From Methanohalophilus portucalensis (GTDB taxonomy: Archaea > Halobacteriota > Methanosarcinia > Methanosarcinales > Methanosarcinaceae): a stretch of 64,000 bases of DNA. This document shows, piece after piece, positions 1 through 64,000 of the stretch. The translations under genes were made by a program, and so were the position numbers. The notes beneath the pieces were generated by a model. The model had not been told where the DNA came from, ran no database searches, and was given only the letters and a program-made list of their open reading frames with translations. Location of the stretch: the NCBI RefSeq assembly GCF_002761295.1, contig NZ_CP017881.1, forward strand, positions 124,001 through 188,000. The letters are read 5' to 3'. How positions within the stretch are numbered: position 1 is the stretch's first letter; each line of letters begins with the position of its first letter.

Positions 1-1
1 A

Positions 2-508
2 TTTTCAGAACTCGAAAAGCAAGGAATTGAGACCGAACTGATTCAGCTGGGAGGCATCCCTGTAATGGGATGTACTGCCTGCATGAAGTGTTTTGAGAAC
101 AAGGATCGCCGATGTGTCATATCCAGTGATCTGATCAATGAATGTATCGGGAAGATGATTGAGGCTGATGGCATAATTATTGCAAGCCCTACATACTTTG
201 CCGATCTGACTACGGAAACAAAAGCCCTGATTGACAGGGCGGGTTTTGTAGGCAAAGCAAATGATGAACTTTTCAAACATAAGGTAGCAGCAGCGGTTGT
301 ATCTGTCAGGAGAGCAGGCGCTCTTCACGCATTTGATTCCATTAACCACTTTTTCTTGATCTCCCAGATGGTCGTACCGGGTTCAAGCTACTGGAATATA
401 GGAATGGGACTTGCTCCCGGCGATGTAGAGTCTGATACAGAAGGAATGCAGACGATGCAAAACCTGGGCCAGAATATGGCCTGGCTTATGAAAAAGATCA
501 ATGGCTGA
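2..508 (+). CDS. Iron-sulfur flavoprotein / NAD(P)H-dependent FMN reductase family, 5' end cut by window
   Basis: The reading frame is open from base 2, so the start lies outside the window; about 168 residues are seen. A compact cysteine motif of the form C-x2-C-x2-C-x7-C (GCTACMKC then a Cys after ENKDRR) is followed by a flavodoxin-like segment with [13 protein letters not shown], where flavodoxin-family proteins bind FMN. This combination is typical of Isf-type iron-sulfur flavoproteins, which pass electrons from ferredoxin and are common in Methanosarcinales, where a role in oxidative stress defence has been shown for some members. The cytosolic location is inferred from the lack of hydrophobic segments. 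Family assignment is good; the electron donor and acceptor cannot be read from the sequence. Confidence 0.82.
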
Positions 509-531
509 GTAGCCATTTGTTTCCTTTTTTG
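501..531 (+). terminator. Hairpin plus T-rich tract after the flavoprotein gene
   Basis: ATGGCT (501-506) and AGCCAT (511-516) form a 6-bp stem with loop GAGT, followed by a pyrimidine and T-rich run to 531. The stem includes the stop codon of the flavoprotein gene. It sits between convergent genes. Confidence 0.55.
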
Positions 532-615
532 TGGATACGTTTTTCCCGCGTATGAAAATGCGTGTCCGTAAACTCTCTTATTTTCCAGTCTCATCAAGTA
601 TATTTGGACAATTCA

Positions 616-1779
616 TTACGGGCGCACACCAAGTTCCAGTTGTGTTGTCATTTTTTCCCCATCCCTGTAATACTCAAGTTCGATCTCGTCACCCGGCTGT
701 TTTTCACTGATATGGGCTATGATCTGGTCACTGTTGAAGACTTCAACTCCGTCTACTCCTACAATAATATCCCCGTTGATGAAGATTCTTTCATCATTGA
801 TCCTTACCTCTTCGCCACTTTTCAGCCCGGCATCCTCGGCAGGTCCGTCTTCCACTACAACCACGACCATTACTCCTCTGGCTGCCTCATCATTAAGGTC
901 CATGAAATCTGCTGCCCTGGGACTTACAGGGAGCATCTGTATACCGATCCAGGAATGTTCATATTCTCCTTTTTCTATTATGGCATCGGCAACCATCCGG
1001 GCTTTATTGGAAGGTATAGCAAAACCCAGATTATCTCCGCTACGTGCACGGTTGACCCCGATCACTTCCCCTGAGAGGTCAATAAGCGGCCCTCCTGAAT
1101 TTCCCGGGTTTAACGGTGCATCGGTCTGTATAACATTGGGGATGGAAAATCCGTTTGTTGTGGGCATTGTCCTGCCCGTGGCACTGACGATTCCATGTGT
1201 TACACTTCCCTCAAGCCCAAAAGGAGTACCTATTGCCATAACCATCTGAGCAGGATTGATTATTGATGAGTTGGCCATTGGCAGGGGATAGGGTTGGCAG
1301 TTTTCATCACAGGGGACTTCATCGACCTTTAATACCGCAATATCAGAATATATGTCAGTGCCCGTGATCTCAGCATCCATTGCAACCCCGTTGCTGAAAT
1401 ATACTTCTACGGAATCAGCATTTTCCACGACATGCTGGTTCGTTATGATATGGCCTTCTGCATCATAAAGAAACCCCGATCCGCCACTTCTGAATTGGTC
1501 TCCGTCGATTTCCCCTTCAGTCCTTATGGATACAACCGAGTCAAAAACAAGTTTGTAAAGTTCTTCATAGGTCTCACCAGCGGTGCCATTGATATTGATT
1601 ATGCCGGTAACACCACTTTCAGGATCATTAATTTGTGTGTTTTCCAGACTCCCATCATCATAAAGCACAGTTGTCAGGCTGATCCCGAGAACAAAACCAA
1701 TCAGGAGGAACAATATTGCTATCAAGGGTAGTGTACTGCCCCTTTCCTCTTTAAGCAGCGAAGTTGAGAATTGCATCAT
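616..1779 (-). CDS. HtrA/DegP-like membrane-anchored serine protease with PDZ domain
   Basis: The 387-aa protein begins with a single hydrophobic segment (about residues 15-38) that should anchor it in the membrane with the protease outside. A trypsin-like S1C domain follows with the full triad: His116 in ITNQHVVEN, Asp146 in SDIAVL and Ser228 in NPGNSGGPL. The C-terminal part (about 280-385) reads as one PDZ domain with the usual VGVDGVEV and GDEIELEYYRDGE strands. Family members degrade or refold damaged extracytoplasmic proteins. The start is ATG (two ATGs in tandem); no clear Shine-Dalgarno is present and a TATA-like TATATC lies close by, so the mRNA may be leaderless. It is a single-gene unit, 44 bp downstream of the HIT gene on the same strand. 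Confidence 0.9.
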   Translation of the reverse strand: MMQFSTSLLKEERGSTLPLIAILFLLIGFVLGISLTTVLYDDGSLENTQINDPESGVTGIININGTAGETYEELYKLVFDSVVSIRTEGEIDGDQFRSGGSGFLYDAEGHIITNQHVVENADSVEVYFSNGVAMDAEITGTDIYSDIAVLKVDEVPCDENCQPYPLPMANSSIINPAQMVMAIGTPFGLEGSVTHGIVSATGRTMPTTNGFSIPNVIQTDAPLNPGNSGGPLIDLSGEVIGVNRARSGDNLGFAIPSNKARMVADAIIEKGEYEHSWIGIQMLPVSPRAADFMDLNDEAARGVMVVVVVEDGPAEDAGLKSGEEVRINDERIFINGDIIVGVDGVEVFNSDQIIAHISEKQPGDEIELEYYRDGEKMTTQLELGVRP

Positions 1780-1823
1780 AAGATATACTGTTGGGCTTGT
1801 TTATTTCCTTTTCTCTTTCTTTT

Positions 1824-2237
1824 TCAAAATCTGGAAAATATGCTGGCTGCGAGGTCTTCGAGTTCCTCCCTGTCTGGGTTGGAATCCACAATGGTATGCA
1901 TCGATCCTCCGCCGTCATTTTCATAACGAGGAATTATATGCACATGGACATGAGGTACAGTTTGCCCGGCGACCAGGCCATTGTTGATCCCAATATTAAC
2001 TCCCGGTGCATCAGTAACTGCAATGACTTTTTTAGCGATCCTGTTGACAGAAGCGAATAATTCGGCTGTCTTTTCCTCACTCATTTCCAGGAAACTTGCT
2101 ATGTGTTCCTTTGGCAGGACAACGGTGTGTCCTCTGGATGTGGGATAGATGTCCAGAAATGCATAGGAATGTTCGTCTTCATAAACTTTATGTGAGGGAA
2201 CTTCTCCTGATATTATTCTGCAGAATAAACAATCCAT
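1824..2237 (-). CDS. HIT family nucleotide-binding protein
   Basis: A 137-aa soluble protein with the histidine triad HVHVHII near residue 95, preceded by the GQTVPHV context typical of the HIT/Hint branch. HIT proteins hydrolyse or transfer nucleotides, for example adenosine 5'-phosphoramidates. The start ATG (MDCLFCRII) was preferred to an upstream in-frame start 23 codons earlier because AAAGGTGA lies 5 nt before it and family members start with a similar CxFC segment. CLFC could help bind zinc, as in some HIT proteins. It is transcribed divergently from the iron uptake operon. Confidence 0.88.
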   Translation of the reverse strand: MDCLFCRIISGEVPSHKVYEDEHSYAFLDIYPTSRGHTVVLPKEHIASFLEMSEEKTAELFASVNRIAKKVIAVTDAPGVNIGINNGLVAGQTVPHVHVHIIPRYENDGGGSMHTIVDSNPDREELEDLAASIFSRF

Positions 2238-2307
2238 GTTTTTCACCTTTTGATATGTCTTCGTTCCTGTTTTATATTTATTGGCCTGTTGTTTTTGGCT
2301 ACCCAAA

Positions 2308-2322
2308 AATTTATATTATACA
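2308..2322 (+). promoter_or_regulatory. TATA box region of the feo operon
   Basis: AATTTATATTATAC lies about 55-65 nt before the first feoA start codon, which would put transcription start near 2338-2345, at the palindromic iron-box-like sequence described separately. Confidence 0.5.
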
Positions 2323-2341
2323 TTGTTGTAGTAAATGTATA
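2317..2341. promoter_or_regulatory. Inverted repeat overlapping the feo promoter
   Basis: TATACATT (2317-2324) and AATGTATA (2334-2341) form perfect 8-bp arms with a 9-bp spacer. It lies between the TATA element and the predicted transcription start, so a bound protein would block initiation. The sequence is AT-rich, so chance cannot be excluded. Confidence 0.4.
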
Positions 2342-2343
2342 AA

Positions 2344-2364
2344 TTAGGTAAGCCTAACATTAGG
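2344..2364. promoter_or_regulatory. Iron-box-like palindromic operator upstream of feoA
   Basis: TTAGG at 2344-2348, CCTAA at 2353-2357 and TTAGG at 2360-2364 make two overlapping palindromes ending 11 bp before the feoA start. DtxR/IdeR-type iron regulators bind TTAGGTTAG-like palindromes, and archaeal DtxR homologues are known. Regulation by ferrous iron through such a repressor is inferred, not shown. Confidence 0.6.
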
Positions 2365-2375
2365 TGTTTTAAAAA

Positions 2376-2618
2376 ATGACTGAAAAAACATTGGATCTAT
2401 TGGACGTGGGCCAGAATGCCCGTGTAATCCAGGTAAAGGGCAAAGGTCCTTCCAGGCGGCGCCTGCTTGAAATGGGAATGGTGCCTGGTGTTGGTCTTAG
2501 TGTGACCAAAAGAGCCCCGATGGGCGACCCGGTGGATTTCAAGTTGAAAGGCTACAACCTTTCCCTGCGCAAACAAGAGGCACAGATGGTTGTCGTTGAG
2601 GTTCTGGGAGGTATGTAA
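2376..2618 (+). CDS. feoA: FeoA, ferrous iron transport accessory protein
   Basis: An 80-aa SH3-like FeoA protein with the family signature RRRLLEMGMVPG, where Feo proteins show a conserved Leu-Met-Gly turn, and a C-terminal GYNLSLRKQEA strand. FeoA is a small cytosolic partner of the FeoB iron permease. AGGTG at 2362-2366 is the probable ribosome binding site, 9 nt before ATG, and forms part of the palindromic operator. The stop codon TAA shares its last base with the next start (TAATG), so the two FeoA-type genes are translationally coupled. Confidence 0.93.
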   Translation: MTEKTLDLLDVGQNARVIQVKGKGPSRRRLLEMGMVPGVGLSVTKRAPMGDPVDFKLKGYNLSLRKQEAQMVVVEVLGGM

Positions 2619-2872
2619 TGACATCACGAATGCCTCTTACAATGTCCCCTCCAGGACAAACATGCCGAATTTGTGATGTGTGTGCCGGTAGAGGATTGAA
2701 AAGAAGGCTTGTGGAACTGGGCCTGACCCATAATTCCATCATCCAGCCCATTGGATGCAGTAGGGGTTGCCTCCTTGTATCGGTCAATGGTACACGTTTT
2801 GCTTTGGGCAGGGGTATGGCTACCAAAATTATGGTTGAACCTGTATGTGAAGGGGGTGCCCAGATTGGCTGA
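2618..2872 (+). CDS. Second FeoA-like protein with N-terminal Cys cluster
   Basis: An 84-aa FeoA-domain protein (GRGLKRRLVELGL matches the FeoA core) that differs from its neighbour by an N-terminal CRICDVCAG segment, C-x2-C-x2-C, and two further cysteines in IGCSRGCLL. These five cysteines could hold an iron-sulfur cluster or metal ion; the first FeoA has none. Start ATG overlaps the feoA stop by one base. The end overlaps the feoB start. An iron-sensing or iron-handing role next to FeoB is a plausible inference. Confidence 0.8.
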   Translation: MTSRMPLTMSPPGQTCRICDVCAGRGLKRRLVELGLTHNSIIQPIGCSRGCLLVSVNGTRFALGRGMATKIMVEPVCEGGAQIG

Positions 2873-4853
2873 AAAAATAAAAGTTGCAGTGGCAGGTAAC
2901 CCCAATGTGGGAAAAACCACGATATTCAATGCCCTTACAGGGTCACGCCAGAAGGTGGGTAACTGGCCCGGCGTTACTGTGGAAAAAAAGGTAGGAACAA
3001 AGAATCATAACGGGCATGTCCTGGAAATAATAGACTTGCCGGGCACTTACAGTTTAACGGCTTATTCAGCAGATGAGGTGGTTGCCAGGGATTATATCCT
3101 TGAAGAAAAACCTGATGTTGTTGTACAGGTGCTGGATTCCACAAATTTGGAAAGGAATCTTTATCTCACGACACAATTGCTTGAAATGGGCACCAATCTG
3201 ATCCTTGCCTTGAACATGTCAGATCGTGCTGAAAGGCGCGGCGATTTTATTGATATCCAGAGGCTGGAAAGCCTTCTTGGTGTTTCCGCTATTAAAACTG
3301 TTGCAGGTGAAGGCAAAGGAATAGATGCACTTCTTGATTCTATCGTGGCAAAAAAAGAGCAGAACATACCCCTGCCTCATGAAATCGGTTATGGTGGCAT
3401 GGTGGAAGAGAAGATCTATGCGCTGGAGGAAATAATTAAAGATGACCCGGAAGTATTCAAACACTATCCCCCTCGCTGGATAGCTTTAAAATTGCTAGAA
3501 GGTGATGAGGATGTCATTAAAAAATTATCTTCAGAAAGCATTAAAGGAAAAGTACAGGATTTCCTGTCGGCTATCGACAATGAGGAATACGAAGTCGAGA
3601 TGGCTGACAAGAGGTATCAGTTTATAAGTACCCTGATGCCTCAGGTTTGTACAACCTGTGCTGAAGAAGTATCCCCCTCGGATATGGTTGATAAAGTAGT
3701 CACTAACAAGTATCTGGGTATTCCCATATTCCTGATACTTATGTGGGGCATGTTCGAGCTGACCTTTGCTTTTGCCACTCCTTTCATGGAACTGATCGAC
3801 ATGTTCTTCGGGTGGCTGGCAGCAGCGGTTGCCTCTAACATTGAAACCGCCTGGCTTGCTTCCCTTCTGGGTGATGGTATCATCGCCGGTGTAGGTTCTG
3901 TGCTGCTTTTTGTGCCCAATATTTTCATCCTGTTCTTCGTCATCGCCCTGTTTGAAAGCAGTGGCTACATGGCACGTGCGGCATTCATTATGGACAAACT
4001 CATGTATACAATGGGGCTGCAGGGTAAATCCTTCATTCCGATGCTCATGGGTTTTGGCTGTTCAGTTCCGGCTATTATGGCAACCCGTACACTGGAGGAT
4101 GAAAAGGACAGGTTAATCACAATGATGGTCACACCTTTCATGTCCTGTGGTGCCAGGTTGCCTGTTTACATCCTGCTTGCGGGAACATTTTTCGGCAGGC
4201 AGGCAGGTTCGGTAATCTTCGGCCTGTATGTACTGGGAATACTTGTGGCTATTGTTTCGGCCAAACTTTTCAGGATATTTCTTGCCAGGGGTAAACCTTC
4301 TCCCTTTATAATGGAACTTCCTCCGTATACCAAACCTTTATTGAAGGATTCCCTGCGGCATATGTGGAATGAGGGCTACCTTTACCTCAGGAAGGTCGGG
4401 ACAGTAATTATCACAGGAGTTGTGCTGATCTGGATGCTTGCCTATTTCCCGCAAGGCGCTGAATATGGCAGTGCTGGGAGTCTGATAGGTTCGCTGGGTA
4501 AATTGATTGAGCCTCTAGTAGCCCCACTTGGCTTTGACTGGAAGATAGCCGTTGCACTGGTCTTCGGGTTTGTCGCAAAGGAAATTGTAGTTGGTTCCCT
4601 GGGAACCCTGTACGGTACCGGGGGAGGCGAAGCATTGTCCTCCGCTCTCATGTCAGATCCGGGTTTCACTCCTGCAATAGCTCTGGGTCTAATGGTATTC
4701 ACTCTGCTCTATGTGCCCTGTATAGGAGCTGTTGCAGTTATAAAGAAGGAAACGGGTTCATGGAAATGGATGTTTTTCCAGGCGGCATATTCAACAGCAG
4801 TGGCCTGGGTACTGGCACTGGTGACAGTTCTTGTCGCAAATTTGGTTCTTTAA
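2865..4853 (+). CDS. feoB: FeoB, ferrous iron permease with GTPase domain
   Basis: About 662 aa. The N-terminal G domain shows G1 GNPNVGKTT, G3 DLPGTYSL and G4 NMSD; the rest holds about eight membrane segments with paired Gate regions (for example GFGCSVPAIMATR and PFMSCGARLPVY) carrying the conserved cysteines. FeoB imports Fe2+ across the cytoplasmic membrane. The open frame extends back to an ATG at 2751, but this would overlap most of the second feoA; I prefer TTG at 2865, six bases after GGGGGTG, giving LAEKIKVAVAGNPNVGKTT, where family members usually start. GTG at 2856 is the alternative. Confidence 0.95.
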   Translation: MAEKIKVAVAGNPNVGKTTIFNALTGSRQKVGNWPGVTVEKKVGTKNHNGHVLEIIDLPGTYSLTAYSADEVVARDYILEEKPDVVVQVLDSTNLERNLYLTTQLLEMGTNLILALNMSDRAERRGDFIDIQRLESLLGVSAIKTVAGEGKGIDALLDSIVAKKEQNIPLPHEIGYGGMVEEKIYALEEIIKDDPEVFKHYPPRWIALKLLEGDEDVIKKLSSESIKGKVQDFLSAIDNEEYEVEMADKRYQFISTLMPQVCTTCAEEVSPSDMVDKVVTNKYLGIPIFLILMWGMFELTFAFATPFMELIDMFFGWLAAAVASNIETAWLASLLGDGIIAGVGSVLLFVPNIFILFFVIALFESSGYMARAAFIMDKLMYTMGLQGKSFIPMLMGFGCSVPAIMATRTLEDEKDRLITMMVTPFMSCGARLPVYILLAGTFFGRQAGSVIFGLYVLGILVAIVSAKLFRIFLARGKPSPFIMELPPYTKPLLKDSLRHMWNEGYLYLRKVGTVIITGVVLIWMLAYFPQGAEYGSAGSLIGSLGKLIEPLVAPLGFDWKIAVALVFGFVAKEIVVGSLGTLYGTGGGEALSSALMSDPGFTPAIALGLMVFTLLYVPCIGAVAVIKKETGSWKWMFFQAAYSTAVAWVLALVTVLVANLVL

Positions 4854-4866
4854 TGAGGTGTATTTG

Positions 4867-5319
4867 ATGGAAAGAAATTACAGTGGTTTGAAGTTCTTTT
4901 CCCTTTTGTGGGGAATACTGTATGTGGTCGCAGGTCTGATTCAGGTTGGCAAGGGAGTGGGGCTTTTGCCAGTTTCCTTTTTATCCTCCAGTCTGCTACC
5001 TGCTGAGCTGGCCGGGGGTCTTGTGCTTGTGGTAATCGGTGCAGTATTTTTCGTTGCAATCTTTGAGTTTTCAAAGGACTCATTTGAAGGGTCTGCCTAT
5101 GCTTATGTAGGGATACTGCTCTGCCTGGTATTCGGCATTCTGTATTTCCTGAGTATGGTAGCAGATCTTATCAATGCCTATATACTTGCCATGGAAGGTT
5201 ACGAAGAATGGACATTTGTTGACAGTTTCAAACCAGCATTGTATCTGGGCATTTTATCCGGGGTTGTATATGCTGTCTGGAAAAACAGGTTTAAACCGGT
5301 AAATCAGGGAGGATTTTAA
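4867..5319 (+). CDS. Four-helix membrane protein in the feo operon, function unknown
   Basis: A 150-aa hydrophobic protein with about four membrane spans separated by short loops; I do not recognise a family motif. The start is the ATG six bases after GAGGTG (4855-4860); an upstream in-frame ATG inside feoB was rejected. It follows feoB by 13 bp and precedes the FeoC-like gene by 1 bp, so it is cotranscribed with iron uptake genes. A role as a helper subunit of the FeoB complex is a guess from position only. Confidence 0.7.
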   Translation: MERNYSGLKFFSLLWGILYVVAGLIQVGKGVGLLPVSFLSSSLLPAELAGGLVLVVIGAVFFVAIFEFSKDSFEGSAYAYVGILLCLVFGILYFLSMVADLINAYILAMEGYEEWTFVDSFKPALYLGILSGVVYAVWKNRFKPVNQGGF

Positions 5320-5320
5320 G

Positions 5321-5611
5321 ATGGTTCTGGGATACAAGTATGTATTGAAAAAAATGGCAGAAATGGATCAAAGGGGCAGCATCTCCTTCAATGCCCTGTC
5401 TGCAGGAATGAATATGAATACACGGCAGCTGAGGGGCATGCTGGAGGTAATGGAGAATATGGGGCATGTAAGCAAAATTGGGGATGCCAATGCCAGCCCC
5501 GATCTTCTTTCCTGTGGCACCTGTAAATCCTGTGGATGCTGTAATAGTGGGATTTCCTATGGTACTACATACCAGCTTACCGATAAAGGTCGGAGGGTAT
5601 GCAGTACATGA
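5321..5611 (+). CDS. FeoC-like winged-helix protein with Cys cluster
   Basis: A 96-aa protein with an N-terminal winged-helix-like region (SISFNALSAGMNMNTRQLRGMLEVMENMGHV) and then a cysteine-rich loop, CGTCKSCGCC, before the wing. Bacterial FeoC has the same plan: winged helix plus a 4-Cys loop that can bind an oxygen-sensitive 4Fe-4S cluster and controls FeoB level or activity. GGGAGGA precedes the ATG by 7 nt. It is the last gene of the feo operon, which supports the FeoC reading; sequence similarity to bacterial FeoC itself is too weak to claim a symbol. Confidence 0.65.
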   Translation: MVLGYKYVLKKMAEMDQRGSISFNALSAGMNMNTRQLRGMLEVMENMGHVSKIGDANASPDLLSCGTCKSCGCCNSGISYGTTYQLTDKGRRVCST

Positions 5612-5748
5612 TTACTTTGATTGGTCCGCCCGGAAGCCAAATGGTATGATATCACTCCCTTTTTGCAACAACACCATATCTCCGTTTGGCAAACGAGTTT
5701 CCGGTCGGATCATTCATCTTTTTTATTCAGGTCAATTGGAGAAAAGTA
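5612..5748. other. Convergent intergenic region after the feo operon
   Basis: This 137-bp stretch between two converging operons holds no ORF I can support. GCCAAA and TTTGGC (around 5636 and 5690) could pair over a long loop with CTTTTTG inside, a weak candidate for shared transcription termination. Confidence 0.3.
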
Positions 5749-6711
5749 TCAATCCACAGGCCTTCTGACCAGGGATCCGTCACGCATCTTGATCGTTATA
5801 TATTTGCCTTCTTCCCCGGCTTCATATTTATTGTAACGCAAAACCTCGAATCTGCCGGCATCTGTGAGTTTCCTTATTGTGCGTATATCTTCGCGGCCGA
5901 TTTTCCCTTTTTTTGCAGGTGGGTCAATATTGGCCTTTTTCTTTGAATATATGGTCCCGCCTTTCATGTCCGTCCCGACATGGCTGCCTGCATCCTCTGC
6001 CAGCAGTATTCCGTTTTTCATGTATGCACCGGCAAAGGCTTCACATTTACCCTCTACGTAAACTGTTCCACCATTGAGGTGGGCTGCAGTATTCATGCCG
6101 CTATCCCCTTTGATCAGCAACATTCCTCTTTCCATTAGTAATCCGCTTCCGTTGCCTGTATTTCCTTCTACTGTTATGCTGGATTCACAGTTGCAACGGG
6201 CTGCCAGGGTATTGCGCAGGATTCCATCATTGAGCAGGAGATTATTTCCTTCCAGTTTGTTTCGCAGAAGTTTTTGCTGCAATTCCTTGCAGACCAATTC
6301 CGTTATTGACACGAATTTGCGATATCCTTCCCTATCGGATTGCACTTCCACCATATTTCCCATGGGTTCCCCAATGTTGCCCTTTATGTATAGGTTGCCG
6401 GCTACCATTCCCATCCCTGCTTCAGCTCCAACATCACCGTCTATTATGATGTTGCCGGCATTTTCTATCTTCCCGCTGCCTCCAAGATGGGATATGCTGG
6501 TGCCCATGCCCTGTGCAAGCCTTTTTCCGACATCACCTATAATCTGTACAGTATCTTTTTTTTTGAGATGATCGACCATTTCCCTGTATGTGTACTCTGT
6601 GCCTTGCTGGTAGGGGATGAGAGAGTCCGGGTTGAAATCACTATTCCAGCAAAAGTTGTAAGTATAATCACAGAGGTTGTCCGGCGGATTTGATAGTTCG
6701 ATCGTGATCAT
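5749..6711 (-). CDS. Stand-alone GXGXG-repeat protein (FwdC / GltB3-like)
   Basis: A 320-aa protein built largely of right-handed beta-helix turns of the GXGXG type (GDVGAEAGMGMVAGNLYIKGN, then GMNTAAHLNGGTVYVEG, GAYMKNGILLAEDAGSHVGTDMKGGTIY). The fold is shared by FwdC/FmdC of formylmethanofuran dehydrogenase and the C-terminal domain of glutamate synthase, where it has a structural or channel-forming role. No Fwd catalytic subunits lie nearby, so it is not part of a standard enzyme operon. The ATG start is set by AAGGTGG upstream; an earlier frame start adds 23 residues without family support. It is the last of four same-strand genes with DUF166, CGGC and ferredoxin proteins. Confidence 0.78.
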   Translation of the reverse strand: MITIELSNPPDNLCDYTYNFCWNSDFNPDSLIPYQQGTEYTYREMVDHLKKKDTVQIIGDVGKRLAQGMGTSISHLGGSGKIENAGNIIIDGDVGAEAGMGMVAGNLYIKGNIGEPMGNMVEVQSDREGYRKFVSITELVCKELQQKLLRNKLEGNNLLLNDGILRNTLAARCNCESSITVEGNTGNGSGLLMERGMLLIKGDSGMNTAAHLNGGTVYVEGKCEAFAGAYMKNGILLAEDAGSHVGTDMKGGTIYSKKKANIDPPAKKGKIGREDIRTIRKLTDAGRFEVLRYNKYEAGEEGKYITIKMRDGSLVRRPVD

Positions 6712-6721
6712 GTTTCCACCT

Positions 6722-7105
6722 TTAACCATGAATGAGTGCAGGCAGACAGCGGGTACAGACCCAGATGCTTTCTTTTCCATGTCTCAGGGGCATCAGGTAT
6801 CTCTCGTTTTCATCCCTGTCACACTTAAAGCAGTGTATTGACCCGGCTTCGTTGCCTTTTTCTTTTTTCTCCTGCATTTCCTTGACTGCCTGTGGATTGA
6901 AATCCATTGTCTGCCTTTCTTCAATTGATATTGCATCCTGTGGACAGACTCCGATACAGAATCCCATGCCATCGCACAGTTCTTCAGATACGACTTTAGC
7001 CTTACCATCTATTATCTGGATGGCACCCTCGGCACAGGGGCTGACACATTTTCCACAACCATTGCATTTTTCCTCGTCTATTTTGACTATCATCCGATTT
7101 ACCAT
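6722..7105 (-). CDS. Unusual ferredoxin with C-terminal zinc-ribbon-like module
   Basis: A 127-aa protein. The first cluster motif is complete (CNGCGKCVSPC), while the second reads CDGMGFCIGVCP, with Met in place of the usual second Cys. This CDG(L/M)G form occurs in a group of archaeal and clostridial ferredoxins. The C-terminal third carries two more Cys pairs, HCFKC and VCTRC, followed by LPALIHG, like a small zinc ribbon. ATG at 7105 is preferred to TTG at 7111 because GGAAGG lies seven bases upstream of the ATG. It is cotranscribed with the CGGC gene 14 bp upstream and the GXGXG gene 10 bp downstream, so it probably delivers electrons within this unknown pathway. Confidence 0.83.
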   Translation of the reverse strand: MVNRMIVKIDEEKCNGCGKCVSPCAEGAIQIIDGKAKVVSEELCDGMGFCIGVCPQDAISIEERQTMDFNPQAVKEMQEKKEKGNEAGSIHCFKCDRDENERYLMPLRHGKESIWVCTRCLPALIHG

Positions 7106-7119
7106 TTTCAATCCTTCCG

Positions 7120-7452
7120 TTAATGATGTGTACCTTCAACAACTTCAATTCCTGCATTTTCCAGTGTCTGCCTTATTGAATCCACATGAGGACATTCCGG
7201 ATAAATTTCCATCTGCATACAGGAACTGAGATGTACTGTTTCTACTCCGTGTTTTTTCAGGGACCGGGCAAGCCTGAACACCCTTCTTCCCGCGCATCCG
7301 CCGCATGTGAAAAATGCGGTCATTTCTGTATTTTCATCGTAATCACTAAAAGCAACTGTTTTTTCATTGAATGCCCTGAAACATCCTATTCCCGGGCAGG
7401 TTTCTGCAACAATAGCACAGCGAACTACTGCTATTTTCTTGTTATCTGGCAT
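7120..7452 (-). CDS. CGGC domain protein
   Basis: A 110-aa protein with the name-giving FTCGGCAGRRV motif, plus AETCPGIGCFRAFN near the N-terminus and a conserved HLSSCM segment, the pattern of the CGGC domain, a putative metal-binding fold of unknown activity. The much longer open frame upstream is a shadow of the DUF166 gene; GGAGA seven bases before ATG at 7452 supports the shorter start. It overlaps the DUF166 gene by 11 bases, so the two are translationally linked. Confidence 0.82.
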   Translation of the reverse strand: MPDNKKIAVVRCAIVAETCPGIGCFRAFNEKTVAFSDYDENTEMTAFFTCGGCAGRRVFRLARSLKKHGVETVHLSSCMQMEIYPECPHVDSIRQTLENAGIEVVEGTHH

Positions 7453-8164
7453 TTGCATTCTCCTTTTGTGCATTATCCAGTGCAGAGTCCACACTTTCCC
7501 GGACAATATAGCCTGCTTTGTGCAATATGGTATCCCCGATCTCAGGATCATTATCCATACTTGCAGTACAGGGATAGGCATGATGGGCAGAGGAAACAGT
7601 TTCCTTGAAATCTGCAGCTTCGGTATAGACAAGTTTGCGGGCAACAAACCATGTGCATCCGCAGGGAGCATCCCTGATTACCCGTGCGGTTGTGATTTCC
7701 TCATTATCAAGTATTATTTCAATTTTGGGTTTCCCAAATCCCATTTCAACAAATCTGTCTATTACAGGTTGGCCTGTTTTCTCAAGGCTGCAAAAAGGCT
7801 TGGGGAAAGTATATTCGATTCCCTCATTCTGAAGTTTTTCTGCAACCTGGCGGACAAGGCCTGCCGGGGCAAGTTTAGGATTCTCAACAGGTGCAATCAC
7901 GCCTTTTGCATGTGCTTTTTTCGCAACTGTGGGCAGGCCAGCAAACAGGTCAGGATGCAGATCCATTGCAAGGAGCAGGTCACAGGGTTTCAGGTCAGCA
8001 GGCAGGTATTCTTCCGGCTCTTCCACAAATTCAGGCAGATCTGCAGGCAATTCATGGATTTCTGTAAGGAACCCTGAATATGATTTGCGTCCCTGTCGAC
8101 AGTGATCGCAGGCTTCCCCACAGGATGTGCAGAACTGATCAGAATTTATGAGATTGCCCAGCAC
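7442..8164 (-). CDS. DUF166 family protein; true N-terminus probably lies upstream
   Basis: At least 240 aa, with cysteine-rich N-terminal FCTSCGEACDHC and the central DAPCGCTWFVA motif of the DUF166 family, whose function is unknown. The longest frame with a normal start codon begins at GTG 8164. However, twenty further in-frame codons upstream encode a strand that looks like the conserved protein start (IRISVLYSGEFGKK), and an ideal AGGAGGT (8231-8237) sits six bases before an in-frame TTA at 8224-8222. I think translation really begins near 8224, by a non-standard or mutated TTG codon. It is the first gene of the DUF166-CGGC-ferredoxin-GXGXG operon, behind a strong palindromic operator. 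Confidence 0.8.
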   Translation of the reverse strand: MLGNLINSDQFCTSCGEACDHCRQGRKSYSGFLTEIHELPADLPEFVEEPEEYLPADLKPCDLLLAMDLHPDLFAGLPTVAKKAHAKGVIAPVENPKLAPAGLVRQVAEKLQNEGIEYTFPKPFCSLEKTGQPVIDRFVEMGFGKPKIEIILDNEEITTARVIRDAPCGCTWFVARKLVYTEAADFKETVSSAHHAYPCTASMDNDPEIGDTILHKAGYIVRESVDSALDNAQKENANAR

Positions 8165-8249
8165 CTTTTTCCCGAATTCCCCGCTGTACAGGACACTTAT
8201 TCTTATTGGTTGCGTATCTGCTAAGGTACGACCTCCTAGATATAATTTC

Positions 8250-8279
8250 TATACCAGGTATATTAGTAATACTGGTATA
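8250..8279. promoter_or_regulatory. Palindromic operator at the DUF166 operon promoter
   Basis: TATACCAGGTATA (8250-8262) is a perfect palindrome around one central base. The outer arms TATACCAG (8250-8257) and CTGGTATA (8272-8279) form a second, larger inverted repeat. On the minus strand the TATA box TTTATATA (about 8277-8284) overlaps one arm, and the AGGAGGT ribosome binding site follows. The arrangement fits a repressor that blocks TBP or polymerase. Confidence 0.6.
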
Positions 8280-8298
8280 TAAATAAGGGAGTATCTAT

Positions 8299-8439
8299 TC
8301 AGATACCACCCAGTTCAGGAAGCCAGGCAATCTTGATTATGTAAAGGAGAATCAGGATCAGTATTGCCAGCAGGATCAGTTTTTTCATTTTGCAAAAGAA
8401 AAACCCGACAGATTTGCCGATTTTGAATATAAAATCCAT
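8299..8439 (-). CDS. Small single-span membrane peptide (46 aa)
   Basis: ATG at 8437-8439, preceded by GGTGGTGGA, opens a 46-residue frame ending with TGA. A basic N-terminus (GKSVGFFFCKMKK) is followed by a strongly hydrophobic helix (LILLAILILILLYIIKIAWL) and a short tail. It lies in the gap between the DUF166 operon promoter and the cyclophilin gene. Codon use looks ordinary and the ribosome binding site is good, but there is no family match from memory. Confidence 0.5.
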   Translation of the reverse strand: MDFIFKIGKSVGFFFCKMKKLILLAILILILLYIIKIAWLPELGGI

Positions 8440-8464
8440 TCCACCACCATACCACCTATTGTTT

Positions 8465-8890
8465 TCATTCTTCCACTACACGCAGGCGGTTCATTACATC
8501 GCCTGGTTTGATTTTATATACGACATCCATTCCCTCGATGACCTTTCCAAAAACCGTGTGCATACCGTCCAGGTGGGATTGAGGGGAATGGGTTATGAAG
8601 AACTGGCTTCCTCCGGTATCCTTGCCTGCGTGGGCCATTGACAGGGCACCTTTTGTGTGTTTTCGTGGATTGATCTCACATTTGATCGTGTAACCCGGCC
8701 CACCTGTTCCATCGCCCTTGGGGCATCCTCCCTGTATCACAAAATCAGGGATAACCCTGTGAAAGTCCAGGCCATTATAGAATCCCTGCTTGATAAGTTT
8801 TTCAAAATTGGCAACCGTGCGGGGTGCATCATTTTCAAATAATTCAAGGATAATATCTCCCTTGTCTGTCTCGATAATGGCTTTTTTCAT
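8465..8890 (-). CDS. Cyclophilin-type peptidyl-prolyl cis-trans isomerase
   Basis: A 141-aa single-domain cyclophilin with the catalytic-site segment [13 protein letters not shown] and the later [10 protein letters not shown] and [14 protein letters not shown] motifs. It speeds up rotation about Xaa-Pro bonds during protein folding in the cytosol; no signal peptide is present. The ATG of [10 protein letters not shown] was chosen because GGAGTTG precedes it, whereas the longer frame adds eight residues not seen in the family. Confidence 0.95.
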
Positions 8891-8930
8891 TTTGCAACTC
8901 CGTTTTAATTTCATCTTGAGATTTGAATGA

Positions 8931-10349
8931 TCAGTTTATAGTTATTTCGCTGGACTTCATTGAAAGATAAATTCCGGGACTCGAATCTTCAATGTTCAGC
9001 CGGACATACTCGCTGGTGTTATTGAATGTGACGGAAGTCGGTCCGACATCCTGGATTTCATCTTCCATTTCCCTGAAATAATTATACCAGAGGTCCCAGG
9101 TGTCTTCTGTTGGATATTTTGTGATGGTTACGTTTTCTGTATAACCGTTTATAGTTTCAACAGAATTTGCCGTTATGTAGAGGTTTTCCATATCATTACC
9201 CCTTCTTTCAATATCTCCTTTGAGAAGAATTGTATTAATTGAAAGGCCAACATCACCCGAACGATTTGATACCTGTATGGGTGGCTGCGTCTTGAATACA
9301 ACCCCGTCTTTCTGCTGAAGTATGAGGGCTCCACTATCATAGATATACTGCTGGTCCACCATGAAATTGTAGTCAGATTCCATCTTAAGAGTACCTTTGC
9401 TAATTTCGGAATTGTTCATGGTGATTATACGTGTGTTGTTTACATAGGTTACATTTGTTGTCCGATTTGTGGTCTGATACTCAAAAATTTGTGAGGATTC
9501 AGCAACACCATCATAATTTACGTAATCAAAGAGATAATTTCCTCCAAGTTTCATGTAATGCTGTATTAGGTCATAAAGGGGAGCGGAATCACTGATATTA
9601 TAATTTGTACCGTTAATCAATAAGGGTTGATTTGATTTTTTTAAGGTTAAATTGGTATCTTTTGTTAAACAATCAATGTGTAATACACGTGGGTCATTAT
9701 TAAGGTATATTTTAGAGTCATCTGTTCCATCGAGTTTTATGTCCTCGCTAATCCATTTTTCGGAAGGATATCCTCCACTCAAAGAAATGCGAATATGTTT
9801 ATCATTAACATCGGCATTTTTGAACTGAATCCATCTATTGTAAGTTGTTGTCCTGAAATGAATGTCAAAATTTTGAGCTAATTTGTCGTTGGCTGTATAC
9901 TCTGATGGATCTTGCAGGAATTCAAATTGCATTGATGTTATTGGATTTGTCACATTAGTATCAAGCTCTTCAACCGCAATTCCGAAAGAATAAGGCAACA
10001 TATTCGAAGGCACATACTCACTTTCAATGGTGGAAGTTATCAGTAACTTGCCTGCACTTTCATTAAGATCCAGATAACCCACGGAATTCGAGTCCTTTAT
10101 GTAGGGCAGGTCATCCGTCCCCAGGTCTATCGATACCGTATTTGGGACGCTATTTGCGATTTCTGCCTGCTTTTTGAGTTCCAGCATGGAATGGTGTACC
10201 TGCTCACTGTGTGCGGCTTCATCATCGCTGACATAGATTGGGACCCAGGTGGAGGTAAATACTGACATGAACGTTACAAGGATAGCCAGGAGGAGTATAG
10301 CCCCCACAACTATCGAGACTGCCTCTGTGTCTTCATTCAGGTTTTTCAT
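8931..10349 (-). CDS. Large pilin-like secreted protein with type IV pilin N-terminus
   Basis: A 472-aa protein whose first 40 residues show the archaeal pilin pattern: acidic stretch NEDTEAVS followed by a hydrophobic helix [20 protein letters not shown]. The remaining 430 residues are predicted extracellular, rich in Asn, Ser, Thr and N-glycosylation sequons (NVT, NRT, NNT, NNS, NTS). It overlaps the smaller pilin gene by four bases (ATGA), so the two are coupled. It is probably a surface adhesin or minor pilin processed by a prepilin peptidase; the nearby AglJ-like transferase could glycosylate it, which is inference. Confidence 0.75.
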
Positions 10350-10735
10350 TCGATCAGCCCCTGGGAAGGCTTGTGTATCAGGTTAATATCTGTATTATTT
10401 GTGTCAAGGGTGATAGTGGTGCCTATGGACCATTCATTGCTGGAGTTGAGAGGAGAGGAATTATTAATTGTAATTTCCTGGCCATGTACCATGAATTTGA
10501 GTTCCTCAACATCCACCGGCTCGCCTCCCATGTGCACAACATCTACATTGGATCCGTTTGGTTCAATGTCAACATCGATGTGGGGGATATCCATCGGAGG
10601 CTGGAGGTTGAATATAGCAATCGCTACGATCGTTGCCATCAGCACCGTAATCGTTATCATCAGCACCGTTCCCACAACATCCGATACGCCGCTTTCATCG
10701 GCCTGCAAACATCTCCCTCTCTGCATGATTAACAT
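10346..10735 (-). CDS. Type IV pilin N-terminal domain protein
   Basis: A 129-aa protein with the archaeal pilin signature ADESGVSDVVGTVLMITITVLMA, where a charged residue pair precedes the hydrophobic assembly helix, then a short beta-rich external domain with NNS and NNT sequons. This matches the archaeal type IV pilin N-terminal domain family common in euryarchaea. ATG at 10735 or ATG three codons later could be the start; no strong ribosome binding site separates them. TATA-like AAATATAAT lies about 40 bp upstream. First gene of a two-gene unit with the large pilin-like protein. Confidence 0.8.
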   Translation of the reverse strand: MLIMQRGRCLQADESGVSDVVGTVLMITITVLMATIVAIAIFNLQPPMDIPHIDVDIEPNGSNVDVVHMGGEPVDVEELKFMVHGQEITINNSSPLNSSNEWSIGTTITLDTNNTDINLIHKPSQGLIE

Positions 10736-10874
10736 CTCTGCAATATTATACAGTAACAGTAATGTTGTCCTCTATTATATTTAAAGATACTATTAAAATA
10801 GGCACTGCATGGTTTGAGAAATAATTAGAAGAGAATAACCGGAATAAAAAAAGAAAATGGAAAGGAGAGTAGAT

Positions 10875-10900
10875 AAAGTAATATCCGGAGATATTACTTT
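10875..10900 (-). terminator. Long hairpin at the end of thiC
   Basis: AAAGTAATATC (10875-10885) and GATATTACTTT (10890-10900) form a perfect 11-bp stem with loop CGGA. The thiC stop codon lies in the stem. The minus-strand continuation is pyrimidine-rich. Termination or 3'-end protection is likely. Confidence 0.55.
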
Positions 10901-12177
10901 GCAAGATCGTAGTTCTGGTTTACGATCTTCAGGGCGCAGAAGTTTCCGCACATGGTACATGCATCTGTGTCTTCCGGTGCACGGCTGTTCCTGACATCAC
11001 GTGCAAGTTCCGGGTCAAGTGCCAGACTGTACATCTTCTCCCAGTCAAGTTCACGGCGTGCCCTTGCCATTGCAAGATCCTGATCACGCTTGTTGAGTTT
11101 GACCATATCACCTACGTGGGCTGCGATCTTGGATGTCTTGACACCTTCGATAACATCTTCCTTATTTGGCAGGGCAAGGTGCTCTGCGGGGGTTACATAG
11201 CACAGGAAGTCACAGCCAGCGGCTGCGGACTGGGATGCACCGATTGCGGTGACGATGTGGTCACGTCCCGGAGCAACATCGGTGATGAGTGGGCCGAGCA
11301 TGTAGAATGGCTTGTGGTCACTCATGGACTTCATGAGTTTGACGTTCATATCCACCTCGTCCAGTGGAACATGGCCAGGACCTTCTACAATAACCTGGAG
11401 GTCATATTCGTCGTGGGCCCTCTGGGCACATTCGGAGTTGATGATCAGTTCCTGGATCTGTGCACGGTCGGTTGCATCGTGGATAGCACCGGCACGCATT
11501 CCATTGCCTGTTGAAAGGGTGACTTCGTGTTCCTTGAGGATTTCACAGAGATAGTCGAAGTCCGCGTAAAGGGGATTTTCCTTTTCGTTGTGGAGCATCC
11601 AGGAGCTCATGAAAGCACCTCCGCGGGAGCAAAGTCCGCCATAGCGGCCATGAGCTTTAAGCCTGTCCAGTACGATATTATTGACACCGGTGTGGATTGC
11701 CATGAAGTTTGTACCGAGTTTTGCCTGTTCCTCGGTTGCATTCCACAGGTCGTCTTCTGTCATGTGGACGATGGAACCGTCCCTTTTGGCTGCTGAGATA
11801 AAGGCCTGGTAGAGTGGTACTGAACCTACGGACAGGTCAATTGCGTCACAGACCTTTTTCCTGATTCCGAGGAAATCTCCGCCGGTACCCAGTTCCATAA
11901 GGGTGTCTGCGCCGGCTGCCTGTGCTGCCTTTGCTTTTTCGATTTCAAGATTCTCATCGACGATATCGGAAGATGCTCCGATGGAAGCGTTCACTTTTGT
12001 AGTAAGCCCTTCTCCAATACCACACACTCTGATGTCCCTGTAGGGGGTAACAGGTATAACGATTCTTCCGGCTGCAATTCCGCGGCGCACAAATTCAGGC
12101 TCAACACCTTCGATTTCTGCAACCTTCTTCATCTCTTCGGTAATAGTTCCGTTCTTGGCATCTGTTACGATTGACAT
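10894..12177 (-). CDS. thiC: ThiC, phosphomethylpyrimidine synthase
   Basis: A 427-aa radical SAM enzyme of the non-canonical type with the C-terminal cluster motif CTMCGNFC (C-x2-C-x4-C pattern) near residue 408. It converts 5-aminoimidazole ribotide to hydroxymethylpyrimidine phosphate in thiamine synthesis. The core holds the expected NASIG, MELGTGGD, EGPGHVPL and MLGPLITDVAPGRDH segments. Start ATG follows GAGGTAAAAAC. The length is normal for the archaeal and bacterial core without the plant-like extension. It is a single-gene unit with TTTAAATA about 45 bp upstream. No TPP riboswitch could be seen in the leader. Confidence 0.96.
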   Translation of the reverse strand: MSIVTDAKNGTITEEMKKVAEIEGVEPEFVRRGIAAGRIVIPVTPYRDIRVCGIGEGLTTKVNASIGASSDIVDENLEIEKAKAAQAAGADTLMELGTGGDFLGIRKKVCDAIDLSVGSVPLYQAFISAAKRDGSIVHMTEDDLWNATEEQAKLGTNFMAIHTGVNNIVLDRLKAHGRYGGLCSRGGAFMSSWMLHNEKENPLYADFDYLCEILKEHEVTLSTGNGMRAGAIHDATDRAQIQELIINSECAQRAHDEYDLQVIVEGPGHVPLDEVDMNVKLMKSMSDHKPFYMLGPLITDVAPGRDHIVTAIGASQSAAAGCDFLCYVTPAEHLALPNKEDVIEGVKTSKIAAHVGDMVKLNKRDQDLAMARARRELDWEKMYSLALDPELARDVRNSRAPEDTDACTMCGNFCALKIVNQNYDLAK

Positions 12178-12430
12178 GTTTTTACCTCGTTTTAATGATG
12201 GGAAATGGGTACATATTTTATTTAAACCTTATTAAAAAATCAATTTGTGTTGATGTAAAGTAGTTTTGAGTTTGCTTTCTATTCTAATTGTGATGCACAT
12301 GCATAATTAGTTAGAAGTATGCAGGTAACGTTTTTTGATATTTATGCACAAAAAATAAATCATATATAAGTAACAAAATATGATTTCTCAAAAGTAAAGT
12401 GAAGTTGTTTATAGGTCCCTTCTGGCAAAT
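12178..12430. other. thiC upstream region (253 bp) with small palindrome
   Basis: AT-rich region holding the thiC promoter (TTTAAATA near 12220-12228, minus strand). ATGCA-CA-TGCAT at 12293-12304 is a palindrome about 90 bp upstream of the predicted start of transcription, and two further ATGCA copies lie at about 12319 and 12343. No ORF is supported. A role in thiamine control is possible but unproved. Confidence 0.35.
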
Positions 12431-13348
12431 TCATCTTTGCTGGCGGCGAAGGGTACGCATTGTCTCCCTGTGGAGGGATACTACAAGATCACTTAGCATT
12501 CCGAATATGAACATCTGGATTCCCGAAATAATGAGCAACGCTGTCAGGATGGTCATTGGTATATGGGTAATACCTATCATCCATTCACTTACGACATAGA
12601 TTCCCAGCAATATGCCACAAAGAGTAAGTATAGCACCGATTATCCCGAAATAGAACATCGGGTTGTGAAATTTGGCCATTTTATAGATCGTACTGCCAAT
12701 CCCAAAACCATCAGTCAGGGGGTTGAGTTTCGTATCTCCTTCATCAGGACGCGGCCTGTAGGCTATTGGAACGACTTCTACGCGATGCTCTTTTTTCATA
12801 CTGTCAACAGCAATCTCTGATTCGATCTCAAAACCCGTCTCATGGAGCTCCAGTTCCCGGATTGCCTGGTTTGTGAATCCCCTGTAGCCAGACAGGATAT
12901 CCACAAGATTTTTCCTGTAAATGATACTAAAAAATTTATTAAGCATCTTGTTGCCGATCAGGTTCAGTTTTGTAAAAGCACCCGCATCAAAATCTGCAAA
13001 CCGGTTGCCAATAACATGGTCTGCCCTTCCTGTTTCCAGTGGTTCAAGCATTGAATGAACGTCTTTTGCAAGATAGGTTCCATCCCCGTCGATCATAATG
13101 ACATAAGGGTCATCTATCATTGAAAGAGCATCCTGGACAGCCTGGCCTTTTCCTTTCCCTGTCTGGGCAACAACTCTTGCGCCCATACTTTTGGCAATTT
13201 CCTGTGTATCATCAGAGCTATTGCCATCAATAACAAAAATATTTCCGAAACCTTCGGTATTGAAATCTTCAATAAGCTGGCCGATGGTGACACCCTCATT
13301 CAATGTGGGTATGAGGATGCAAACATCTTCCCTGTAGTCTTCAGTCAC
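12431..13348 (-). CDS. AglJ-like N-glycosylation glycosyltransferase (GT2, dolichyl-phosphate type)
   Basis: A 305-aa family-2 glycosyltransferase. The nucleotide-sugar domain has IPTLNEG, DGNSSDDT and MIDGDGTY (DxD-like), and the C-terminus carries two membrane helices (about 233-260 and 265-290), the layout of AglJ, which adds the first sugar to dolichyl phosphate in archaeal N-glycosylation. The IGNRFADFDAGAF and NKMLNKFFS segments match this subfamily as I recall it. GTG start after AAGGGAATAAC. Located 10 bp downstream of tbp, perhaps in the same transcript. A dolichyl-phosphate mannose synthase role is the alternative. Confidence 0.8.
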   Translation of the reverse strand: MTEDYREDVCILIPTLNEGVTIGQLIEDFNTEGFGNIFVIDGNSSDDTQEIAKSMGARVVAQTGKGKGQAVQDALSMIDDPYVIMIDGDGTYLAKDVHSMLEPLETGRADHVIGNRFADFDAGAFTKLNLIGNKMLNKFFSIIYRKNLVDILSGYRGFTNQAIRELELHETGFEIESEIAVDSMKKEHRVEVVPIAYRPRPDEGDTKLNPLTDGFGIGSTIYKMAKFHNPMFYFGIIGAILTLCGILLGIYVVSEWMIGITHIPMTILTALLIISGIQMFIFGMLSDLVVSLHRETMRTLRRQQR

Positions 13349-13358
13349 GTTATTCCCT

Positions 13359-13910
13359 TTACAGGAGGCCCATATTGTCCAGCTGTTGTCTTACTACCTC
13401 TACTCCTTCTTCGCAGTTTTCCGGGGATTTGCCACCGGTAACCACCAGTTTTCCGGAACTGAATATCAGTACGACAACTTTTGGCTCATCGATCCTGTAA
13501 ACGAGTCCCGGGAACTGTTCAGGTTCATATTCGATATTCTCAAGACCGAGTCCGATTGCGATTGCATTAAGGTTGAGTACAGCTTTGAGGTCAGCGGAGG
13601 CGACAATGTTCTGTACGGTGATATCCGGTTTTTCAAGGGTATCTATGCCAATGCCGTTGAGTTTTTTGGCCATGTCCGCAATTACTGTGTGTACATCATC
13701 TACGTTTTTGGCACCTGTACAGACCACTTTCCCCGATGTGAAAACAAGAAATGCCGCCTTTGGGTTTGATACGCGGTATACGAGACCGGGGAATTTCTGC
13801 TTGTTATATTCTGCTCCTTCAAATTCAGCTTCGATCTTTGTAAGGTCGAATTCCTCGGCAAGTTTGGTGGAAGCTACCACATTTTCTATTTTAATGTTAT
13901 AATCTGTCAT
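13359..13910 (-). CDS. tbp: TATA-box-binding protein
   Basis: A 183-aa protein made of two similar halves, each with the TBP pattern: [10 protein letters not shown] / [10 protein letters not shown], then FPGLVYRV / FPGLVYRI and [12 protein letters not shown] / [12 protein letters not shown]. This is the complete saddle-shaped archaeal TBP that recruits TFB and RNA polymerase to promoters. The length is usual for archaea. Start ATG lies behind TATA-like TATATAAAC about 40-50 bp upstream. Confidence 0.98.
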
Positions 13911-14005
13911 ATTCTCAGGTCCTTGGAAATTGAAGCAAATAATTCCAGATAGTTTATATATTCTTATAGTTTCTTAATTTAAATACCTATTTAAATAGCT
14001 TTACC

Positions 14006-15106
14006 TTATTCTGCCTTCCGCAGACCTTTGATAACAGCATCATACTTGCTTTTGACTCTCTCTATAAGGCCACCTTCCAGGTTACGATGGCTTGGGACAA
14101 GGATATCCGCTTCCCTTCCGATTTCCTCTCCTGCAGTGTTTGTTTCATAATCCGGGGCAATCAGTATTCCATCTTTTGAAACACCGATATGCAGATCTTT
14201 AACAATGCGTGCCACCATCTCGGTTTCCGGGGTGGCCCTGGCACTTATGGTCATGGCTCTTGATCGGTATTCATTCTTTAGTTCCTCGAGCAGCTCCAGG
14301 GTTTCCTTTACCCTGGCCGGATCTCCCTCGCTTTTTAGTATATTGACGGCTTCAGCAAGATCGTCAAATGTAGTGGATCCGACTTCGATAATCTCTCCTG
14401 AATAATGCTTTTCTACCTCTTCCTTATATCCCCGGGAAATAACCATTTTGTAAACCGTATCAAGGGTCTGACGTTCTTCCTCGGTGGGATTATAAGCATC
14501 TACCATGCGGTAATCTTTGATTCCACACATCTGTGCCAGGGATTCATGCATTGGGGTAAATCCTACAAACCTGCGTCCAAGCCAGCGGTCAAGTCCTTCT
14601 TTGCCACTTTGTTGTTTTGAAAGTTCTATCATCTTGTTGCGGATAAGTTCGGGTTTATTGTCCTCAAGACCGAAATAATCTGCAAAAAGAGGGGTGGTGG
14701 AGAGTAGTTTTGTCCTGCCTTGGGGAGTGCTTTCAATAAATCCCCGATCTTGTAATTCCCGGATATGATCATATGCCTTGTTGCCGCGCATATCTACAAT
14801 ATCCGATTGTACTACAGGCTGATGATAGGCTATCATGGAAAGGGTGCGTAGCATGGGAGAATTCAGCTCCCGGGGTGCAAAGGGACGGATTATATCAGAA
14901 TACTTTGATCTGACCTGCATGACATATCTTTCACCCAGGTCCACGATCTCCAGCCCTGCTTCCCTTTCTTCATATTCCCGGATTAGGGTTTCTACAATTT
15001 TTGTGACCTGTTTTTTATCTTTGTCAAGTATCTTTTGCAGCTTTTGTATCTCAACTGCACTGCCTGCTGCAAAAAGTGCAGCTTCAACAATTTCCCTGTC
15101 GGACAT
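14006..15106 (-). CDS. scpB: ScpB, condensin kleisin-associated subunit, with long C-terminal extension
   Basis: The first 170 or so residues match ScpB: two winged-helix modules with RPFAPRELNSPMLRTLSMIAYHQPVVQSDI and IRELQDRGFIESTPQGRTKLLSTTPLFADYFGL. ScpB pairs with ScpA and SMC to form the prokaryotic condensin that compacts and separates chromosomes. At 366 aa it is nearly twice the usual bacterial size; the C-terminal 190 residues (from about 175) contain a predicted alpha-helical stretch and a region with MTISARATPETEMVARIVKDL that I cannot assign. It follows scpA by 18 bp with AAGGGG upstream of ATG. Confidence 0.88.
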   Translation of the reverse strand: MSDREIVEAALFAAGSAVEIQKLQKILDKDKKQVTKIVETLIREYEEREAGLEIVDLGERYVMQVRSKYSDIIRPFAPRELNSPMLRTLSMIAYHQPVVQSDIVDMRGNKAYDHIRELQDRGFIESTPQGRTKLLSTTPLFADYFGLEDNKPELIRNKMIELSKQQSGKEGLDRWLGRRFVGFTPMHESLAQMCGIKDYRMVDAYNPTEEERQTLDTVYKMVISRGYKEEVEKHYSGEIIEVGSTTFDDLAEAVNILKSEGDPARVKETLELLEELKNEYRSRAMTISARATPETEMVARIVKDLHIGVSKDGILIAPDYETNTAGEEIGREADILVPSHRNLEGGLIERVKSKYDAVIKGLRKAE

Positions 15107-15124
15107 TTTTCAAACCAACCCCTT

Positions 15125-15943
15125 TCAAACAGGCTGCTCTTTATTTCCATAAGAGTATATATACAATTCTCCGAAGAGTTCATCCTGTCTCAAACAGATT
15201 TTCCTCTGGGAAGCCATGAAAAGGAGGGATAGGTAAGTCATTACCCTTTCTGAACGGGAGGGTATAGGATCTGTGATCTCAGTAAAACTGACCTTTTCTT
15301 TTCCCTGCAGAATCTCTTCAATTATTTCTTCCAGGTCTTCGACACGCCCCTTTATGTCTTCCTCATGAGCAATACCAAGCACATCTTCAGTGGTAGGCTC
15401 CTCTTCCATGTGGAGGACACGTTTTTGTCGCCTCTGGGTCCTTCTGGATTCAACATTTTCTGCCTTTTTCAATTCGTTTATAAGTTCCTGCAGGGTCACA
15501 GGTCTTGTAGCAGCGCGGCGAATAGGCAATTTGGGTACGGGGTAGTCTTCTTCATTCTGGAATTCGAGATCATCATCAGGTATATCATCATCGGGTTCTT
15601 CATCTTCTTCCTGTATGATACCTGTGGATTTCATTCTGAGGAGAATGGAAGCATAAAGCAGTGTTCTGCCTGAGATCCTGAGATCCATTATCTTCATTTC
15701 TTCTATTTTTTCCAGGAATTTATCCGTAATCTCTACAATATCAATATCCCAGGGATTGATACTTTCACTTTTTGCAAGGTTTACGAGGATCTCTACAGGT
15801 TCACAGAGCACATCATCTGATAATTCCAGTTCTTCTTCGTCAACACCCAGTTCCTTCAAGGTTTTCAGGAATTCAGGGTCAATACCCTGTCCCATGTTTT
15901 CCAGCAACGGGATTTCATCGTTTTTTACCGATGTACTGTTCAC
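15125..15943 (-). CDS. scpA: ScpA, condensin kleisin subunit
   Basis: A 272-aa kleisin. The N-terminal helices (PVEILVNLAKSESINPWDIDIVEITDKFL) match the SMC-neck binding part, the middle is acidic and low in complexity (EEDEEPDDDIPDDDLE), and the C-terminal winged helix (FMASQRKICLRQDELFGELYIY) binds the SMC head. ScpA bridges the two heads of an SMC dimer. Start GTG overlaps the smc stop as GTGA. Together with smc and scpB this forms a complete SMC-ScpAB operon. Confidence 0.92.
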   Translation of the reverse strand: MNSTSVKNDEIPLLENMGQGIDPEFLKTLKELGVDEEELELSDDVLCEPVEILVNLAKSESINPWDIDIVEITDKFLEKIEEMKIMDLRISGRTLLYASILLRMKSTGIIQEEDEEPDDDIPDDDLEFQNEEDYPVPKLPIRRAATRPVTLQELINELKKAENVESRRTQRRQKRVLHMEEEPTTEDVLGIAHEEDIKGRVEDLEEIIEEILQGKEKVSFTEITDPIPSRSERVMTYLSLLFMASQRKICLRQDELFGELYIYSYGNKEQPV

Positions 15944-18900
15944 CGTATTTTCACACCCGTAATACTTGTGATATTATCCTGCTGCATTGTTACACCTATT
16001 GTGCGCTCGGCAGCTTCTATCATCGGTTTTCTCAAAGAGACAACTATGAACTGGGCATTGCTTGCTGCCTTTTTAACACGTCTGGCAACCCTTTCAGCAT
16101 TTGCTCCGTCAAGGAACATATCGATCTCATCAAAAGCATAGAAAGGTGCGGGACGATATTGCTGGATAGCAAATAAAAATGCAAGGGCAGTGAGACTCTT
16201 TTCTCCGCCCGACATCGCTTCCAGTCGCTGCAGGGTTTTGTCCCGGGGCTGGGCTTTGAGGGTCATGCCTCCGGAGAAAGGGTCTTCCTCATTGTCCAGT
16301 ACAAGTTCCCCGACACCATCGGAAAGCTCATTGAAGATTTCCTTGAATGCATCATTGATGCCATTATAGGTCTCCATGAATGTCTCTTTTTTAAGGTTAT
16401 CATACTGGTCGATACGATCCAGGATCTGCTCTCTTTCATTGAACAGGATTGCCCTGCGGCTTTTGAGATCAACAATTCTCTGCTCCACTTCCTCATATTC
16501 ATCGATTGCCCGCATATTCACAGGTTCCAGGGCTTCCATTGCCTTTTCAATCGAAGTTATCCTTGTACGCACGGTTTCGTAACCCGGGACTTCATCAGTC
16601 TCTTCAAGGCCGCGACGTGCGATCTCTTCGCGGAGCTGTTCAATTTGTTCCTTCACGGCATCCAGTGTGGCTTCAAGTGCCATTTTCTGGTTCTCTGCCT
16701 TCTCATAGCGGCTCTTGACCCTATCAACTTCATCACGTTGGGTTGAGTAGGCCATTTCCTTATTCTCTCTTTCTCCCTGAAGCTCGCGAAGTTCACCTGT
16801 GAGTTCTTCTTCACGTTGTTTCTTTTCTTCCAGTTCACTTTCCAGGGAAGTGATCTTATTCTTGAGTTCTTCTATACGCTCTTTTAATGTGCCCTTTTTC
16901 TCATCCATCTGGGCGATTTGTTCCCGATTTTGTTCCATTTTCTCGGTTGCGTATTTTTTATCGAGTTCAAGAGCGTTGATCTGTCCGTCGATATCCCTTA
17001 TTCTTCCGTCCAGGCGGCGCAGTTCCTCATCAAGGGATTCTGCCTGCTTATTGAGCTCGGGAATTTCCGAATCGGCGAGTTTTTCCTCGATCTGCGTTAT
17101 GTTCTGTTGCAGGGATTGTTCCCTTTCTTCCAGATGCTCTTTCTTCTCAACGGTCTCATTCATCTCCGTTCGCATCTGCTGGCGTTCTTCCTCGATCTGC
17201 TTGAGTTCCTCATCTTTGCTATTGAGCAACTTTTCAAGAGTCTCTCCGCGATTACCAATCTCCTCGAATTGCATCTGTTTGCGTGCGATCTCGTTCTCAT
17301 ACTGCTGGATTTCCTTGTTGGTGTTTGAAATATGCCCCTCGGTAGTATCCAGTTTATTGATCGCATTGCTTCTGCGTGATTCCAGTTTGGTAAGTTCTTC
17401 GGATATCCTGACAAGTTTATCTTTTTCAGATGCTGCAAATGACAGGCCGGACTTGCGCTGGGAGCCACCGCTCATTGCCCCGCTTTTTTCAACGATCTCA
17501 CCTTCCAGCGTTACCATACGCAGCCCGCCCATCAGTTTTCGGGCGTTTTCAAGGGTGTCAACAACAAGGGTGTCCCGGAATACATACCAGAAGGCTGCTT
17601 CGAACTTCGGGTCAAAATCTATGAGATCAATAGCATACCCGATTACACCTTCCCTGTCGGAGAGGTTTTTGTAGGGCCTGCGTGCTTCCATCTTATTCAG
17701 GGGCAGGAAGGTTGCCCTGCCTGATCTCTGGCGTTTCAGGTAAGCAATCGCCCGGGAAGCATCTTCGTCCGTATCCACCACGACAGCCTGCATTCGCCCC
17801 CCTGCAGCGATTCCCAGGGCGGTTGAATATTTCTGGTTTACTTTTCCCAGCTCTGCTATGGTGCCATAAATACCGGGCAGGCCATGTTTGTCTTTTTCCT
17901 TGATTACCGCGTCTACTGCCCTGGAATACCTGCTTGTGTCCTCTGCTGCCCTCACACGGGCTTCAAGCATTGCATAGTCCTGTTGTTTGCTGCGTATGTC
18001 ACTTTCCAGATCACTGACAACCTTTTTTATCTGAGAACGATTGCTTTCCAGGTCATCAAGGTCTTTTGTCAACCCTTCTATCTTTTCGTTGAGTTTGTCA
18101 ATATCATACTGGACGGATTTGGTATCGCTTTCAGAGGACTTGGCCTTCTCCTTTGCCTGCCTGATCTCATCTTCTATTTCTGCTACATCTGAAGATTTGC
18201 GACGCAGGGAATCCAGCAGCCTGTCCTCGTTACGCATGAGCTCGTTTTTCTGGGTTTTTAGCTGTTCCAGTTCGTCCTTATTTGCAGAAAGTTCGTCCCT
18301 TGTTCGCGCAAATTTTTCATCCACATCGGCGATTTTGCTCTGCAGTAACATCCTCTGGGTACGTTTTTCAGAAATTTCCGATTGCAGGGTTTCCTTCTGG
18401 AAACTGTGTTCCTTAATCTTTTCTTCGATGCCATCTACCTTGCCCTTTGATTCATCGATTTCCAGGAAAAACCTGCGTCTTGCGGCATCGATCTCATCGA
18501 TTTCCTGACCTGCATATTCAATACGATCGCTGCATCCCGAGATTTCTCCACGAATCTCTTCAATTCGCCTTTTTACCTCGATCTGCTCATCTTCGCCCAT
18601 CTTCTGGATGCGCTGGTTAAGTAAGCGTAATTCTTCTTCCCTTTGTTCCAGGACATCTTTTTTCTGTTTAAGTTCTGAGGAGATTTCTTCCAATTTTTCC
18701 TGCTGGGCGTCGTATTCCTGACCGACTCCTTCAAGTTCGGTTTTTGCATCCTTGAGTTTAGAAAGCAGCACGAAACCCTCAAACTTCATCTTTTCTTCCT
18801 TGAGGGACTGGTATTTGACAGCCTGGTCACGTTCTCCCTGAAGCTTTTCCTTTTGCTTGTCCACTTCATCTATCAGGATATCTGCCCGTTCAATGCGCTC

Positions 18901-19461
18901 CCTTACAACTTCAAGTTCATTGAGTGCTCTCTCCTTCTTATTGTCAAACTCTGCTACCCCGGCAATCTCATCTATGATCTTGCGTCGCTCCCCGGCGGTC
19001 ATTGTGATGATTCTTGTGACGTCTCCCTGCATTACGACATTGTATCCTTCGGGTGTGACCCTTGCCTTTGCAAGATAATTATGTACATCACCAAGACTTA
19101 CCGATTTGCCGTTGAAGTAGAAATAGCTGTAGTAACCGCTGTCTGTACTACGCACCTTCCGGCTAATCACAACTTCATCGTTGTCAACAGGAAGTTCCCT
19201 GTCCTTGTTATCAAAATAGATGGTAACCTGGGCATTGTCCGGATTTTTGCTTTTTTCCCCGTTATATATGAGGTCGGTAAGTTTTTCCGCTCTCAATGTG
19301 CGGGAGCTGGACAATCCCAGGACAAAAAGTATACCATCAATTATATTGGATTTTCCACTTCCGTTGGGGCCTGAAATAGTTGTGAAATCATCAAAAAAAG
19401 GGATTTTTACTTTTTTCCCGAATGATTTGAAATTCAGAAATTCTATCTTTTTTATATACAC
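15940..19461 (-). CDS. smc: SMC chromosome segregation ATPase
   Basis: A full-length 1173-aa SMC. Walker A GPNGSGKSN at residues 31-39, long coiled coil, hinge domain around 515-640 (GIYGTIAELGKVNQKYSTALGIAAGGRM and onward), a second coiled coil, ABC signature MSGGEKS at 1083-1089 and Walker B FYAFDEID at about 1105-1112. It dimerises at the hinge and, with ScpA and ScpB, entraps DNA. GTG start after GAGGATTGGC. It is preceded by a 237-aa coiled-coil gene with an 18-bp gap and overlaps scpA by four bases. Expression is probably driven from the promoter in front of the coiled-coil gene. Confidence 0.98.
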   Translation of the reverse strand: MYIKKIEFLNFKSFGKKVKIPFFDDFTTISGPNGSGKSNIIDGILFVLGLSSSRTLRAEKLTDLIYNGEKSKNPDNAQVTIYFDNKDRELPVDNDEVVISRKVRSTDSGYYSYFYFNGKSVSLGDVHNYLAKARVTPEGYNVVMQGDVTRIITMTAGERRKIIDEIAGVAEFDNKKERALNELEVVRERIERADILIDEVDKQKEKLQGERDQAVKYQSLKEEKMKFEGFVLLSKLKDAKTELEGVGQEYDAQQEKLEEISSELKQKKDVLEQREEELRLLNQRIQKMGEDEQIEVKRRIEEIRGEISGCSDRIEYAGQEIDEIDAARRRFFLEIDESKGKVDGIEEKIKEHSFQKETLQSEISEKRTQRMLLQSKIADVDEKFARTRDELSANKDELEQLKTQKNELMRNEDRLLDSLRRKSSDVAEIEDEIRQAKEKAKSSESDTKSVQYDIDKLNEKIEGLTKDLDDLESNRSQIKKVVSDLESDIRSKQQDYAMLEARVRAAEDTSRYSRAVDAVIKEKDKHGLPGIYGTIAELGKVNQKYSTALGIAAGGRMQAVVVDTDEDASRAIAYLKRQRSGRATFLPLNKMEARRPYKNLSDREGVIGYAIDLIDFDPKFEAAFWYVFRDTLVVDTLENARKLMGGLRMVTLEGEIVEKSGAMSGGSQRKSGLSFAASEKDKLVRISEELTKLESRRSNAINKLDTTEGHISNTNKEIQQYENEIARKQMQFEEIGNRGETLEKLLNSKDEELKQIEEERQQMRTEMNETVEKKEHLEEREQSLQQNITQIEEKLADSEIPELNKQAESLDEELRRLDGRIRDIDGQINALELDKKYATEKMEQNREQIAQMDEKKGTLKERIEELKNKITSLESELEEKKQREEELTGELRELQGERENKEMAYSTQRDEVDRVKSRYEKAENQKMALEATLDAVKEQIEQLREEIARRGLEETDEVPGYETVRTRITSIEKAMEALEPVNMRAIDEYEEVEQRIVDLKSRRAILFNEREQILDRIDQYDNLKKETFMETYNGINDAFKEIFNELSDGVGELVLDNEEDPFSGGMTLKAQPRDKTLQRLEAMSGGEKSLTALAFLFAIQQYRPAPFYAFDEIDMFLDGANAERVARRVKKAASNAQFIVVSLRKPMIEAAERTIGVTMQQDNITSITGVKIR

Positions 19462-19479
19462 GCCAATCCTCTTTGGGCT

Positions 19480-20193
19480 TTAGAACGATTTCTTCTTCCT
19501 GACGATTATTTCAGAATCCTCATCTTTGTTTTCGACAGTTTCGTATTCACATTCACTTTTATTTTCCAGAGGTCCCTTATCACCGGCAATTATGTATTCA
19601 CAATTCTCGTTCTGGGTTTCTGGCTTGATGGTCTTTTCCACTTTGCGATTCTCACTTTCAGCAACGATGTACTCATCTTTTTCCTCTTCAGAAACCTCAT
19701 TTTCCTGATTTTTCTCAGAAGGCATCATTTTATCGACATCCCTGATCTGGAAATGCATACGAGGTTTTCTTTTTTGTTCGGGGGAAGACCGGGATCTCTC
19801 AGGGGTATCGTTACTGGTTTCTGCAGGTTGGGTTACAGGCTCCTTTTCCTCGTTATAAGCATCCGGACTGGCTGTTTCTTCTTCATATTTGCTCCATGCA
19901 TCGGACTCCCTTTCACCGGGTTGCTGTTTGTTTGCCTGTTCCATTTCCCGGATACGCGATTTCTGATCCAGGAGTTCCTCAAGGATTCCATTTATGTTTG
20001 TAGAAATTTCCTTGACCTGTTGCTCAAGTTCGACCAGCCTCTTGTTTATATCCATATCATTTCTCAATTCTTCCCGCAGTTCTGTTATAATAGAACTCTT
20101 GAGGTTTGTTTTGATATCGGATATTTCCTCTTCTTTGTTCCTGATCTGCTTTTCAAGACGTTCAATAATTAAATCTCTCTGCCCGGATTCCAT
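19480..20193 (-). CDS. Coiled-coil protein of the smc operon, function unknown
   Basis: A 237-aa highly charged protein. Residues 1-90 form a predicted coiled coil (LEKQIRNKEEEISDIKTNL, VELEQQVKEISTNINGILEEL); the rest is disordered and acidic. The C-terminal 65 residues hold a degenerate repeat: EYIVAE, EYIIAG, EYETVE and SEIIVR, each followed by charged residues, ending in KKKSF. GAGG lies 8 nt before ATG. It directly precedes smc (18 bp) and owns the promoter of that operon, so it is likely a partner or regulator of condensin. The family name is not known to me. Confidence 0.75.
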   Translation of the reverse strand: MESGQRDLIIERLEKQIRNKEEEISDIKTNLKSSIITELREELRNDMDINKRLVELEQQVKEISTNINGILEELLDQKSRIREMEQANKQQPGERESDAWSKYEEETASPDAYNEEKEPVTQPAETSNDTPERSRSSPEQKRKPRMHFQIRDVDKMMPSEKNQENEVSEEEKDEYIVAESENRKVEKTIKPETQNENCEYIIAGDKGPLENKSECEYETVENKDEDSEIIVRKKKSF

Positions 20194-20240
20194 CCAATTC
20201 CTCGCAAAACGTTCATTCCCTCAATATGAATATGATTTAT

Positions 20241-20277
20241 TTATTCTTATAAATATTCTATTTAAATTATTCTTATA
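20241..20277. repeat. Direct repeat in the smc operon promoter region
   Basis: TTATTCTTATA occurs at 20241-20251 and again at 20267-20277, a 26-bp period. On the minus strand these lie in the promoter region of the coiled-coil/smc operon, where TTTATAAG could serve as TATA box. The region is AT-rich, so chance is possible. Confidence 0.35.
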
Positions 20278-20282
20278 TGCTT

Positions 20283-22952
20283 TCATTGCGCAATAATGGA
20301 AGATATATTTGTCGTGGGATCTTTCTGGACTTCAAATACATTATCAGCCGAATCGATAAGGGTTTCATCGTGGGATACTATCAGTATCTGGCCGACTCCC
20401 ATGTCCCTCATGAGATCTATTAACTTTAAAAGCTGGTGCACATGTCCCCTGTCCAGGAACACAGTGGGTTCATCCATGATCAGAGGGGGCATTTCATTAC
20501 GGTATTCCCCGCCGGCCAGTCCTTCTGAAAGCAACCTGTAAATAGCACATCTTAAAACAAGGTTAAAGATCGCCCGCTCTCCACCGCTCAACAATTTGGG
20601 TTCCAGTGGAGTCCCATCCTTTTCATAGATGGTAAGCTCATAATCAGTATCCAGCTGTATATGTGAGTAGGCATTATTGGTGTACATAAAGGAAAAGATT
20701 TCATTGAGCAATCTGTCCAGTGCATCAATATTGCGTGTACGCAGGTCTGCACGCAATCTCATGTACATATCTTCCAGGCTTTCTACATCACTTTTTACAG
20801 CTTTGAGATACTTTTCCCGGTTATTGAATACTTTTAGTTTTTCCTGCAACGCTTTTTTCCTTTTGAGGTTGGTTTCGATTTGCCCTATTTCCTTTAAAAG
20901 ACCCGTTTTTTGTTTGTTCTTTTCTTCAATATCCCCGATTATTTTTTGATAAGCTTGCTGGAACTCATGCAATTTCTTCTCCAGTTTTTCGATATTTTCC
21001 TTGCCAAGTTCGTTTTCAAGTTGCTTTTTATTCCTTTTTTTCTCTGCTATCTGTTCATCAATGAAACGCACATTTTCCTGAATATCCGCAATACCTGTTT
21101 TCAGGTGTTGATGATCACTCTGCATTTGTGTATGATCATGTCTTATTTTTATCAGGTATTTTGCACTTTCAAGATTTTCTTTTATTTTATTATGATGCTC
21201 AGTGGCAGTGTTTACAGTTTGCTGTATTTCTTTTATTTCATCTTCGGCTCTTTTAATGTCTTTTTCAATTTTCCCTATCCTTTCTGAAAATTCCTGTTTT
21301 TTCTTTTCATCCTCCTGGTTTTGTTTCTTCAATTCCTCATTGTAGGAGGTCAGGTTTTCCTGTTTTTGATTTATAAGCAATTGCTTCTGTCTTTTTTCAT
21401 CGACCTGTTTTTTTATTTTGCCTGCCTCTTTTAAGGTGGCAATTTTCTCTTCAGCCCTTTGTGTATCCTGGGTAAGTTTTCCCAATTGCTCCTCAAGCTC
21501 TTTTCTCTGTAATTCTTCCTCCTTTGTATCATTGGCAATGGTCGAGCCCTGCAGGTCCTGTCCACATGTGGGGCAGGCTCCTTTTTCCAGCAGGTTTCTA
21601 TGTTCTGTGAGTGTTTTTGAGATCTGGTCTAGCCGGGTTCTGACTTCTTTTTCTTTTCCATGGAGATGACGTTGCTTGTTCAAAAGCAGGTCTTCCAATT
21701 CCTCCAGATTGTCCAGTTTCCCCTGGTCAAAACCCATTGATTGGGCATTTTCAAGGAGTTTCCCGATCTCGTCTTCCAGCACCGAATACTCCTGGTTGAT
21801 TTCCTCTATTTCCTTTAACCGACCCTTTTCCTGAGTGGATCTTTTTTTGATTGCTTCTTCCAGTGCACTGAGATTTTGTTTTGTTTCAGTCAGGCCTTTC
21901 TGTGAATTTTCCCTTTCCTGTAGTTTCAGGCCCTGTTTGTTTTTTATTTGACTGATTTTTTCATAGGCATCCCGCTCTTCTTTTTCTGTACGGGCAGTGA
22001 AATTGTCCACATCTGTGGTTTCGTCAAGTCCGAAATAATCATATAATTCCTGTATTTTGTTTTCAATTTCCAGAATGGATTTGTGGAGCCTGTCTCCCTC
22101 CTTCCTTTTACTTTCCAGGGATGTGAGAGCTTCTTTTTTCCGTTTTTCCAGTCCGCTTATTCCCCTGTCCAGTTCATCGATCTGCTTTTGGGTTCTGGTA
22201 TATTGCTCGATGTGCTGGCGATCCTTTTCGATACGAGTGCTGGTTCTGTCTCGCATCGTCTCCAGATTCGCAACTTCCTGTTGCAATTGCTTCAAATCCG
22301 TATTCAACTGATTTTTCCTGGCAACGGGTTTGGTTGCATCGATTGCTTCAATCTCTTCCTGCTGGTCCTTAATCCGGGCATGAGTTTCAGTGATATGTCT
22401 CCCCACACCGGTCCTGGCACTTTTTGCCCTCTCCCGGTACTCTTCCAGCCTGCCTATTTGCAAAAGGTCATCTATCATCCTCTGCCTGTCTTTTTTGCGG
22501 GCATTGATGAGAACGTCAATATCTCCCTGCCTGATATATACACAGTTCTTATAGGCTTCCTCATCCATGCGCAGCAGATTTCGAATGGACTCATACGTCT
22601 GTGTGGCCTGGTTTACAACTACTTCCCCGTCTATCTCCAGATAAGATCTGGTGGTGGAGGCTTTGCCTGTTTCGGGATTGTTGCGAAATTCCTGGATTGC
22701 AGCATACTCCTGTCCCTTGTGCTCAAATTCGAGATTAATTGCAGCTTCTTCACATCCCTTGCGCACCAGGTCTGCAAGTACGAAATCTTTTGGTATACCC
22801 CTGTGACCGAACAGTCCCACAAAACAGGCTTCAAGAAGGCTGGATTTTCCACTTCCGTTGACTCCCGAAACCACAGTTACCCCATCGTTGAAATCAATCT
22901 CGAGATCACTGTAACTGCGTATGTTTTTCACTTTAAGCCGCTTAAATCTCAA
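20283..22952 (-). CDS. rad50: Rad50 DNA repair ATPase
   Basis: An 889-aa SMC-like protein with Walker A GVNGSGKSS at 30-38, long coiled coils broken by the zinc hook CPTCG (about residue 459), signature LLSGGERA and Walker B PLIMDEPTVFLD near the C-terminus. With Mre11 it senses and processes DNA double-strand breaks. The start is TTG, overlapping the mre11 stop (TTGA), with GGGGGAT upstream. Coupled translation with mre11 fits the known 2:2 complex. The length is normal for archaea. Confidence 0.97.
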   Translation of the reverse strand: MRFKRLKVKNIRSYSDLEIDFNDGVTVVSGVNGSGKSSLLEACFVGLFGHRGIPKDFVLADLVRKGCEEAAINLEFEHKGQEYAAIQEFRNNPETGKASTTRSYLEIDGEVVVNQATQTYESIRNLLRMDEEAYKNCVYIRQGDIDVLINARKKDRQRMIDDLLQIGRLEEYRERAKSARTGVGRHITETHARIKDQQEEIEAIDATKPVARKNQLNTDLKQLQQEVANLETMRDRTSTRIEKDRQHIEQYTRTQKQIDELDRGISGLEKRKKEALTSLESKRKEGDRLHKSILEIENKIQELYDYFGLDETTDVDNFTARTEKEERDAYEKISQIKNKQGLKLQERENSQKGLTETKQNLSALEEAIKKRSTQEKGRLKEIEEINQEYSVLEDEIGKLLENAQSMGFDQGKLDNLEELEDLLLNKQRHLHGKEKEVRTRLDQISKTLTEHRNLLEKGACPTCGQDLQGSTIANDTKEEELQRKELEEQLGKLTQDTQRAEEKIATLKEAGKIKKQVDEKRQKQLLINQKQENLTSYNEELKKQNQEDEKKKQEFSERIGKIEKDIKRAEDEIKEIQQTVNTATEHHNKIKENLESAKYLIKIRHDHTQMQSDHQHLKTGIADIQENVRFIDEQIAEKKRNKKQLENELGKENIEKLEKKLHEFQQAYQKIIGDIEEKNKQKTGLLKEIGQIETNLKRKKALQEKLKVFNNREKYLKAVKSDVESLEDMYMRLRADLRTRNIDALDRLLNEIFSFMYTNNAYSHIQLDTDYELTIYEKDGTPLEPKLLSGGERAIFNLVLRCAIYRLLSEGLAGGEYRNEMPPLIMDEPTVFLDRGHVHQLLKLIDLMRDMGVGQILIVSHDETLIDSADNVFEVQKDPTTNISSIIAQ

Positions 22953-24304
22953 AGATAATCCCCCAGATTGTACTGTCGTGGAACCTTTGTTTTCTGTGGT
23001 TTTTGCTCAACATCCTTGTCCACTGCATCGGTTTCCTTTTTCTTCTTCCCTGGAGGCCGGGATTTTTTATCTTCTCCCTTTTCAGCGAAAACAGGTTCCT
23101 CCTTTTGGGATGGCTCTTCTTTCCGGTTATTTTCAACTTGTTTTTGCCGGTGAATGTTTAAAGGAATTTCCTGGCTGAAATCCGTTTGTTCTATCATCGT
23201 TGCTATAGAAGCTTCTGTTTTGTGGTCGATGGTGGTTTTAGGTATGGACAGGTCCCTTATGATTTCATCAATCAACAGGCCTGCATCTGTAAGGTCCATT
23301 TTCTTGATTTCTTCCCGGGCAGCAATGTCGGGATCTGAAAATATTATTTCAGTTTGATTTTCAGTCTCGTCAGGGCGATCGTTTCGCAAATCGGATATGC
23401 GACTGACCAGTACTCCCTGCTTATCAAGAAATTCTTCTATCTCACTGTAGGCAATATCTACCTGTGAATTGCCTTTTAATTCAATAAAAACGACTTTCTC
23501 CTTCACATCATATTCGCGGATCGTATTGAAAATATCACGGTATGCATCATTCTCATCCTTGATGTCCACGGCTATGTGCAAAAATTCTCTCGTATTTATC
23601 TGTCGCCTGCCTATATCAATGTCATTTTGTGAAACAGTGATTACATTATAGCCTCTGGGTTCTTCCTCTGCAGCACTGTTCCTTTCTGTGCTTCCACAGT
23701 AGGTAACCCATGTATTTTCCACCTTTGTTTTTTCATACTTGTGATAATCCCCGAGCAATATTGCATCCAGTGCACAGGGGAATGAATGGATTACTTCAGC
23801 CACATCCCATTCTCCAAAAGGAAATGGTTTCATTAGCTGATGCATTACAAGGATATTATGTGTAGCTTCCTGGGTGGTTTCAAAAACGGAGTAGTCAAAA
23901 GACTGTATCTTTGGTCGGGGGATACTGTCTATACCATAAATCGCAATATTGCCTGCCATAAAAGGGCTGTTGCCCAGGCGCCTGACCAGACGCATGTTTT
24001 CCAGCAGATCTAACCACTGTGTTTGCTGTTTGCTTTCATGATTACCCACAATTCCCAGCAGGGGGATTTCGGCTACTTTTAATTTAGACATTATCTGAAT
24101 TGTTTCGAGAATGTCTTCCAGGGTGGGATTGCGGGAATCGAACAGGTCTCCGGCATGAATTACAGCATCGACTTTCATGTTAATGGCATCATCAATTACC
24201 TTTTCAAAGGCTTCCAGAAAATCCCGCCGGCGTACATCGCTGTGATATTGCCGATAACCAATATGTGTATCAGCAGTATGTATTAACCTGATTTCTCTAT
24301 CCAT
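22949..24304 (-). CDS. mre11: Mre11 nuclease
   Basis: A 451-aa calcineurin-like phosphoesterase with the metal-binding motifs HTADTHIG, HAGDLFD and GNHE, then LLGDYHKYE and a CGSTERNS segment typical of Mre11. The C-terminal 110 residues are charged and low in complexity (KEEPSQKEEPVFAEK, PPGKKKKE), ending in a short motif that could bind Rad50 or DNA. It nicks and trims broken DNA ends with Rad50. ATG start after GGGATG. It is the first gene of the mre11-rad50 pair and is transcribed away from the phosphoglucose isomerase gene. Confidence 0.96.
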   Translation of the reverse strand: MDREIRLIHTADTHIGYRQYHSDVRRRDFLEAFEKVIDDAINMKVDAVIHAGDLFDSRNPTLEDILETIQIMSKLKVAEIPLLGIVGNHESKQQTQWLDLLENMRLVRRLGNSPFMAGNIAIYGIDSIPRPKIQSFDYSVFETTQEATHNILVMHQLMKPFPFGEWDVAEVIHSFPCALDAILLGDYHKYEKTKVENTWVTYCGSTERNSAAEEEPRGYNVITVSQNDIDIGRRQINTREFLHIAVDIKDENDAYRDIFNTIREYDVKEKVVFIELKGNSQVDIAYSEIEEFLDKQGVLVSRISDLRNDRPDETENQTEIIFSDPDIAAREEIKKMDLTDAGLLIDEIIRDLSIPKTTIDHKTEASIATMIEQTDFSQEIPLNIHRQKQVENNRKEEPSQKEEPVFAEKGEDKKSRPPGKKKKETDAVDKDVEQKPQKTKVPRQYNLGDYL

Positions 24305-24434
24305 TACAGCATCCCTTTCAACATAATGTCAGCCTCTATTTAAAAAGGCACTGGAGGAAAGTTTTAAATTCTTTTGTTTATTAATATTGCCGCTGGCAGC
24401 TTAAAAGGGGAATAAGTCCTGAAGGAGTATGATA

Positions 24435-25166
24435 ATGTCAAATGAAATTATTTTCGGTGGGGTTGAAAGGGTACCAGATGTACGTATGCTTTATGATATG
24501 GCTGAAGTTGTTTATGACAAAAAATGGCTTGAAGGAAGGGAAAATGAAGAGCTCTATTATATGTACAGGGACCTTTCCCAAAACCCTGGCGATCTTGATA
24601 AAATAAAATCACATAACCTCAGGTATGATATCACAATAATACCTCCGGCAATGTTGGGAGTGGAATATGTAAAAACAGCCGGTCATTATCATCCGCAGGT
24701 GCCGGGCAGCAATCTTTCCTATGCAGAGGTTTATCAGGTACATGAAGGCAGTGCCACCTATCTTCTCCAGAAAGTTAATGATGGTAAGGTTGAGGATGTT
24801 GTGGTTGTGGAAGCCAGCGCAATGGACGTGGTGGTTGTGCCTCCCGGGTACGGTCATATTACAATCAATGCATCGGATTCAACCCTCAAAATGGCCAACT
24901 GGGTATGTCGTGATTTTTCCTCGGTGTATGAGCCTGTAAGAAACAAAAAAGGCGGTGCCTATTATTTACTTGAAGATGGTTTTATAAAGAATTCTGCATA
25001 CTCTAAGGTGCCTGAAATACGTCATGTTAAACCTATGGATGTGCCTGAATTCGGCCTTTTCAGGAAAGAGGATATGTACGGATTGGTTGAAGATCTTTCC
25101 CGGCTGGAATTCCTGACAGTGCCTGAAAAGTATACTGATATTTTCAGTCAGGTTATCAATGAGTAA
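24435..25166 (+). CDS. Cupin-type glucose-6-phosphate isomerase
   Basis: A 243-aa cupin protein with VKTAGHYHP, the metal-binding His-x-His pattern, the following EVYQVHEG glutamate and the later PPGYGHIT histidine. This is the archaeal phosphoglucose isomerase of the cupin superfamily, which interconverts glucose 6-phosphate and fructose 6-phosphate in gluconeogenesis. ATG at 24435 is chosen because GGAG stands seven bases before it; the ATG two codons earlier is too close. The next gene lies 52 bp downstream. Confidence 0.92.
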   Translation: MSNEIIFGGVERVPDVRMLYDMAEVVYDKKWLEGRENEELYYMYRDLSQNPGDLDKIKSHNLRYDITIIPPAMLGVEYVKTAGHYHPQVPGSNLSYAEVYQVHEGSATYLLQKVNDGKVEDVVVVEASAMDVVVVPPGYGHITINASDSTLKMANWVCRDFSSVYEPVRNKKGGAYYLLEDGFIKNSAYSKVPEIRHVKPMDVPEFGLFRKEDMYGLVEDLSRLEFLTVPEKYTDIFSQVINE

Positions 25167-25218
25167 ACATATAAGCGATTGTGTATATTTTCCATAAAAA
25201 CGATTTAAGGGTGTATCA

Positions 25219-25977
25219 ATGCAGGATAAACGTGGTGTTGTGCAGTTCACGTCTTCAAAGATCGAAGACCTTATGTTCAGGACCACACTGGACTTAAAAA
25301 GTATGGAGGGGGATATAATTGTCAACCTCTCCATTGCTGATGCGGATGATATTGTCGATGTACTGGAGTTTTTGAAGCTTACTTCCAACAGCGGCCTTTC
25401 AGTAAGTCCTTTCTTAAAGGTCCTGGAAAGCGGAGACGTCATAGGTGATCTAACCATACCGGAGGGGAAGGTAGGCATCGCTACAATGTGTAGTATGACC
25501 ATAGACGGGGTCTTGCTAAAATCGGGAATTATGACAAATCCCAAATTCGGGGGAGTTGTGCAGATACGCAATGGTCTGCCCGTAAGGTTTACTGATGTCC
25601 TGACCTATACCAGCACCACAATCGATCCTCTAGAAGTGCTCATGTCGCAGGACATTACTTCTGTAACCCGAATGCTTCAGACCGGTTCGGGTAAGATTCT
25701 TGCAAACTTAAGGGAAGTCCATCTTGCAAAAAGGGATGAGATCAACAGTGTTCTTTCGGGAATGATGGATATTGGGATTAATGGTATCCTGGAGGTAGGA
25801 GATCCCAACAGCCGTGTACTGGATGTTCCTGTGGAACGTGATCATCTTGGTGTGGTGGTTATTGGCGGCACCAACCCGATGGCTATTATGAAAGAACAGG
25901 GAATCAATATCCGCACCAATGCAATGTCTACACTGATGGATATCAATTCCATGGACAAAATCGAGGACTATTTCTAA
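25219..25977 (+). CDS. nrpRII: NrpRII-like nitrogen regulator (single NrpR/DUF128 domain, no HTH)
   Basis: A 252-aa protein consisting of one NrpR regulatory domain (DUF128): [18 protein letters not shown] and [15 protein letters not shown] are typical. NrpR is the euryarchaeal repressor of nitrogen-assimilation genes and is released by 2-oxoglutarate. In Methanosarcina the regulator is split in two proteins, NrpRI with a helix-turn-helix and NrpRII without; this copy has no helix-turn-helix and so fits NrpRII. AAGGGTG precedes the ATG by 6 nt. A glnA promoter with an NrpR-like site occurs 14 kb away in this window. Confidence 0.82.
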
Positions 25978-25979
25978 CT

Positions 25980-27347
25980 TTAGTTTTTCTGGAATTGGCT
26001 TCCTATTATTTCATCCAGCTTATTGAGGAACTCGTTTCTGCCCGTTGCAGGTATTGTCGCTCCTGCTGCAATGTCATGCCCTCCTCCTGCGCCGTTCACG
26101 GAGCCGGCAGCATCTGACATTGCCTGTGATAGGTTGAGTCCCTTCCTGATAAGGTCCTGTGTTCCCCGTGCGGATACTTTCACACCATCATCTGAATCCG
26201 CAAAGGCAATTATAGGCTTGTCCCGTCTCCCTGCAGAAGTAATACTCATACCGGCGATAATTCCTACAATCGTTTCTTTGATCTTGTTTCCTGCATCAAA
26301 ATATTGTATGTGGTCCAGTTGTGTAATGCCATTTTCTTTCACAAGTTTTAGGCCGTTGACAAGATTTTGCCTGTGTTCTCCAAGAAGCTTCTTTGCATCC
26401 TCGTAAGCCTTTCCCCGTTCTCCCATGCATACGGCCAGTCCGGTCTCTGCATGGTCATAGCGTGCGGTGGCATTGAGCAGTGTGGAAAATTCGGAAGCAT
26501 CCCGCATTTCCGTTCCTTCACGTTCATTGAGCAGGACATAAACTTCCCCGATCAATCTCTCAACCTTAAAGGGTTGAAGCCCGGATTTGATACAATGTTG
26601 CATGACCCCGGATATTATTCTCTGTTTTTCTGCAGATTCAAGATCAATCCAGCGTCTCCATCGTTCATCGCCCCCAAACCGGATATTCATGTCATGGAGA
26701 AAGCCTATGCATGCATCCTCGTCACCTGACAGGCCCGGCAGGAATGGATCAGAAGAAAATTGGAGCAGTTTATAGACCGGGCGGGTTTGTTTGCCAAAAA
26801 GGGTGATATCTTTTTCATAACTCAGATGGCCGTTTTTCACTCCTTCTTCAAGTAGCAGGCGGTTAACACCTGTCAAATGCCCTTTTTTGAGGTGTTGCAT
26901 GTCTCCGATAGCACCAACCATGGCTATGTCAACCAGATCTTTATTCTGGCCAATCTCATTTGCAAGGATGTAGGTTGTTCCGGAGCCGCTTAATTGATAT
27001 GATCCGTTAGCACCGAAAAGATGGGGATTGAGGTGATATTTCCCTTCTCCGCGAGGCTGGTGATGATCTGAAACTATTGCATTGATACCATTTGCATTTA
27101 TGCTGTCCAGCATGCCGCTTCCCAGATCTGTGAAGATTGCAAGTTGCGGATTTATGTTTGCGATGTCTTCTATGATATTGTCATCCAGCTGTTTTACAAA
27201 CCTCATTTCATAATTGATACCTGCACGTTGCAGGGCTTTACATATTATTCCGGCAGAAGTCAGGCCGTCTGCGTCAATGTGGGATACTACATATACAGAT
27301 TCGTGTTTCTGTATTTCTGTATTACATTCTCTTGCATGTTCTTTCAT
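25980..27347 (-). CDS. Archaeal RecJ / GAN-type DHH phosphoesterase
   Basis: A 455-aa DHH-family nuclease with the motifs SHIDADGLTSA, FTDLGSG and VSDHHQP, and a DHHA1 domain ending GAGGGHDIAAGATIP. Archaeal proteins of this group act as single-strand exonucleases, and in Thermococcales the homologue GAN associates with the GINS-CMG replication machinery. The DHH motif and the glycine-rich RNA/DNA-binding loop are intact, so it should be active. Its stop lies 2 bp from the end of the convergent nrpRII gene. Confidence 0.9.
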   Translation of the reverse strand: MKEHARECNTEIQKHESVYVVSHIDADGLTSAGIICKALQRAGINYEMRFVKQLDDNIIEDIANINPQLAIFTDLGSGMLDSINANGINAIVSDHHQPRGEGKYHLNPHLFGANGSYQLSGSGTTYILANEIGQNKDLVDIAMVGAIGDMQHLKKGHLTGVNRLLLEEGVKNGHLSYEKDITLFGKQTRPVYKLLQFSSDPFLPGLSGDEDACIGFLHDMNIRFGGDERWRRWIDLESAEKQRIISGVMQHCIKSGLQPFKVERLIGEVYVLLNEREGTEMRDASEFSTLLNATARYDHAETGLAVCMGERGKAYEDAKKLLGEHRQNLVNGLKLVKENGITQLDHIQYFDAGNKIKETIVGIIAGMSITSAGRRDKPIIAFADSDDGVKVSARGTQDLIRKGLNLSQAMSDAAGSVNGAGGGHDIAAGATIPATGRNEFLNKLDEIIGSQFQKN

Positions 27348-27371
27348 TGATCTGAGTACTTTTTCTATATG

Positions 27372-27878
27372 TCATTCCCCCGTGTGCATCCATTTATTTT
27401 GCTTGACCCATTTTTCAGGTTCGATATGATATGCGTCACCCTTTCTTTCAAGCTTTGAATAAAGTTTAATTTCATCAATTGTGTATTTCAGTTCTCCTGA
27501 TTCGTATTTTTCCTCGATGTCTTTCCAGGGGATTATATAGGCTTGTCGGGATTTCCCGGATCCCTGTCGTAATTCAACAACCAGAAAACCTGCCCTCCCG
27601 GACCTTCTCAGGTATTCCGATATGCGTATTACCTGATGTGCCCCATTTTTGTCTATGGTGAAATGCTGGCTGAAATAAAGTGCATTGGCCCCCTTTTCAG
27701 TTGAAATACTCTTGCACTCTATCCCTAAATAAAAGTCCGGGTTCAAAGAATCTACCATCACATCCAAAAACTGGGGTGTGAAACGATGTTGTTTAATGCG
27801 GTGGGCTATCGCTTTTATATTGCAATTCTCAAAATAATCATTGAAAGACTGCACAAGTTTCCTTTCGAATTCTGTCAT
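27372..27878 (-). CDS. Hjc-like restriction-endonuclease-fold nuclease
   Basis: A 168-aa protein with a likely PDDEXK core: an early Glu (TEFERKLVQSF), then LDVMVDS, with YLGIECKS giving the E-x-K signature, as in archaeal Holliday junction resolvases. The segment AHRIKQHRFTPQFLD is basic. It is about 35 residues longer than classical Hjc, with a C-terminal tail (DAYHIEPEKWVKQNKW). ATG start follows GGTGGT. It sits 24 bp upstream of the recJ-like gene and may be cotranscribed, which suits a recombination or repair role. A different nuclease specificity is possible. Confidence 0.65.
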   Translation of the reverse strand: MTEFERKLVQSFNDYFENCNIKAIAHRIKQHRFTPQFLDVMVDSLNPDFYLGIECKSISTEKGANALYFSQHFTIDKNGAHQVIRISEYLRRSGRAGFLVVELRQGSGKSRQAYIIPWKDIEEKYESGELKYTIDEIKLYSKLERKGDAYHIEPEKWVKQNKWMHTGE

Positions 27879-27982
27879 AACAGCTCTTTACCACCTTTTC
27901 TGATACATTCCATCGGTATTATTTTTATAGCTTGTCTTTATTTGCGTTAATTTCATGTATGAAGTTGAACATGTAAGTTTTC

Positions 27983-28162
27983 ATGAGTAAAAAGAGCATT
28001 GAAATTCTGCTGGCTGTGGGTTCAGTAACCCTTTTCGCCGTTATGCTTATTCTTGTGCATTCCCTGGGAATGGCAAACGAGGGATACGGCTATGTGGTGT
28101 CACTGATGATTTTTGTACTTGTAGTCTCAGTGGTAGGGCTTAAACTCCCTTCACTGGGATAA
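27983..28162 (+). CDS. Small two-span membrane protein (59 aa)
   Basis: ATG AGT AAA AAG opens a 59-codon frame ending TAA. It encodes a basic N-terminus (SKKSIE), a first hydrophobic helix (ILLAVGSVTLFAVMLILV), a short loop (HSLGMANEGYGY) and a second helix (VVSLMIFVLVVSVVGL). No strong ribosome binding site precedes it, but TATTTTTATAG lies about 60 bp upstream. It is followed by a perfect hairpin that separates it from the convergent DUF1699 gene. Unknown function. Confidence 0.6.
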   Translation: MSKKSIEILLAVGSVTLFAVMLILVHSLGMANEGYGYVVSLMIFVLVVSVVGLKLPSLG

Positions 28163-28196
28163 TTAGTATAAGACAGGTTAAAAAGAGAAAGCTGAA

Positions 28197-28213
28197 GATC
28201 CCTTGAAGGGATC
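28197..28213. terminator. Bidirectional hairpin between convergent genes
   Basis: GATCCCTT (28197-28204) and AAGGGATC (28206-28213) form a perfect 8-bp inverted repeat around a single G, followed on the plus strand by a T-rich run (CTTACTTCTTTTT) and on the minus strand by a CTTTCTC tract. It lies between two converging genes. Confidence 0.6.
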
Positions 28214-28232
28214 CTTACTTCTTTTTGTAGAA

Positions 28233-28634
28233 TCAGGAATTCTGTTTCATCAGGAAAGTTATGAAATCCGGGCTTAAGCGGGTTTCTTTCACCATCTTGT
28301 CGGTAATTTCTTCTTCGGCAAGCCCTTCTTTCCTGTATTCTTCAATACGGTCATACACACTTCTGGATACTTCAGAATACTCGTTTATATCTTTCCTGTG
28401 TCCCCATACATCGCCTTCAAGTAAGTCAATACCCTGCATTTCAAGATACATTCTTGCAGAGCTGGATATTGTTCTTTTATAGGAGCTGGGAATGTGCAGG
28501 GCTTTTACATTGGGACATTTCATCACAAGGGAAAAAATATCCGTATTGGATGGCCTGAATGCGAGGTGAATTATCTCCTCATTTTCATCCAGGGTCTCGA
28601 TTTCTTCTTTAGAACTAACTACTCTTATTTTCAT
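28233..28634 (-). CDS. DUF1699 family protein
   Basis: A 133-aa protein starting MKIRVVSSKEEI, as in the methanogen family DUF1699 of unknown function. It has a short Rossmann-like first half (FSLVMKCPNVKALHIPSSY) and a helical second half (YEYSEV-type and YRKEGLAEEEITDKMV), which resembles a small helix-turn-helix. The ATG at 28634 was preferred to a TTG nine codons upstream because the family begins there and GAAGGGA lies 6 nt before it. It is monocistronic. Confidence 0.78.
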   Translation of the reverse strand: MKIRVVSSKEEIETLDENEEIIHLAFRPSNTDIFSLVMKCPNVKALHIPSSYKRTISSSARMYLEMQGIDLLEGDVWGHRKDINEYSEVSRSVYDRIEEYRKEGLAEEEITDKMVKETRLSPDFITFLMKQNS

Positions 28635-28788
28635 TTTTGGTCCCTTCTTCTTTGATGTCAATTTTTCGGGAGGTATAAAATCCTTTCAAAACTGACCTCT
28701 AATTGTATATACATTAGTTATTCTATATAAATTTTGTTAGGTCGGATTTAATTTAAATTCAAGGCGATTTGTATTAATATTTCCTGAT

Positions 28789-28808
28789 GTTTCATTTTTA
28801 AATGAAAC
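28789..28808. promoter_or_regulatory. Palindrome 1 in the divergent promoter region
   Basis: GTTTCATTT (28789-28797) and AAATGAAAC (28800-28808) form perfect 9-bp arms around TT. The position between two divergent genes suggests an operator. Confidence 0.45.
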
Positions 28809-28811
28809 TCC

Positions 28812-28832
28812 CATTTAATCTCTGATTAAATG
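28812..28832. promoter_or_regulatory. Palindrome 2 in the divergent promoter region
   Basis: CATTTAATC (28812-28820) and GATTAAATG (28824-28832) form perfect 9-bp arms around TCT, starting three bases after palindrome 1. The shared core CATTT/AAATG in both suggests two sites for one dimeric protein. Confidence 0.45.
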
Positions 28833-28943
28833 TGAATGGAAAAAGTTGAATTATAGGATACAAAGGATGTTTTCTTGTATTAGCTTTGATAAAAAGAAAT
28901 GTTAATCAACTTGCTGCACTAAATATCCACAGGAGGTTAAAGA

Positions 28944-29615
28944 TTGAAAGCTATAGATATAGGAAAAGTGCACATTGACTGGCTGGGGCATGCCGGATTC
29001 AGGTTGCGGGGCAACAACCTGGTGGTATATATTGACCCTTATGATATTGGCGGCTACATTGGCTATGAAGACCAGGCCGATGTACTGCTTATCACTCATG
29101 AGCATTTCGACCACTGTTCCCCGCAGGATATTCAGAAGGTCAGGAAAAGTACGGCTACTACCCTGATCCCTACAAATTGCAGTCTGCAGTTTAGGGGAGA
29201 TGCAAGAAGAATTGAAGCCGGGGATGTCCTCAGGGATGAACTTGCAATAAAGGGATTGAATATAGAAATAGTTGCAGCTTATAATATAGGCAAATCCTTC
29301 CATCCGCCCGGTGAAGGTGTGGGTTATGTGGTTGAGCTGGAAGGTTTGCGGATATATCATGCCGGGGATACAGATTTGATCGATGAAATGGCTTCCATTG
29401 AAGCTGATATCGTCCTGCTTCCTATTGGGGGAAATTATACTATGGATGAAAAGCAAGCTGCAGAAGCAGTTTCATGTATAAGGCCATCTTATGTCATACC
29501 AATGCATTATGGAAGTGTGGAGGGGACGGACGCAGACGTGGATCTCTTTAGAAAACTTGTAGAAAAAAGAAGTGAAGCAAAGGTAATTATTCTTGAAAAC
29601 AATAGGGATTCCTGA
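28944..29615 (+). CDS. UPF0173-type metallo-beta-lactamase-fold hydrolase
   Basis: A 223-aa metal-dependent hydrolase with the zinc motif THEHFDH at about residues 53-59, an early WLGHAGF segment with a further histidine, then HAGDTD and MHYGS, as in the UPF0173 (YtkL-like) family. Substrate unknown. The start is TTG, well supported by AGGAGGT six bases upstream; no ATG occurs early in the frame. The RNase P subunit gene follows 18 bp downstream, so the two are probably cotranscribed. Confidence 0.87.
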   Translation: MKAIDIGKVHIDWLGHAGFRLRGNNLVVYIDPYDIGGYIGYEDQADVLLITHEHFDHCSPQDIQKVRKSTATTLIPTNCSLQFRGDARRIEAGDVLRDELAIKGLNIEIVAAYNIGKSFHPPGEGVGYVVELEGLRIYHAGDTDLIDEMASIEADIVLLPIGGNYTMDEKQAAEAVSCIRPSYVIPMHYGSVEGTDADVDLFRKLVEKRSEAKVIILENNRDS

Positions 29616-29633
29616 ATATTTGAGGTAGTTTGT

Positions 29634-29945
29634 GTGTCTAAATCCCGAAAAAAGCAGAAAAATCTCATGAAGGACGTGGCAAAACAGAGAATTGAACGCC
29701 TCTTCAAACTTGCAGAAGCATCATACAGTGTACACCCTCACAGAAGTGACAGGTATGTTACACTTGCACGCAGGATTGGTATGCGCTACAGGATCCGTTT
29801 GCCTGCCTCCCTTCGCAGAAGGGTGTGTCGTAGTTGTAATTCTTATCTTGTACCGGGTAGCAGTTCCAGGGTACGGTTGAAAAAAGGAACAGTGTGTATA
29901 ACCTGTATGTCATGTGGCAGGAAAATGCACATTCCTTACAAATAA
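29634..29945 (+). CDS. rnp4: Ribonuclease P protein component 4 (Rpp21/Rpr2 type)
   Basis: A 103-aa basic protein with two zinc-binding pairs, CRSC and CITCMSC, separated by about 25 residues, and the N-terminal helices KDVAKQRIERLFKLAE typical of Rnp4. It is one of the archaeal RNase P protein subunits that help the catalytic RNA mature tRNA 5' ends. The start is GTG with TGAGGT upstream. Its closeness to a tRNA and the SRP RNA is notable but the latter are on the other strand. Confidence 0.92.
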   Translation: MSKSRKKQKNLMKDVAKQRIERLFKLAEASYSVHPHRSDRYVTLARRIGMRYRIRLPASLRRRVCRSCNSYLVPGSSSRVRLKKGTVCITCMSCGRKMHIPYK

Positions 29946-29952
29946 TTCTTTT

Positions 29953-30177
29953 TTAAAATGATGAAATTAAGGCCTTTATAAGTAGGGCTGTAATTATGAT
30001 GACAATTCCCATTGTAAGATATATTAATACATTACGATATACTTCCTCTTTTTCAGAACCTGGCCGAATCCCCCAGTGATTGCAATTTCCCTTTGAATTA
30101 CAACCACCACATGAAGGAGTTTCTTCTTTAGGCTCAGGTCTCTGGATAACCGGGAGTTTTTTCATTTTATCTGACAT
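29953..30177 (-). CDS. Small tail-anchored membrane protein with Cys motif (74 aa)
   Basis: A 74-aa protein: N-terminal 20 residues polar and proline-rich, then CGGCNSKGNC (C-x2-C-x5-C), a short charged linker, and a C-terminal membrane helix (VLIYLTMGIVIIITALLIKAL). A metal or cluster bound on the cytosolic face of the membrane is plausible. It ends 7 bp from the convergent rnp4 gene and lies just downstream of tRNA-Ser. I do not recognise a named family. Confidence 0.65.
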   Translation of the reverse strand: MSDKMKKLPVIQRPEPKEETPSCGGCNSKGNCNHWGIRPGSEKEEVYRNVLIYLTMGIVIIITALLIKALISSF

Positions 30178-30226
30178 GTATTAACTTTCTATTTTTCATT
30201 AAAAAAATGCTTGAAAAAATAATTAA

Positions 30227-30311
30227 CGACGAGAGGGGGATTCGAACCCCCGAGGTGGCGAGCACCACAGGATTAGCAATCCTGCGCCATACCGGGCTTG
30301 GCTATCTCGTC
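30227..30311 (-). tRNA. tRNA-Ser (anticodon GCT)
   Basis: A class II tRNA of about 85 nt. Acceptor strands GACGAGA and TCTCGTC pair fully; the anticodon loop reads TTGCTAA between GGA and TCC stems, giving GCT for AGC/AGU codons; a long variable arm (GTGGTGCTCGCCAC) and a TTCGAAT T-loop are present. The discriminator is G, as usual for serine tRNAs. CCA is not encoded. It lies about 50 bp downstream of the SRP RNA on the same strand. Confidence 0.95.
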
Positions 30312-30362
30312 CCGGGTAATGCACTCCATAAGCCAGTCATGTATATAAGATTTTCCTTGTAT

Positions 30363-30686
30363 AAAGTGGCAGGCATGCATCCGGTTGCCATCATTCTCAT
30401 TTTCCAGGGGACTGTGACCTCGCCTCCACCCCGCAACCCTGAGAGCGATGTATGTTCACGGTAAGTCTGCTCCCTTCCGGGCCTCGACCGGTTTCCGCGG
30501 TAAAGATAGAGGGCCGATTCTCCAACCAACCTCTCTAGCAACATCATCCAAACAGGACGGAGTTTCTTAGTTGAGGTCACAGGCTTGAAAATAATCCTGA
30601 TGACTTCCTTCAGCTTCGTCTCCCGCATATCGGCGATTTCGGGTTACAGGTGACGCCGACCTACCCAGACTAGCCTGCCACCCCTA
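30363..30686 (-). ncRNA. SRP (7S) RNA
   Basis: The minus strand contains the universally conserved helix-8 segment GGCCCGGAAGGGAGCAG, and the 5' end GGTGGCAGGCT pairs with the 3' end GCCTGCCAC to close helix 1, as in archaeal 7S RNA. The Alu-domain loops (GGTAGGTCGGCG, CTGTAACCC) lie near the 5' end. About 324 nt, a normal archaeal length. The ends are placed by the pairing and by a TATA box 20-25 bp upstream. It is the RNA scaffold for SRP19 and SRP54 in membrane targeting. Confidence 0.95.
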
Positions 30687-30700
30687 AATGTGGTTTGATA

Positions 30701-30710
30701 CTTATAAAAT
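30701..30710 (-). promoter_or_regulatory. TATA box of the SRP RNA gene
   Basis: ATTTTATAAG on the minus strand lies about 22 bp before the predicted 5' end of the SRP RNA, the usual archaeal distance. Confidence 0.65.
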
Positions 30711-30728
30711 TATTCCCCTGCAGATGCG

Positions 30729-30746
30729 TTCTTCAATATTGAAGAA
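30729..30746. promoter_or_regulatory. Perfect 18-bp palindrome upstream of the winged-helix gene
   Basis: TTCTTCAATATTGAAGAA is fully self-complementary. It lies between the SRP RNA promoter and the winged-helix gene, just upstream of a TATA-like TAATTATAG. It is a strong candidate for an autoregulatory operator. A related sequence occurs at the KaiC-like gene (32397-32413). Confidence 0.6.
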
Positions 30747-30799
30747 AGTTAATTATAGCTGTAAACTTAATATTAAATGGTGATTTTATGGAGGAAATA

Positions 30800-31027
30800 A
30801 TGGGTTTTGTAACAGGGAATACGAATCGACAAAAACTTCTTGAAATGCTGGCTTCCAAAGGTGAACTCGAGACATCCCGTATTGCAAAGAATATGCATCT
30901 TGCACAGCCTTCTGTTAATAGACTGGTGGAAGAGCTGATGGAAAAGGAACTTGTAGTGGAAAAAGAAGGCAAGTGCAGTCTTACAGAACTTGGTACAACA
31001 ATTGAGAGGAAAGTGCAAAATCTCTGA
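30800..31027 (+). CDS. Small winged-helix transcription regulator (75 aa)
   Basis: A compact winged helix-turn-helix: NRQKLLEMLASKGELETSRIAKNMHLAQPSVNRLVEELMEKELVVEKEGKCSLTELG contains the ArsR/MarR-like recognition helix and wing in order. There is no effector domain, so it probably acts as a dimer on a palindrome. ATG at 30800 with GGAGGA just before it was chosen; an ATG four codons earlier is possible and overlaps that ribosome binding site. It ends one base from the convergent KaiC-like gene. Confidence 0.78.
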   Translation: MGFVTGNTNRQKLLEMLASKGELETSRIAKNMHLAQPSVNRLVEELMEKELVVEKEGKCSLTELGTTIERKVQNL

Positions 31028-31028
31028 T

Positions 31029-32393
31029 TTATATTATCTCAATTCCGCCTTCTTTTATTTCATATTCTTTTATAAGGGGTTCACTGGCGGTTCCCCTTGA
31101 CTTGATTATCTGGAACTGCCTTTTCATTCCTTTTTCAGTATCTGTCTGTTTAAGCAGGATTACATTATCCATTATGAAAGATGATTCCTTGCTCCTTATT
31201 TTTTCAGCCCCGCCGAAAAGTTCCGTGGTAAAAAGTGTCGTAACATTATGGCTTTTCAGGTAACCTACAAGGGAATGCAAAAATCCTCTTCTCTTAACTG
31301 GATCTATTATTGTGATTTCCACGTTCACAAGGCCATCTATTAGCAGTCTGGCAGGTTTTTTTTCCTCAACAATATTACTTATACGGTTGGAATATTCTGC
31401 ATAACAGACGTTTTCGGTATCATAAGTGATTATACTAAGTTTTCCCTCGTCAATATAGGGTTGCAGGTCCCAGCCAAGATCACCTGTGGCTTTTATTATC
31501 TGGTCTACACTTTCATAAAAGGTGATGATAGCACAATTTTCCCCGTTTTCGAGCCCCTGTTGAATAAATTGCCATCCCATTATGGTTTTCCCGGTGCCTG
31601 GTTCTCCTCCTACAAGAATAGAACTTCCAGCCGGGACGCCTCCATTTAACATCTTGTCAACTTCATCGATGCCAGTGTCGACTTTTTTATCTTCAGGGGC
31701 CTGCTCCTCATATTTCAGATTCGGGTATGCCCTGAATCCGTGTGTGCTCACCTGATAATTGAATTTCTGGGTCATGCATTCATTACTGTAGGGGGGCTTG
31801 ACTCCCGTCATCTTGATGATTTCCATCTGGTTGGAGGTCTGCATGCCCTGGTTGGTTCTGGACAGATAAATTATTCCATCTGCAAGGTGGCTGACCACAT
31901 AATTGTGAATTTCATCTTTCATTAACTCGCCTGTCAAAAACACCAGGGAGTTGGATTCACGCACCATTGAGTCCAGGGTGTAGAAGAAACGCCTTCTCTC
32001 CTGTTCCACAAATCCAAATCCTATGGGTGTGATAGGGTCTATTACAAGTCTGTCTGGTTTTATGGATGATATCGTATTGTCCATCTCGATAAGGGTACTT
32101 AGTGGATCCTTTTCTGCAATCGGCCTGTTAATCTCATGTACTTCCACAGATTCATCCAGAAATTCAAAAGTGGAGAGGTACATCTTCAGCCGATCGGAAT
32201 TTTCCGTGGTAATTGGTATATACAGGGTTTTTTCGCCAGCTTTTGCTGCATTTGACAGCATCTGCAGTGCCATAGTTGTCTTACCTACACCAGCTGTCCC
32301 CGCAATAAGAATGATCGAAGGGGACTTGAAACCACCCACTATTTCGTCCATGCCATCAATATGACAGGGGATTTCCCTCAATTCACTCATCAT
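31029..32393 (-). CDS. Double-domain KaiC-like RecA-superfamily ATPase
   Basis: A 454-aa protein with two RecA/KaiC domains. The first has Walker A GTAGVGKTT (about 33-41) and a Walker B ending RLVIDPITP; the second has GGEPGTGKT (about 260) and LLIDGLVN. Archaeal KaiC-like proteins often act in signalling to motility, transcription or other targets rather than in a circadian clock. No other clock genes are nearby. It is probably monocistronic, with ATG near TATA-like AAGTATAAG (leaderless or short leader). It is convergent with a small winged-helix gene. Confidence 0.87.
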   Translation of the reverse strand: MMSELREIPCHIDGMDEIVGGFKSPSIILIAGTAGVGKTTMALQMLSNAAKAGEKTLYIPITTENSDRLKMYLSTFEFLDESVEVHEINRPIAEKDPLSTLIEMDNTISSIKPDRLVIDPITPIGFGFVEQERRRFFYTLDSMVRESNSLVFLTGELMKDEIHNYVVSHLADGIIYLSRTNQGMQTSNQMEIIKMTGVKPPYSNECMTQKFNYQVSTHGFRAYPNLKYEEQAPEDKKVDTGIDEVDKMLNGGVPAGSSILVGGEPGTGKTIMGWQFIQQGLENGENCAIITFYESVDQIIKATGDLGWDLQPYIDEGKLSIITYDTENVCYAEYSNRISNIVEEKKPARLLIDGLVNVEITIIDPVKRRGFLHSLVGYLKSHNVTTLFTTELFGGAEKIRSKESSFIMDNVILLKQTDTEKGMKRQFQIIKSRGTASEPLIKEYEIKEGGIEII

Positions 32394-32396
32394 AAG

Positions 32397-32413
32397 TTCT
32401 TATGAATTAAGAA
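32397..32413. promoter_or_regulatory. Inverted repeat at the KaiC-like gene start, related to the 30729 palindrome
   Basis: TTCTTA (32397-32402) and TAAGAA (32408-32413) around TGAAT lie three bases upstream of the start codon. The half-sites TTCTT/AAGAA are shared with the 18-bp palindrome at 30729-30746, which hints at one regulator for both genes. Confidence 0.4.
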
Positions 32414-32464
32414 TTACTTATACTTTCTTGATTTCGTTATGCATAGAAGTTAAACATGTTTGTT

Positions 32465-32701
32465 TCAGCTTTGATGTTCTAAATCACAGGTCTCAATTTC
32501 TTCGTTTCTTTCTATGAGTTGCTCTATGCGTTGTTCAGATTCTTGCAAAATGCTATTGCAGACGCCTGCAAGTTTTATTCCTCTCTCGAACATTTCCATG
32601 CTTTCCTGGAGGGATATCTGTCCGTTTTCAAGTTTTTCCACAATATCCTCGAGTTCGAGCAGGCTATCCTCAAAGTTCCTGTTTTCAGTGTTTGATGACA
32701 T
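32465..32701 (-). CDS. xseB: Exodeoxyribonuclease VII small subunit
   Basis: A 78-aa helical protein with the XseB core FEDSLLELEDIVEKLENGQISLQESMEMFERGIKL, which binds the large subunit. It starts immediately after the xseA stop, so it is translationally coupled. Length normal. With XseA it degrades single-stranded DNA from both ends. Confidence 0.92.
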   Translation of the reverse strand: MSSNTENRNFEDSLLELEDIVEKLENGQISLQESMEMFERGIKLAGVCNSILQESEQRIEQLIERNEEIETCDLEHQS

Positions 32702-33901
32702 TTAGCATCCCTCATCCAAATTTTCTTTATGCTCCACTCTGCAACACCCATCCCTGAATTTCAATTGTAAACTCTGCCCCTTCTCAATATCAATAATACC
32801 GGTTATGGTCCCTCCCTCATCGGACTGTGCCACACAGTAACCACGGTCAAGAGTATTAAGGGGACTTACGGCATTCAATCGTCCTGCAAGGGCTCCGAGT
32901 TCTGCAACTTTAGTTTGCATTATATATTCCGTTCTGGATGTCAGGCGATATGTCACTTCATCCAGATGTTGGGTGCGCTGGTTGAGCAGTTCCCTGTATC
33001 TATCGGGACTAATTCGGCCAGAAAGGTATTCAAGATGTTTTTTCTGGTTCAGAATACGGTTTTTGAGTGCAGACTCCATTCTCTGCCTGAGGCCATCGAC
33101 ATACTTTGCCATTTCTGTCCTGTCGGGCACTGCAATTTCTGCGGCTGCTGAGGGGGTAGGTGCACGCACATCTGCTGTAAAATCCGATATTGTGAAATCA
33201 GTTTCATGCCCCACCGCCGCTATAACCGGTAGTCTGGAATTGTAGATAGCACGTGCGACCTTTTCCTCATTGAATGGCCACAGGTCTTCAAGGGAACCCC
33301 CTCCCCTGCCGGCAATAATGAGGTCTGCATCTGTGCGATTGAGCAATTCCAGGGATCTTATAATGCTATCTGCGGATGCCTCTCCCTGGACAGTTGTCGG
33401 ACAGAGCAGGATATCTACAGGATAACGTCTCTGTAGTACATTCAGTATGTCGTGTATAGCTGCACCCGTGGCCGATGTGGCTACTCCTATCTTGCGGGGA
33501 TAAGTGGGGAGGGGCTTTTTATGTTCGGGAGCAAACAAACCCTCTTCTTCAAGTCTTATTTTGAGTTGTTCGAATGCTTTATACAATTCGCCCACACCAT
33601 CCGGGCGGATGTCCAGCGCCTGTAGCTGGTACTGTCCACGGACGGTGTAAACATTTACCGATCCAAAAACCAGCACTTTCATGTCCTTTTCAGGCTCAAA
33701 TTTTAATTTGCGGTTTGTGGAGCGAAAACTAACACAGCTTACCTGGCTTGATTCGTCCTTTATTGAAAAATAGTAATGCCCTGATCGGTGTTTTGTGAGG
33801 TTGGAAATCTCCCCTTCCACCCAGATATGCTGCAGGGCCTTTTCAGAAGTTAACACGTTTTTGATATAGTCGTTCAGCCCGGTTACAGTATATATGCCCA
33901 T
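32702..33901 (-). CDS. xseA: Exodeoxyribonuclease VII large subunit
   Basis: A 399-aa XseA: N-terminal OB fold (WVEGEISNLTKHRSGHYYFSIKDE), catalytic core with GVATSATGAAIHDILNVLQRR, IIAGRGGGSLEDLWPFN and AAVGHETDFTISDFTADVRAPTPSAAAEI, then a coiled-coil stalk and C-terminal GYCVAQSDEGG. All hallmark motifs are intact. ExoVII is bacterial; a few methanogens carry it, most likely by transfer. ATG start after GGGAGGATACG. Confidence 0.96.
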   Translation of the reverse strand: MGIYTVTGLNDYIKNVLTSEKALQHIWVEGEISNLTKHRSGHYYFSIKDESSQVSCVSFRSTNRKLKFEPEKDMKVLVFGSVNVYTVRGQYQLQALDIRPDGVGELYKAFEQLKIRLEEEGLFAPEHKKPLPTYPRKIGVATSATGAAIHDILNVLQRRYPVDILLCPTTVQGEASADSIIRSLELLNRTDADLIIAGRGGGSLEDLWPFNEEKVARAIYNSRLPVIAAVGHETDFTISDFTADVRAPTPSAAAEIAVPDRTEMAKYVDGLRQRMESALKNRILNQKKHLEYLSGRISPDRYRELLNQRTQHLDEVTYRLTSRTEYIMQTKVAELGALAGRLNAVSPLNTLDRGYCVAQSDEGGTITGIIDIEKGQSLQLKFRDGCCRVEHKENLDEGC

Positions 33902-34001
33902 CGTATCCTCCCCGATGGTATATGCAAATCATGCTATTATAAATTGGTGCAGGCAGGATGAAAGTATTTGGATATCTACAATATCCATAAAAGAGTAAAA
34001 T

Positions 34002-34022
34002 AAAGCAGTGATTAGCTGCTTT
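34002..34022 (-). terminator. Hairpin after the glutamate synthase operon
   Basis: AAAGCAG (34002-34008) and CTGCTTT (34016-34022) form a 7-bp stem; on the minus strand a T-rich tract (TATTTTACTCTTTTA) follows, a few bases after the FrhB-like gene stop. Confidence 0.55.
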
Positions 34023-34027
34023 TTAAT

Positions 34028-35029
34028 TCATTTTTGGTGTTTTTTATCCCTGTATTTTGTGACAACTGCAGGGTCGGCTTCATCTGTTGCAACGAGCCTG
34101 CCACTTTCAATAGCTCTGTCAACTGCCAGTTTACCCGTATCGCTGCGCACAATCAATGTTGTATACCCTGCCGGGCTTCCTACAGAACCTGCTGATATAT
34201 CAGCATACAGGGCATCGAAATCCTTACATATGTGACAACCTGGACGAATAGTATCTTCGATATCTTCCAGGGGAATGCTGATATCCTCATTCTTGAGTGT
34301 GACAACAAGTTTTCCCCGTACATCCATGCGTTCGATGTCCATTGGGTTGATCTGCAGTTCTGATTTGAGTTTGCCTTCCATGAGTTTTTCATAATCGAAA
34401 CTTTCTGTACAGAACAGGCCTATCACATATTTTATCGATTTTGCAAAGGGTCCAAGCAATTCATTGTCACTTTTACGCAACTTCTCCACTGCCCGGGCCG
34501 CACAGGGAAGGGCAACGATTGCTATGTTCTTGCACTTCTTCCCGATTACGGCTTCCTTGAGGGCTGCAAGCAGGGGAACCCACCAGTTATAGCGGCTTCC
34601 TGCACTGCTTATCAATGCCTCGCCGGACGTAATGACTGTGGATTTTGGTTTCAGGGTCCAGGGGTCTTCTGTTACAGTTACAACAGCATCAACAATACCT
34701 CTCTCCAGACTGTCATACAGAATCGCAGAAACCGCTCCTCCACTTTGCTTTCCCGAAATTTCGAAACCTGCCTTTGCAGCCATGTATTCTTCCCTGCAAC
34801 TGCTACTTTCGGGCATTTCTCCTTCTATGCGGGGGCATATGTCATAACATGCACCGCAGGGAACACCATCATTGGCATCCTTGCAGTAGCCATTGCTGGA
34901 AGGTTTTATGGATTCTTCTCCCTTCTTGAAATACAGAGCATCTGCAGGACATACAGCCACACAACCTCCGCATCCGCTGCAACGGTTTGTATCCCATACT
35001 TTTTCCTTAAGATCGAGGTAATTTGTCAT
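34028..35029 (-). CDS. FrhB/FdhB-family F420-binding protein linked to glutamate synthase
   Basis: A 333-aa protein with an N-terminal 2x[4Fe-4S]-type region (CSGCGGCVAVCPADAL, then CGACYDICPR) and the FrhB/FdhB domain with SGGAVSAIL and LPCAARAVEKLR, plus RPGCHICKDF. FrhB-family proteins bind FAD and exchange electrons with coenzyme F420. It is the last gene after gltB3 and overlaps its end region, and no GltD small subunit is present. I infer that it feeds F420H2 electrons to the glutamate synthase. ATG at 35029 with GGGAGTGAT upstream; the longer frame is not family-like. Confidence 0.85.
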   Translation of the reverse strand: MTNYLDLKEKVWDTNRCSGCGGCVAVCPADALYFKKGEESIKPSSNGYCKDANDGVPCGACYDICPRIEGEMPESSSCREEYMAAKAGFEISGKQSGGAVSAILYDSLERGIVDAVVTVTEDPWTLKPKSTVITSGEALISSAGSRYNWWVPLLAALKEAVIGKKCKNIAIVALPCAARAVEKLRKSDNELLGPFAKSIKYVIGLFCTESFDYEKLMEGKLKSELQINPMDIERMDVRGKLVVTLKNEDISIPLEDIEDTIRPGCHICKDFDALYADISAGSVGSPAGYTTLIVRSDTGKLAVDRAIESGRLVATDEADPAVVTKYRDKKHQK

Positions 35030-35033
35030 TATA

Positions 35034-35774
35034 TCACTCCCAGACATATTTGCCTGCAAAAGGCCTGCTGCTTGACGCGACGATTTTAGTGTATTTTGTA
35101 TCCAAGTATTTTTCCGGGTCAATTTCGAAATATTCGCAAAACTCTTCAATATAAGGACTTATCTTTTCCAGGTCCTCTTCTGTGAATTCCGTGATTTTGG
35201 CACCCACGCCAAGCTGTCTTTCTTTTAATTTGCCTCGAAGGATGATCTGGCCACCGTGAATTCCACTGCCAACACCTCTGCCTCCAAAAGTATTGCCACT
35301 CTTGCTCAGGACGATTATAACTCCCCCTGCCATGTATTCTCCCAGGAATGAGCAGGCATTGTCTCCAACAACCAGGATGGGTTTATGGTCTGCTCCATAT
35401 TCCTTCATATGGATGCCTCCTCTGTAGCCTATATCATCTCTCACGAAAACTTTGCCGCCTCTCATGCTGTGGGCCACGGCATCTCCTGCACTGCCATGAA
35501 TAACGATCTTTCCGTTATCCATTGTATTGCCGGGTGCATGGTCGCAGTTGCCTTTTACGATACAGGTGGGGCCGTTCATAAACATTCCAAGGTCGCCACC
35601 CGGAACGCCGTTGATCCGGATGGTAACTTCCCCCTTCAGCCCGTCTGCTATGAATCGCTGGCCAAGTACATTATCCACGATAATCTCAGTAGCACCCTCT
35701 GAAACAGCTCTGCGTATCTGCTGATTCAGGGGTGTGTAATGGAGTCCTCTTGCATCTATGCGTACTGGTTCCAT
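35034..35774 (-). CDS. Archaeal glutamate synthase, GXGXG subunit
   Basis: A 246-aa beta-helix protein (VTIRINGVPGGDLGMFMNGPTCIVKGNCDHAPGN and onward), corresponding to the C-terminal GXGXG domain of bacterial GltB (often named GltB3 or domain 3). In the bacterial enzyme this domain holds the ammonia tunnel parts together. ATG follows GGGGGCC and lies four bases after the gltB2 stop, so it is in the same operon. Conserved H-A-P-G-N and GGRGVGSGIHGG motifs are present. Confidence 0.93.
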   Translation of the reverse strand: MEPVRIDARGLHYTPLNQQIRRAVSEGATEIIVDNVLGQRFIADGLKGEVTIRINGVPGGDLGMFMNGPTCIVKGNCDHAPGNTMDNGKIVIHGSAGDAVAHSMRGGKVFVRDDIGYRGGIHMKEYGADHKPILVVGDNACSFLGEYMAGGVIIVLSKSGNTFGGRGVGSGIHGGQIILRGKLKERQLGVGAKITEFTEEDLEKISPYIEEFCEYFEIDPEKYLDTKYTKIVASSSRPFAGKYVWE

Positions 35775-35778
35775 TTGA

Positions 35779-37293
35779 TCAGGCCCCCACAGGCTTTACC
35801 TGCAACACATCCAGGGTACCTTCATCCAGCATATATCCCCGCAGCCTGCTACGATTACCTCTCAGGCTTTCTATACTGTTTATTCCGGCTGCACCCATGA
35901 GTTCACTGAGCTCCAGGGTCCAGGAGTTGATTAGATTTGCAACATGTTCGGACTCAACTTCCGGATCGAGCCGGCTGACAAGATCTTCCCTCTGGGTGGC
36001 AATTCCCCAGGGACACAAACCGCGGTAACAGTTCCCACAAACCCGGCATCCCATTGAAATCAGGGCTGCGGTTCCGATATAAACTGCGTCTGCACCAAGG
36101 GCTATGGATTTGGCAATATCTGCACTGTTGCGAATTCCTCCACTGGCAATAACCGATACCTTGTTACGGATGCCCTGATCGTTTAGTTTCTGATCGACAC
36201 TGGCAATCGCTGCCTCGATAGGTATGCCTACATTGTCCCTGAAGACTTTCGGAGATGCCCCGGTGCCTCCACGGAAACCGTCTATGACCACTGCATCTGC
36301 AGAAGATCTTGCAATACCAGCCGCCACAGCTGCGACATTATGCACAGCTGCGATCTTCACGAAAACCGGTTTTTTCCATTCGGTTGCTTCCTTGAGGCCT
36401 CTTACCAGCTGTGCCAGGTCCTCTATGCTGTAGATGTCATGGTGGGGGGCGGGGCTTATCGCATCGCTGCCTGCAGGTATCATTCGTGTGCATGAAACAT
36501 CCGTGCACACCTTCTCACCGGGCAGGTGTCCACCGATACCGGGTTTTGCTCCCTGGCCAATCTTGATCTCGATGGCGGCTCCCCTATCAAGGTAATTAAT
36601 ATCCACACCGAACCTTCCGGAGGCCACCTGTACTATCATATTATCCTGATATGGATAAATGTCCTTATGCAGGCCGCCTTCCCCGGTTCCCATATATGTG
36701 CCGGTTTTGGCTGCTGCCTTTGCAAGACTTAACTGGGCATTGAGGCTGATAGCCCCATAACTCATATGTCCGATCATTATCGGTGTCTGCAATTCAAGGT
36801 TTGGGGATAGTTTTGTATTGAGTTCAATTTCCCCGTTTTCCTGCTTTCTTATATCAAGTTTTGAAGGTTTTTGCCCCAGGTAGGTACGTAATTCCATAGG
36901 CTCACGCAGGGGGTCTATACTCGGATTGGTTACCTGGCATGCATCCAGCACCAACCTGTCATAGATTATAGGATAATCCTTGGCATTTCCCATTCCCGCC
37001 AGGACAATCCTGCCACTTCGTGACTGGTTTATGACATCTTCCCGGGCTTCCGGAGTCCACAGGGGATGGCTGCGGTAATCAACAGGTCGTTCACTGAGAT
37101 TGATGGCATCACGCGGACACATTGAAATGCAACGGTGGCACGCTGTACACTTGCGTGAATCGATCAGGATATTTCCGTCATCCTCTTCCCGGAATACACC
37201 ATAGGAACAATTATCCACACATCTCATACATTGCATACATTGCTGCCTGTCGATCTGTATACGGTATTTCAGGGGTACGCTGCCCAGGCTCAT
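35779..37293 (-). CDS. Archaeal glutamate synthase, FMN-binding catalytic subunit with ferredoxin domain
   Basis: A 504-aa protein. The N-terminus has two 4Fe-4S motifs (CMQCMRCVDNC and CTACHRCISMC). The central and C-terminal part is the FMN-binding synthase barrel with GHMSYGAISLN, GTGEGGLH, KIGQGAKPGIGGHLPG, GGTGASP and the 3Fe-4S motif CRVCGNCYRGLCPWG. It makes glutamate from 2-oxoglutarate and the ammonia released by the amidotransferase subunit. Start ATG overlaps the gltB1 stop (ATGA), with GGGAGGG upstream. Corresponds to the archaeal GltB domain 2 protein. Confidence 0.95.
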   Translation of the reverse strand: MSLGSVPLKYRIQIDRQQCMQCMRCVDNCSYGVFREEDDGNILIDSRKCTACHRCISMCPRDAINLSERPVDYRSHPLWTPEAREDVINQSRSGRIVLAGMGNAKDYPIIYDRLVLDACQVTNPSIDPLREPMELRTYLGQKPSKLDIRKQENGEIELNTKLSPNLELQTPIMIGHMSYGAISLNAQLSLAKAAAKTGTYMGTGEGGLHKDIYPYQDNMIVQVASGRFGVDINYLDRGAAIEIKIGQGAKPGIGGHLPGEKVCTDVSCTRMIPAGSDAISPAPHHDIYSIEDLAQLVRGLKEATEWKKPVFVKIAAVHNVAAVAAGIARSSADAVVIDGFRGGTGASPKVFRDNVGIPIEAAIASVDQKLNDQGIRNKVSVIASGGIRNSADIAKSIALGADAVYIGTAALISMGCRVCGNCYRGLCPWGIATQREDLVSRLDPEVESEHVANLINSWTLELSELMGAAGINSIESLRGNRSRLRGYMLDEGTLDVLQVKPVGA

Positions 37294-38345
37294 GTTACAA
37301 CCCTCCCGATCACCGGTTCACCAGCACCCGGCATGTGGATATCCTCCACCTGGGGGTCCATGGTCCGGATTGCAGCTTCCTCGCTGGATATGTATAATCT
37401 TGAACCGTGTTCTCCCACTACCAGTGGCCTGAGTTTTATCCTGTCAGTGAACCCTACTATGCCATTATGGGTGGCCACAACTATTGCGAAGGGGCCATTC
37501 ATGAGAGCCGGGCCATAGGTCAGGCGAATTGCTTTGTTGAGTTCACGCTCTTTATCATTCATTTCATCGATCTCATCCCAGAAGGGTGGAGCCATTGCTT
37601 TTACAATGATCTCTGATGGCAATTCGTGATGTCTGCCGAGCAGGTCGAACAGGTATGCAACAACCTCGGTATCGGTAAACATTGTACACTGGTAACCATT
37701 ACTTTCCACATATCTCTGGTTGGTCCCGTAGGAAGTGATTTCCCCGTTGTGCACCACCGACCAGTTAAGCAGGTTAAAGGGATGTGCTCCTCCCCACCAT
37801 CCCGGGGTGTTAGTAGGATAACGGTTATGTGCCAGCCAGATATAGCCTTCATATTCATCAATTTTGTAAAAATTTGCCACATCTTCAGGCCACCCGGCGG
37901 CCTTGAATACTCCCATATTTTTCCCGGAGGAAAAAACCAGGGCTCCCTCGATTGTGGATGAATTAATTTCCATGACCAGATATTTGACGATATCTTCATC
38001 CGGTGTTAGACTTCCGGTCATAAGATCAGTATAGGGTTTGAAGAAGTATCTCCAGGGAACATGACTCCTTTTCAGGTTGGGTTGTTCCTTTGTAGGAATT
38101 TCTTCCTGATGGACGACGCGTCCCCACTTCTGGATGATATCATCAACTTTTGATTTTGGTTCTACAAGATTATCAAAGAATATGTGCAGGGCATAACAGT
38201 CTTCAAAATCGGGGTATATGCCATATGCAGCATAACCTGCGCCTTCACCACTGCCACGCTCATTCATAAGGCTGAGGGCTTCTTTGATTCCCGAACCATT
38301 CATTTTTTGTTTTTGTCTGTCAATAACTCCTATTATCCCGCACAT
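37290..38345 (-). CDS. Archaeal glutamate synthase, glutaminase (class II amidotransferase) subunit
   Basis: A 351-aa class II glutamine amidotransferase. Translation from ATG at 38345 yields N-terminal Met-Cys-Gly-Ile-Ile-Gly; removal of Met exposes the catalytic Cys. AAGGTG six bases upstream supports this start against a much longer frame. HNRYPTNTPGWWGGAHPFNLLNWSVVHNGEI carries the glutamine-binding residues. It releases ammonia for the FMN subunit. A TATA box lies in front, so the glt genes have their own promoter downstream of glnA. Confidence 0.93.
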   Translation of the reverse strand: MCGIIGVIDRQKQKMNGSGIKEALSLMNERGSGEGAGYAAYGIYPDFEDCYALHIFFDNLVEPKSKVDDIIQKWGRVVHQEEIPTKEQPNLKRSHVPWRYFFKPYTDLMTGSLTPDEDIVKYLVMEINSSTIEGALVFSSGKNMGVFKAAGWPEDVANFYKIDEYEGYIWLAHNRYPTNTPGWWGGAHPFNLLNWSVVHNGEITSYGTNQRYVESNGYQCTMFTDTEVVAYLFDLLGRHHELPSEIIVKAMAPPFWDEIDEMNDKERELNKAIRLTYGPALMNGPFAIVVATHNGIVGFTDRIKLRPLVVGEHGSRLYISSEEAAIRTMDPQVEDIHMPGAGEPVIGRVVT

Positions 38346-38371
38346 CGGCATCACCTTGTTATGATATGTAA

Positions 38372-38380
38372 AAGTGTGTA
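38372..38380 (-). promoter_or_regulatory. Internal promoter (TATA) for the glt genes
   Basis: CTTTATACA on the minus strand lies about 30-35 bp before the gltB1 start and just after a terminator-like hairpin behind glnA. Confidence 0.45.
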
Positions 38381-38396
38381 TAAAGTGTATGTATCT

Positions 38397-38430
38397 AAAA
38401 AAATTTGGGCGGGACTTCTTGTGAAATCCC
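38397..38430 (-). terminator. glnA terminator hairpin with T-tract
   Basis: On the minus strand GGGATTT and AAGTCCC pair (7 bp with one G-T) around loop CACAAG, positions 38411-38430, and a run of seven T follows after GCCCAAA (38397-38403). It is placed directly after the glnA stop. Confidence 0.6.
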
Positions 38431-38433
38431 TGC

Positions 38434-39780
38434 TTAAAGGACGCTAAGGTAGGTATCCAGTTCCCACTGGTGTACCCGCGCCTTATAATCATCCCATTCC
38501 TTATTCTTGGCACAGAGATAGTTGTTGAAAAGGTGGTCACCCACGGTCTTTTTAACAAATTCACTGCCTGCCATCTCGTCTATCGCTTCCTTGAGGCTTC
38601 CTGGCAGAGAATTGATTCCCATATCTTCCCTCTCCTGTCCGGAAAGGTTGAAGATATTGTGGGTTACTGCTTCTCCGGGATCGGTTTTGTTCTTGATCCC
38701 ATCCAGGCCTGCAGAAAGCATGGTTGCAAAGGCAAGATATGGATTACATGCCGGATCAGGACATCTGAGCTCTACCCTTGTACCCTTGCCCCTGGTTGAA
38801 GGGATGCGTATCAGGGAACTGCGGTTACTGTCCGACCAGGTTATGTAGATGGGCGCTTCATATCCTGGTACGAGTCTTTTGTAAGAGTTGACAGTTGGGT
38901 TGGTTATTGCCGCAAATTCCTTGATATGTTCCAGCAGTCCGCCAGTGTAATACCTGGCTATGTCGGATAGCTGGTTTGGAGTATTCGGATCAAAGAATAC
39001 GTTTTCGCCATCCTGTGACATCAGGGATTGATTGGCATGCATTCCTGAGCCGTTTACACCGTAGAGTGGTTTCGGCATGAAGGTTGCATAGTAACCGTGG
39101 TGGTTTGCTATGGATTTGACCACATACCTGAATGTGATTACATTATCAGCTGTAGTAAGGGCATCCGAGAACCTGAAATCGATCTCGTGCTGTGAGGGGG
39201 CAACTTCGTGGTGTGATGCCTCGAGTTTGAATCCCATGTGTTCCAGGGCATAGTCAATTTCCCTGCGCACATCCTGGGCCATGTCCAGGGGTGCAAAGTC
39301 GAAGTAACCGCCTTTATCGGTAAGTTCGGTTGTGGGATTGCCTTCACTATCCTGTTTGAACAGGAAGAATTCAAGTTCCGGTCCCACGTTCATGGAATAT
39401 CCCATGTCCTGGGCTTCCTTTAGGGTCTTTTTGAGAATGTAACGTGGATCTCCTTCGAAGGGTTTGCCATCCGGCAACTTTACATCACCTATTATACGCG
39501 CAACAGCTCCTTCGGTTGGTCTCCAGGGCAGGATACGGAATGTTGAAGGGTCGGGCATTAACATCATGTCCGATTCCTCAATGCGGGTGAATCCTTCGAT
39601 TGAAGATCCATCGAACATCACTCCTTCATCGAATACCTCATCGAGGTCCTCAGAAGGAATTGCCCAGCTCTTGATAATTCCCATTGTGTCGGTGAACTGG
39701 GTACGTATAAACTTCACATCATTTTCGACGACCGCTTCAAGTACGTCTTCTTTGGTCTGTATCTCTGGCTTATTTTTCAT
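38434..39780 (-). CDS. glnA: Glutamine synthetase type I
   Basis: A 448-aa GlnA with FDGSSIEGFTRIEESDM (near residue 60), the ATP/metal region GPELEFFLF, HHEVAPSQHEIDF, NGSGMHANQSL and the C-terminal substrate-binding part SDSNRSSLIRIPSTRG and EFVKKTVGDHLFNNY. It makes glutamine from glutamate and ammonia. GTG nine bases before the chosen ATG belongs to the ribosome binding site AGGTGA. The promoter carries an NrpR-like box. Type I-alpha length. Adenylylation loop features are not evident. Confidence 0.97.
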   Translation of the reverse strand: MKNKPEIQTKEDVLEAVVENDVKFIRTQFTDTMGIIKSWAIPSEDLDEVFDEGVMFDGSSIEGFTRIEESDMMLMPDPSTFRILPWRPTEGAVARIIGDVKLPDGKPFEGDPRYILKKTLKEAQDMGYSMNVGPELEFFLFKQDSEGNPTTELTDKGGYFDFAPLDMAQDVRREIDYALEHMGFKLEASHHEVAPSQHEIDFRFSDALTTADNVITFRYVVKSIANHHGYYATFMPKPLYGVNGSGMHANQSLMSQDGENVFFDPNTPNQLSDIARYYTGGLLEHIKEFAAITNPTVNSYKRLVPGYEAPIYITWSDSNRSSLIRIPSTRGKGTRVELRCPDPACNPYLAFATMLSAGLDGIKNKTDPGEAVTHNIFNLSGQEREDMGINSLPGSLKEAIDEMAGSEFVKKTVGDHLFNNYLCAKNKEWDDYKARVHQWELDTYLSVL

Positions 39781-39804
39781 TTCTCTCACCTTTCACAGGA
39801 AGGC

Positions 39805-39818
39805 AGTAACCACTTACC
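39805..39818 (-). promoter_or_regulatory. NrpR-like operator at the glnA start site
   Basis: The minus strand reads GGTAAGTGGTTACT, which matches the Methanosarcina NrpR site GGTA-N6-TACC at all but the last base; GTAA-N4-TTAC is a perfect core. It lies about 25 bp downstream of the TATA box TTTATATAAT (39828-39837), i.e. over the probable transcription start. Repression by NrpR under nitrogen sufficiency is inferred. Confidence 0.5.
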
Positions 39819-39826
39819 TTGTTAAT

Positions 39827-39837
39827 ATTATATAAAA
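39827..39837 (-). promoter_or_regulatory. TATA box of glnA
   Basis: TTTTATATAAT on the minus strand lies about 50 bp upstream of the glnA start codon, followed by the NrpR-like box. Confidence 0.6.
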
Positions 39838-39941
39838 CATTTGGTAATGACATTTTATTGTAAAAAATCAAACCGAAATTACAGGAAATGCCTCATCTTT
39901 ATAACAAATGAAAATCTACTTTCAGGTAGGTGAATATAATA

Positions 39942-40427
39942 ATGACACTGGCTCCTTCAATTGAGGAGGTTATAGAGGATTTCAATGTCCTGAAATGTAT
40001 GCAGTGTGGCGTATGCAGTGGGAGTTGTCCCTCTGGCAGGCAGGCCAGTCTGAATGTCAGGCGACTTGTACGTAAGATCGGAAGGGATCATGAAGCCATC
40101 TGCGATGAATCTCTCTGGATGTGCACGACGTGCTACAACTGTCAGGAGAGATGTCCCAGGGGTATTGCAATTGTGGATGCCATACTTGCTGTGCGAAGTA
40201 TTGCTGCCCATGAGGGGCTGATTCTGGAGCGACACAGGCATGTGGCCAATCTGCTTCAGGAACATGGCCACGCTGTCCCTATTGATGACACTCGCAAAGA
40301 AAAACGCATACAATTGGGCCTGAACTCCCTGCCTTCAACGGTCCACAGCCATGCCGATGATCTGGAAGATGTAAAGTGCCTGCTTGCAAGTTGTGGCTTC
40401 GGGGAAATTACAGGGAGGAAAGAATGA
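39942..40427 (+). CDS. hdrC: Heterodisulfide reductase subunit C
   Basis: A 161-aa iron-sulfur protein with two 4Fe-4S motifs: CMQCGVCSGSCPSG and CTTCYNCQERCPRG. HdrC links the flavin subunit HdrA to HdrB in the soluble HdrABC complex that reduces the CoM-S-S-CoB heterodisulfide with electron bifurcation. ATG is chosen because AGGTGA lies 8 nt before it; the GTG four codons earlier lies inside that site. hdrB overlaps the end (ATGA). No hdrA is in the window. Confidence 0.92.
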   Translation: MTLAPSIEEVIEDFNVLKCMQCGVCSGSCPSGRQASLNVRRLVRKIGRDHEAICDESLWMCTTCYNCQERCPRGIAIVDAILAVRSIAAHEGLILERHRHVANLLQEHGHAVPIDDTRKEKRIQLGLNSLPSTVHSHADDLEDVKCLLASCGFGEITGRKE

Positions 40428-41314
40428 TGAGAATATCCCTGTTCCTGGGCTGTCTTGTGCCCAACCGCTATCCTGGAATCGAAAAAGCCACAGGTATTTG
40501 CCTTGAAACCCTGGGTATCGACTGGAAAGAGCTGGAAGGTGCATCCTGCTGCCCGGCACCCGGTGTATTCCGCTCGTTCGATGAGCCCACTTGGCTGGCC
40601 CTGGCTTCCAGGAACATCACCTTGTCGGAAAAGGATGAGAGGGATGTCCTGACAATCTGTAACGGTTGTTATGGGTCCCTGGCAGATGCCAATCTCAAAC
40701 TGAAAAACAACCCTGCTCTGAAAGAGCAGACCAACAGCCACCTGTCACAAATAGGTCATCATTTTGACGGTACCATTGATGTACGCCATATCATCGAATT
40801 CCTGTATTCTGAAATCGGTGTGCAAAAAATAAAAGAAAAAATAGTCAGGCCCCTAGATCTGAAAGTGGCCGTCCATTACGGCTGTCATATGCTCAAACCT
40901 TCATCAAGCAGAGCTACTGCCAGTGTTGAGCGCCCTTCTGTTTTTGATGAACTGGTGGAAGCGCTGGGCTGTACAAGTGTGGATTATCCCGATAAGATGG
41001 AATGCTGCGGTGCCGGTGGAGGTGTCAGGTCAGCCCTGGGTGAAACGGCCCTTGCAATCACCGAACACAAACTGGGTAAGATTGAAGAGGCAGGCGTAGA
41101 TTGCATAGTGGAAGCGTGTCCTTTCTGTCACATGCAGTTTGATGCGGGACAGGTATCCCTCGCAGGCAAAGGCAGGGAATTCGGCATTCCCGTAATTCAC
41201 TATTCCCAGTTGCTGGCCCTCTCGCTGGGCTATTCTGCAGAGGATGTCGGCATAAATCTCAATGAAATGGATTGTTCGGATTTCTGTAATTTACTTGGTA
41301 ATAAAAAAGACTGA
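40424..41314 (+). CDS. hdrB: Heterodisulfide reductase subunit B
   Basis: A 296-aa protein with two CCG domains. The first shows SLFLGCLVPNRYPG, then ASCCPAPG and ICNGCYG; the second shows HYGCHMLKPS, ECCGAGGG and EACPFCHMQF. These cysteines bind the two non-cubane 4Fe-4S clusters that cleave the heterodisulfide of coenzymes M and B. GGGAGGA precedes two tandem ATGs; I chose the first, which overlaps the hdrC stop. It is cotranscribed with hdrC and ends in a hairpin. Confidence 0.93.
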   Translation: MMRISLFLGCLVPNRYPGIEKATGICLETLGIDWKELEGASCCPAPGVFRSFDEPTWLALASRNITLSEKDERDVLTICNGCYGSLADANLKLKNNPALKEQTNSHLSQIGHHFDGTIDVRHIIEFLYSEIGVQKIKEKIVRPLDLKVAVHYGCHMLKPSSSRATASVERPSVFDELVEALGCTSVDYPDKMECCGAGGGVRSALGETALAITEHKLGKIEEAGVDCIVEACPFCHMQFDAGQVSLAGKGREFGIPVIHYSQLLALSLGYSAEDVGINLNEMDCSDFCNLLGNKKD

Positions 41315-41329
41315 GCGCAGTGCACTCAG
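41311..41329. terminator. Hairpin after hdrB
   Basis: CTGAGCGCA and TGCACTCAG pair around a central G with one mismatch, directly over the hdrB stop codon. A T-tract is lacking, so this may protect the 3' end or serve the facing frameshifted gene. Confidence 0.4.
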
Positions 41330-41503
41330 TAATTGTAGAGGGATGTATAGGTCACTTCCACATCGTCCTCTGCAGGCACATCCGAATACCGGAGGGAATT
41401 ATAATCTTTTTCAGTTGTACCTGCCTTTTTCCTTGACAAGGATAAAGATGCCGGAGTAAATTTTCAGCTGGAGGCCATTATTTGAATTTTTCATAGCTGT
41501 CAT
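41326..41503 (-). pseudogene. Small protein gene broken by a probable one-base frameshift
   Basis: From ATG at 41503 the minus strand encodes about 30 residues (MTAMKNSNNGLQLKIYSG and on) and hits TGA at 41411. In the +1 frame the coding pattern continues to TGA at 41326 with AGTTEKDYNSLRYSDV and VEVTYTSLYNY. Removing one A from the run of five in AAGGAAAAAGG (about 41425-41430) joins both parts into one 58-aa protein. The gene is divergent from nth and has TATA-like AATAATAAGG upstream. Either a real decay event or a sequence error. The product is not recognised. Confidence 0.5.
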
Positions 41504-41548
41504 TTCCATCAGGTAAACCTTATTATTTTGCATAACATTGGATTATCC

Positions 41549-42169
41549 ATGGGCACAGAAGAAATATTCGACAGGTTGAAACCCCTTTATCCCCATGAAT
41601 ACTTTTCCACTGAAAGGGACTCTTTTTATATATTGATATCAACCGTTCTTTCCCAGCGCACCAGGGATGAAGTTACAGAAGTTGCTTCCAGGAGACTTTT
41701 TGAGCACTATTCCACTCCAGTCCAGATGGTGGAAGCAGATGTGGAATGTATTGAAGCCCTTATCGGGGATGTGGGTTTTTACAGGGTGAAAGCCGGCAGG
41801 ATAAAAGAGATTTCTCAGATACTTATAGATGAATATGATTCTCAGGTCCCTGCTTCTATGGATGAGTTACTCAAACTGCCCGGGGTCGGAAGAAAGACTG
41901 CAAATTGTGTACTATCCTATGCTTTTTTGGAAAAAGCAATTGCAGTGGATACTCATGTACACAGGATATCAAATAGGTTGGGTCTTGTGGAAACTGCGAC
42001 CCCTGAACAGACAGAGATAGAGTTACAAAAACAGGTTCCTGTGTCTTACTGGAGAGAAGTTAACGAACTATTTGTCCAGTTTGGTAAAACGGTGTGCAAA
42101 CCGCTATCCCCTAACTGCGAAAATTGTGCAATAGAAGATTTGTGTGCTAAAAAAGGAAAGAAAAAGTAA
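41549..42169 (+). CDS. nth: Endonuclease III DNA glycosylase/lyase
   Basis: A 206-aa HhH-GPD enzyme. The hairpin LPGVGRKTANCVL contains the catalytic Lys, VDTHVHR the catalytic Asp, and CKPLSPNCENCAIEDLC is the C-x6-7-C-x2-C-x5-C 4Fe-4S cluster motif. It removes oxidised pyrimidines and cuts the abasic site. ATG at 41549 (GTEEIF) was preferred to TTG at 41528; no ribosome binding site is present and a TATA-like CTTATTATT lies about 28 bp upstream, so it is probably leaderless. Confidence 0.95.
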   Translation: MGTEEIFDRLKPLYPHEYFSTERDSFYILISTVLSQRTRDEVTEVASRRLFEHYSTPVQMVEADVECIEALIGDVGFYRVKAGRIKEISQILIDEYDSQVPASMDELLKLPGVGRKTANCVLSYAFLEKAIAVDTHVHRISNRLGLVETATPEQTEIELQKQVPVSYWREVNELFVQFGKTVCKPLSPNCENCAIEDLCAKKGKKK

Positions 42170-42195
42170 AACTGGTCGTAAAATCAGACCAGTTT
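42169..42195. terminator. Shared hairpin between nth and mtrH
   Basis: AAACTGGTC (42169-42177) and GACCAGTTT (42187-42195) form perfect 9-bp arms around GTAAAATCA. They cover the end of mtrH and the end of nth, which converge with a 14-bp gap, so one structure can end both transcripts. Confidence 0.6.
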
Positions 42196-43140
42196 GTTGA
42201 TTGGGTGGTTTTCGTCTTCGATCTCAAGACCGAGTTCCTTGGCATTTTCTGCAAGGATGATATCGGTCATTGCGGTTGCCGGGAACACGGTGTTTGTGTT
42301 CTCGATTGGACCGAAAAGCTGGAAGTTGGACCCGAGAATTTGTGGCACGAGATTTGTACCAATATCGGAGGGCATGTAGATTGCCTTACGCTGTTCTTTG
42401 GTCTCGAACTGTTTCTTGTATGTTTTCATCCAGTCCCATGCTGAGGCCATGTTGTGGTAACCACCGCCTACAGGCAGGCCAAAGTGGCCCTTTACAGCAA
42501 TTACTGCACGGATGGATGAACCGGCACCGGCACCAAGGGGAGTTGCTGCAACATCGACAAGAGGTTTTGTGATTCCACAGTCTTTGGCGATATCAAGCAT
42601 ACCCTGTGTCTGACCGGATGCACCCTTTTCAAGTACTTCGATCTTACCTTTAAGGGTTGGGTCAACTGCATTGAATGCAAGTACGATGGATGCTTCAATG
42701 TCACTTCTCTTGACCGCTTCTATCTCTTCTTCGTGGATACTGGCGTTGATGGAGTTGTAGATTGCCCTGTCAGCAACACCGATCTCTGTAACATAATCAG
42801 CTGCTGCAGCACGGACGTCCCCTGCTGAAGAATCTATCAGGAACGGAGTCTTTTCATCGTACTCAACAAACCAGTCTATGTACTTTTTGATGGCTTCCGG
42901 GGTTTCACCCACAATCTGGTTGACACAGGGGTTTCCTGTAGTTTCTGCCATCTCGAGCATGTTGTCCCAGAGTTTTTCTGCTGCTGGTCTGTCGAATTCT
43001 CCTGTATCTTCGTCAGTGACAATGTTGTGCCTATTGTAGAACATTGACCCGACCAGGATGGTTGGGTATTGGCCGGGCTGTCCGCCGAACTTGACATTTC
43101 CGACCTCGAATACTTCCTGTTTCTTATCAAATTTGAACAT
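42184..43140 (-). CDS. mtrH: Tetrahydromethanopterin S-methyltransferase subunit H
   Basis: A 318-aa soluble TIM-barrel methyltransferase (FKFDKKQEVFEVGNVKFGGQPGQYPTILVGS start; DSSAGDVRAAAADYV and GHFGLPVGGGYHN inside). MtrH moves the methyl group from methyl-tetrahydrosarcinapterin to the cobalamin of MtrA. It is the last gene of the mtr operon, with GAGGT upstream of ATG, and ends in a shared hairpin. All family landmarks are intact. Confidence 0.98.
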   Translation of the reverse strand: MFKFDKKQEVFEVGNVKFGGQPGQYPTILVGSMFYNRHNIVTDEDTGEFDRPAAEKLWDNMLEMAETTGNPCVNQIVGETPEAIKKYIDWFVEYDEKTPFLIDSSAGDVRAAAADYVTEIGVADRAIYNSINASIHEEEIEAVKRSDIEASIVLAFNAVDPTLKGKIEVLEKGASGQTQGMLDIAKDCGITKPLVDVAATPLGAGAGSSIRAVIAVKGHFGLPVGGGYHNMASAWDWMKTYKKQFETKEQRKAIYMPSDIGTNLVPQILGSNFQLFGPIENTNTVFPATAMTDIILAENAKELGLEIEDENHPINKLV

Positions 43141-43155
43141 ATTATTACCTCTATT

Positions 43156-43389
43156 TTAGAAAAGTATCGGTGATATCGAGATATAGAGCAAGAACATCAA
43201 TATGCCTGCAACTGCTCCATAGAGTATTCCTATATCCCTTCCTACTTTCTTGCCTATCTTCTGTGTGATTTCACTGTTGGCAAACTCGATTTTCTCGTCT
43301 ATATCATTGAGTTTCTTGAGTATCTCATCAAAATCTTCCGAGTCCACCACTACGGCTGGAATATTGTTACTCGCTTGTTCATCAGCCAT
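43156..43389 (-). CDS. mtrG: Tetrahydromethanopterin S-methyltransferase subunit G
   Basis: A 77-aa protein with a long N-terminal helix (DSEDFDEILKKLNDIDEKIEFANSE) and one C-terminal membrane span (DIGILYGAVAGILMFLLYISI). It is a small stalk-type subunit of the Mtr complex. AGGTGA precedes the ATG. Order F-G-H is as in other methanogens. Confidence 0.95.
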   Translation of the reverse strand: MADEQASNNIPAVVVDSEDFDEILKKLNDIDEKIEFANSEITQKIGKKVGRDIGILYGAVAGILMFLLYISISPILF

Positions 43390-43390
43390 C

Positions 43391-43618
43391 TTAAATCACC
43401 TGCCATACCAATAGTGGTAGTATGATAACCATTATCAGTGCAAAAAGAAATCCGATTGTGAAGCCTACTATTCCTGCGGCTGATACACCGGAATCAAGTT
43501 TTTGGCTCCTGGAAATCAGCTGGGCCCTGTAACGGATATCTTCGACCACTCGATCAATGGCGGCCATCTTTGGTTCAATGACCATTGGCACGCCTTTTCC
43601 ATATTCTTCTTCCGCCAT
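43391..43618 (-). CDS. mtrF: Tetrahydromethanopterin S-methyltransferase subunit F
   Basis: A 75-aa protein with an N-terminal [18 protein letters not shown] region and a C-terminal membrane helix ([22 protein letters not shown]). The N-terminal half resembles the region shared by MtrA and MtrF. The ATG was preferred to a GTG three codons upstream, which is part of GGGAGGTGA. It lies between mtrA and mtrG. Confidence 0.94.
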
Positions 43619-43623
43619 ATCAT

Positions 43624-44346
43624 TCACCTCCCGAATAATATCAGGCCAAGCAGGGACAATGTAATGGTAAGTCCTATCATTATTCCTTCAATCTTGCCTG
43701 CGTGGACACCGGCATGGAATTTATTGAACTCTCCGATCCTGGCCATCTCCCTTTCGATATCAAGGATCCTGCCACGAATTACAGAGATCTCGGATGCCAT
43801 TGGTTTAAGGCCACCGACTTCTTCTTCCTCTTCTGCTTCACCGCCGACTTCTATCACAAGGGGATCTGCATCAAAAGCATCTGGGTCCTTGGCTGCAAGT
43901 TCCTTTATCTTACCGGTGATATCTCCCATGTCTTCAGTACCAATAAGATCGATACATTCGATCTGTTCCTGATACCTCTGTACAGCTTCTTCGGTCAGGT
44001 TCTCTACATAGGGTATAGCACCTGTAGCTCCCACGATCCTGTTATCACTGACACCATTTTTGTGCAGCATTATGAATGCTTCACCTGTTATGTGTCCCTT
44101 TACTTCAGATCCGGTTACGACCAGGTACCTGATATTGGGGTTTGCAATAATGTGGGATACAACTTTTTCCAGACCAAGATTCTCTGTTTTACAGGGGCCT
44201 GCAATTGAAGCTCCTGCATCCAGCAAGGGTCCTCCATCCAGGTGTGAACCCAGGGTAATTACTGCAACACAGTTTTCCGGATCTCCTACATCGTATTCTC
44301 CTTTGAGGATTGGCCATCCGGGTGCTGGTTCTCTCTTTTCTGCCAT
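43624..44346 (-). CDS. mtrA: Tetrahydromethanopterin S-methyltransferase subunit A (corrinoid protein)
   Basis: A 240-aa protein whose soluble part binds the factor III corrinoid, with the ligand His at about residue 85 in [11 protein letters not shown]. The C-terminal helix ([21 protein letters not shown]) anchors it. It carries the methyl group between MtrH and coenzyme M. The EEEEEVGG linker at about 185 is acidic. GAGG lies upstream of ATG, two bases after mtrB ends. Confidence 0.97.
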
Positions 44347-44347
44347 T

Positions 44348-44671
44348 TTACAATCCTCCGCTCATGCTAAGCATGTAGATCACAATTGCCAGAATTCCTG
44401 AGAATACCAGTCCTACAATGACACCATAGAACAGGTTGCTATAGATACCGGCACTGTATGATGTATTTTCTCTTCCCGGGAAGGAACTTAGAAGTGGCCT
44501 GTCCGGGGCGAGGGAATTCACAAGGTCATCTGCAATCTTGTCAAGATCATCTATTCTTTCAACTATTGGATCCATGGAATATTGAATCACATCATCCCGT
44601 TCTGCTGCAAGCAGGGATGACATTGGATCCAGTACTAAATGTACTTCAGGTGCAACATGTACCATGCTCAT
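44348..44671 (-). CDS. mtrB: Tetrahydromethanopterin S-methyltransferase subunit B
   Basis: A 107-aa subunit: polar N-terminus ([30 protein letters not shown]) and one C-terminal membrane span ([20 protein letters not shown]). Its ATG overlaps the mtrC stop, with GGAGGAAT upstream. Part of the stalk of the Mtr complex. Confidence 0.95.
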
Positions 44672-45483
44672 TCCGATTCCTCCTCTTCCTTTGGCAGGAG
44701 ACCTGTTCCAACCACATCATATGCGTCCCTGACAACATACTTATTGTACTGGCTGAATGAAACATACCATATGGCCAGTCCGATAACGATTGTGGGGGCA
44801 GCGGATGCACCGGCTGAAACTGCCGAGACGATACCGGCCATTATCATTGCAATAGCACCTTTCTCGAATGCAGTGGAAAGGGTCCTGTCCTGTTTTTCAT
44901 CGGGTCCCAGGTTTGCATTGAAAGGATGAAGGATTGCAATACCTGCAACGATGAAAATCAATGCAATGTAACCTGTAGCGACTATCTCTGTCAGGACCAC
45001 ATCAAACATGAAAGTGCCTGTCATGGCAGTACTGAGTCCTACAATAGCCAAGGTGCCTGCACCTGCGATCTCTGTAGTGGACTGTTCCATTATTGGAATG
45101 CCCATTCCGATAACCCTGTTAGCAAGGGCGCCGATAACAAGGCCGATAACCATTGCGGTTACGAATGCAACTATGGGTCCGGCAATACCTCCGATTGCTA
45201 GGCCAAACATTGTTGCCACGACTCCCATACCCAGAGCAAGCATACCGATGGAAGGTACACCTGTACCAAGTCCATAACTGGCAACTCTGCGTACTGCAGC
45301 TGAGCCCCATACGATGGCACAAATTGCACCGAGGGCGCCTATGAATGAGAAGGCCGGTCCTGCAAACTGTACCATGAAATAGCTCAGGTAAATTGCGATA
45401 AGTCCGCCTGCTGCTCCGAAAGCGATAAGTTTATTCTGGGGAATTGCCTCTGAGGCACCTCCGCCACTTCCTCCTGCAGACAT
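44668..45483 (-). CDS. mtrC: Tetrahydromethanopterin S-methyltransferase subunit C
   Basis: A 271-aa integral membrane protein with about six to seven spans, rich in Gly and Ala, of the MtrC/D/E globe that carries the sodium path. The C-terminal tail is acidic ([10 protein letters not shown]). AGGTC precedes the ATG; mtrD ends one base upstream. Methyl transfer from corrinoid to coenzyme M drives outward Na+ transport through this part. Confidence 0.96.
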
Positions 45484-45484
45484 T

Positions 45485-46204
45485 TTACAGACCTCCTATT
45501 GTAATTACACTTACAATTGCACACATAAATGTGACAATCAAAGATGTTACTACTGCTTTTGGCCACTTCTTAAACTTAGGATCATGGAATCCTTCGATAG
45601 TACCTCCTATATTATAGGATGGTATTACAGCGTTTACGAAGAAAATTCCCACAGCGAAAATAGCTGCAAGTCCCACAAAGTCTGCTGAAGCCATGCCGTT
45701 TGCAATACTCATCAGGGAATAATAAACAAGTGCACCACCGATACCACCCAGGCCTCCTCCAATGATACCACTTACAAATGATACAGTTGGAAGGCCGTGT
45801 CCTTCGGTACCCTGTGATACATAAATATCCTGTCTGTCCTTTGTGATTGGGTCATAGTCGACCTTTGCTGAAGCAGGGGGGACACCTATACCGTAGACAT
45901 ATACAAGGTTTCCGACCATCATAGTTACTCCAATCATAATCATTGCACCGACCATACCGGCTGCAAGGATCAGGGCCATACTGTCTGTCAGGTTAAGCAT
46001 TGCGCCTGCTGTCACAAGTCCTGTAAGACCTGCACCGGCAGCGAGCTGTACTGTACCTGTTCCAATTCCTGTAGCCTGTGCCATAGCTGCGGGTGCACCA
46101 CCCACAGGTACGAAGTGTACACTTCCTGATACGAGGACTCCTCCAAGTGTGATGAGGATCACGTATAGGAAATTGGCTGCCAGTACTCCTGCAATATCTA
46201 TCAT
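45485..46204 (-). CDS. mtrD: Tetrahydromethanopterin S-methyltransferase subunit D
   Basis: A 239-aa membrane protein with about six spans and the conserved loop [23 protein letters not shown]. Its start ATG overlaps the mtrE stop (ATGA), with GAGGTGA upstream. It is one of three large membrane subunits of the Na+-pumping methyltransferase. Confidence 0.96.
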
Positions 46205-47109
46205 ACAGTCACCTCTTCATCTTCTTTGTATGGACCGTACTGGTTACGTGCGAATACTTCCAGTCTGCGGTTTCCTATTATCAGGATAAGTATGATTACC
46301 AGTCCGGCAATTATTGACAGCCAGCCGATATTGGCACCCATTGAAGGGTCAAATATTGCAGTAATCCAGCCACTGAGGAATACCACCATACCAAAAGCCA
46401 GGCCTGTTACAGGGCCACCGAATTTGGCACAGAACCAGGAGTTATCGATACCGTTTCTCAGTCCGCATTCTGCTTTCCTTACAATGTTACCGGAGTTTGC
46501 AGCGTTAAGCCCGGATCCAAACTCCACATTCTGGAATTCACGCTCTGCACCATAGTGCACATCCCCTGTGGAAGATCCGATCGCTCCCACTGTGATACCC
46601 CATATGAATGCAAGCAGGGTAAGCGGGAAAGGATGTCCGAGAGCAGATGTCATGAGATATGACACAACAAGGATACAAAATGTGGTAATATAGGCAAATC
46701 CCATCATAACAGGTACGTGTGAACGGACCATATCTAGATATATGGGCTGTCTGAATCTTTTCTGGCTTGCGCTCCTTCCCAAATATGCAGTTGTGCAGTA
46801 TGTGCCGTGTATACCGGCTGCAATGAGGGCTCCAACTGCGATGGCAAAGACCACTGACATACTGTAGGCGCTCATAAGCACCGATGCAGATGCACCTCCA
46901 ACCGCTGCCAGTAAGGCATTGGAGGGTGGTTCACCTGAAATGGCTTTGTTAAAAATCCTGTGTGGATACATCATCTGGGGTGCCAGCTGTACCTGGGAGT
47001 TCGGGTTACTCTGGGATCCTACATCAGATTCCAGATCTTCCGATGCACCGGCGATAGTTGCCGCTGCACCCATCAGTGCCAACACACCCATTCCTATGAG
47101 TGGTTCCAT
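46201..47109 (-). CDS. mtrE: Tetrahydromethanopterin S-methyltransferase subunit E
   Basis: A 302-aa membrane protein, first gene of the mtr operon. Landmarks are [51 protein letters not shown] and [16 protein letters not shown]. An Asp in the membrane part of MtrE is considered important for sodium transport in studied relatives. GGAGGAT lies 9 nt before ATG. A leader of about 130 nt is likely upstream. Confidence 0.97.
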
Positions 47110-47187
47110 ATCTTTTATCCTCCTTTTTTAATTAATTATAATAAATCCATGTATTGTTGTAGAACAACTCTTTGGAGTTTGTTCCGT

Positions 47188-47206
47188 ATGTTATGAATTA
47201 TAACAT
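47188..47206. promoter_or_regulatory. Palindrome in the mtr leader
   Basis: ATGTTAT (47188-47194) and ATAACAT (47200-47206) form perfect 7-bp arms around GAATT, about 80 bp upstream of mtrE, in the presumed 5' untranslated region or promoter-proximal DNA. TTTATGAATTATATT, a candidate TATA region, lies about 40 bp further upstream (minus strand). Confidence 0.4.
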
Positions 47207-47279
47207 AGACTCATCTAAGGTGGGTTTGGATTATTTAATATAATTCATAAACCTTTCGGATTTGTCTCCCGGAATCGAT

Positions 47280-47666
47280 TTATTTGTTCTTTTCGAGTTT
47301 GAGAATATATATGTCAGGACGGGGCTGTTTCCCCTCGCCTCTTGCAAAATCTCTGTAGCAGCGGTCACAGAGCATTCTTGCATTGAGTGAAGCTACTTCT
47401 GCTGTGCCGGGTATCAACCTGGCAAAAAGGAAAGAAGGTTGTATCTCAAGTTTCAGGGTAGCCTCTTCCAGAAACTTAAGGATATGTTCTTCGAATACTT
47501 CGATGTCATCTACCGTAAAACCCCTGATATTTATAGTAGCACCGCTGCAGCCACAGGGCAATGCGAAAGCGTCCAACTCAATCAGATAAACAGGAATTCC
47601 AAGCAGGTTTCTCAGATTGTCCTCAAGTTCAGTGCGCACTTTCAATAGGGAATCAGTAATTGTCAT
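47280..47666 (-). CDS. Small Cys-containing protein next to the mtr operon, function unknown
   Basis: A 128-aa soluble protein with ALPCGCSGATINIRGF near the middle and MLCDRCYRDF near the C-terminus, giving two C-x-C / C-x2-C pairs that could hold a metal. It resembles a methanogen-restricted uncharacterised family (possibly DUF5402, not verified). Its ATG overlaps the U32 gene stop (ATGA), so both are made together. It lies just upstream of the mtr promoter on the same strand, which suggests but does not prove a methanogenesis-related task. Confidence 0.7.
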   Translation of the reverse strand: MTITDSLLKVRTELEDNLRNLLGIPVYLIELDAFALPCGCSGATINIRGFTVDDIEVFEEHILKFLEEATLKLEIQPSFLFARLIPGTAEVASLNARMLCDRCYRDFARGEGKQPRPDIYILKLEKNK

Positions 47667-48703
47667 GATATGTCCTCTGGATTTCGAATGGAAGATAGTT
47701 TCTTATTTCCATCTTCAGTCTGAATTTCAATAATATCTTCTGCCAGGCGTTTGCAGTACCCGCATTTATGGCAATTCTTGTCACATTTTTTCCATTGCTC
47801 AATGGCACCTTCAAGGTCCCTGTTGGCAACGTAGAATGTATCTTTCAGATCTTTTATGCTGTCAAGCAGATCCAGAAGGTTTCCATCATAGGATTCGTTG
47901 TAGTAGGCATTGACATTGTTGAGTATCCATTCTACAAAATGAGTCCTTCCGCCAATCTTGAACATGTCCGTGATGTGCTTGTATTCACCCAAGTCCTCAG
48001 GACGTATCCAGGGAGATTTGATGATCTGTTCTGGATTGCGAATGCGCAGCGAGAGACATTTGTAGTAATAGTAATCGTCTATTACATTGGGTTTTGGGCC
48101 CGGTCCGTTGGCGTGTGAGAAAAAGTTGAAATGGGCATACCTGAACGGGCACTGGTAAAGACACGCTTCGTTTACCAGCAGTTTAAGGTTGCCTGAAGTA
48201 ACATCTCTTATGGCTTCAAGTTTTTCAAAATCCCTGTTCACCACGGGATCAACAACAATGGTGTCCGCCCCCAGTCCTTCATAGAATTCAGCCTTTTGTG
48301 GAGAGTCTACAAAAGAAAGTACTGATACAACTGTTTCCATATCATATTCATGGGCAATCATTTCTATGAGATAGGGATCTGCTACAGTAAGGGAATCTAT
48401 CCCTATATCATTGAGCCTGTCCAGATACCATCCTATAGCCCTGTATCCTTCAGGTGTAAGCTGCTGGCCTCCCATGCAGGAACTGTTGAGCACCATGTCG
48501 ATCTTAACACCCTTCTCATGGGCGTATTCGGTTTGTTCTGCTATGGATTCCAGAGTGGGTGCACTCAGGTTTGTCCTGCCGGTACCAATATAATCAGGTG
48601 AGCCCGCCATGTAGACAGAATGTATTTTGGATGGATCTGCAAGCAATTCCTGCAAACCTTCCATGTGGCCTACATGCGGCACGTAGAGTTTCATCGCTGG
48701 CAT
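47663..48703 (-). CDS. Peptidase U32 family protein
   Basis: A 346-aa TIM-barrel-like protein of the U32 group. Typical parts are VYMAGSPDYIGTGRTNLSAPTLESIAEQTEYAHEKGVKIDMVLNSS, VNEACLYQCPFRYAHFNF and a C-terminal cluster CDKNCHKCGYCKRL. Several U32 proteins (UbiU, UbiV, RlhA) turned out to bind an iron-sulfur cluster and modify RNA or quinones rather than cut peptides; the cysteines here fit that. ATG at 48703, possibly at the next Met three codons on. No clear ribosome binding site, so perhaps leaderless. Coupled to the small Cys protein. Confidence 0.83.
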   Translation of the reverse strand: MPAMKLYVPHVGHMEGLQELLADPSKIHSVYMAGSPDYIGTGRTNLSAPTLESIAEQTEYAHEKGVKIDMVLNSSCMGGQQLTPEGYRAIGWYLDRLNDIGIDSLTVADPYLIEMIAHEYDMETVVSVLSFVDSPQKAEFYEGLGADTIVVDPVVNRDFEKLEAIRDVTSGNLKLLVNEACLYQCPFRYAHFNFFSHANGPGPKPNVIDDYYYYKCLSLRIRNPEQIIKSPWIRPEDLGEYKHITDMFKIGGRTHFVEWILNNVNAYYNESYDGNLLDLLDSIKDLKDTFYVANRDLEGAIEQWKKCDKNCHKCGYCKRLAEDIIEIQTEDGNKKLSSIRNPEDIS

Positions 48704-48784
48704 TTATCCGATATTTACAATAAGTATTTTGCTATCTTTGCCTTACCAAAAGGATTATTTATTGCTTGCAGAACAGTATTCTAT

Positions 48785-49588
48785 ATGATTGGTGCATCTT
48801 CCTTTGCAGCCCCGCTGCCAAAACTCGATGAGTATGTTGATTCTGTTGAACTCTATATTCCCAAACTTGATGTATATAATGGGAAAACGCTGGACAGAGA
48901 GCGGCTCTCTTCTATCCTTGATGAATTGTCCACCTGTGATCTGGAGACATCGATCCATGCTCCTTATTTTGCCGATGTGCCAACCTATCCCTCTGATCTT
49001 GTGGTTGATACGGCAGCTATGGATAAACATGATTTCAGGCTCATGGAAGAATCCATTGATCTTGCCGCAGAGATTGGTTCTCATGCTGTTGTCATCCATC
49101 CGGGAACCTACGGAGCAGATTATGAAAAATCTTTCAATAAAATGATTGCAAACCTGAAAGAACTGGCAGCCTTTGCTTCGGATAGGGGTGTGGTACTGGG
49201 ACTTGAAAACAAGGAAAATACAGCTCCTGATAATCTCTGCTGCGGTGCAGAGGAAGTTGTAAGGGCAGTGCTTGAAGTTGATTCTCCTTCACTTGGTATC
49301 ACTTTTGATGTTGGTCATGCCAACCTGACCTGCAGGGGAGACTGTGGTCTGCTCAGGCATTTTGCACGACTCTTTGCAGAACATGTTGTCCATGTACACG
49401 TGCATGATAATTACGGAAAGTGCAAGGGTGATTATTTCGGAGATGCACACCTTGGCCCTGGTTCGGGTTGTATCGATTATACCGTACTTGAAGAATTGTC
49501 AGGATTTGGTGGAATATTCAATCTTGAAGTCTTTTCTCTGGATGATGTCATTGCGGGAAGGAATAAACTGGATGAAATATTCCCTTGA
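48785..49588 (+). CDS. Sugar phosphate isomerase/epimerase-like TIM barrel protein
   Basis: A 267-aa AP-endonuclease-2/xylose-isomerase-like barrel with the metal ligands HAPYFAD, VVIHPGTYG, LGLENKEN, TFDVGHAN and VHVHDNYG, as in hydroxypyruvate isomerase and endonuclease IV relatives. Substrate unknown. The longer upstream frame runs through the U32 promoter and is not family-like; ATG at 48785 (IGASSF) fits, with TTTATT about 25 bp upstream, pointing to a leaderless mRNA. Divergent from the U32 gene. Confidence 0.85.
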   Translation: MIGASSFAAPLPKLDEYVDSVELYIPKLDVYNGKTLDRERLSSILDELSTCDLETSIHAPYFADVPTYPSDLVVDTAAMDKHDFRLMEESIDLAAEIGSHAVVIHPGTYGADYEKSFNKMIANLKELAAFASDRGVVLGLENKENTAPDNLCCGAEEVVRAVLEVDSPSLGITFDVGHANLTCRGDCGLLRHFARLFAEHVVHVHVHDNYGKCKGDYFGDAHLGPGSGCIDYTVLEELSGFGGIFNLEVFSLDDVIAGRNKLDEIFP

Positions 49589-49764
49589 GTTTATGGCATG
49601 CAGGCTTCCATGTAAGCGTTTCCTCTAATTTTTTAATTTCATGTGTGGATTCTTGTGCGCAGAGCTGGGGGGCTTTTTCCTCTGCTCCATTTTCTTATGA
49701 AAAAACTATTAAAACATTAGATCACTAAGTATCACGGTGGTTGCAATACACAGAAGGTATCATC

Positions 49765-50232
49765 ATGAATAGGTATGAGAAATTCAAGAAAATGGAAAAC
49801 AAGACATACTCTGAAGTCAACAGGTACCTTAAATCTACAACTCATTTGACAGCGCGTGAATGGATGATTGCTCGCCTCTGTGCAGATTTCAAAAATGTAT
49901 CCGACCATTCGGAAATGACCTGGATAGGTGAAAACCTGCCGGATATTGTGCCATTTGCAGAGAGTCCGTATTCCAGGCAGGAAGTATCCAATGCCCATTC
50001 AGCCTTCAAGAAAAAAATCAGACGTAGTGGCACAACTTTTTTTTATGCATATTATGCAGGCCTGATTAACCAGGAAGAAATGCTAACCATGATACATAGC
50101 ATGATAGGGGATATAGGAGAACTGCTCAAGATTGAAGGTGGGGAATTATCCGAATCTCATTCAGAGGAAGTGCAGCTATTGATTGCACAAGTCCTCAAAA
50201 ATATCAATGAAGCAGATGGATTTGAGTACTGA
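49765..50232 (+). CDS. Conserved helical protein (possibly DUF5806), function unknown
   Basis: A 155-aa predicted all-helical protein. MNRYEKFKKMENKTYSEVNRYL and TAREWMIARLCADFKN look like a conserved archaeal family without known function (possibly DUF5806, from memory). The final 60 residues (GLINQEEMLTMIHSMIGDIGELLKIEGG) could be a second helical bundle. GAAGGT lies 6 nt before ATG at 49765; an in-frame start eight codons earlier was rejected. It is probably monocistronic. Confidence 0.7.
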   Translation: MNRYEKFKKMENKTYSEVNRYLKSTTHLTAREWMIARLCADFKNVSDHSEMTWIGENLPDIVPFAESPYSRQEVSNAHSAFKKKIRRSGTTFFYAYYAGLINQEEMLTMIHSMIGDIGELLKIEGGELSESHSEEVQLLIAQVLKNINEADGFEY

Positions 50233-50429
50233 TATTGTTAGCTATCTGGATTACACACGTGATGCAAAATATATGGTATTTATAATGTCGTATCATTCTC
50301 TCAATTGCCGAATATCTGTGGGCTCCTGTCAACCTCCTTTCCATTATCCTGTTTCCCACAATTATCTGATGGGAGCTTACAACTTTTAATGGCAATATGT
50401 ATTTATCATCCCTTTTTATAGTATAACCA
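50233..50429. other. Region upstream of the ubiD-type gene with possible structured RNA
   Basis: 197 bp without a supported ORF. TATTTATAATG at about 50277-50286 could start a transcript that would contain TGTGGG (50317-50322) and GCTCC (50322-50326), which could pair with CCCACA (50355-50360) and GGAGC (50372-50376) in an interleaved, pseudoknot-like order. A nearer TATTTATC (about 50399-50406) would give a leaderless message for the downstream gene. Confidence 0.3.
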
Positions 50430-51704
50430 ATGACCCTCAGAGATTTTATTGACAGGATCCGTACTTCCGGAAGGCTTACCGTAATCAAAGAAAAGGTAAA
50501 TGCCGAGTACGAGGCACCGATGATTGCAAAAAATACCTCCGGACCTGTGCTTTTCGAAAATATTAACGGCCACCGGGCTATCATGAACGTATTGGGAAGC
50601 AGGGATGAGCTGGGAGCAATGCTTAATGTCAATAGAAAGGACATTATCCAGAGTCTTTCCGGGATACAGCCGGATGGTGAAATAAAGATTGTGGATTCAT
50701 CTCCCACAAAAGAAGTTTGTGTAGAGGAAGTGGACCTCTATTCTCTTCCTATAATGACTCATTTTGAGAAAGACGGTGGTCCCTATATTACGGCAGGAAT
50801 AGTTGTTTCCGAATACGATGGTGTGGCAAATGCCTCGATCCATCGCCTGATGGTTGTGGGGAAAAATAAACTGGCTGCACGCCTTGTGCCTCCAAGACAT
50901 ACATATCTTCTGCAAAAGGAGGCGGAAAACAATGGTGACCCATTGCCTGTTTCCATAGTACTGGGCCCGCATCCTGCAGTTGCTTTTGCATCCACCACAA
51001 GGGTTGGGGAAGGCAAGGAATTTAATTATGCGGCTTCCCTGATGGGTAATTCTGTGGAACTTTTTGAATGTGATAATGGTGTAAAGACCCCACATTCTGA
51101 AATTGTCATGGAAGGTTACATCTATCCCGAAGAAAGGACAGATGAAGGTCCATTTGTGGATATTACGGGTACCTATGATCTTGTGCGCCAGGAGCCTGTC
51201 ATAACGGTTACCAGAATATGGCATCGTAAAGACCCCATATATCACGGAATATTGCCCGCAGGTCCCGAACACCTGTTGATGATGGGTGTGCCTTATGAAC
51301 CCCGTATCTACGGAGCTGTCGGAGAAGTTACAAAAGTAAAGAATGTAATTCTGACCGAAGGAGGGTGCTGCTACCTTCATGCCATTGTCCAGATTGAAAA
51401 GCAGACAGAGGGAGATGCAAAAAACGCCATTATGGCAGCGTTTGCCGCCCATACCAGTCTCAAACATGTGATTGTTGTGGATGAGGATATAGATATATTT
51501 GACAGCGACGATATCGAATTTGCAATGGCAACACGTGTGAAGGCGGATTCAGATGTTATGATAATTACCGGAGTCCGGGGAAGCTCTCTTGATCCGCGGG
51601 GTGCCTTAGACGGTACAACTACTAAAATGGGTATTGATGCCACAAAGGTGCTGGCAGAAAAAGAGAAATTTGAAAGAGCAACAATGCCAAAAAATATTAA
51701 CTGA
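50430..51704 (+). CDS. UbiD-family decarboxylase, probable anhydromevalonate phosphate decarboxylase
   Basis: A 424-aa UbiD-family enzyme (ENINGHRAIMNVLGSRDELG start; LPIMTHFEKDGGPYITAGIV, HRLMVVGKNKLAARLVPPRHTYL, EGYIYPEERTDEGPFVDITGTYD, VVDEDIDIFDSDDIEFAMATR). These enzymes use prenylated FMN. The gene directly precedes both subunits of phosphomevalonate dehydratase, which in archaea gives trans-anhydromevalonate 5-phosphate; decarboxylation yields isopentenyl phosphate. The context therefore favours that role over ubiquinone-type or menaquinone decarboxylation. No Shine-Dalgarno is seen. Confidence 0.9.
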   Translation: MTLRDFIDRIRTSGRLTVIKEKVNAEYEAPMIAKNTSGPVLFENINGHRAIMNVLGSRDELGAMLNVNRKDIIQSLSGIQPDGEIKIVDSSPTKEVCVEEVDLYSLPIMTHFEKDGGPYITAGIVVSEYDGVANASIHRLMVVGKNKLAARLVPPRHTYLLQKEAENNGDPLPVSIVLGPHPAVAFASTTRVGEGKEFNYAASLMGNSVELFECDNGVKTPHSEIVMEGYIYPEERTDEGPFVDITGTYDLVRQEPVITVTRIWHRKDPIYHGILPAGPEHLLMMGVPYEPRIYGAVGEVTKVKNVILTEGGCCYLHAIVQIEKQTEGDAKNAIMAAFAAHTSLKHVIVVDEDIDIFDSDDIEFAMATRVKADSDVMIITGVRGSSLDPRGALDGTTTKMGIDATKVLAEKEKFERATMPKNIN

Positions 51705-51725
51705 TCATATTTGAAGGTTTATTAT

Positions 51726-52916
51726 ATGTATCTCACACCTGAAGAAGAAAGAATAATGGTAGGAGAAAGCGGCCCTACCCTGCAAAAGGCCATGGAAATA
51801 CTGGTTGCACTGGGTGATATCTACGAGGCAGACCGCCTGATTCCTATTAAAAGTGCCCAGATTGCAGGCGTCTCCTATAAAACGATGGGGGATGCCGGTC
51901 TGGAATGGATATCCGATCTTGAAGGCAAGGTGCAGGTACCTTCCATTCTCAATCCTGCCGGCATGGATCTTGAAAGATGGCAGGAGATGGGAGTATCTGC
52001 CGAATTTGCCGAAAAGCAGCAGGAGATCATTGAAGCATATGGCAGCCTGGGTATAGAAGTCCAGTGTACATGCACGCCCTACTACCTGCAAAGTTTTTCG
52101 GCTACCTACGGTGATCATCTTGCCTGGAGTGAATCCTCTGCTGTATCCTATGCCAATTCCGTTATCGGAGCCCGTACCAACCGTGAAGGTGGTCCTTCTG
52201 CTCTCTGTGCAGCTCTTGTAGGTAAAACCGCAAACTATGGTTATCATCTGGATGAGAACAGGACACCTGAACTTATGATCACCGTGGATTGTGAACTGGA
52301 GCCTTCAGACTATGCAGTCCTGGGATATATCGCAGGCAAAGCAGCAGGTAAACGTGTGCCCCTATTCAGGATGCAATCTACGCCCCACAGGGACCAGCTC
52401 AAAGCACTGGGTGCTGCAATGGCTGCATCAGGTGCAGTAGCCCTCTATCATGTGGAAGGTGTCACTCCTGAAACCCGCAGAAAATATTTCGAACCGCCCG
52501 CAGAACAACTGACGATTGAAAGAAGCCAGATAGATGAAGTTTATGAAACAGTATCAGGTGATGGAATTACAGAATGTGACAGCGCTGCTGTGGGTTGTCC
52601 TCACTGTTCACCGGAAGAACTGGAAGATGTTGCTGCAAAGCTTGAAGGTAAGGTCGTGGACAACAATGTCTGGATATTTACTTCAAGAGAAGTTGCTGCG
52701 TCCAATCCCAAGCTTGTAGAAAGTATCGAGAAAAGTGGTGCAAAGGTCCTTTGTGACACATGTATGGTAGTCTCCCCTGCAACCGATAAGTTCTCTCACA
52801 TGGCAGTAAATTCCGGAAAAGCCTATGCCTATCTGCCGGGAATGTGTAAGGTGGCCGCAACAATTGCCAATATTGATAAATGCATGGAAAAAGGGGGTGG
52901 AGCCCATTCGGATTAA
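51726..52916 (+). CDS. Phosphomevalonate dehydratase large subunit (aconitase X catalytic domain)
   Basis: A 396-aa aconitase-X protein with the cluster-binding cysteines in CTCTPYY, CELEPSD-type region, GCPHCSPEE and LCDTCMVV, and [26 protein letters not shown] at the start. Archaeal members dehydrate (R)-mevalonate 5-phosphate with a 4Fe-4S cluster. GAAGGT stands seven bases before the ATG at 51726, which I prefer to TTG 15 bases upstream. The small subunit gene overlaps the end. This is the second enzyme of the archaeal mevalonate route encoded here. Confidence 0.9.
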
Positions 52917-53307
52917 AGGCAGGGGTATCTCTAAAGGAAGTGTTGGCGGTGAAATATTGCTTTCAGAGGACCCAATCTCATTTCTGGGCAACGTAGATCC
53001 CCAAACAGGTAAGATCGTTGATCCAGAGCATTGTCTTTTCGGGAAAAATATAGCTGGCAAGGTATTGGTATTTCCTCATGGGAAAGGTTCTACAGTGGGT
53101 TCCTATGTAATATACCAGCTTTTCAAAAATGGTGTTGCTCCGGTTGCAATGGTAAACCTGGAATGTGAACCGATAGTAGCTGTGGGAGCGATCATATCCG
53201 AAATCCCTCTGGTTGATAGTCTGGAAAGTAATCCATTTGAGATGCTGGAGGATGGTATGAACGTGAACGTAAATGGTAATGAAGGCTGGCTGGAAACAAA
53301 GGATTAA
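52897..53307 (+). CDS. Phosphomevalonate dehydratase small subunit (aconitase X swivel domain)
   Basis: A 136-aa swivel-domain protein (DUF126 type) with [34 protein letters not shown] and [20 protein letters not shown]. It completes the dehydratase with the large subunit. The start is GTG at 52897 by position (AAGGGG before it), giving a 20-base overlap with the large subunit gene; the longer open frame upstream is a shadow of that gene. A GTG start is likely but not certain. Confidence 0.87.
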
Positions 53308-53308
53308 G

Positions 53309-54418
53309 ATGGGTTTGAAACGGAAACCTTCAGTAGACCCTCAGGTCAAACATCTTATTGATTGGATGTATCTTCAGGTAAGTCCTTTTTTCAGGGTATA
53401 TGAGGTGAACTATCATGCCGGGTCGGTCTATTTCTATGGAATGCCACGGGTTAGCCGCAAGATCATACAGGAATCTCTCACGGCACAGTTTGCCTCCAGG
53501 GGTTACAACCTTGCTATCGAATCAAAGTTAGGGGAAGAGGTAATTGCAGCGATTCCCTTCAAACAAGGAAAGGACAGGGTCTGGATTAATGTTGTGCTGG
53601 CAATAGCCACTTTTTTTACAACCATGTTTGCCGGTGCAAGCATGTTCGGAGCAGATGTAATTGCAGATCCAATCTCTGCTTTTGAAGGTTTGCCTTTTAC
53701 TATTGCTATAATGGGTGTGTTGGGTTCACACGAGATGGGACACTACCTCGCAGCTCGCAGGCACGGAATGCAAACTTCCCTGCCCTATTTCATTCCCTTT
53801 CCTTCCATTATCGGAACAATGGGGGCGGTTATCAAGCACAAGGGAATGATACCGGATAGGAAATCCCTGTTTGATGTGGCAGTTTCAGGCCCCCTTGTAG
53901 GACTTGTGGCCTCAGTAATTGTAACGATCATAGGTTTGATGCAACCTCCTGTGGAGTTCTCTCAGGCACCCGGGACCCTTATGATAGACCTGCAGATGCC
54001 TCCCCTATTTGCCTTCATTCAATGGTTAATGGGTTCCAGTGGCCAAACCATTCACCCTGTGGCTTTTGCCGGCTGGGTGGGCATGTTTGTCACCCTGCTC
54101 AACCTACTGCCTTCGGGTCAGCTGGATGGAGGGCATGCCATGCGTGCAATGCTTGGTGAAAAAGCTAAATACATTTCTTCAGCAATGCCGGTTCTACTCG
54201 GATTGATAGCCATTTATATAGGTACTGTAATGGGTCAGAATGCTGGAATCTGGTTTTTCTGGGCGATTTTACTCTTCCTTTTTGCTGCCGCAGGCCATCC
54301 CCGGCCAATGGAAGACAGGAACGAACTTGGTGGCAAAAGGATGCTGCTGGGAATAGTTACTTTCGTGCTGGGCCTGTTGTGTTTCACACCGGTTCCTTTT
54401 ACTATAGTTACTGTTTAA
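53309..54418 (+). CDS. Site-2 protease family zinc metalloprotease (M50)
   Basis: A 369-aa membrane protein with about eight spans. The zinc motif is SHEMGHYLAARRHG (HExxH) and the second ligand region NLLPSGQLDGGHAMRA holds the NxxPxxxLDGG pattern. Such proteases cleave membrane-bound regulators within the bilayer. The N-terminal 90 residues form a soluble domain (KHLIDWMYLQVSPFFRVYEV). It starts with ATG, one base after the dehydratase small-subunit stop, so it belongs to the same transcript, although no metabolic link is evident. Confidence 0.9.
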   Translation: MGLKRKPSVDPQVKHLIDWMYLQVSPFFRVYEVNYHAGSVYFYGMPRVSRKIIQESLTAQFASRGYNLAIESKLGEEVIAAIPFKQGKDRVWINVVLAIATFFTTMFAGASMFGADVIADPISAFEGLPFTIAIMGVLGSHEMGHYLAARRHGMQTSLPYFIPFPSIIGTMGAVIKHKGMIPDRKSLFDVAVSGPLVGLVASVIVTIIGLMQPPVEFSQAPGTLMIDLQMPPLFAFIQWLMGSSGQTIHPVAFAGWVGMFVTLLNLLPSGQLDGGHAMRAMLGEKAKYISSAMPVLLGLIAIYIGTVMGQNAGIWFFWAILLFLFAAAGHPRPMEDRNELGGKRMLLGIVTFVLGLLCFTPVPFTIVTV

Positions 54419-54431
54419 GGAAGTGAAATGA

Positions 54432-55535
54432 GTGGATATAAATCTCCGATGGCATCGAAAGAATTCATACAGTCTGGCGACCCTTTATCCCTTGCTTGAA
54501 AATGCCGGTTTTGTCCGGCATCCGGTTGACGGCATAATGGTGTACAGTTTTTCCACCGCCCAAAAAAGAAGCATATTTAGGGAAGTATCCTCTTCAAAAA
54601 CAGATTCTGTCTATATAGCAGGAGGGCCGCATCCATCAGGCTCAGTGGAAGAAACTCTTGGGTTTTTTGATTATGTGGTGGTCGGAGAGGGAGAAGAAAC
54701 CCTGCCAGAACTTGTGGATACCCTGCAGATGGGTGGAGATGTTTCAAAAGTAGCCGGTATCGCCTACAAAAAAGATGGTAATATTGTGCATACGGGTGCC
54801 CGGCAACCGGTAAACCTTGATGATTATCCCTGTTTTGACTGTGATGGCCCCAGGTCACCAATTGAAATCAGCCGGGGATGTCCCTGGAATTGTAAATATT
54901 GCCAGACTCCCAGACTTTTAGGTCACAAAATGCGTCATCGAAGTATTGATTCCATTGTTCATTATGCACGCTGCTACAATGACCTGAGATTTATCTCTTC
55001 AAATGCTTTTGCCTACGGAGGTGCCGGGATTCATCCAAGGCTGGATAAAGTTGAGAAATTACTTGCCTCCCTTGCAGAACTTGAGGGAAAAAATATCTAT
55101 TTTGGCACTTTCCCCTCGGAAGTGCGTCCTGAATTCATTACAGAGGATGCTCTGGAACTGGTGGATAAATACTGCACAAACAAAAGTATAAGCCTGGGTG
55201 GCCAATCAGGCAGTGATAGGATCCTCAGACAAATTCACAGGGGACATAGCAGTGAAGATATCTTTAATGCCGTTGAGCACTGTGTGAACAAAGCTATCGT
55301 GCCGATGGTGGATTTCATATTCGGTTTTCCCGGTGAAAACGAAGAGGACCAGCGAATCACCCTCGATATGATCAATTGGATAATCAGTAAAGGGGGCAAG
55401 GTGCGGGCTCACTATCTGACCCCCCTGCCTTCGACACCTTATGAAAATATAGTTCCTGCACCGATTGAACCGGATGTAAATAAACTTCTGGGTAAACTGG
55501 CACTGGATGGGAATTTGACAGGAAAATGGGCTTAA
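54432..55535 (+). CDS. B12-binding / radical SAM domain protein (MJ1487-type family)
   Basis: A 367-aa protein. The first 140 residues resemble a cobalamin-binding domain (VYSFSTAQKR, AGGPHPSGSVEETLGFFDYVVVGEGEETLPELVDTL). The radical SAM core follows with the cluster motif SRGCPWNCKYCQTP (C-x3-C-x2-C). This matches an archaeal family first seen as MJ1487, function unknown. GTG is the start, with GGAAGTGA before it. It lies 13 bp after the protease. Its stop TAA overlaps that of the facing YkgJ-like gene through the palindrome TTAA. Confidence 0.85.
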   Translation: MDINLRWHRKNSYSLATLYPLLENAGFVRHPVDGIMVYSFSTAQKRSIFREVSSSKTDSVYIAGGPHPSGSVEETLGFFDYVVVGEGEETLPELVDTLQMGGDVSKVAGIAYKKDGNIVHTGARQPVNLDDYPCFDCDGPRSPIEISRGCPWNCKYCQTPRLLGHKMRHRSIDSIVHYARCYNDLRFISSNAFAYGGAGIHPRLDKVEKLLASLAELEGKNIYFGTFPSEVRPEFITEDALELVDKYCTNKSISLGGQSGSDRILRQIHRGHSSEDIFNAVEHCVNKAIVPMVDFIFGFPGENEEDQRITLDMINWIISKGGKVRAHYLTPLPSTPYENIVPAPIEPDVNKLLGKLALDGNLTGKWA

Positions 55536-56236
55536 CTTTTATCTTTAATACTGTGAGTATGAAATTGTCCGCAGTGGTACACGTTAACGACAATTTCTTT
55601 CCCTGAATTGTATTTTTTCATCTGTCTTTCGTACTGTCTCTGGGAAGGTTTGAGTTTATTTTCTCTGAAATGGGATAACAGGGTAGTAAGGAAATCTATT
55701 CGGTGTTGCAGGAATCCGGTTTCATATTCTATCACGTCTTTTGCCATCTGCATGGCATCCTTCTCAGTCATTTCACAGTGATAGTAACCGTGTTCGTTCA
55801 GGCCTGCTACATGTCTCCACAGGAGCTTGCCTTTTCTGTCGGGTTCGCGATTGAGCATATACGGATATATGCTGCATATCGAAGGTCTCTGTTTATATAT
55901 GGTACACAGGCCATCTTCTCCCAGGAAAGCACAGGTGCCGTCATCCTTGTAGGTCAGGGCATACCCCTGTACATAGAAATTGCCCTTGTTATCACAGTAA
56001 TCAAAATAAGGCGCAGGTGTAATTTTTGAAGGATCGGTCATCCTGATTCTCTCAACATCCTTCTCCAGCAGGAAAACATGATCATTGTAGTCGCGGGTGC
56101 AACAGCGTGTGCATCTGCTGCATTCAAAACCCACATCTTTGATTATATCAACCAGTTCTTCAAAAGGATATGCCTCTACGGCAGAAAGATCTGATCTGGC
56201 CTGTGCGAGCTCTTTACTTATCAAAGCTATCTGCAT
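55532..56236 (-). CDS. YkgJ-type zinc/iron-chelating cysteine cluster protein
   Basis: A 234-aa protein with FECSRCTRCCTRDY, GTCAFLGEDGLCTIYKQRPSICSIYPYM, the cysteine pattern of the YkgJ family, thought to bind zinc or an iron-sulfur cluster. ALISKELAQARSDLSAVEAYPFEELVDI forms an extra N-terminal helix. ATG at 56236 was used; a GTG one codon earlier also exists. Possible leaderless mRNA with TTAAATAC about 30 bp upstream. Function unknown. A 4-bp overlap joins it tail to tail with the radical SAM gene. Confidence 0.82.
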   Translation of the reverse strand: MQIALISKELAQARSDLSAVEAYPFEELVDIIKDVGFECSRCTRCCTRDYNDHVFLLEKDVERIRMTDPSKITPAPYFDYCDNKGNFYVQGYALTYKDDGTCAFLGEDGLCTIYKQRPSICSIYPYMLNREPDRKGKLLWRHVAGLNEHGYYHCEMTEKDAMQMAKDVIEYETGFLQHRIDFLTTLLSHFRENKLKPSQRQYERQMKKYNSGKEIVVNVYHCGQFHTHSIKDKS

Positions 56237-56278
56237 CACCTGGGACTAACCGCGCTGGCATAGTATTTAAGAATATTT

Positions 56279-56704
56279 TCAACGGACTACATATACAGGT
56301 TTTTTAGAATTGCGTATCACCTTCTCCGCAACACCGCCAAGCAGGAATTCTCTGGTGCTTTGCTGACCCCTGGAACCAATGACGATCATATCAACACTCT
56401 TTCGTTCAGCAAAATCCATGATCTTATCTGACGGATATCCTTCCAGCATTTTTGTCTCGCAGGACAAACCCTTCTCTTCTGCAATAGCCGTTGCCTTCCT
56501 GAATGCGTCTTTGCCCATCTCCTCCAGAACCCGGCGAGAAGGACTCCAGGAATCAGGATTTGACAGAAGGGATGAACCGGGATGTACCACATAAACAACG
56601 TAAATACGACTATCCAAACTCTTTGCAATTTCCATCCCCGCTTCAAGCACCTCTTCCGAATAAACGGAACCGTCAATGGAAATAAGCATTTTTGTGTGAC
56701 TCAT
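56279..56704 (-). CDS. Universal stress protein (UspA family)
   Basis: A 141-aa Usp with KMLISIDGSVYSEEVLEAGMEIA at the N-terminus and IVIGSRGQQSTREFLLGGVAEKVIRNSKKPVYVVR at the C-terminus; G-x2-G-x9-G-type ATP-binding loop is present (GSRGQQSTREFLLGGVA). It probably binds ATP and serves stress adaptation. ATG follows AAGGGGGAT. Monocistronic. Confidence 0.93.
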   Translation of the reverse strand: MSHTKMLISIDGSVYSEEVLEAGMEIAKSLDSRIYVVYVVHPGSSLLSNPDSWSPSRRVLEEMGKDAFRKATAIAEEKGLSCETKMLEGYPSDKIMDFAERKSVDMIVIGSRGQQSTREFLLGGVAEKVIRNSKKPVYVVR

Positions 56705-56759
56705 TATCTAATCCCCCTTACAGTAAATTAGGACAGTATTTTTTATATAATTGTCGTGC

Positions 56760-58574
56760 TCATTTTTGTTCCCTGAGCTTTTCTGCAATACGTCTTGCAA
56801 GTGCCTTTCCGATTCCCTCTATTTCTGCGATCTCTTTTTCCTCAACCTGTCTGATCTTTTCCACAGAGCCGAAATGCTGCAGAAGTTCTTTCTTTTTCTT
56901 TTCCCCGATTCCTTCAATCCCATCCAGCTCGGAATGGGAAAGTCTCGCTGATCTTCTTTTCCTGTGGGAAGCCACTGCAAACCTGTGTGCTTCGTCCCTT
57001 ACCTGCATGAGTATTTTTAGTGCAGGGGATTTTTTTGGCAGAATCAGCAGTTTACGGGGATGGGTGTCTGGAAAAATTATATGCTCAAATTTCTTGGCAA
57101 GGCCGATTATGGGTATATTCATCTGCATTTTTTGCAATTCCCGGCTTGCGGCGTTGACCTGTCCTTCTCCCCCGTCGATAAGTATGAGGTCAGGAACGGC
57201 TTGTTTATCTTCTTTCATGCGGGAGTATCGCCTGTCAACAGATTCGGCCATCATGGCAAAATCATCAATTCCTTCAACACTTTTGATATTGTAATGCCTG
57301 TAATCCGCTTTTGAAGGTGTACCGTTTTTGAAAACCACCATCGAAGCTACCGGATCGGTTCCTGATATATTGGATATGTCAAAACCTTCTATGTGTCGGG
57401 GCAGAGTACCAAGTCCCAGTTTTTCCTGCAGCATCTCGAGCCCTTTCAGTGTCCCCTCCTTTTTTGCTTTCTCCGTGTTTGACCTCTCTCGGGCCATTGT
57501 GGCATTTTTCATCGCCATATCAAGGAGTTTTTTCTTTTCCCCTATCCGGGGAATGTTCAGGGTGACTTTCCTGCCAGCCTTTTCTGACAGCCATTTCAGG
57601 ATTACTTTTTCCTCTGGAGGCATTTCTGGCACAACAATTTCGGGAGGTACAGGGGAATCCTGATAGTATTGCTTAATGAATTCGGCAATAATTTCAGAGG
57701 ACGTACTTTTCCCCCGGTTCAGTTCAAAATCCGCCCGTCCCACCATGCTGCCGCTTCTCACGTAAAAGAGCTGCACATAGATGTCCTTTTCATCCACATG
57801 CAACCCGATGACATCCCTGTCATCGATTCCTGCAGTTGTCCTCTGCTGTTTTGCAAGTTCCTTTAAGCCTTCAATCTGGTCCCGGATGACCGAAGCTGCT
57901 TCATATCGCTGTTTTTCTGCATATTCCTGCATTTGCTGTCTGAGTTTGCCCAGCAGGTCACCGGTGTCTCCCCGGAGATACTTTACTGCAGCCTTCACAT
58001 TATCCCTGTATTCTTCCGCATCCACATCTCCTGTACAGGGTCCCATGCAGCGATTTATATGATAGTTCAGACAGGGCCTTTTCTTCTGTGCGGGATTGCC
58101 GTGGCACCTGCGGATTTTGAATATCTGGGATATCAGGTCAAGGGTGGTGCGTACCGGCTTTACGCTGGTGTATGGGCCAAAATAGACAGCATCATCCATT
58201 AACCTGCGTCTGACCAGATATATGCGCGGGTATCTGGAATTGATTGTTACCTTCACATAGGGATAACGTTTGTCATCCTTAAGACTGATATTGTACCTGG
58301 GCCTGTTTTTTTTGATAAGGTTGGCTTCCAGGATAAGGGCTTCAACTTCTGTGGATGTGACTATGTATTCTATATCCCTTATCTTGCTAACAAGGACCTT
58401 TGTTTTTGGACTCTTGTTTTTGTCGGCCTGAAAGTATTGACTGACCCTTTTCTTCAGGTCCCTGGCTTTACCGATGTAGATAATGGTATCATTTGCATCC
58501 TTCATCAGGTATACACCGGGCAGATGGGGAAAATCCGATATGTCCGGATGTCCCTGCACAATATTTTCACTCAT
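56760..58574 (-). CDS. uvrC: UvrC excinuclease subunit
   Basis: A 604-aa UvrC: GIY-YIG nuclease domain (GVYLMKDANDTIIYIGKARDLKKRVSQYF), Cys-rich part CLNYHINRCMGPC, UVR motif, RNase H-like C-terminal nuclease (GFDISNISGTDPVASMVVF, DLILIDGGEGQVNAA) and tandem HhH (LDGIEGIGEKKKKELLQHFGSVEKI). It makes the dual cuts in nucleotide excision repair. It is bacterial in origin; uvrA and uvrB are not in this window. ATG overlaps the upstream gene's stop, so they are coupled. Confidence 0.96.
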   Translation of the reverse strand: MSENIVQGHPDISDFPHLPGVYLMKDANDTIIYIGKARDLKKRVSQYFQADKNKSPKTKVLVSKIRDIEYIVTSTEVEALILEANLIKKNRPRYNISLKDDKRYPYVKVTINSRYPRIYLVRRRLMDDAVYFGPYTSVKPVRTTLDLISQIFKIRRCHGNPAQKKRPCLNYHINRCMGPCTGDVDAEEYRDNVKAAVKYLRGDTGDLLGKLRQQMQEYAEKQRYEAASVIRDQIEGLKELAKQQRTTAGIDDRDVIGLHVDEKDIYVQLFYVRSGSMVGRADFELNRGKSTSSEIIAEFIKQYYQDSPVPPEIVVPEMPPEEKVILKWLSEKAGRKVTLNIPRIGEKKKLLDMAMKNATMARERSNTEKAKKEGTLKGLEMLQEKLGLGTLPRHIEGFDISNISGTDPVASMVVFKNGTPSKADYRHYNIKSVEGIDDFAMMAESVDRRYSRMKEDKQAVPDLILIDGGEGQVNAASRELQKMQMNIPIIGLAKKFEHIIFPDTHPRKLLILPKKSPALKILMQVRDEAHRFAVASHRKRRSARLSHSELDGIEGIGEKKKKELLQHFGSVEKIRQVEEKEIAEIEGIGKALARRIAEKLREQK

Positions 58575-59335
58575 TTCTGTGGTGTGCACCCCTTGTAGCA
58601 GTGTTCAACGAACCTTTCATATGTAATATCCAGGATAGTTTCCAGATTCACTATATCTTCCCGGTTGTACTCAAGAAGCAGGTCAAGGGCTTTTTCATTC
58701 CCTTTTTCATATTCCTTCCACAGGCGCACGGCTTCAAAACCGTCCATGCCTTCTGTTTCTTCGGAACGGTTGATTCCCAGCATGTGTTCTATATTTTTGA
58801 GTCCGCCTTTAAATCCTACTCTCTTTAAAGGATACATAAGATCGGTATGCATTTGCTCCATTGTGATCTGAGGGAACTCTCGCTGTATAAAGGGCAGGTC
58901 AAAACGCGCACCATTAAAAGTCACCAGGAAATCGTATTGTTCCATCTCCTGTACTATTTCTTCCAGGTTTATGCCCCGCACGAAACTTTTCACGTCTTTA
59001 CCATCATAAACCCCGATGACAGTTATTTTAGAGGATGAAGGTGAAAGCCCTGTGGTTTCAATATCCACGTAGGCTACAGAGTCCGAAAAATTACGGAATC
59101 CTCTCCAGTGTTCGGATGTAGGTATCGATTTTGCAAAATAAGGAATATCGTGTATCTCCAGTTTTTCGATGGAGTTTTCAATTTCCATCGCAATTTTATC
59201 TTTTTTGGAATCCGGGAGGTTTATTGAGTTTTTATTCTGCAGGAAATCATTCCATGTGGTAATTCCACCGGACCATATCTTCCTCTCGGTTTCTTTCCCG
59301 ATACCCGGGATGTGGATATAAGTACTTGTAAGCAT
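58571..59335 (-). CDS. DEDD-type exonuclease with RNase H-like fold and HhH-like N-terminus
   Basis: A 254-aa protein. The N-terminus (IHIPGIGKETERKIWSGGI) resembles a helix-hairpin-helix. The central domain carries YVDIETTGL (D, E), VTFNGARFDLPFI (D) and YNREDIVNLE (D), the four acidic residues of DnaQ/RNase H-type exonucleases; relatives are annotated as YprB-like. ATG at 59335 with GGTGA upstream. It overlaps uvrC by four bases, pointing to a shared repair task, which I infer from coupling only. Confidence 0.83.
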   Translation of the reverse strand: MLTSTYIHIPGIGKETERKIWSGGITTWNDFLQNKNSINLPDSKKDKIAMEIENSIEKLEIHDIPYFAKSIPTSEHWRGFRNFSDSVAYVDIETTGLSPSSSKITVIGVYDGKDVKSFVRGINLEEIVQEMEQYDFLVTFNGARFDLPFIQREFPQITMEQMHTDLMYPLKRVGFKGGLKNIEHMLGINRSEETEGMDGFEAVRLWKEYEKGNEKALDLLLEYNREDIVNLETILDITYERFVEHCYKGCTPQK

Positions 59336-59473
59336 TAATGTCACCACTATTTTATATGATGGATTCAGCTCATGTAATTAAATTTGCCAGAATATATATC
59401 ATTTAAGAAAATGTATTTATATATATGACCAACGTAAATTCTTATACAATATACAACTATAACAGGGAATAAC
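59336..59473. promoter_or_regulatory. Divergent promoter region (exonuclease/uvrC and PRC-barrel genes)
   Basis: 138 bp, very AT-rich. TATTTATATATAT at about 59410-59422 is a strong TATA box for the rightward PRC-barrel gene; TATTTTATATGA near 59350 could serve the leftward gene. No ORF. Confidence 0.5.
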
Positions 59474-59737
59474 ATGCGCGCAGATATTACATCACTCTTT
59501 GGGTTAAACGTATATACCAACCTCGGTACTTATGTGGGTAAAGTTGACGACCTTGTAATGAACGTAGACGAGGGAGTAATAAGTGGTCTTGCTCTTTCTG
59601 ACATCAGCCGTGATTTTTTCGATGTGCCTACAAGGGGTGTCATAATTCCTTATCGCTGGGTAGTCACAAGCGGGGACATCGTTCTGATCAGGGATGTTGT
59701 CAGCAAATTCAGGAAAAAAGAGCAAGTAGAAGACTGA
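59474..59737 (+). CDS. PRC-barrel domain protein
   Basis: An 87-aa protein that is one PRC-barrel: FGLNVYTNLGTYVGKVDDLVMNVDEGVISGLAL and the closing VIIPYRWVVTSGDIVLIRD. Such small archaeal PRC-barrel proteins have been tied to RNA metabolism or to cell division (CdpB family); this one is not clearly assigned. ATG after AGGGAATAAC. The Thg1 gene follows 7 bp later, so the two are cotranscribed. Confidence 0.87.
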   Translation: MRADITSLFGLNVYTNLGTYVGKVDDLVMNVDEGVISGLALSDISRDFFDVPTRGVIIPYRWVVTSGDIVLIRDVVSKFRKKEQVED

Positions 59738-59744
59738 TCATCTC

Positions 59745-60476
59745 ATGAAAGAGCGAGAGATCTATGCAGATTTGCGTTGCGTATCTCCGGTAATTCTTCG
59801 CGTAGATGGCAGAAACTTCCAGCGTACCCTGAAAAAAGAAGGGTTTGAAAAACCCTATGATATTTTCTTTGCCACCTGTATGGCCGATTCAATAGAGTTG
59901 TTTTTCAAAAAAAGCAACATAAACCCGGCTTTTGCATACACTTTTTCTGATGAGGCAAACATCGTATTCGCGGATTTGCCCTTTGACAGAAGAGTGGAGA
60001 AACTTGATTCGGTTGTACCTTCATTTTTGAGCAGTGCTTTTACGCTTTTTTCAGGAATTGCGGAACCCGTGGCTTTTGACTGTCGCGTGATTCCTGTATG
60101 CAATGACCATTTTACCGAATATATGCAGTGGCGACAACAGGAAGCCTGGCGCAATTTTGTTAGTTCTTATGGTTATTACACTCTTATAGATGAAGGTATT
60201 GACAGAAAAAGTGCAGCGTCGGTCATGCATGGCAAAAAATCACAGGACATACATGAGATGATGTTTGAAAGAGGCACAAATCTGGCAAAGAAACCTGCAT
60301 GGCAAAGGCGAGGTGTGGCTGTGTACAGGGAAAAATATCCAATAGAAGGGTATAATCCTCTTCTGGAGGAAAAGACACGTTCCACACGTTCACGTATCTC
60401 CCAGGATTGGGATTTGCCTCTTTTCAGTACAGAAGAGGGAGATAATTTCCTCAAAAGACATATATCTCTGGATTGA
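59745..60476 (+). CDS. thg1: tRNA(His) guanylyltransferase Thg1
   Basis: A 243-aa Thg1 with the active-site segments LRVDGRNFQ and YTFSDEANIVF that hold the metal-binding Asp and Glu residues, then HFTEYMQWRQQEAWRNF. It adds or repairs the G-1 residue of tRNA-His by nucleotide addition. In some Methanosarcina this gene has an in-frame TAG read as pyrrolysine; here the frame is open without TAG and ends with TGA. ATG lies 7 bp after the PRC-barrel gene. Confidence 0.93.
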   Translation: MKEREIYADLRCVSPVILRVDGRNFQRTLKKEGFEKPYDIFFATCMADSIELFFKKSNINPAFAYTFSDEANIVFADLPFDRRVEKLDSVVPSFLSSAFTLFSGIAEPVAFDCRVIPVCNDHFTEYMQWRQQEAWRNFVSSYGYYTLIDEGIDRKSAASVMHGKKSQDIHEMMFERGTNLAKKPAWQRRGVAVYREKYPIEGYNPLLEEKTRSTRSRISQDWDLPLFSTEEGDNFLKRHISLD

Positions 60477-60535
60477 ATAGAGATTGCACAATTATTGACC
60501 TTATTATCAGTTAAATTATCTTATGCGGTGACTCC

Positions 60536-61489
60536 ATGGACAGAATAGATCTTGTTAAAAGGAATGCTCAGGAAATTGTTACAGAGAAGGAACTGGATGA
60601 ACTGATGGAAGCAAAAGCAGAGCCTTCTGCATACACCGGTTACGAACCCAGCGGTAAGATACATATGGGCCACGTGCTTACCGTAAACAAATTGATCGAC
60701 CTTCAGAAGGCCGGCTTCAATATTACGGTACTCCTTGCAGATGTGCATGCCTTCCTGAATCAGAAAGGTACTATGGAAGAAGTAAAACAAATTGCTGATT
60801 ACAACAGGAGATGTTTCCTTGCACTGGGACTTGACCCTGATAAAACCAATTTTGTTTATGGCTCGGATTTCCAGCTGGGTGAGGAATATATGCTCAATGT
60901 ACTCAAACTCACCTGTACTACTTCCCTGAACAGGGCCCGCCGCAGTATGGATGAGGTTGGAAGAACAATGGATGATCCGCGGGTTTCCCAGATGGTCTAT
61001 CCGATAATGCAGTCAATTGATATTGCTATGCTTGATGTTGATGTAGCTGTAGGTGGTATCGACCAGCGTAAGATACACATGCTTGCCCGTGAAGGACTTC
61101 CTGGTATGGGTTATAAGGCACCGATATGTCTCCATACTCCAATCCTGCTGGGACTTGACGGCGATAAAATGGCGTCTTCCAAGGGTAATTACATTTCTGT
61201 GGATGATGATGAGGCAGCCATCAAGAAAAAGATGAAAAAAGCTTTCTGTCCTGCTGGGGAGATAGTTGATAATCCTGTATTACAGCTCTTCCGCTACCAT
61301 ATATTACCCCGTTATGAAGAGGTCGTGTTTGAAAGGCCTGAGAAATTTGGTGGCAATCTTACATGCAATGGTTACGAGGAACTTGAAAAAATCTTTGAAG
61401 ACGGAACCCTGCACCCAATGGACCTCAAAAACGGTGCTGTAAAATACATGGGCATGTTACTTGCACCTGTCAGGGAAGTTCTCCTGTAA
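60536..61489 (+). CDS. tyrS: Tyrosyl-tRNA synthetase
   Basis: A 317-aa class I synthetase of the archaeal/eukaryal TyrRS type. YTGYEPSGKIHMGHVL carries the HIGH-like motif (HMGH) and GDKMASSKGN the KMSKS-like motif. The short form without C-terminal extensions is usual in archaea. GGTGACTCC precedes ATG. It charges tRNA-Tyr. A weak possible terminator or promoter lies in the 61 bp before the next gene. Confidence 0.97.
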   Translation: MDRIDLVKRNAQEIVTEKELDELMEAKAEPSAYTGYEPSGKIHMGHVLTVNKLIDLQKAGFNITVLLADVHAFLNQKGTMEEVKQIADYNRRCFLALGLDPDKTNFVYGSDFQLGEEYMLNVLKLTCTTSLNRARRSMDEVGRTMDDPRVSQMVYPIMQSIDIAMLDVDVAVGGIDQRKIHMLAREGLPGMGYKAPICLHTPILLGLDGDKMASSKGNYISVDDDEAAIKKKMKKAFCPAGEIVDNPVLQLFRYHILPRYEEVVFERPEKFGGNLTCNGYEELEKIFEDGTLHPMDLKNGAVKYMGMLLAPVREVLL

Positions 61490-61550
61490 ATCCCCACAAT
61501 AACATATATAATGTTTGCAGGCAGATATTTAGCATTAAACTGGGGGAAAC

Positions 61551-62705
61551 ATGAAATATACATTTCAGGATTCTACTGATCTGCCTGTACAGCGGGATTT
61601 CATTGAGGATTTAAAGAACTTTGTGGATGCATGTTGCAAAGTTCTTCCTGTAGAAAAGGAGGCTATTGAAAAAAATGAAAGTTATCGTAAAAGCACCTAT
61701 TCTCTTGAAAAAGCACTGGAGGAACTGAACAGTTCCAATGATAAAACTGTGGAATGTGTCAAGTCCCTGGATTCTGATTTTGCCGGCCACTATCTGGATG
61801 AATATAAAAAATCAGTCATGGAAGCCTGCGACAGAGCTGCACATGAAGGTTTGGAACAGGTAAACCTCTCTATCGAAAAGGAAAGAAATGACTATAACAA
61901 ATTCATGAATTCTGTTGGCAGTCAGGTCCTTTCTATGTTGAATCCTCTTTTTGAAGGTGGAATTTATGGTTCTCATGAAAGCTATTCAATGGAATCGGAA
62001 AATGGCCATTTGACCGGTAAGAAGATATCAACCCTGGGCTCAATGCAATCTTTCTTCGAATTAAGCTATAACAGGTCTTCAGTTGCGGTAAAAGATCTGA
62101 TTGATACCCTTTTTATCCCTACGTGGACACGTGCCGGATTTATATCCAGAGAAAATAAGATCAAAATGGAAGATCTGTCCGAGTATTTACTGGAATCATT
62201 TGAATATGATGGCAATGAACATGTGGAAACCTCTTTCAGCAATAAAAAGGCAGACCATTCTCTGAAGATCATTTCAGACGGTGATGAGTATTCCGTGATT
62301 TTTGATGATACTGATATTACTGCAGACCCTGCGCTTTTTAAATCAATAACCCTCGAAGAGATTGATTCACTTGTCAAGAACCTTGTGGAATTTGCCCGGT
62401 CCAACATTGCTTCCCGCAAACTTGTCAATTTGATGGCAGGGGATGAGAATGCCATTTACAGTAACGAGATATTTGACTGCTTAAAGGCCGTTGCAGAACA
62501 GTATTCAGACATTATAACCCAATGTCGTGAAAGAGGATATGTGAAAGGTGAAATTACCATCAAGATCGAGCAAGAAGATGGAACACGCACTGAAAAATAC
62601 GTGGATCGCAGTGAAATTTTCAACCGTCTTTCTGAACTTGGCAGTGAAGGATTGGAGATTGCAGGTATTCTCGGGGTTGAATCTTCCAAAAACGGCTCAT
62701 ATTAA
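61551..62705 (+). CDS. Unrecognised 384-aa soluble helical protein
   Basis: A 384-aa acidic protein without membrane spans or motifs known to me. Residues 20-125 are predicted helical coiled coil (IEDLKNFVDACCKVLPVEKEAIEKNESY). The middle (about 130-230) has FNSVGSQVLSMLNPLF-type helices and NKIKMEDLSEYLLESFEYDG. The last 120 residues have a beta part (SLKIISDGDEYSVIFDDTDI) and a helix (EIDSLVKNLVEFARSNI). AACTGGGGGAAAC precedes ATG. It is preceded by TyrRS and followed by a strong hairpin. Function unknown; likely lineage-specific. Confidence 0.7.
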   Translation: MKYTFQDSTDLPVQRDFIEDLKNFVDACCKVLPVEKEAIEKNESYRKSTYSLEKALEELNSSNDKTVECVKSLDSDFAGHYLDEYKKSVMEACDRAAHEGLEQVNLSIEKERNDYNKFMNSVGSQVLSMLNPLFEGGIYGSHESYSMESENGHLTGKKISTLGSMQSFFELSYNRSSVAVKDLIDTLFIPTWTRAGFISRENKIKMEDLSEYLLESFEYDGNEHVETSFSNKKADHSLKIISDGDEYSVIFDDTDITADPALFKSITLEEIDSLVKNLVEFARSNIASRKLVNLMAGDENAIYSNEIFDCLKAVAEQYSDIITQCRERGYVKGEITIKIEQEDGTRTEKYVDRSEIFNRLSELGSEGLEIAGILGVESSKNGSY

Positions 62706-62712
62706 TTTTTCC

Positions 62713-62742
62713 TGCAGCAATGCATAATATTTCATTGCTGCA
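62713..62742. terminator. Strong hairpin between convergent genes
   Basis: TGCAGCAATG (62713-62722) and CATTGCTGCA (62733-62742) make a perfect 10-bp stem around CATAATATTT. AT-rich sequence flanks both sides. It lies between the 384-aa gene and the PII-like gene, which converge. Confidence 0.65.
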
Positions 62743-62781
62743 AAATAAATTATAGAGTTATCGGTTATAATTAAATGTGTT

Positions 62782-63156
62782 TCAATCTTTTGTATCTGTG
62801 TATTGGTGTTCACATTCCGGATCCAGTTCGCATAATATGTGAGCGGTTCCAAATACTTTGTCAACCGGTACTACAAATCCCATTCCACAGCCAGGTTTGT
62901 CAAGACCCACGTCTTTTTTGATAAATTCCAATATGTTATCGGCATTTGCGGATTCGGCAATTGTTAGTACTATTTCCTTTTCAGGCTCAATTAAATTACC
63001 AAGAAAATGTTTCTTTTCATGTACACCTGTACCCCTTCCGAAAATAATTGTTCCGCCTTTTGAACCTGCTTTACGGGATGCATTTATTACAGTATCTCCC
63101 CATCCTTTTTTCACGATTGTCACTATAAGGACAAGATCATCCACATCATTATTCAC
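62782..63156 (-). CDS. PII-like regulatory protein paired with DUF1538
   Basis: A 124-aa protein with the ferredoxin-like PII fold: TIVKKGWGDTVINASRKAGSKGGTIIFGRGTG is the region of the nucleotide-binding site and B-loop in PII proteins, and EIVLTIAESANADNIL the last strands. It lacks the standard T-loop Tyr, so it is not GlnB/GlnK. GTG start with AGGAGG eight bases upstream. It overlaps the DUF1538 gene by eight bases. PII-like genes next to DUF1538 genes occur in other microbes; regulation of transport by nucleotide sensing is a fair inference. Confidence 0.82.
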   Translation of the reverse strand: MNNDVDDLVLIVTIVKKGWGDTVINASRKAGSKGGTIIFGRGTGVHEKKHFLGNLIEPEKEIVLTIAESANADNILEFIKKDVGLDKPGCGMGFVVPVDKVFGTAHILCELDPECEHQYTDTKD

Positions 63157-63883
63157 TGTCAGTTCCTCCTATGTATCTCATATATACACCTAACATCATG
63201 ACAAATATAATAGGTGCAAGTGCTATCAATGCAATCATTCCAAATCCATCCACTATGGGATTGCTATCCGGTTGAGATGTGGCCACTCCTACAGCCATTG
63301 ACATAAGGAAGGTCACAGCCATTGGTCCGGTTGCCACACCTCCCGAGTCAAAAGCAATTGCTATAAAATCTTTATCACAAAACCATAATAACACCAGTAC
63401 AAGCAGATAACCAGGAACTATTATGTAAAGGAAAGGTATTCCATAAACCAGTTTGGCCATTGCGATGGCAACAAATGCAGCAACACTTACAGATAAAGTA
63501 TAAAGCATTAAATTTGATTTAATGTATCCACTTGATGATTCCTCTACCTGGTAGCATAATACTCTCACAGCGGGTTCTGCAAAAGTGGCCAGAAATCCCA
63601 GCACAAGTCCAACGGGTATCAATATCCACCTGGATTTTATTTGTCCAAAGTAACTCCCAATCTCCAAACCAACCGGGAAAAATCCGTTGTAAACTCCATA
63701 GAGAAACAGGATCATTCCCATCGCAGTTATTGAAAGACCTGCCATAAGTTTTAGGAAATATGATGAGGGAAACTTCAGGTACAATAACTGGAATACAAGG
63801 AAAAAGATAACAAGTGGTAGCAGTGCTTCAAGAACTTCAAGAATCACGGCTAATAGGTCCTGGCTGTGTTCGATGGCAGTCAA
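63149..63883 (-). CDS. DUF1538 family membrane protein
   Basis: A 244-aa membrane protein with about six to seven spans and the family segments AVRVLCYQVEESSSGYIKSNLM, DKDFIAIAFDSGGVATGPMAVTFLMSMAVGVA. This last motif recurs in DUF1538 proteins. Probably a transporter; substrate unknown. The start is TTG, overlapping the stop of the preceding DUF1538 gene (TTGA). An 8-bp overlap links it to the PII-like gene, forming one operon of at least three genes. Confidence 0.85.
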   Translation of the reverse strand: MTAIEHSQDLLAVILEVLEALLPLVIFFLVFQLLYLKFPSSYFLKLMAGLSITAMGMILFLYGVYNGFFPVGLEIGSYFGQIKSRWILIPVGLVLGFLATFAEPAVRVLCYQVEESSSGYIKSNLMLYTLSVSVAAFVAIAMAKLVYGIPFLYIIVPGYLLVLVLLWFCDKDFIAIAFDSGGVATGPMAVTFLMSMAVGVATSQPDSNPIVDGFGMIALIALAPIIFVMMLGVYMRYIGGTDSE

Positions 63884-64000
63884 GGCACAAATACCCCCAG
63901 AAGCATTACTGAGAGTATGGGTCCAATAGAAGCAAGTCCTATCAGTCCAAAGCCTTCGGTAAGTGCAGATTTATCTCCGAGTACCGAAACTGTACCTATT
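63880..64000 (-). CDS. Second DUF1538 membrane protein, cut by window edge
   Basis: The minus-strand frame from the window end reads GTVSVLGDKSALTEGFGLIGLASIG and ends PILSVMLLGVFVP before TGA at 63880-63882. This hydrophobic C-terminus has the same place in the family as the GFGMIALIALAPIIFVMMLGV end of the next gene, so it is the last 39 or so residues of a second DUF1538 protein. The genes overlap by four bases. The upstream part lies outside the window. Confidence 0.75.
   Translation of the reverse strand, partial: IGTVSVLGDKSALTEGFGLIGLASIGPILSVMLLGVFVP

Follow-up and report, generated by a model that had tools for sequence, protein, structure and literature searches.

What does a short coiled-coil gene do directly in front of the genes of archaeal condensin? 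The question is raised by a locus of Methanohalophilus portucalensis, whose genome forms one 2.08-Mb contig and from which we analysed a stretch of 64,000 nucleotides (the window). Its minus strand carries, in order, mre11, rad50, a 237-aa coiled-coil gene (CC), smc, scpA and scpB. The accessible text of PMC9764264 describes the physiological roles of archaeal SMC proteins as very little known and reports that deletion of smc costs domain boundaries in Hi-C maps; the accessible part of PMC7055376 reports that six archaeal ScpA/ScpB pairs (the Methanosalsum zhilinae pair included) showed no interaction, that haloarchaea are without scpB, and that archaeal SMC-ScpA was concluded to be binary. 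The six failed pairs and the haloarchaea without scpB speak for the need of a factor such as CC. A gene locked to smc throughout the phylum, and commoner there than scpB, offers a concrete and testable candidate for what loads archaeal condensin and lets it function without a kite subunit.

Gene order and the coiled-coil protein in the window

The order, strand and coordinates that an earlier note had given for the cluster from mre11 to scpB were correct, as judged from open reading frames and profile matches (Table 1). Genes overlap by 4 nt at mre11/rad50 and at smc/scpA, gaps of 18 nt separate CC from smc as well as scpA from scpB, and smc, scpA and scpB adjoin one another as in an SMC-ScpAB operon. 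The stretch between rad50 and CC is A+T-rich and, by eye, holds two TATA-like sequences (TTTAAATAG and TTTATAAG) and an RBS-like GAGG located 6 nt ahead of the CC ATG. Because of this gap spacing and of the TATA-like and RBS-like sequences ahead of it, CC is plausibly the first gene of the smc transcription unit. Note that sigma-70 and terminator scans of the DNA, using models unfit for archaea, gave near-chance counts.

Table 1. Features of the locus, with positions numbered from the first letter of the window
Feature	Position	Strand	Basis
scpB, long form, 366 aa	14006-15106	-	PF04079, 7e-43
scpA, kleisin, 272 aa	15125-15943	-	PF02616, 3.5e-19
smc, 1173 aa	15940-19461	-	TIGR02169, 1340 bits (cut-off 729)
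CC gene, 237 aa, DUF7518-family coiled-coil protein	19480-20193	-	PF24362
Acidic-hydrophobic C-terminal end of CC, DSEIIVRKKKSF	19483..19518	-	alignment
Short motif copy 2, EYIIA(GD)	19585..19599	-	alignment and motif search
Short motif copy 1, EYIVA(ES)	19660..19674	-	alignment and motif search
Predicted long helix/coiled coil, CC residues 2-89	19927..20190	-	model, alignment and heptads
rad50-CC intergenic stretch, 89 nt	20194..20282	-	TATA-like and RBS-like sequence, by eye
TATA-like stretch TTTATAAG	20253-20246		by eye
TATA-like stretch TTTAAATAG	20266-20258		by eye
rad50, 889 aa	20283-22952	-	PRK02224, 5e-246, under cut-off
mre11, 451 aa	22949-24304	-	NCBIfam Mre11_Halo, 3e-124, under the model's own cut-off
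TATA-binding protein gene	13359-13910	-	PF00352, 3e-61
RecJ-like DHH/DHH-CID/DHHA1 protein	25980-27347	-	
Hjc-type resolvase-like protein, 168 aa	27372-27878	-	by eye, no Pfam match

Several genes in and around the cluster deserve a remark of their own. The gene of a TATA-binding protein lies directly downstream of scpB, and beyond mre11 the RecJ-like and Hjc-like genes are further repair-type genes. The Mre11 protein ends in QYNLGDYL, which we take to resemble a PCNA-binding PIP box, and this ending is kept as Q(Y/H)NLGD(Y/F)(L/F) in all 15 relative loci with a full-length Mre11 match. In the long ScpB, the Pfam ScpB domain spans residues 6-149, and the ~200 extra residues (~150-366) have no Pfam or PDB match. 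The open frame at the ScpB match is about 346-431 aa long in f1, f2, f5 and f6, whereas in the remaining families most such frames have 154-240 aa, so that the long form seems peculiar to the class of the window. The AlphaFold2 model of this long ScpB alone reached a pLDDT of 37.

The CC protein passes the cut-off of a single Pfam family, DUF7518 (PF24362; 37.8 bits against a cut-off of 27). In the open-access literature searched, no paper was found for DUF7518 by name, and no title or abstract among those listed describes an smc-adjacent coiled-coil protein in archaea. Against four congeners, its dN/dS is 0.08-0.14, similar to the 0.02-0.22 of the neighbour genes, which shows that CC is a genuine protein and that purifying selection acts on it. 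A single-sequence AlphaFold2 model predicts one helix over residues 2-89 (pLDDT mostly >90), a short helix at 92-107 and disorder after about residue 107. The long helix comprises the N-terminal 'RDLIIERLEKQ' helix and the core 'RLVELEQQVKEISTNINGILEELLDQKSRI', and the heptad pattern is clean in residues 48-89, with hydrophobics at 83% of the a/d positions versus 13% of the others. CC showed no match to PF04079 (ScpB) at E<=1, none to a winged helix and none to PF02616 (kleisin ScpA); a HEAT-repeat solenoid of the HAWK type was not found either, as the model gives helices and disorder and no repeat family matched. Comparison with the PDB returned generic coiled coils only (best 6.8e-5, GCN4 fusions). 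We also considered CC as a fragment of SMC or Rad50 and rejected it, since no frame of SMC or Rad50 came below an E-value of 1e-4 when searched with the CC profile described below.

Conservation of the coiled-coil gene beside smc

Searching close relatives with the CC of the window covered 40 genomes (its own included), of which 35 gave a match, and the other 34 loci were fetched. CC lies directly upstream of smc on the same strand in all 34 (located by tblastn in 33 and by the profile in the last, L066). The earlier note had seen in the 237-aa gene a candidate partner of condensin, one ground for giving this up being an absence of the gene beside smc in close relatives; no such absence was seen, and the proposal gains support from these 34 loci and from the phylum-wide link to smc. 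Its further suggestion, that the grouping of both SMC systems reflects coordinated genome maintenance, finds no general support. Fifteen of the 34 loci have mre11-rad50 ahead of CC-smc on the same strand, as would suit a CC that coordinates SMC with Mre11-Rad50. However, all 15 belong to the window's own family (15/21 loci inside it versus 0/13 outside, some of the latter on short contigs), rad50 being upstream of CC in two further genomes of that family. Elsewhere among the loci examined CC-smc stands without mre11-rad50, and within the window 89 nt part rad50 from CC. The side-by-side position of the two SMC systems is thus a local feature of part of the window's family, and a coordinating role of CC between them appears very improbable.

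Beyond the close relatives, we collected 90 further smc regions, of which 50 have a PF24362 match (30 of the haloarchaeal type and 20 of other types) and 40 come from SMC genomes without one, and ran a CC profile, iterated from 27 seeds, on the 4715 reading frames of the resulting 124 loci. All 106 matches at E<1e-4 lie directly upstream of smc on its strand, and none was found elsewhere among these frames, although the coiled coils of SMC and Rad50 are in the set. Note that the 106/124 proportion refers to loci that are not a random draw, since 34 were picked by a CC match, 50 by PF24362 and 40 by SMC without PF24362. The 50 loci with a PF24362 match (L073-L102, L143-L162) all proved to hold the smc-upstream CC gene, and 22 of the 40 without such a match also carry CC, Archaeoglobus-like genomes included; in the latter the CC-smc gap is often 1-4 nt, which suggests translational coupling. 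The PF24362 model is confined to core and linker as they occur in the short haloarchaeal form; the N-terminal helix and many lineages escape it.

To place CC in the phylum as a whole, an alignment of 46 rows (A1) was used as a profile at E<=0.001 over 295 genomes, a single tool-drawn sample with a requested completeness of at least 85%. CC was found in 236 of these genomes (163 with PF24362 alone, so that Pfam misses much of the family), the SMC hinge in 259, ScpA in 260 and ScpB in 138. Absence of CC is defined by this threshold and may be overcounted, a divergent CC-like frame of family f15 (L115, L116) falling under it. In all 91 genomes with paired places for the two genes, CC stands just before smc on the same strand, at 1517-2132 nt from the hinge within smc. 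CC and SMC occur together in 234 genomes, CC only in 2, SMC only in 25 and neither in 34 (Fisher 4e-26, with genomes that are non-independent). Of the two genomes with CC only, G189 was discarded as a case of CC without SMC, because a contig break explains it (CC at C93:3278-3637, SMC N-terminus at C93:3636). The other, G051, is a true exception, having an 80-aa CC and no match to smc, scpA or scpB; this CC (L299, G051:C4:28092-28319) is without the N-terminal helix and retains the IIICD end.

Among 20 genomes taken from named records, 16 have an SMC hinge, and in these 16 the region upstream of smc was read. Haloferax gibbonsii, Methanosarcina sp. 2.H.T.1A.6, Methanoculleus chikugoensis, Methanoperedenaceae HGW-1, Archaeoglobales INS_M23_B45 and Archaeoglobaceae S145_38 carry CC in this region, the last two being already among the 295 (identical places for G237/G326 and G164/G331). 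CC was not found upstream of smc in Methanothrix Bin_020, nor beside smc in nine sampled archaea that by name fall outside the phylum, i.e., Methanocaldococcus SG1, Thermococci B88_G9, Thorarchaeota HM4_FB6, Nitrosocaldus, Nitrosopumilus (short upstream stretch) and four Thermoplasmatota, including Methanomassiliicoccus and Poseidoniales. In a Methanothrix-like genus (g25; L108, L109, L140) the place upstream of smc is taken by another conserved gene, whose product of ~157 aa has a signal-peptide-like N-terminus. Haloferax volcanii has a PF24362 match; its smc is HVO_0689 according to the accessible parts of PMC11276520 and PMC10869688, and the open literature searched gave no mention of HVO_0688, HVO_0690 or HVO_0691. 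Since the family has members in Haloferax and Methanosarcina, a tractable laboratory archaeon is available in which to tag the protein and delete its gene. Altogether, CC is an old family fixed beside smc.

CC members combine a coiled coil with a linker that is disordered and acidic and with a short (D/E)-Φ-I-Φ-A/C motif. Long members start with an amphipathic helix (RD-x-LIERLE-x-KL-x-EKE), which haloarchaeal members are without, and nearly all have the core coiled coil R-x-x-x-LE-x-x-V-x-EL ... GL-x-x-EL. An acidic and variable linker follows, and then 1-3 copies of (D/E)-Phi-I-Phi-(A/C)-(D/E) (e.g., EYIIAES), often at the extreme C-terminus. Alternative ends are DDIIVA in haloarchaea and DEIIICD in Archaeoglobus-like genomes, and the end of the window's CC, DSEIIVRKKKSF, is the counterpart of the DDEDVVI.. 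and DDIIVA ends of relatives. With regexes fitted by eye after the sequences had been inspected, the looser motif was found in 70 members of a non-redundant set of 77, against a mean of 6.6 and a maximum of 15 in shuffles, and the stricter one in 62 of 77, against a mean of 3.1 and a maximum of 10; the strict motif falls within the last 30 residues in 38/77 members versus 10/1368 other frames of at least 100 aa. It is absent from all three members of family f14, which we take to be Methanocella-like, and the family evolves fast, the mean column identity of the alignment being 15%.

EYI[IV]A occurs in five places of the window's genome. CC accounts for two of them; a third has no real frame, a fourth falls within a frame of 706 aa, and the fifth is in the linker of a 353-aa uncharacterised protein on the minus strand (L301:822-1880; G000:C1:3006-4064). 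This protein, which by eye resembles an Mrr-type nuclease fold, carries EEYIIADD in its linker as CC does. Among the 17 of its frames recovered out of 30 loci, EYI[IV]A is kept in 8 and missing from 9; the 8 belong to the genome of the window and to its congeners. A wider EYI[IV]A network beyond CC is therefore unproven, as the motif of the 353-aa protein is kept within the genus only.

Could CC accompany smc in the operon and yet serve another purpose, for example as a further protein of the nucleoid or of cell architecture or in the expression of smc, without ever touching SMC? Its retention in G051 after the loss of smc would agree with this, coiled-coil proteins have many roles, and operon leaders can be kept for the sake of expression. 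However, the link persists in 106 of the 124 loci and over many families while other neighbours changed, and both dN/dS and motif conservation point to a function of the protein itself. We regard a separate job as possible but rather doubtful.

Coiled-coil protein and ScpB

The distribution of CC was compared with that of ScpB, since CC might replace this kite subunit as a lineage-specific third subunit, SMC-ScpA being always accompanied by one or the other. Indeed, 258 of the 259 SMC genomes have CC or ScpB (one ScpB match, in G242 at 8.5e-4, was discounted as under cut-off), and the sole CC-less SMC genome without ScpB, G063, is a fragmented MAG. ScpB is present in 24/25 CC-less SMC genomes versus 111/234 CC-bearing ones (Fisher 8e-7 by genome). 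The 25 CC-less genomes comprise 11 of the 12 of family f6, which we take to be Methanothrix-like (a label that also rests on the named Methanothrix record), and 14 in f11, f12, f15, f17, f20, f21 and f29. At the family level, CC occurs in 14/14 ScpB-less SMC families and ScpB in 7/7 CC-less families (Fisher 0.0074; 0.017 when the divergent frame of f15 is taken for CC).

However, genomes and families share ancestry, and this complementarity is suggestive only because few independent losses underlie it. In addition, nine families and one f6 genome carry both genes, CC is without the winged-helix fold, and archaeal ScpB may not belong to the complex at all, as indicated in the accessible part of PMC7055376. 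That CC stands in for ScpB is thus an unlikely reading.

A putative accessory protein of SMC-ScpA

From genomic context and protein anatomy, CC is probably, with real room for doubt, a dedicated accessory protein of archaeal SMC-ScpA in this phylum. The coiled coil would form a parallel dimer or dock on the SMC arm or neck, and would thereby be held on the SMC-ScpA ring. The linker and the (D/E)-Phi-I-Phi-A/C motif would form a flexible tether gripping a second partner. This partner may be a loader or a nucleoid protein, but also another SMC dimer or, in lineages that have it, ScpB. CC might thus load, couple or regulate archaeal condensin, ScpB-less lineages included. Because published pull-downs gave archaeal ScpA without ScpB binding, CC may be considered the best genomic candidate for the missing accessory subunit of archaeal SMC-ScpA, though a candidate only.

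Gene neighbourhood alone is no proof of a complex. Against an accessory role stand the CC of G051 without smc, the short motif missing from the Methanocella-like members and the fast-evolving sequence; moreover, 25 of the 259 SMC genomes have no CC, and therefore SMC can work without it. A comparison of 111 SMC sequences from CC-bearing and 28 from CC-less genomes revealed, over the first ~640 aa (head, arm and hinge) and at the thresholds used, no position tracking the presence of CC in either direction. A bolder version, which we put forward tentatively and consider less likely to be right than wrong by a wide margin, would make CC a new class of SMC accessory protein (not kleisin, kite or HAWK), i.e., a tethering coiled coil dating from the phylum ancestor that took over the role of ScpB in haloarchaea as well as in most of the Methanomicrobia and accounts for the loading or regulation of 'binary' SMC-ScpA.

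Known systems offer partial parallels to an accessory CC. Acidic C-terminal tips of SSB and FtsZ recruit partners, and CC recalls them in its putative oligomeric body, disordered linker and short acidic-hydrophobic end (e.g., ...DDIIVA-COOH); unlike them, many CC members also carry internal copies of the motif, and the likeness is an analogy only. The kite subunits (ScpB, MukE, Nse1/3) are, like CC, encoded by a small gene of the SMC operon, and the distribution of CC is partly complementary to that of ScpB; however, a kite has two winged-helix domains, whereas the model of CC gives one helix plus disorder. In haloarchaea, the gene of RdfA likewise adjoins an SMC-superfamily gene (Sph), for 42 of the 54 copies that 24 genomes carry, according to the accessible part of PMC10869688. 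The SMC-like gene beside that of RdfA belongs to a different family from the smc beside CC, and there adjacency meant shared function, since rod shape requires both RdfA and the adjacent SMC-like gene, Sph3 (PMC10869688, same part).
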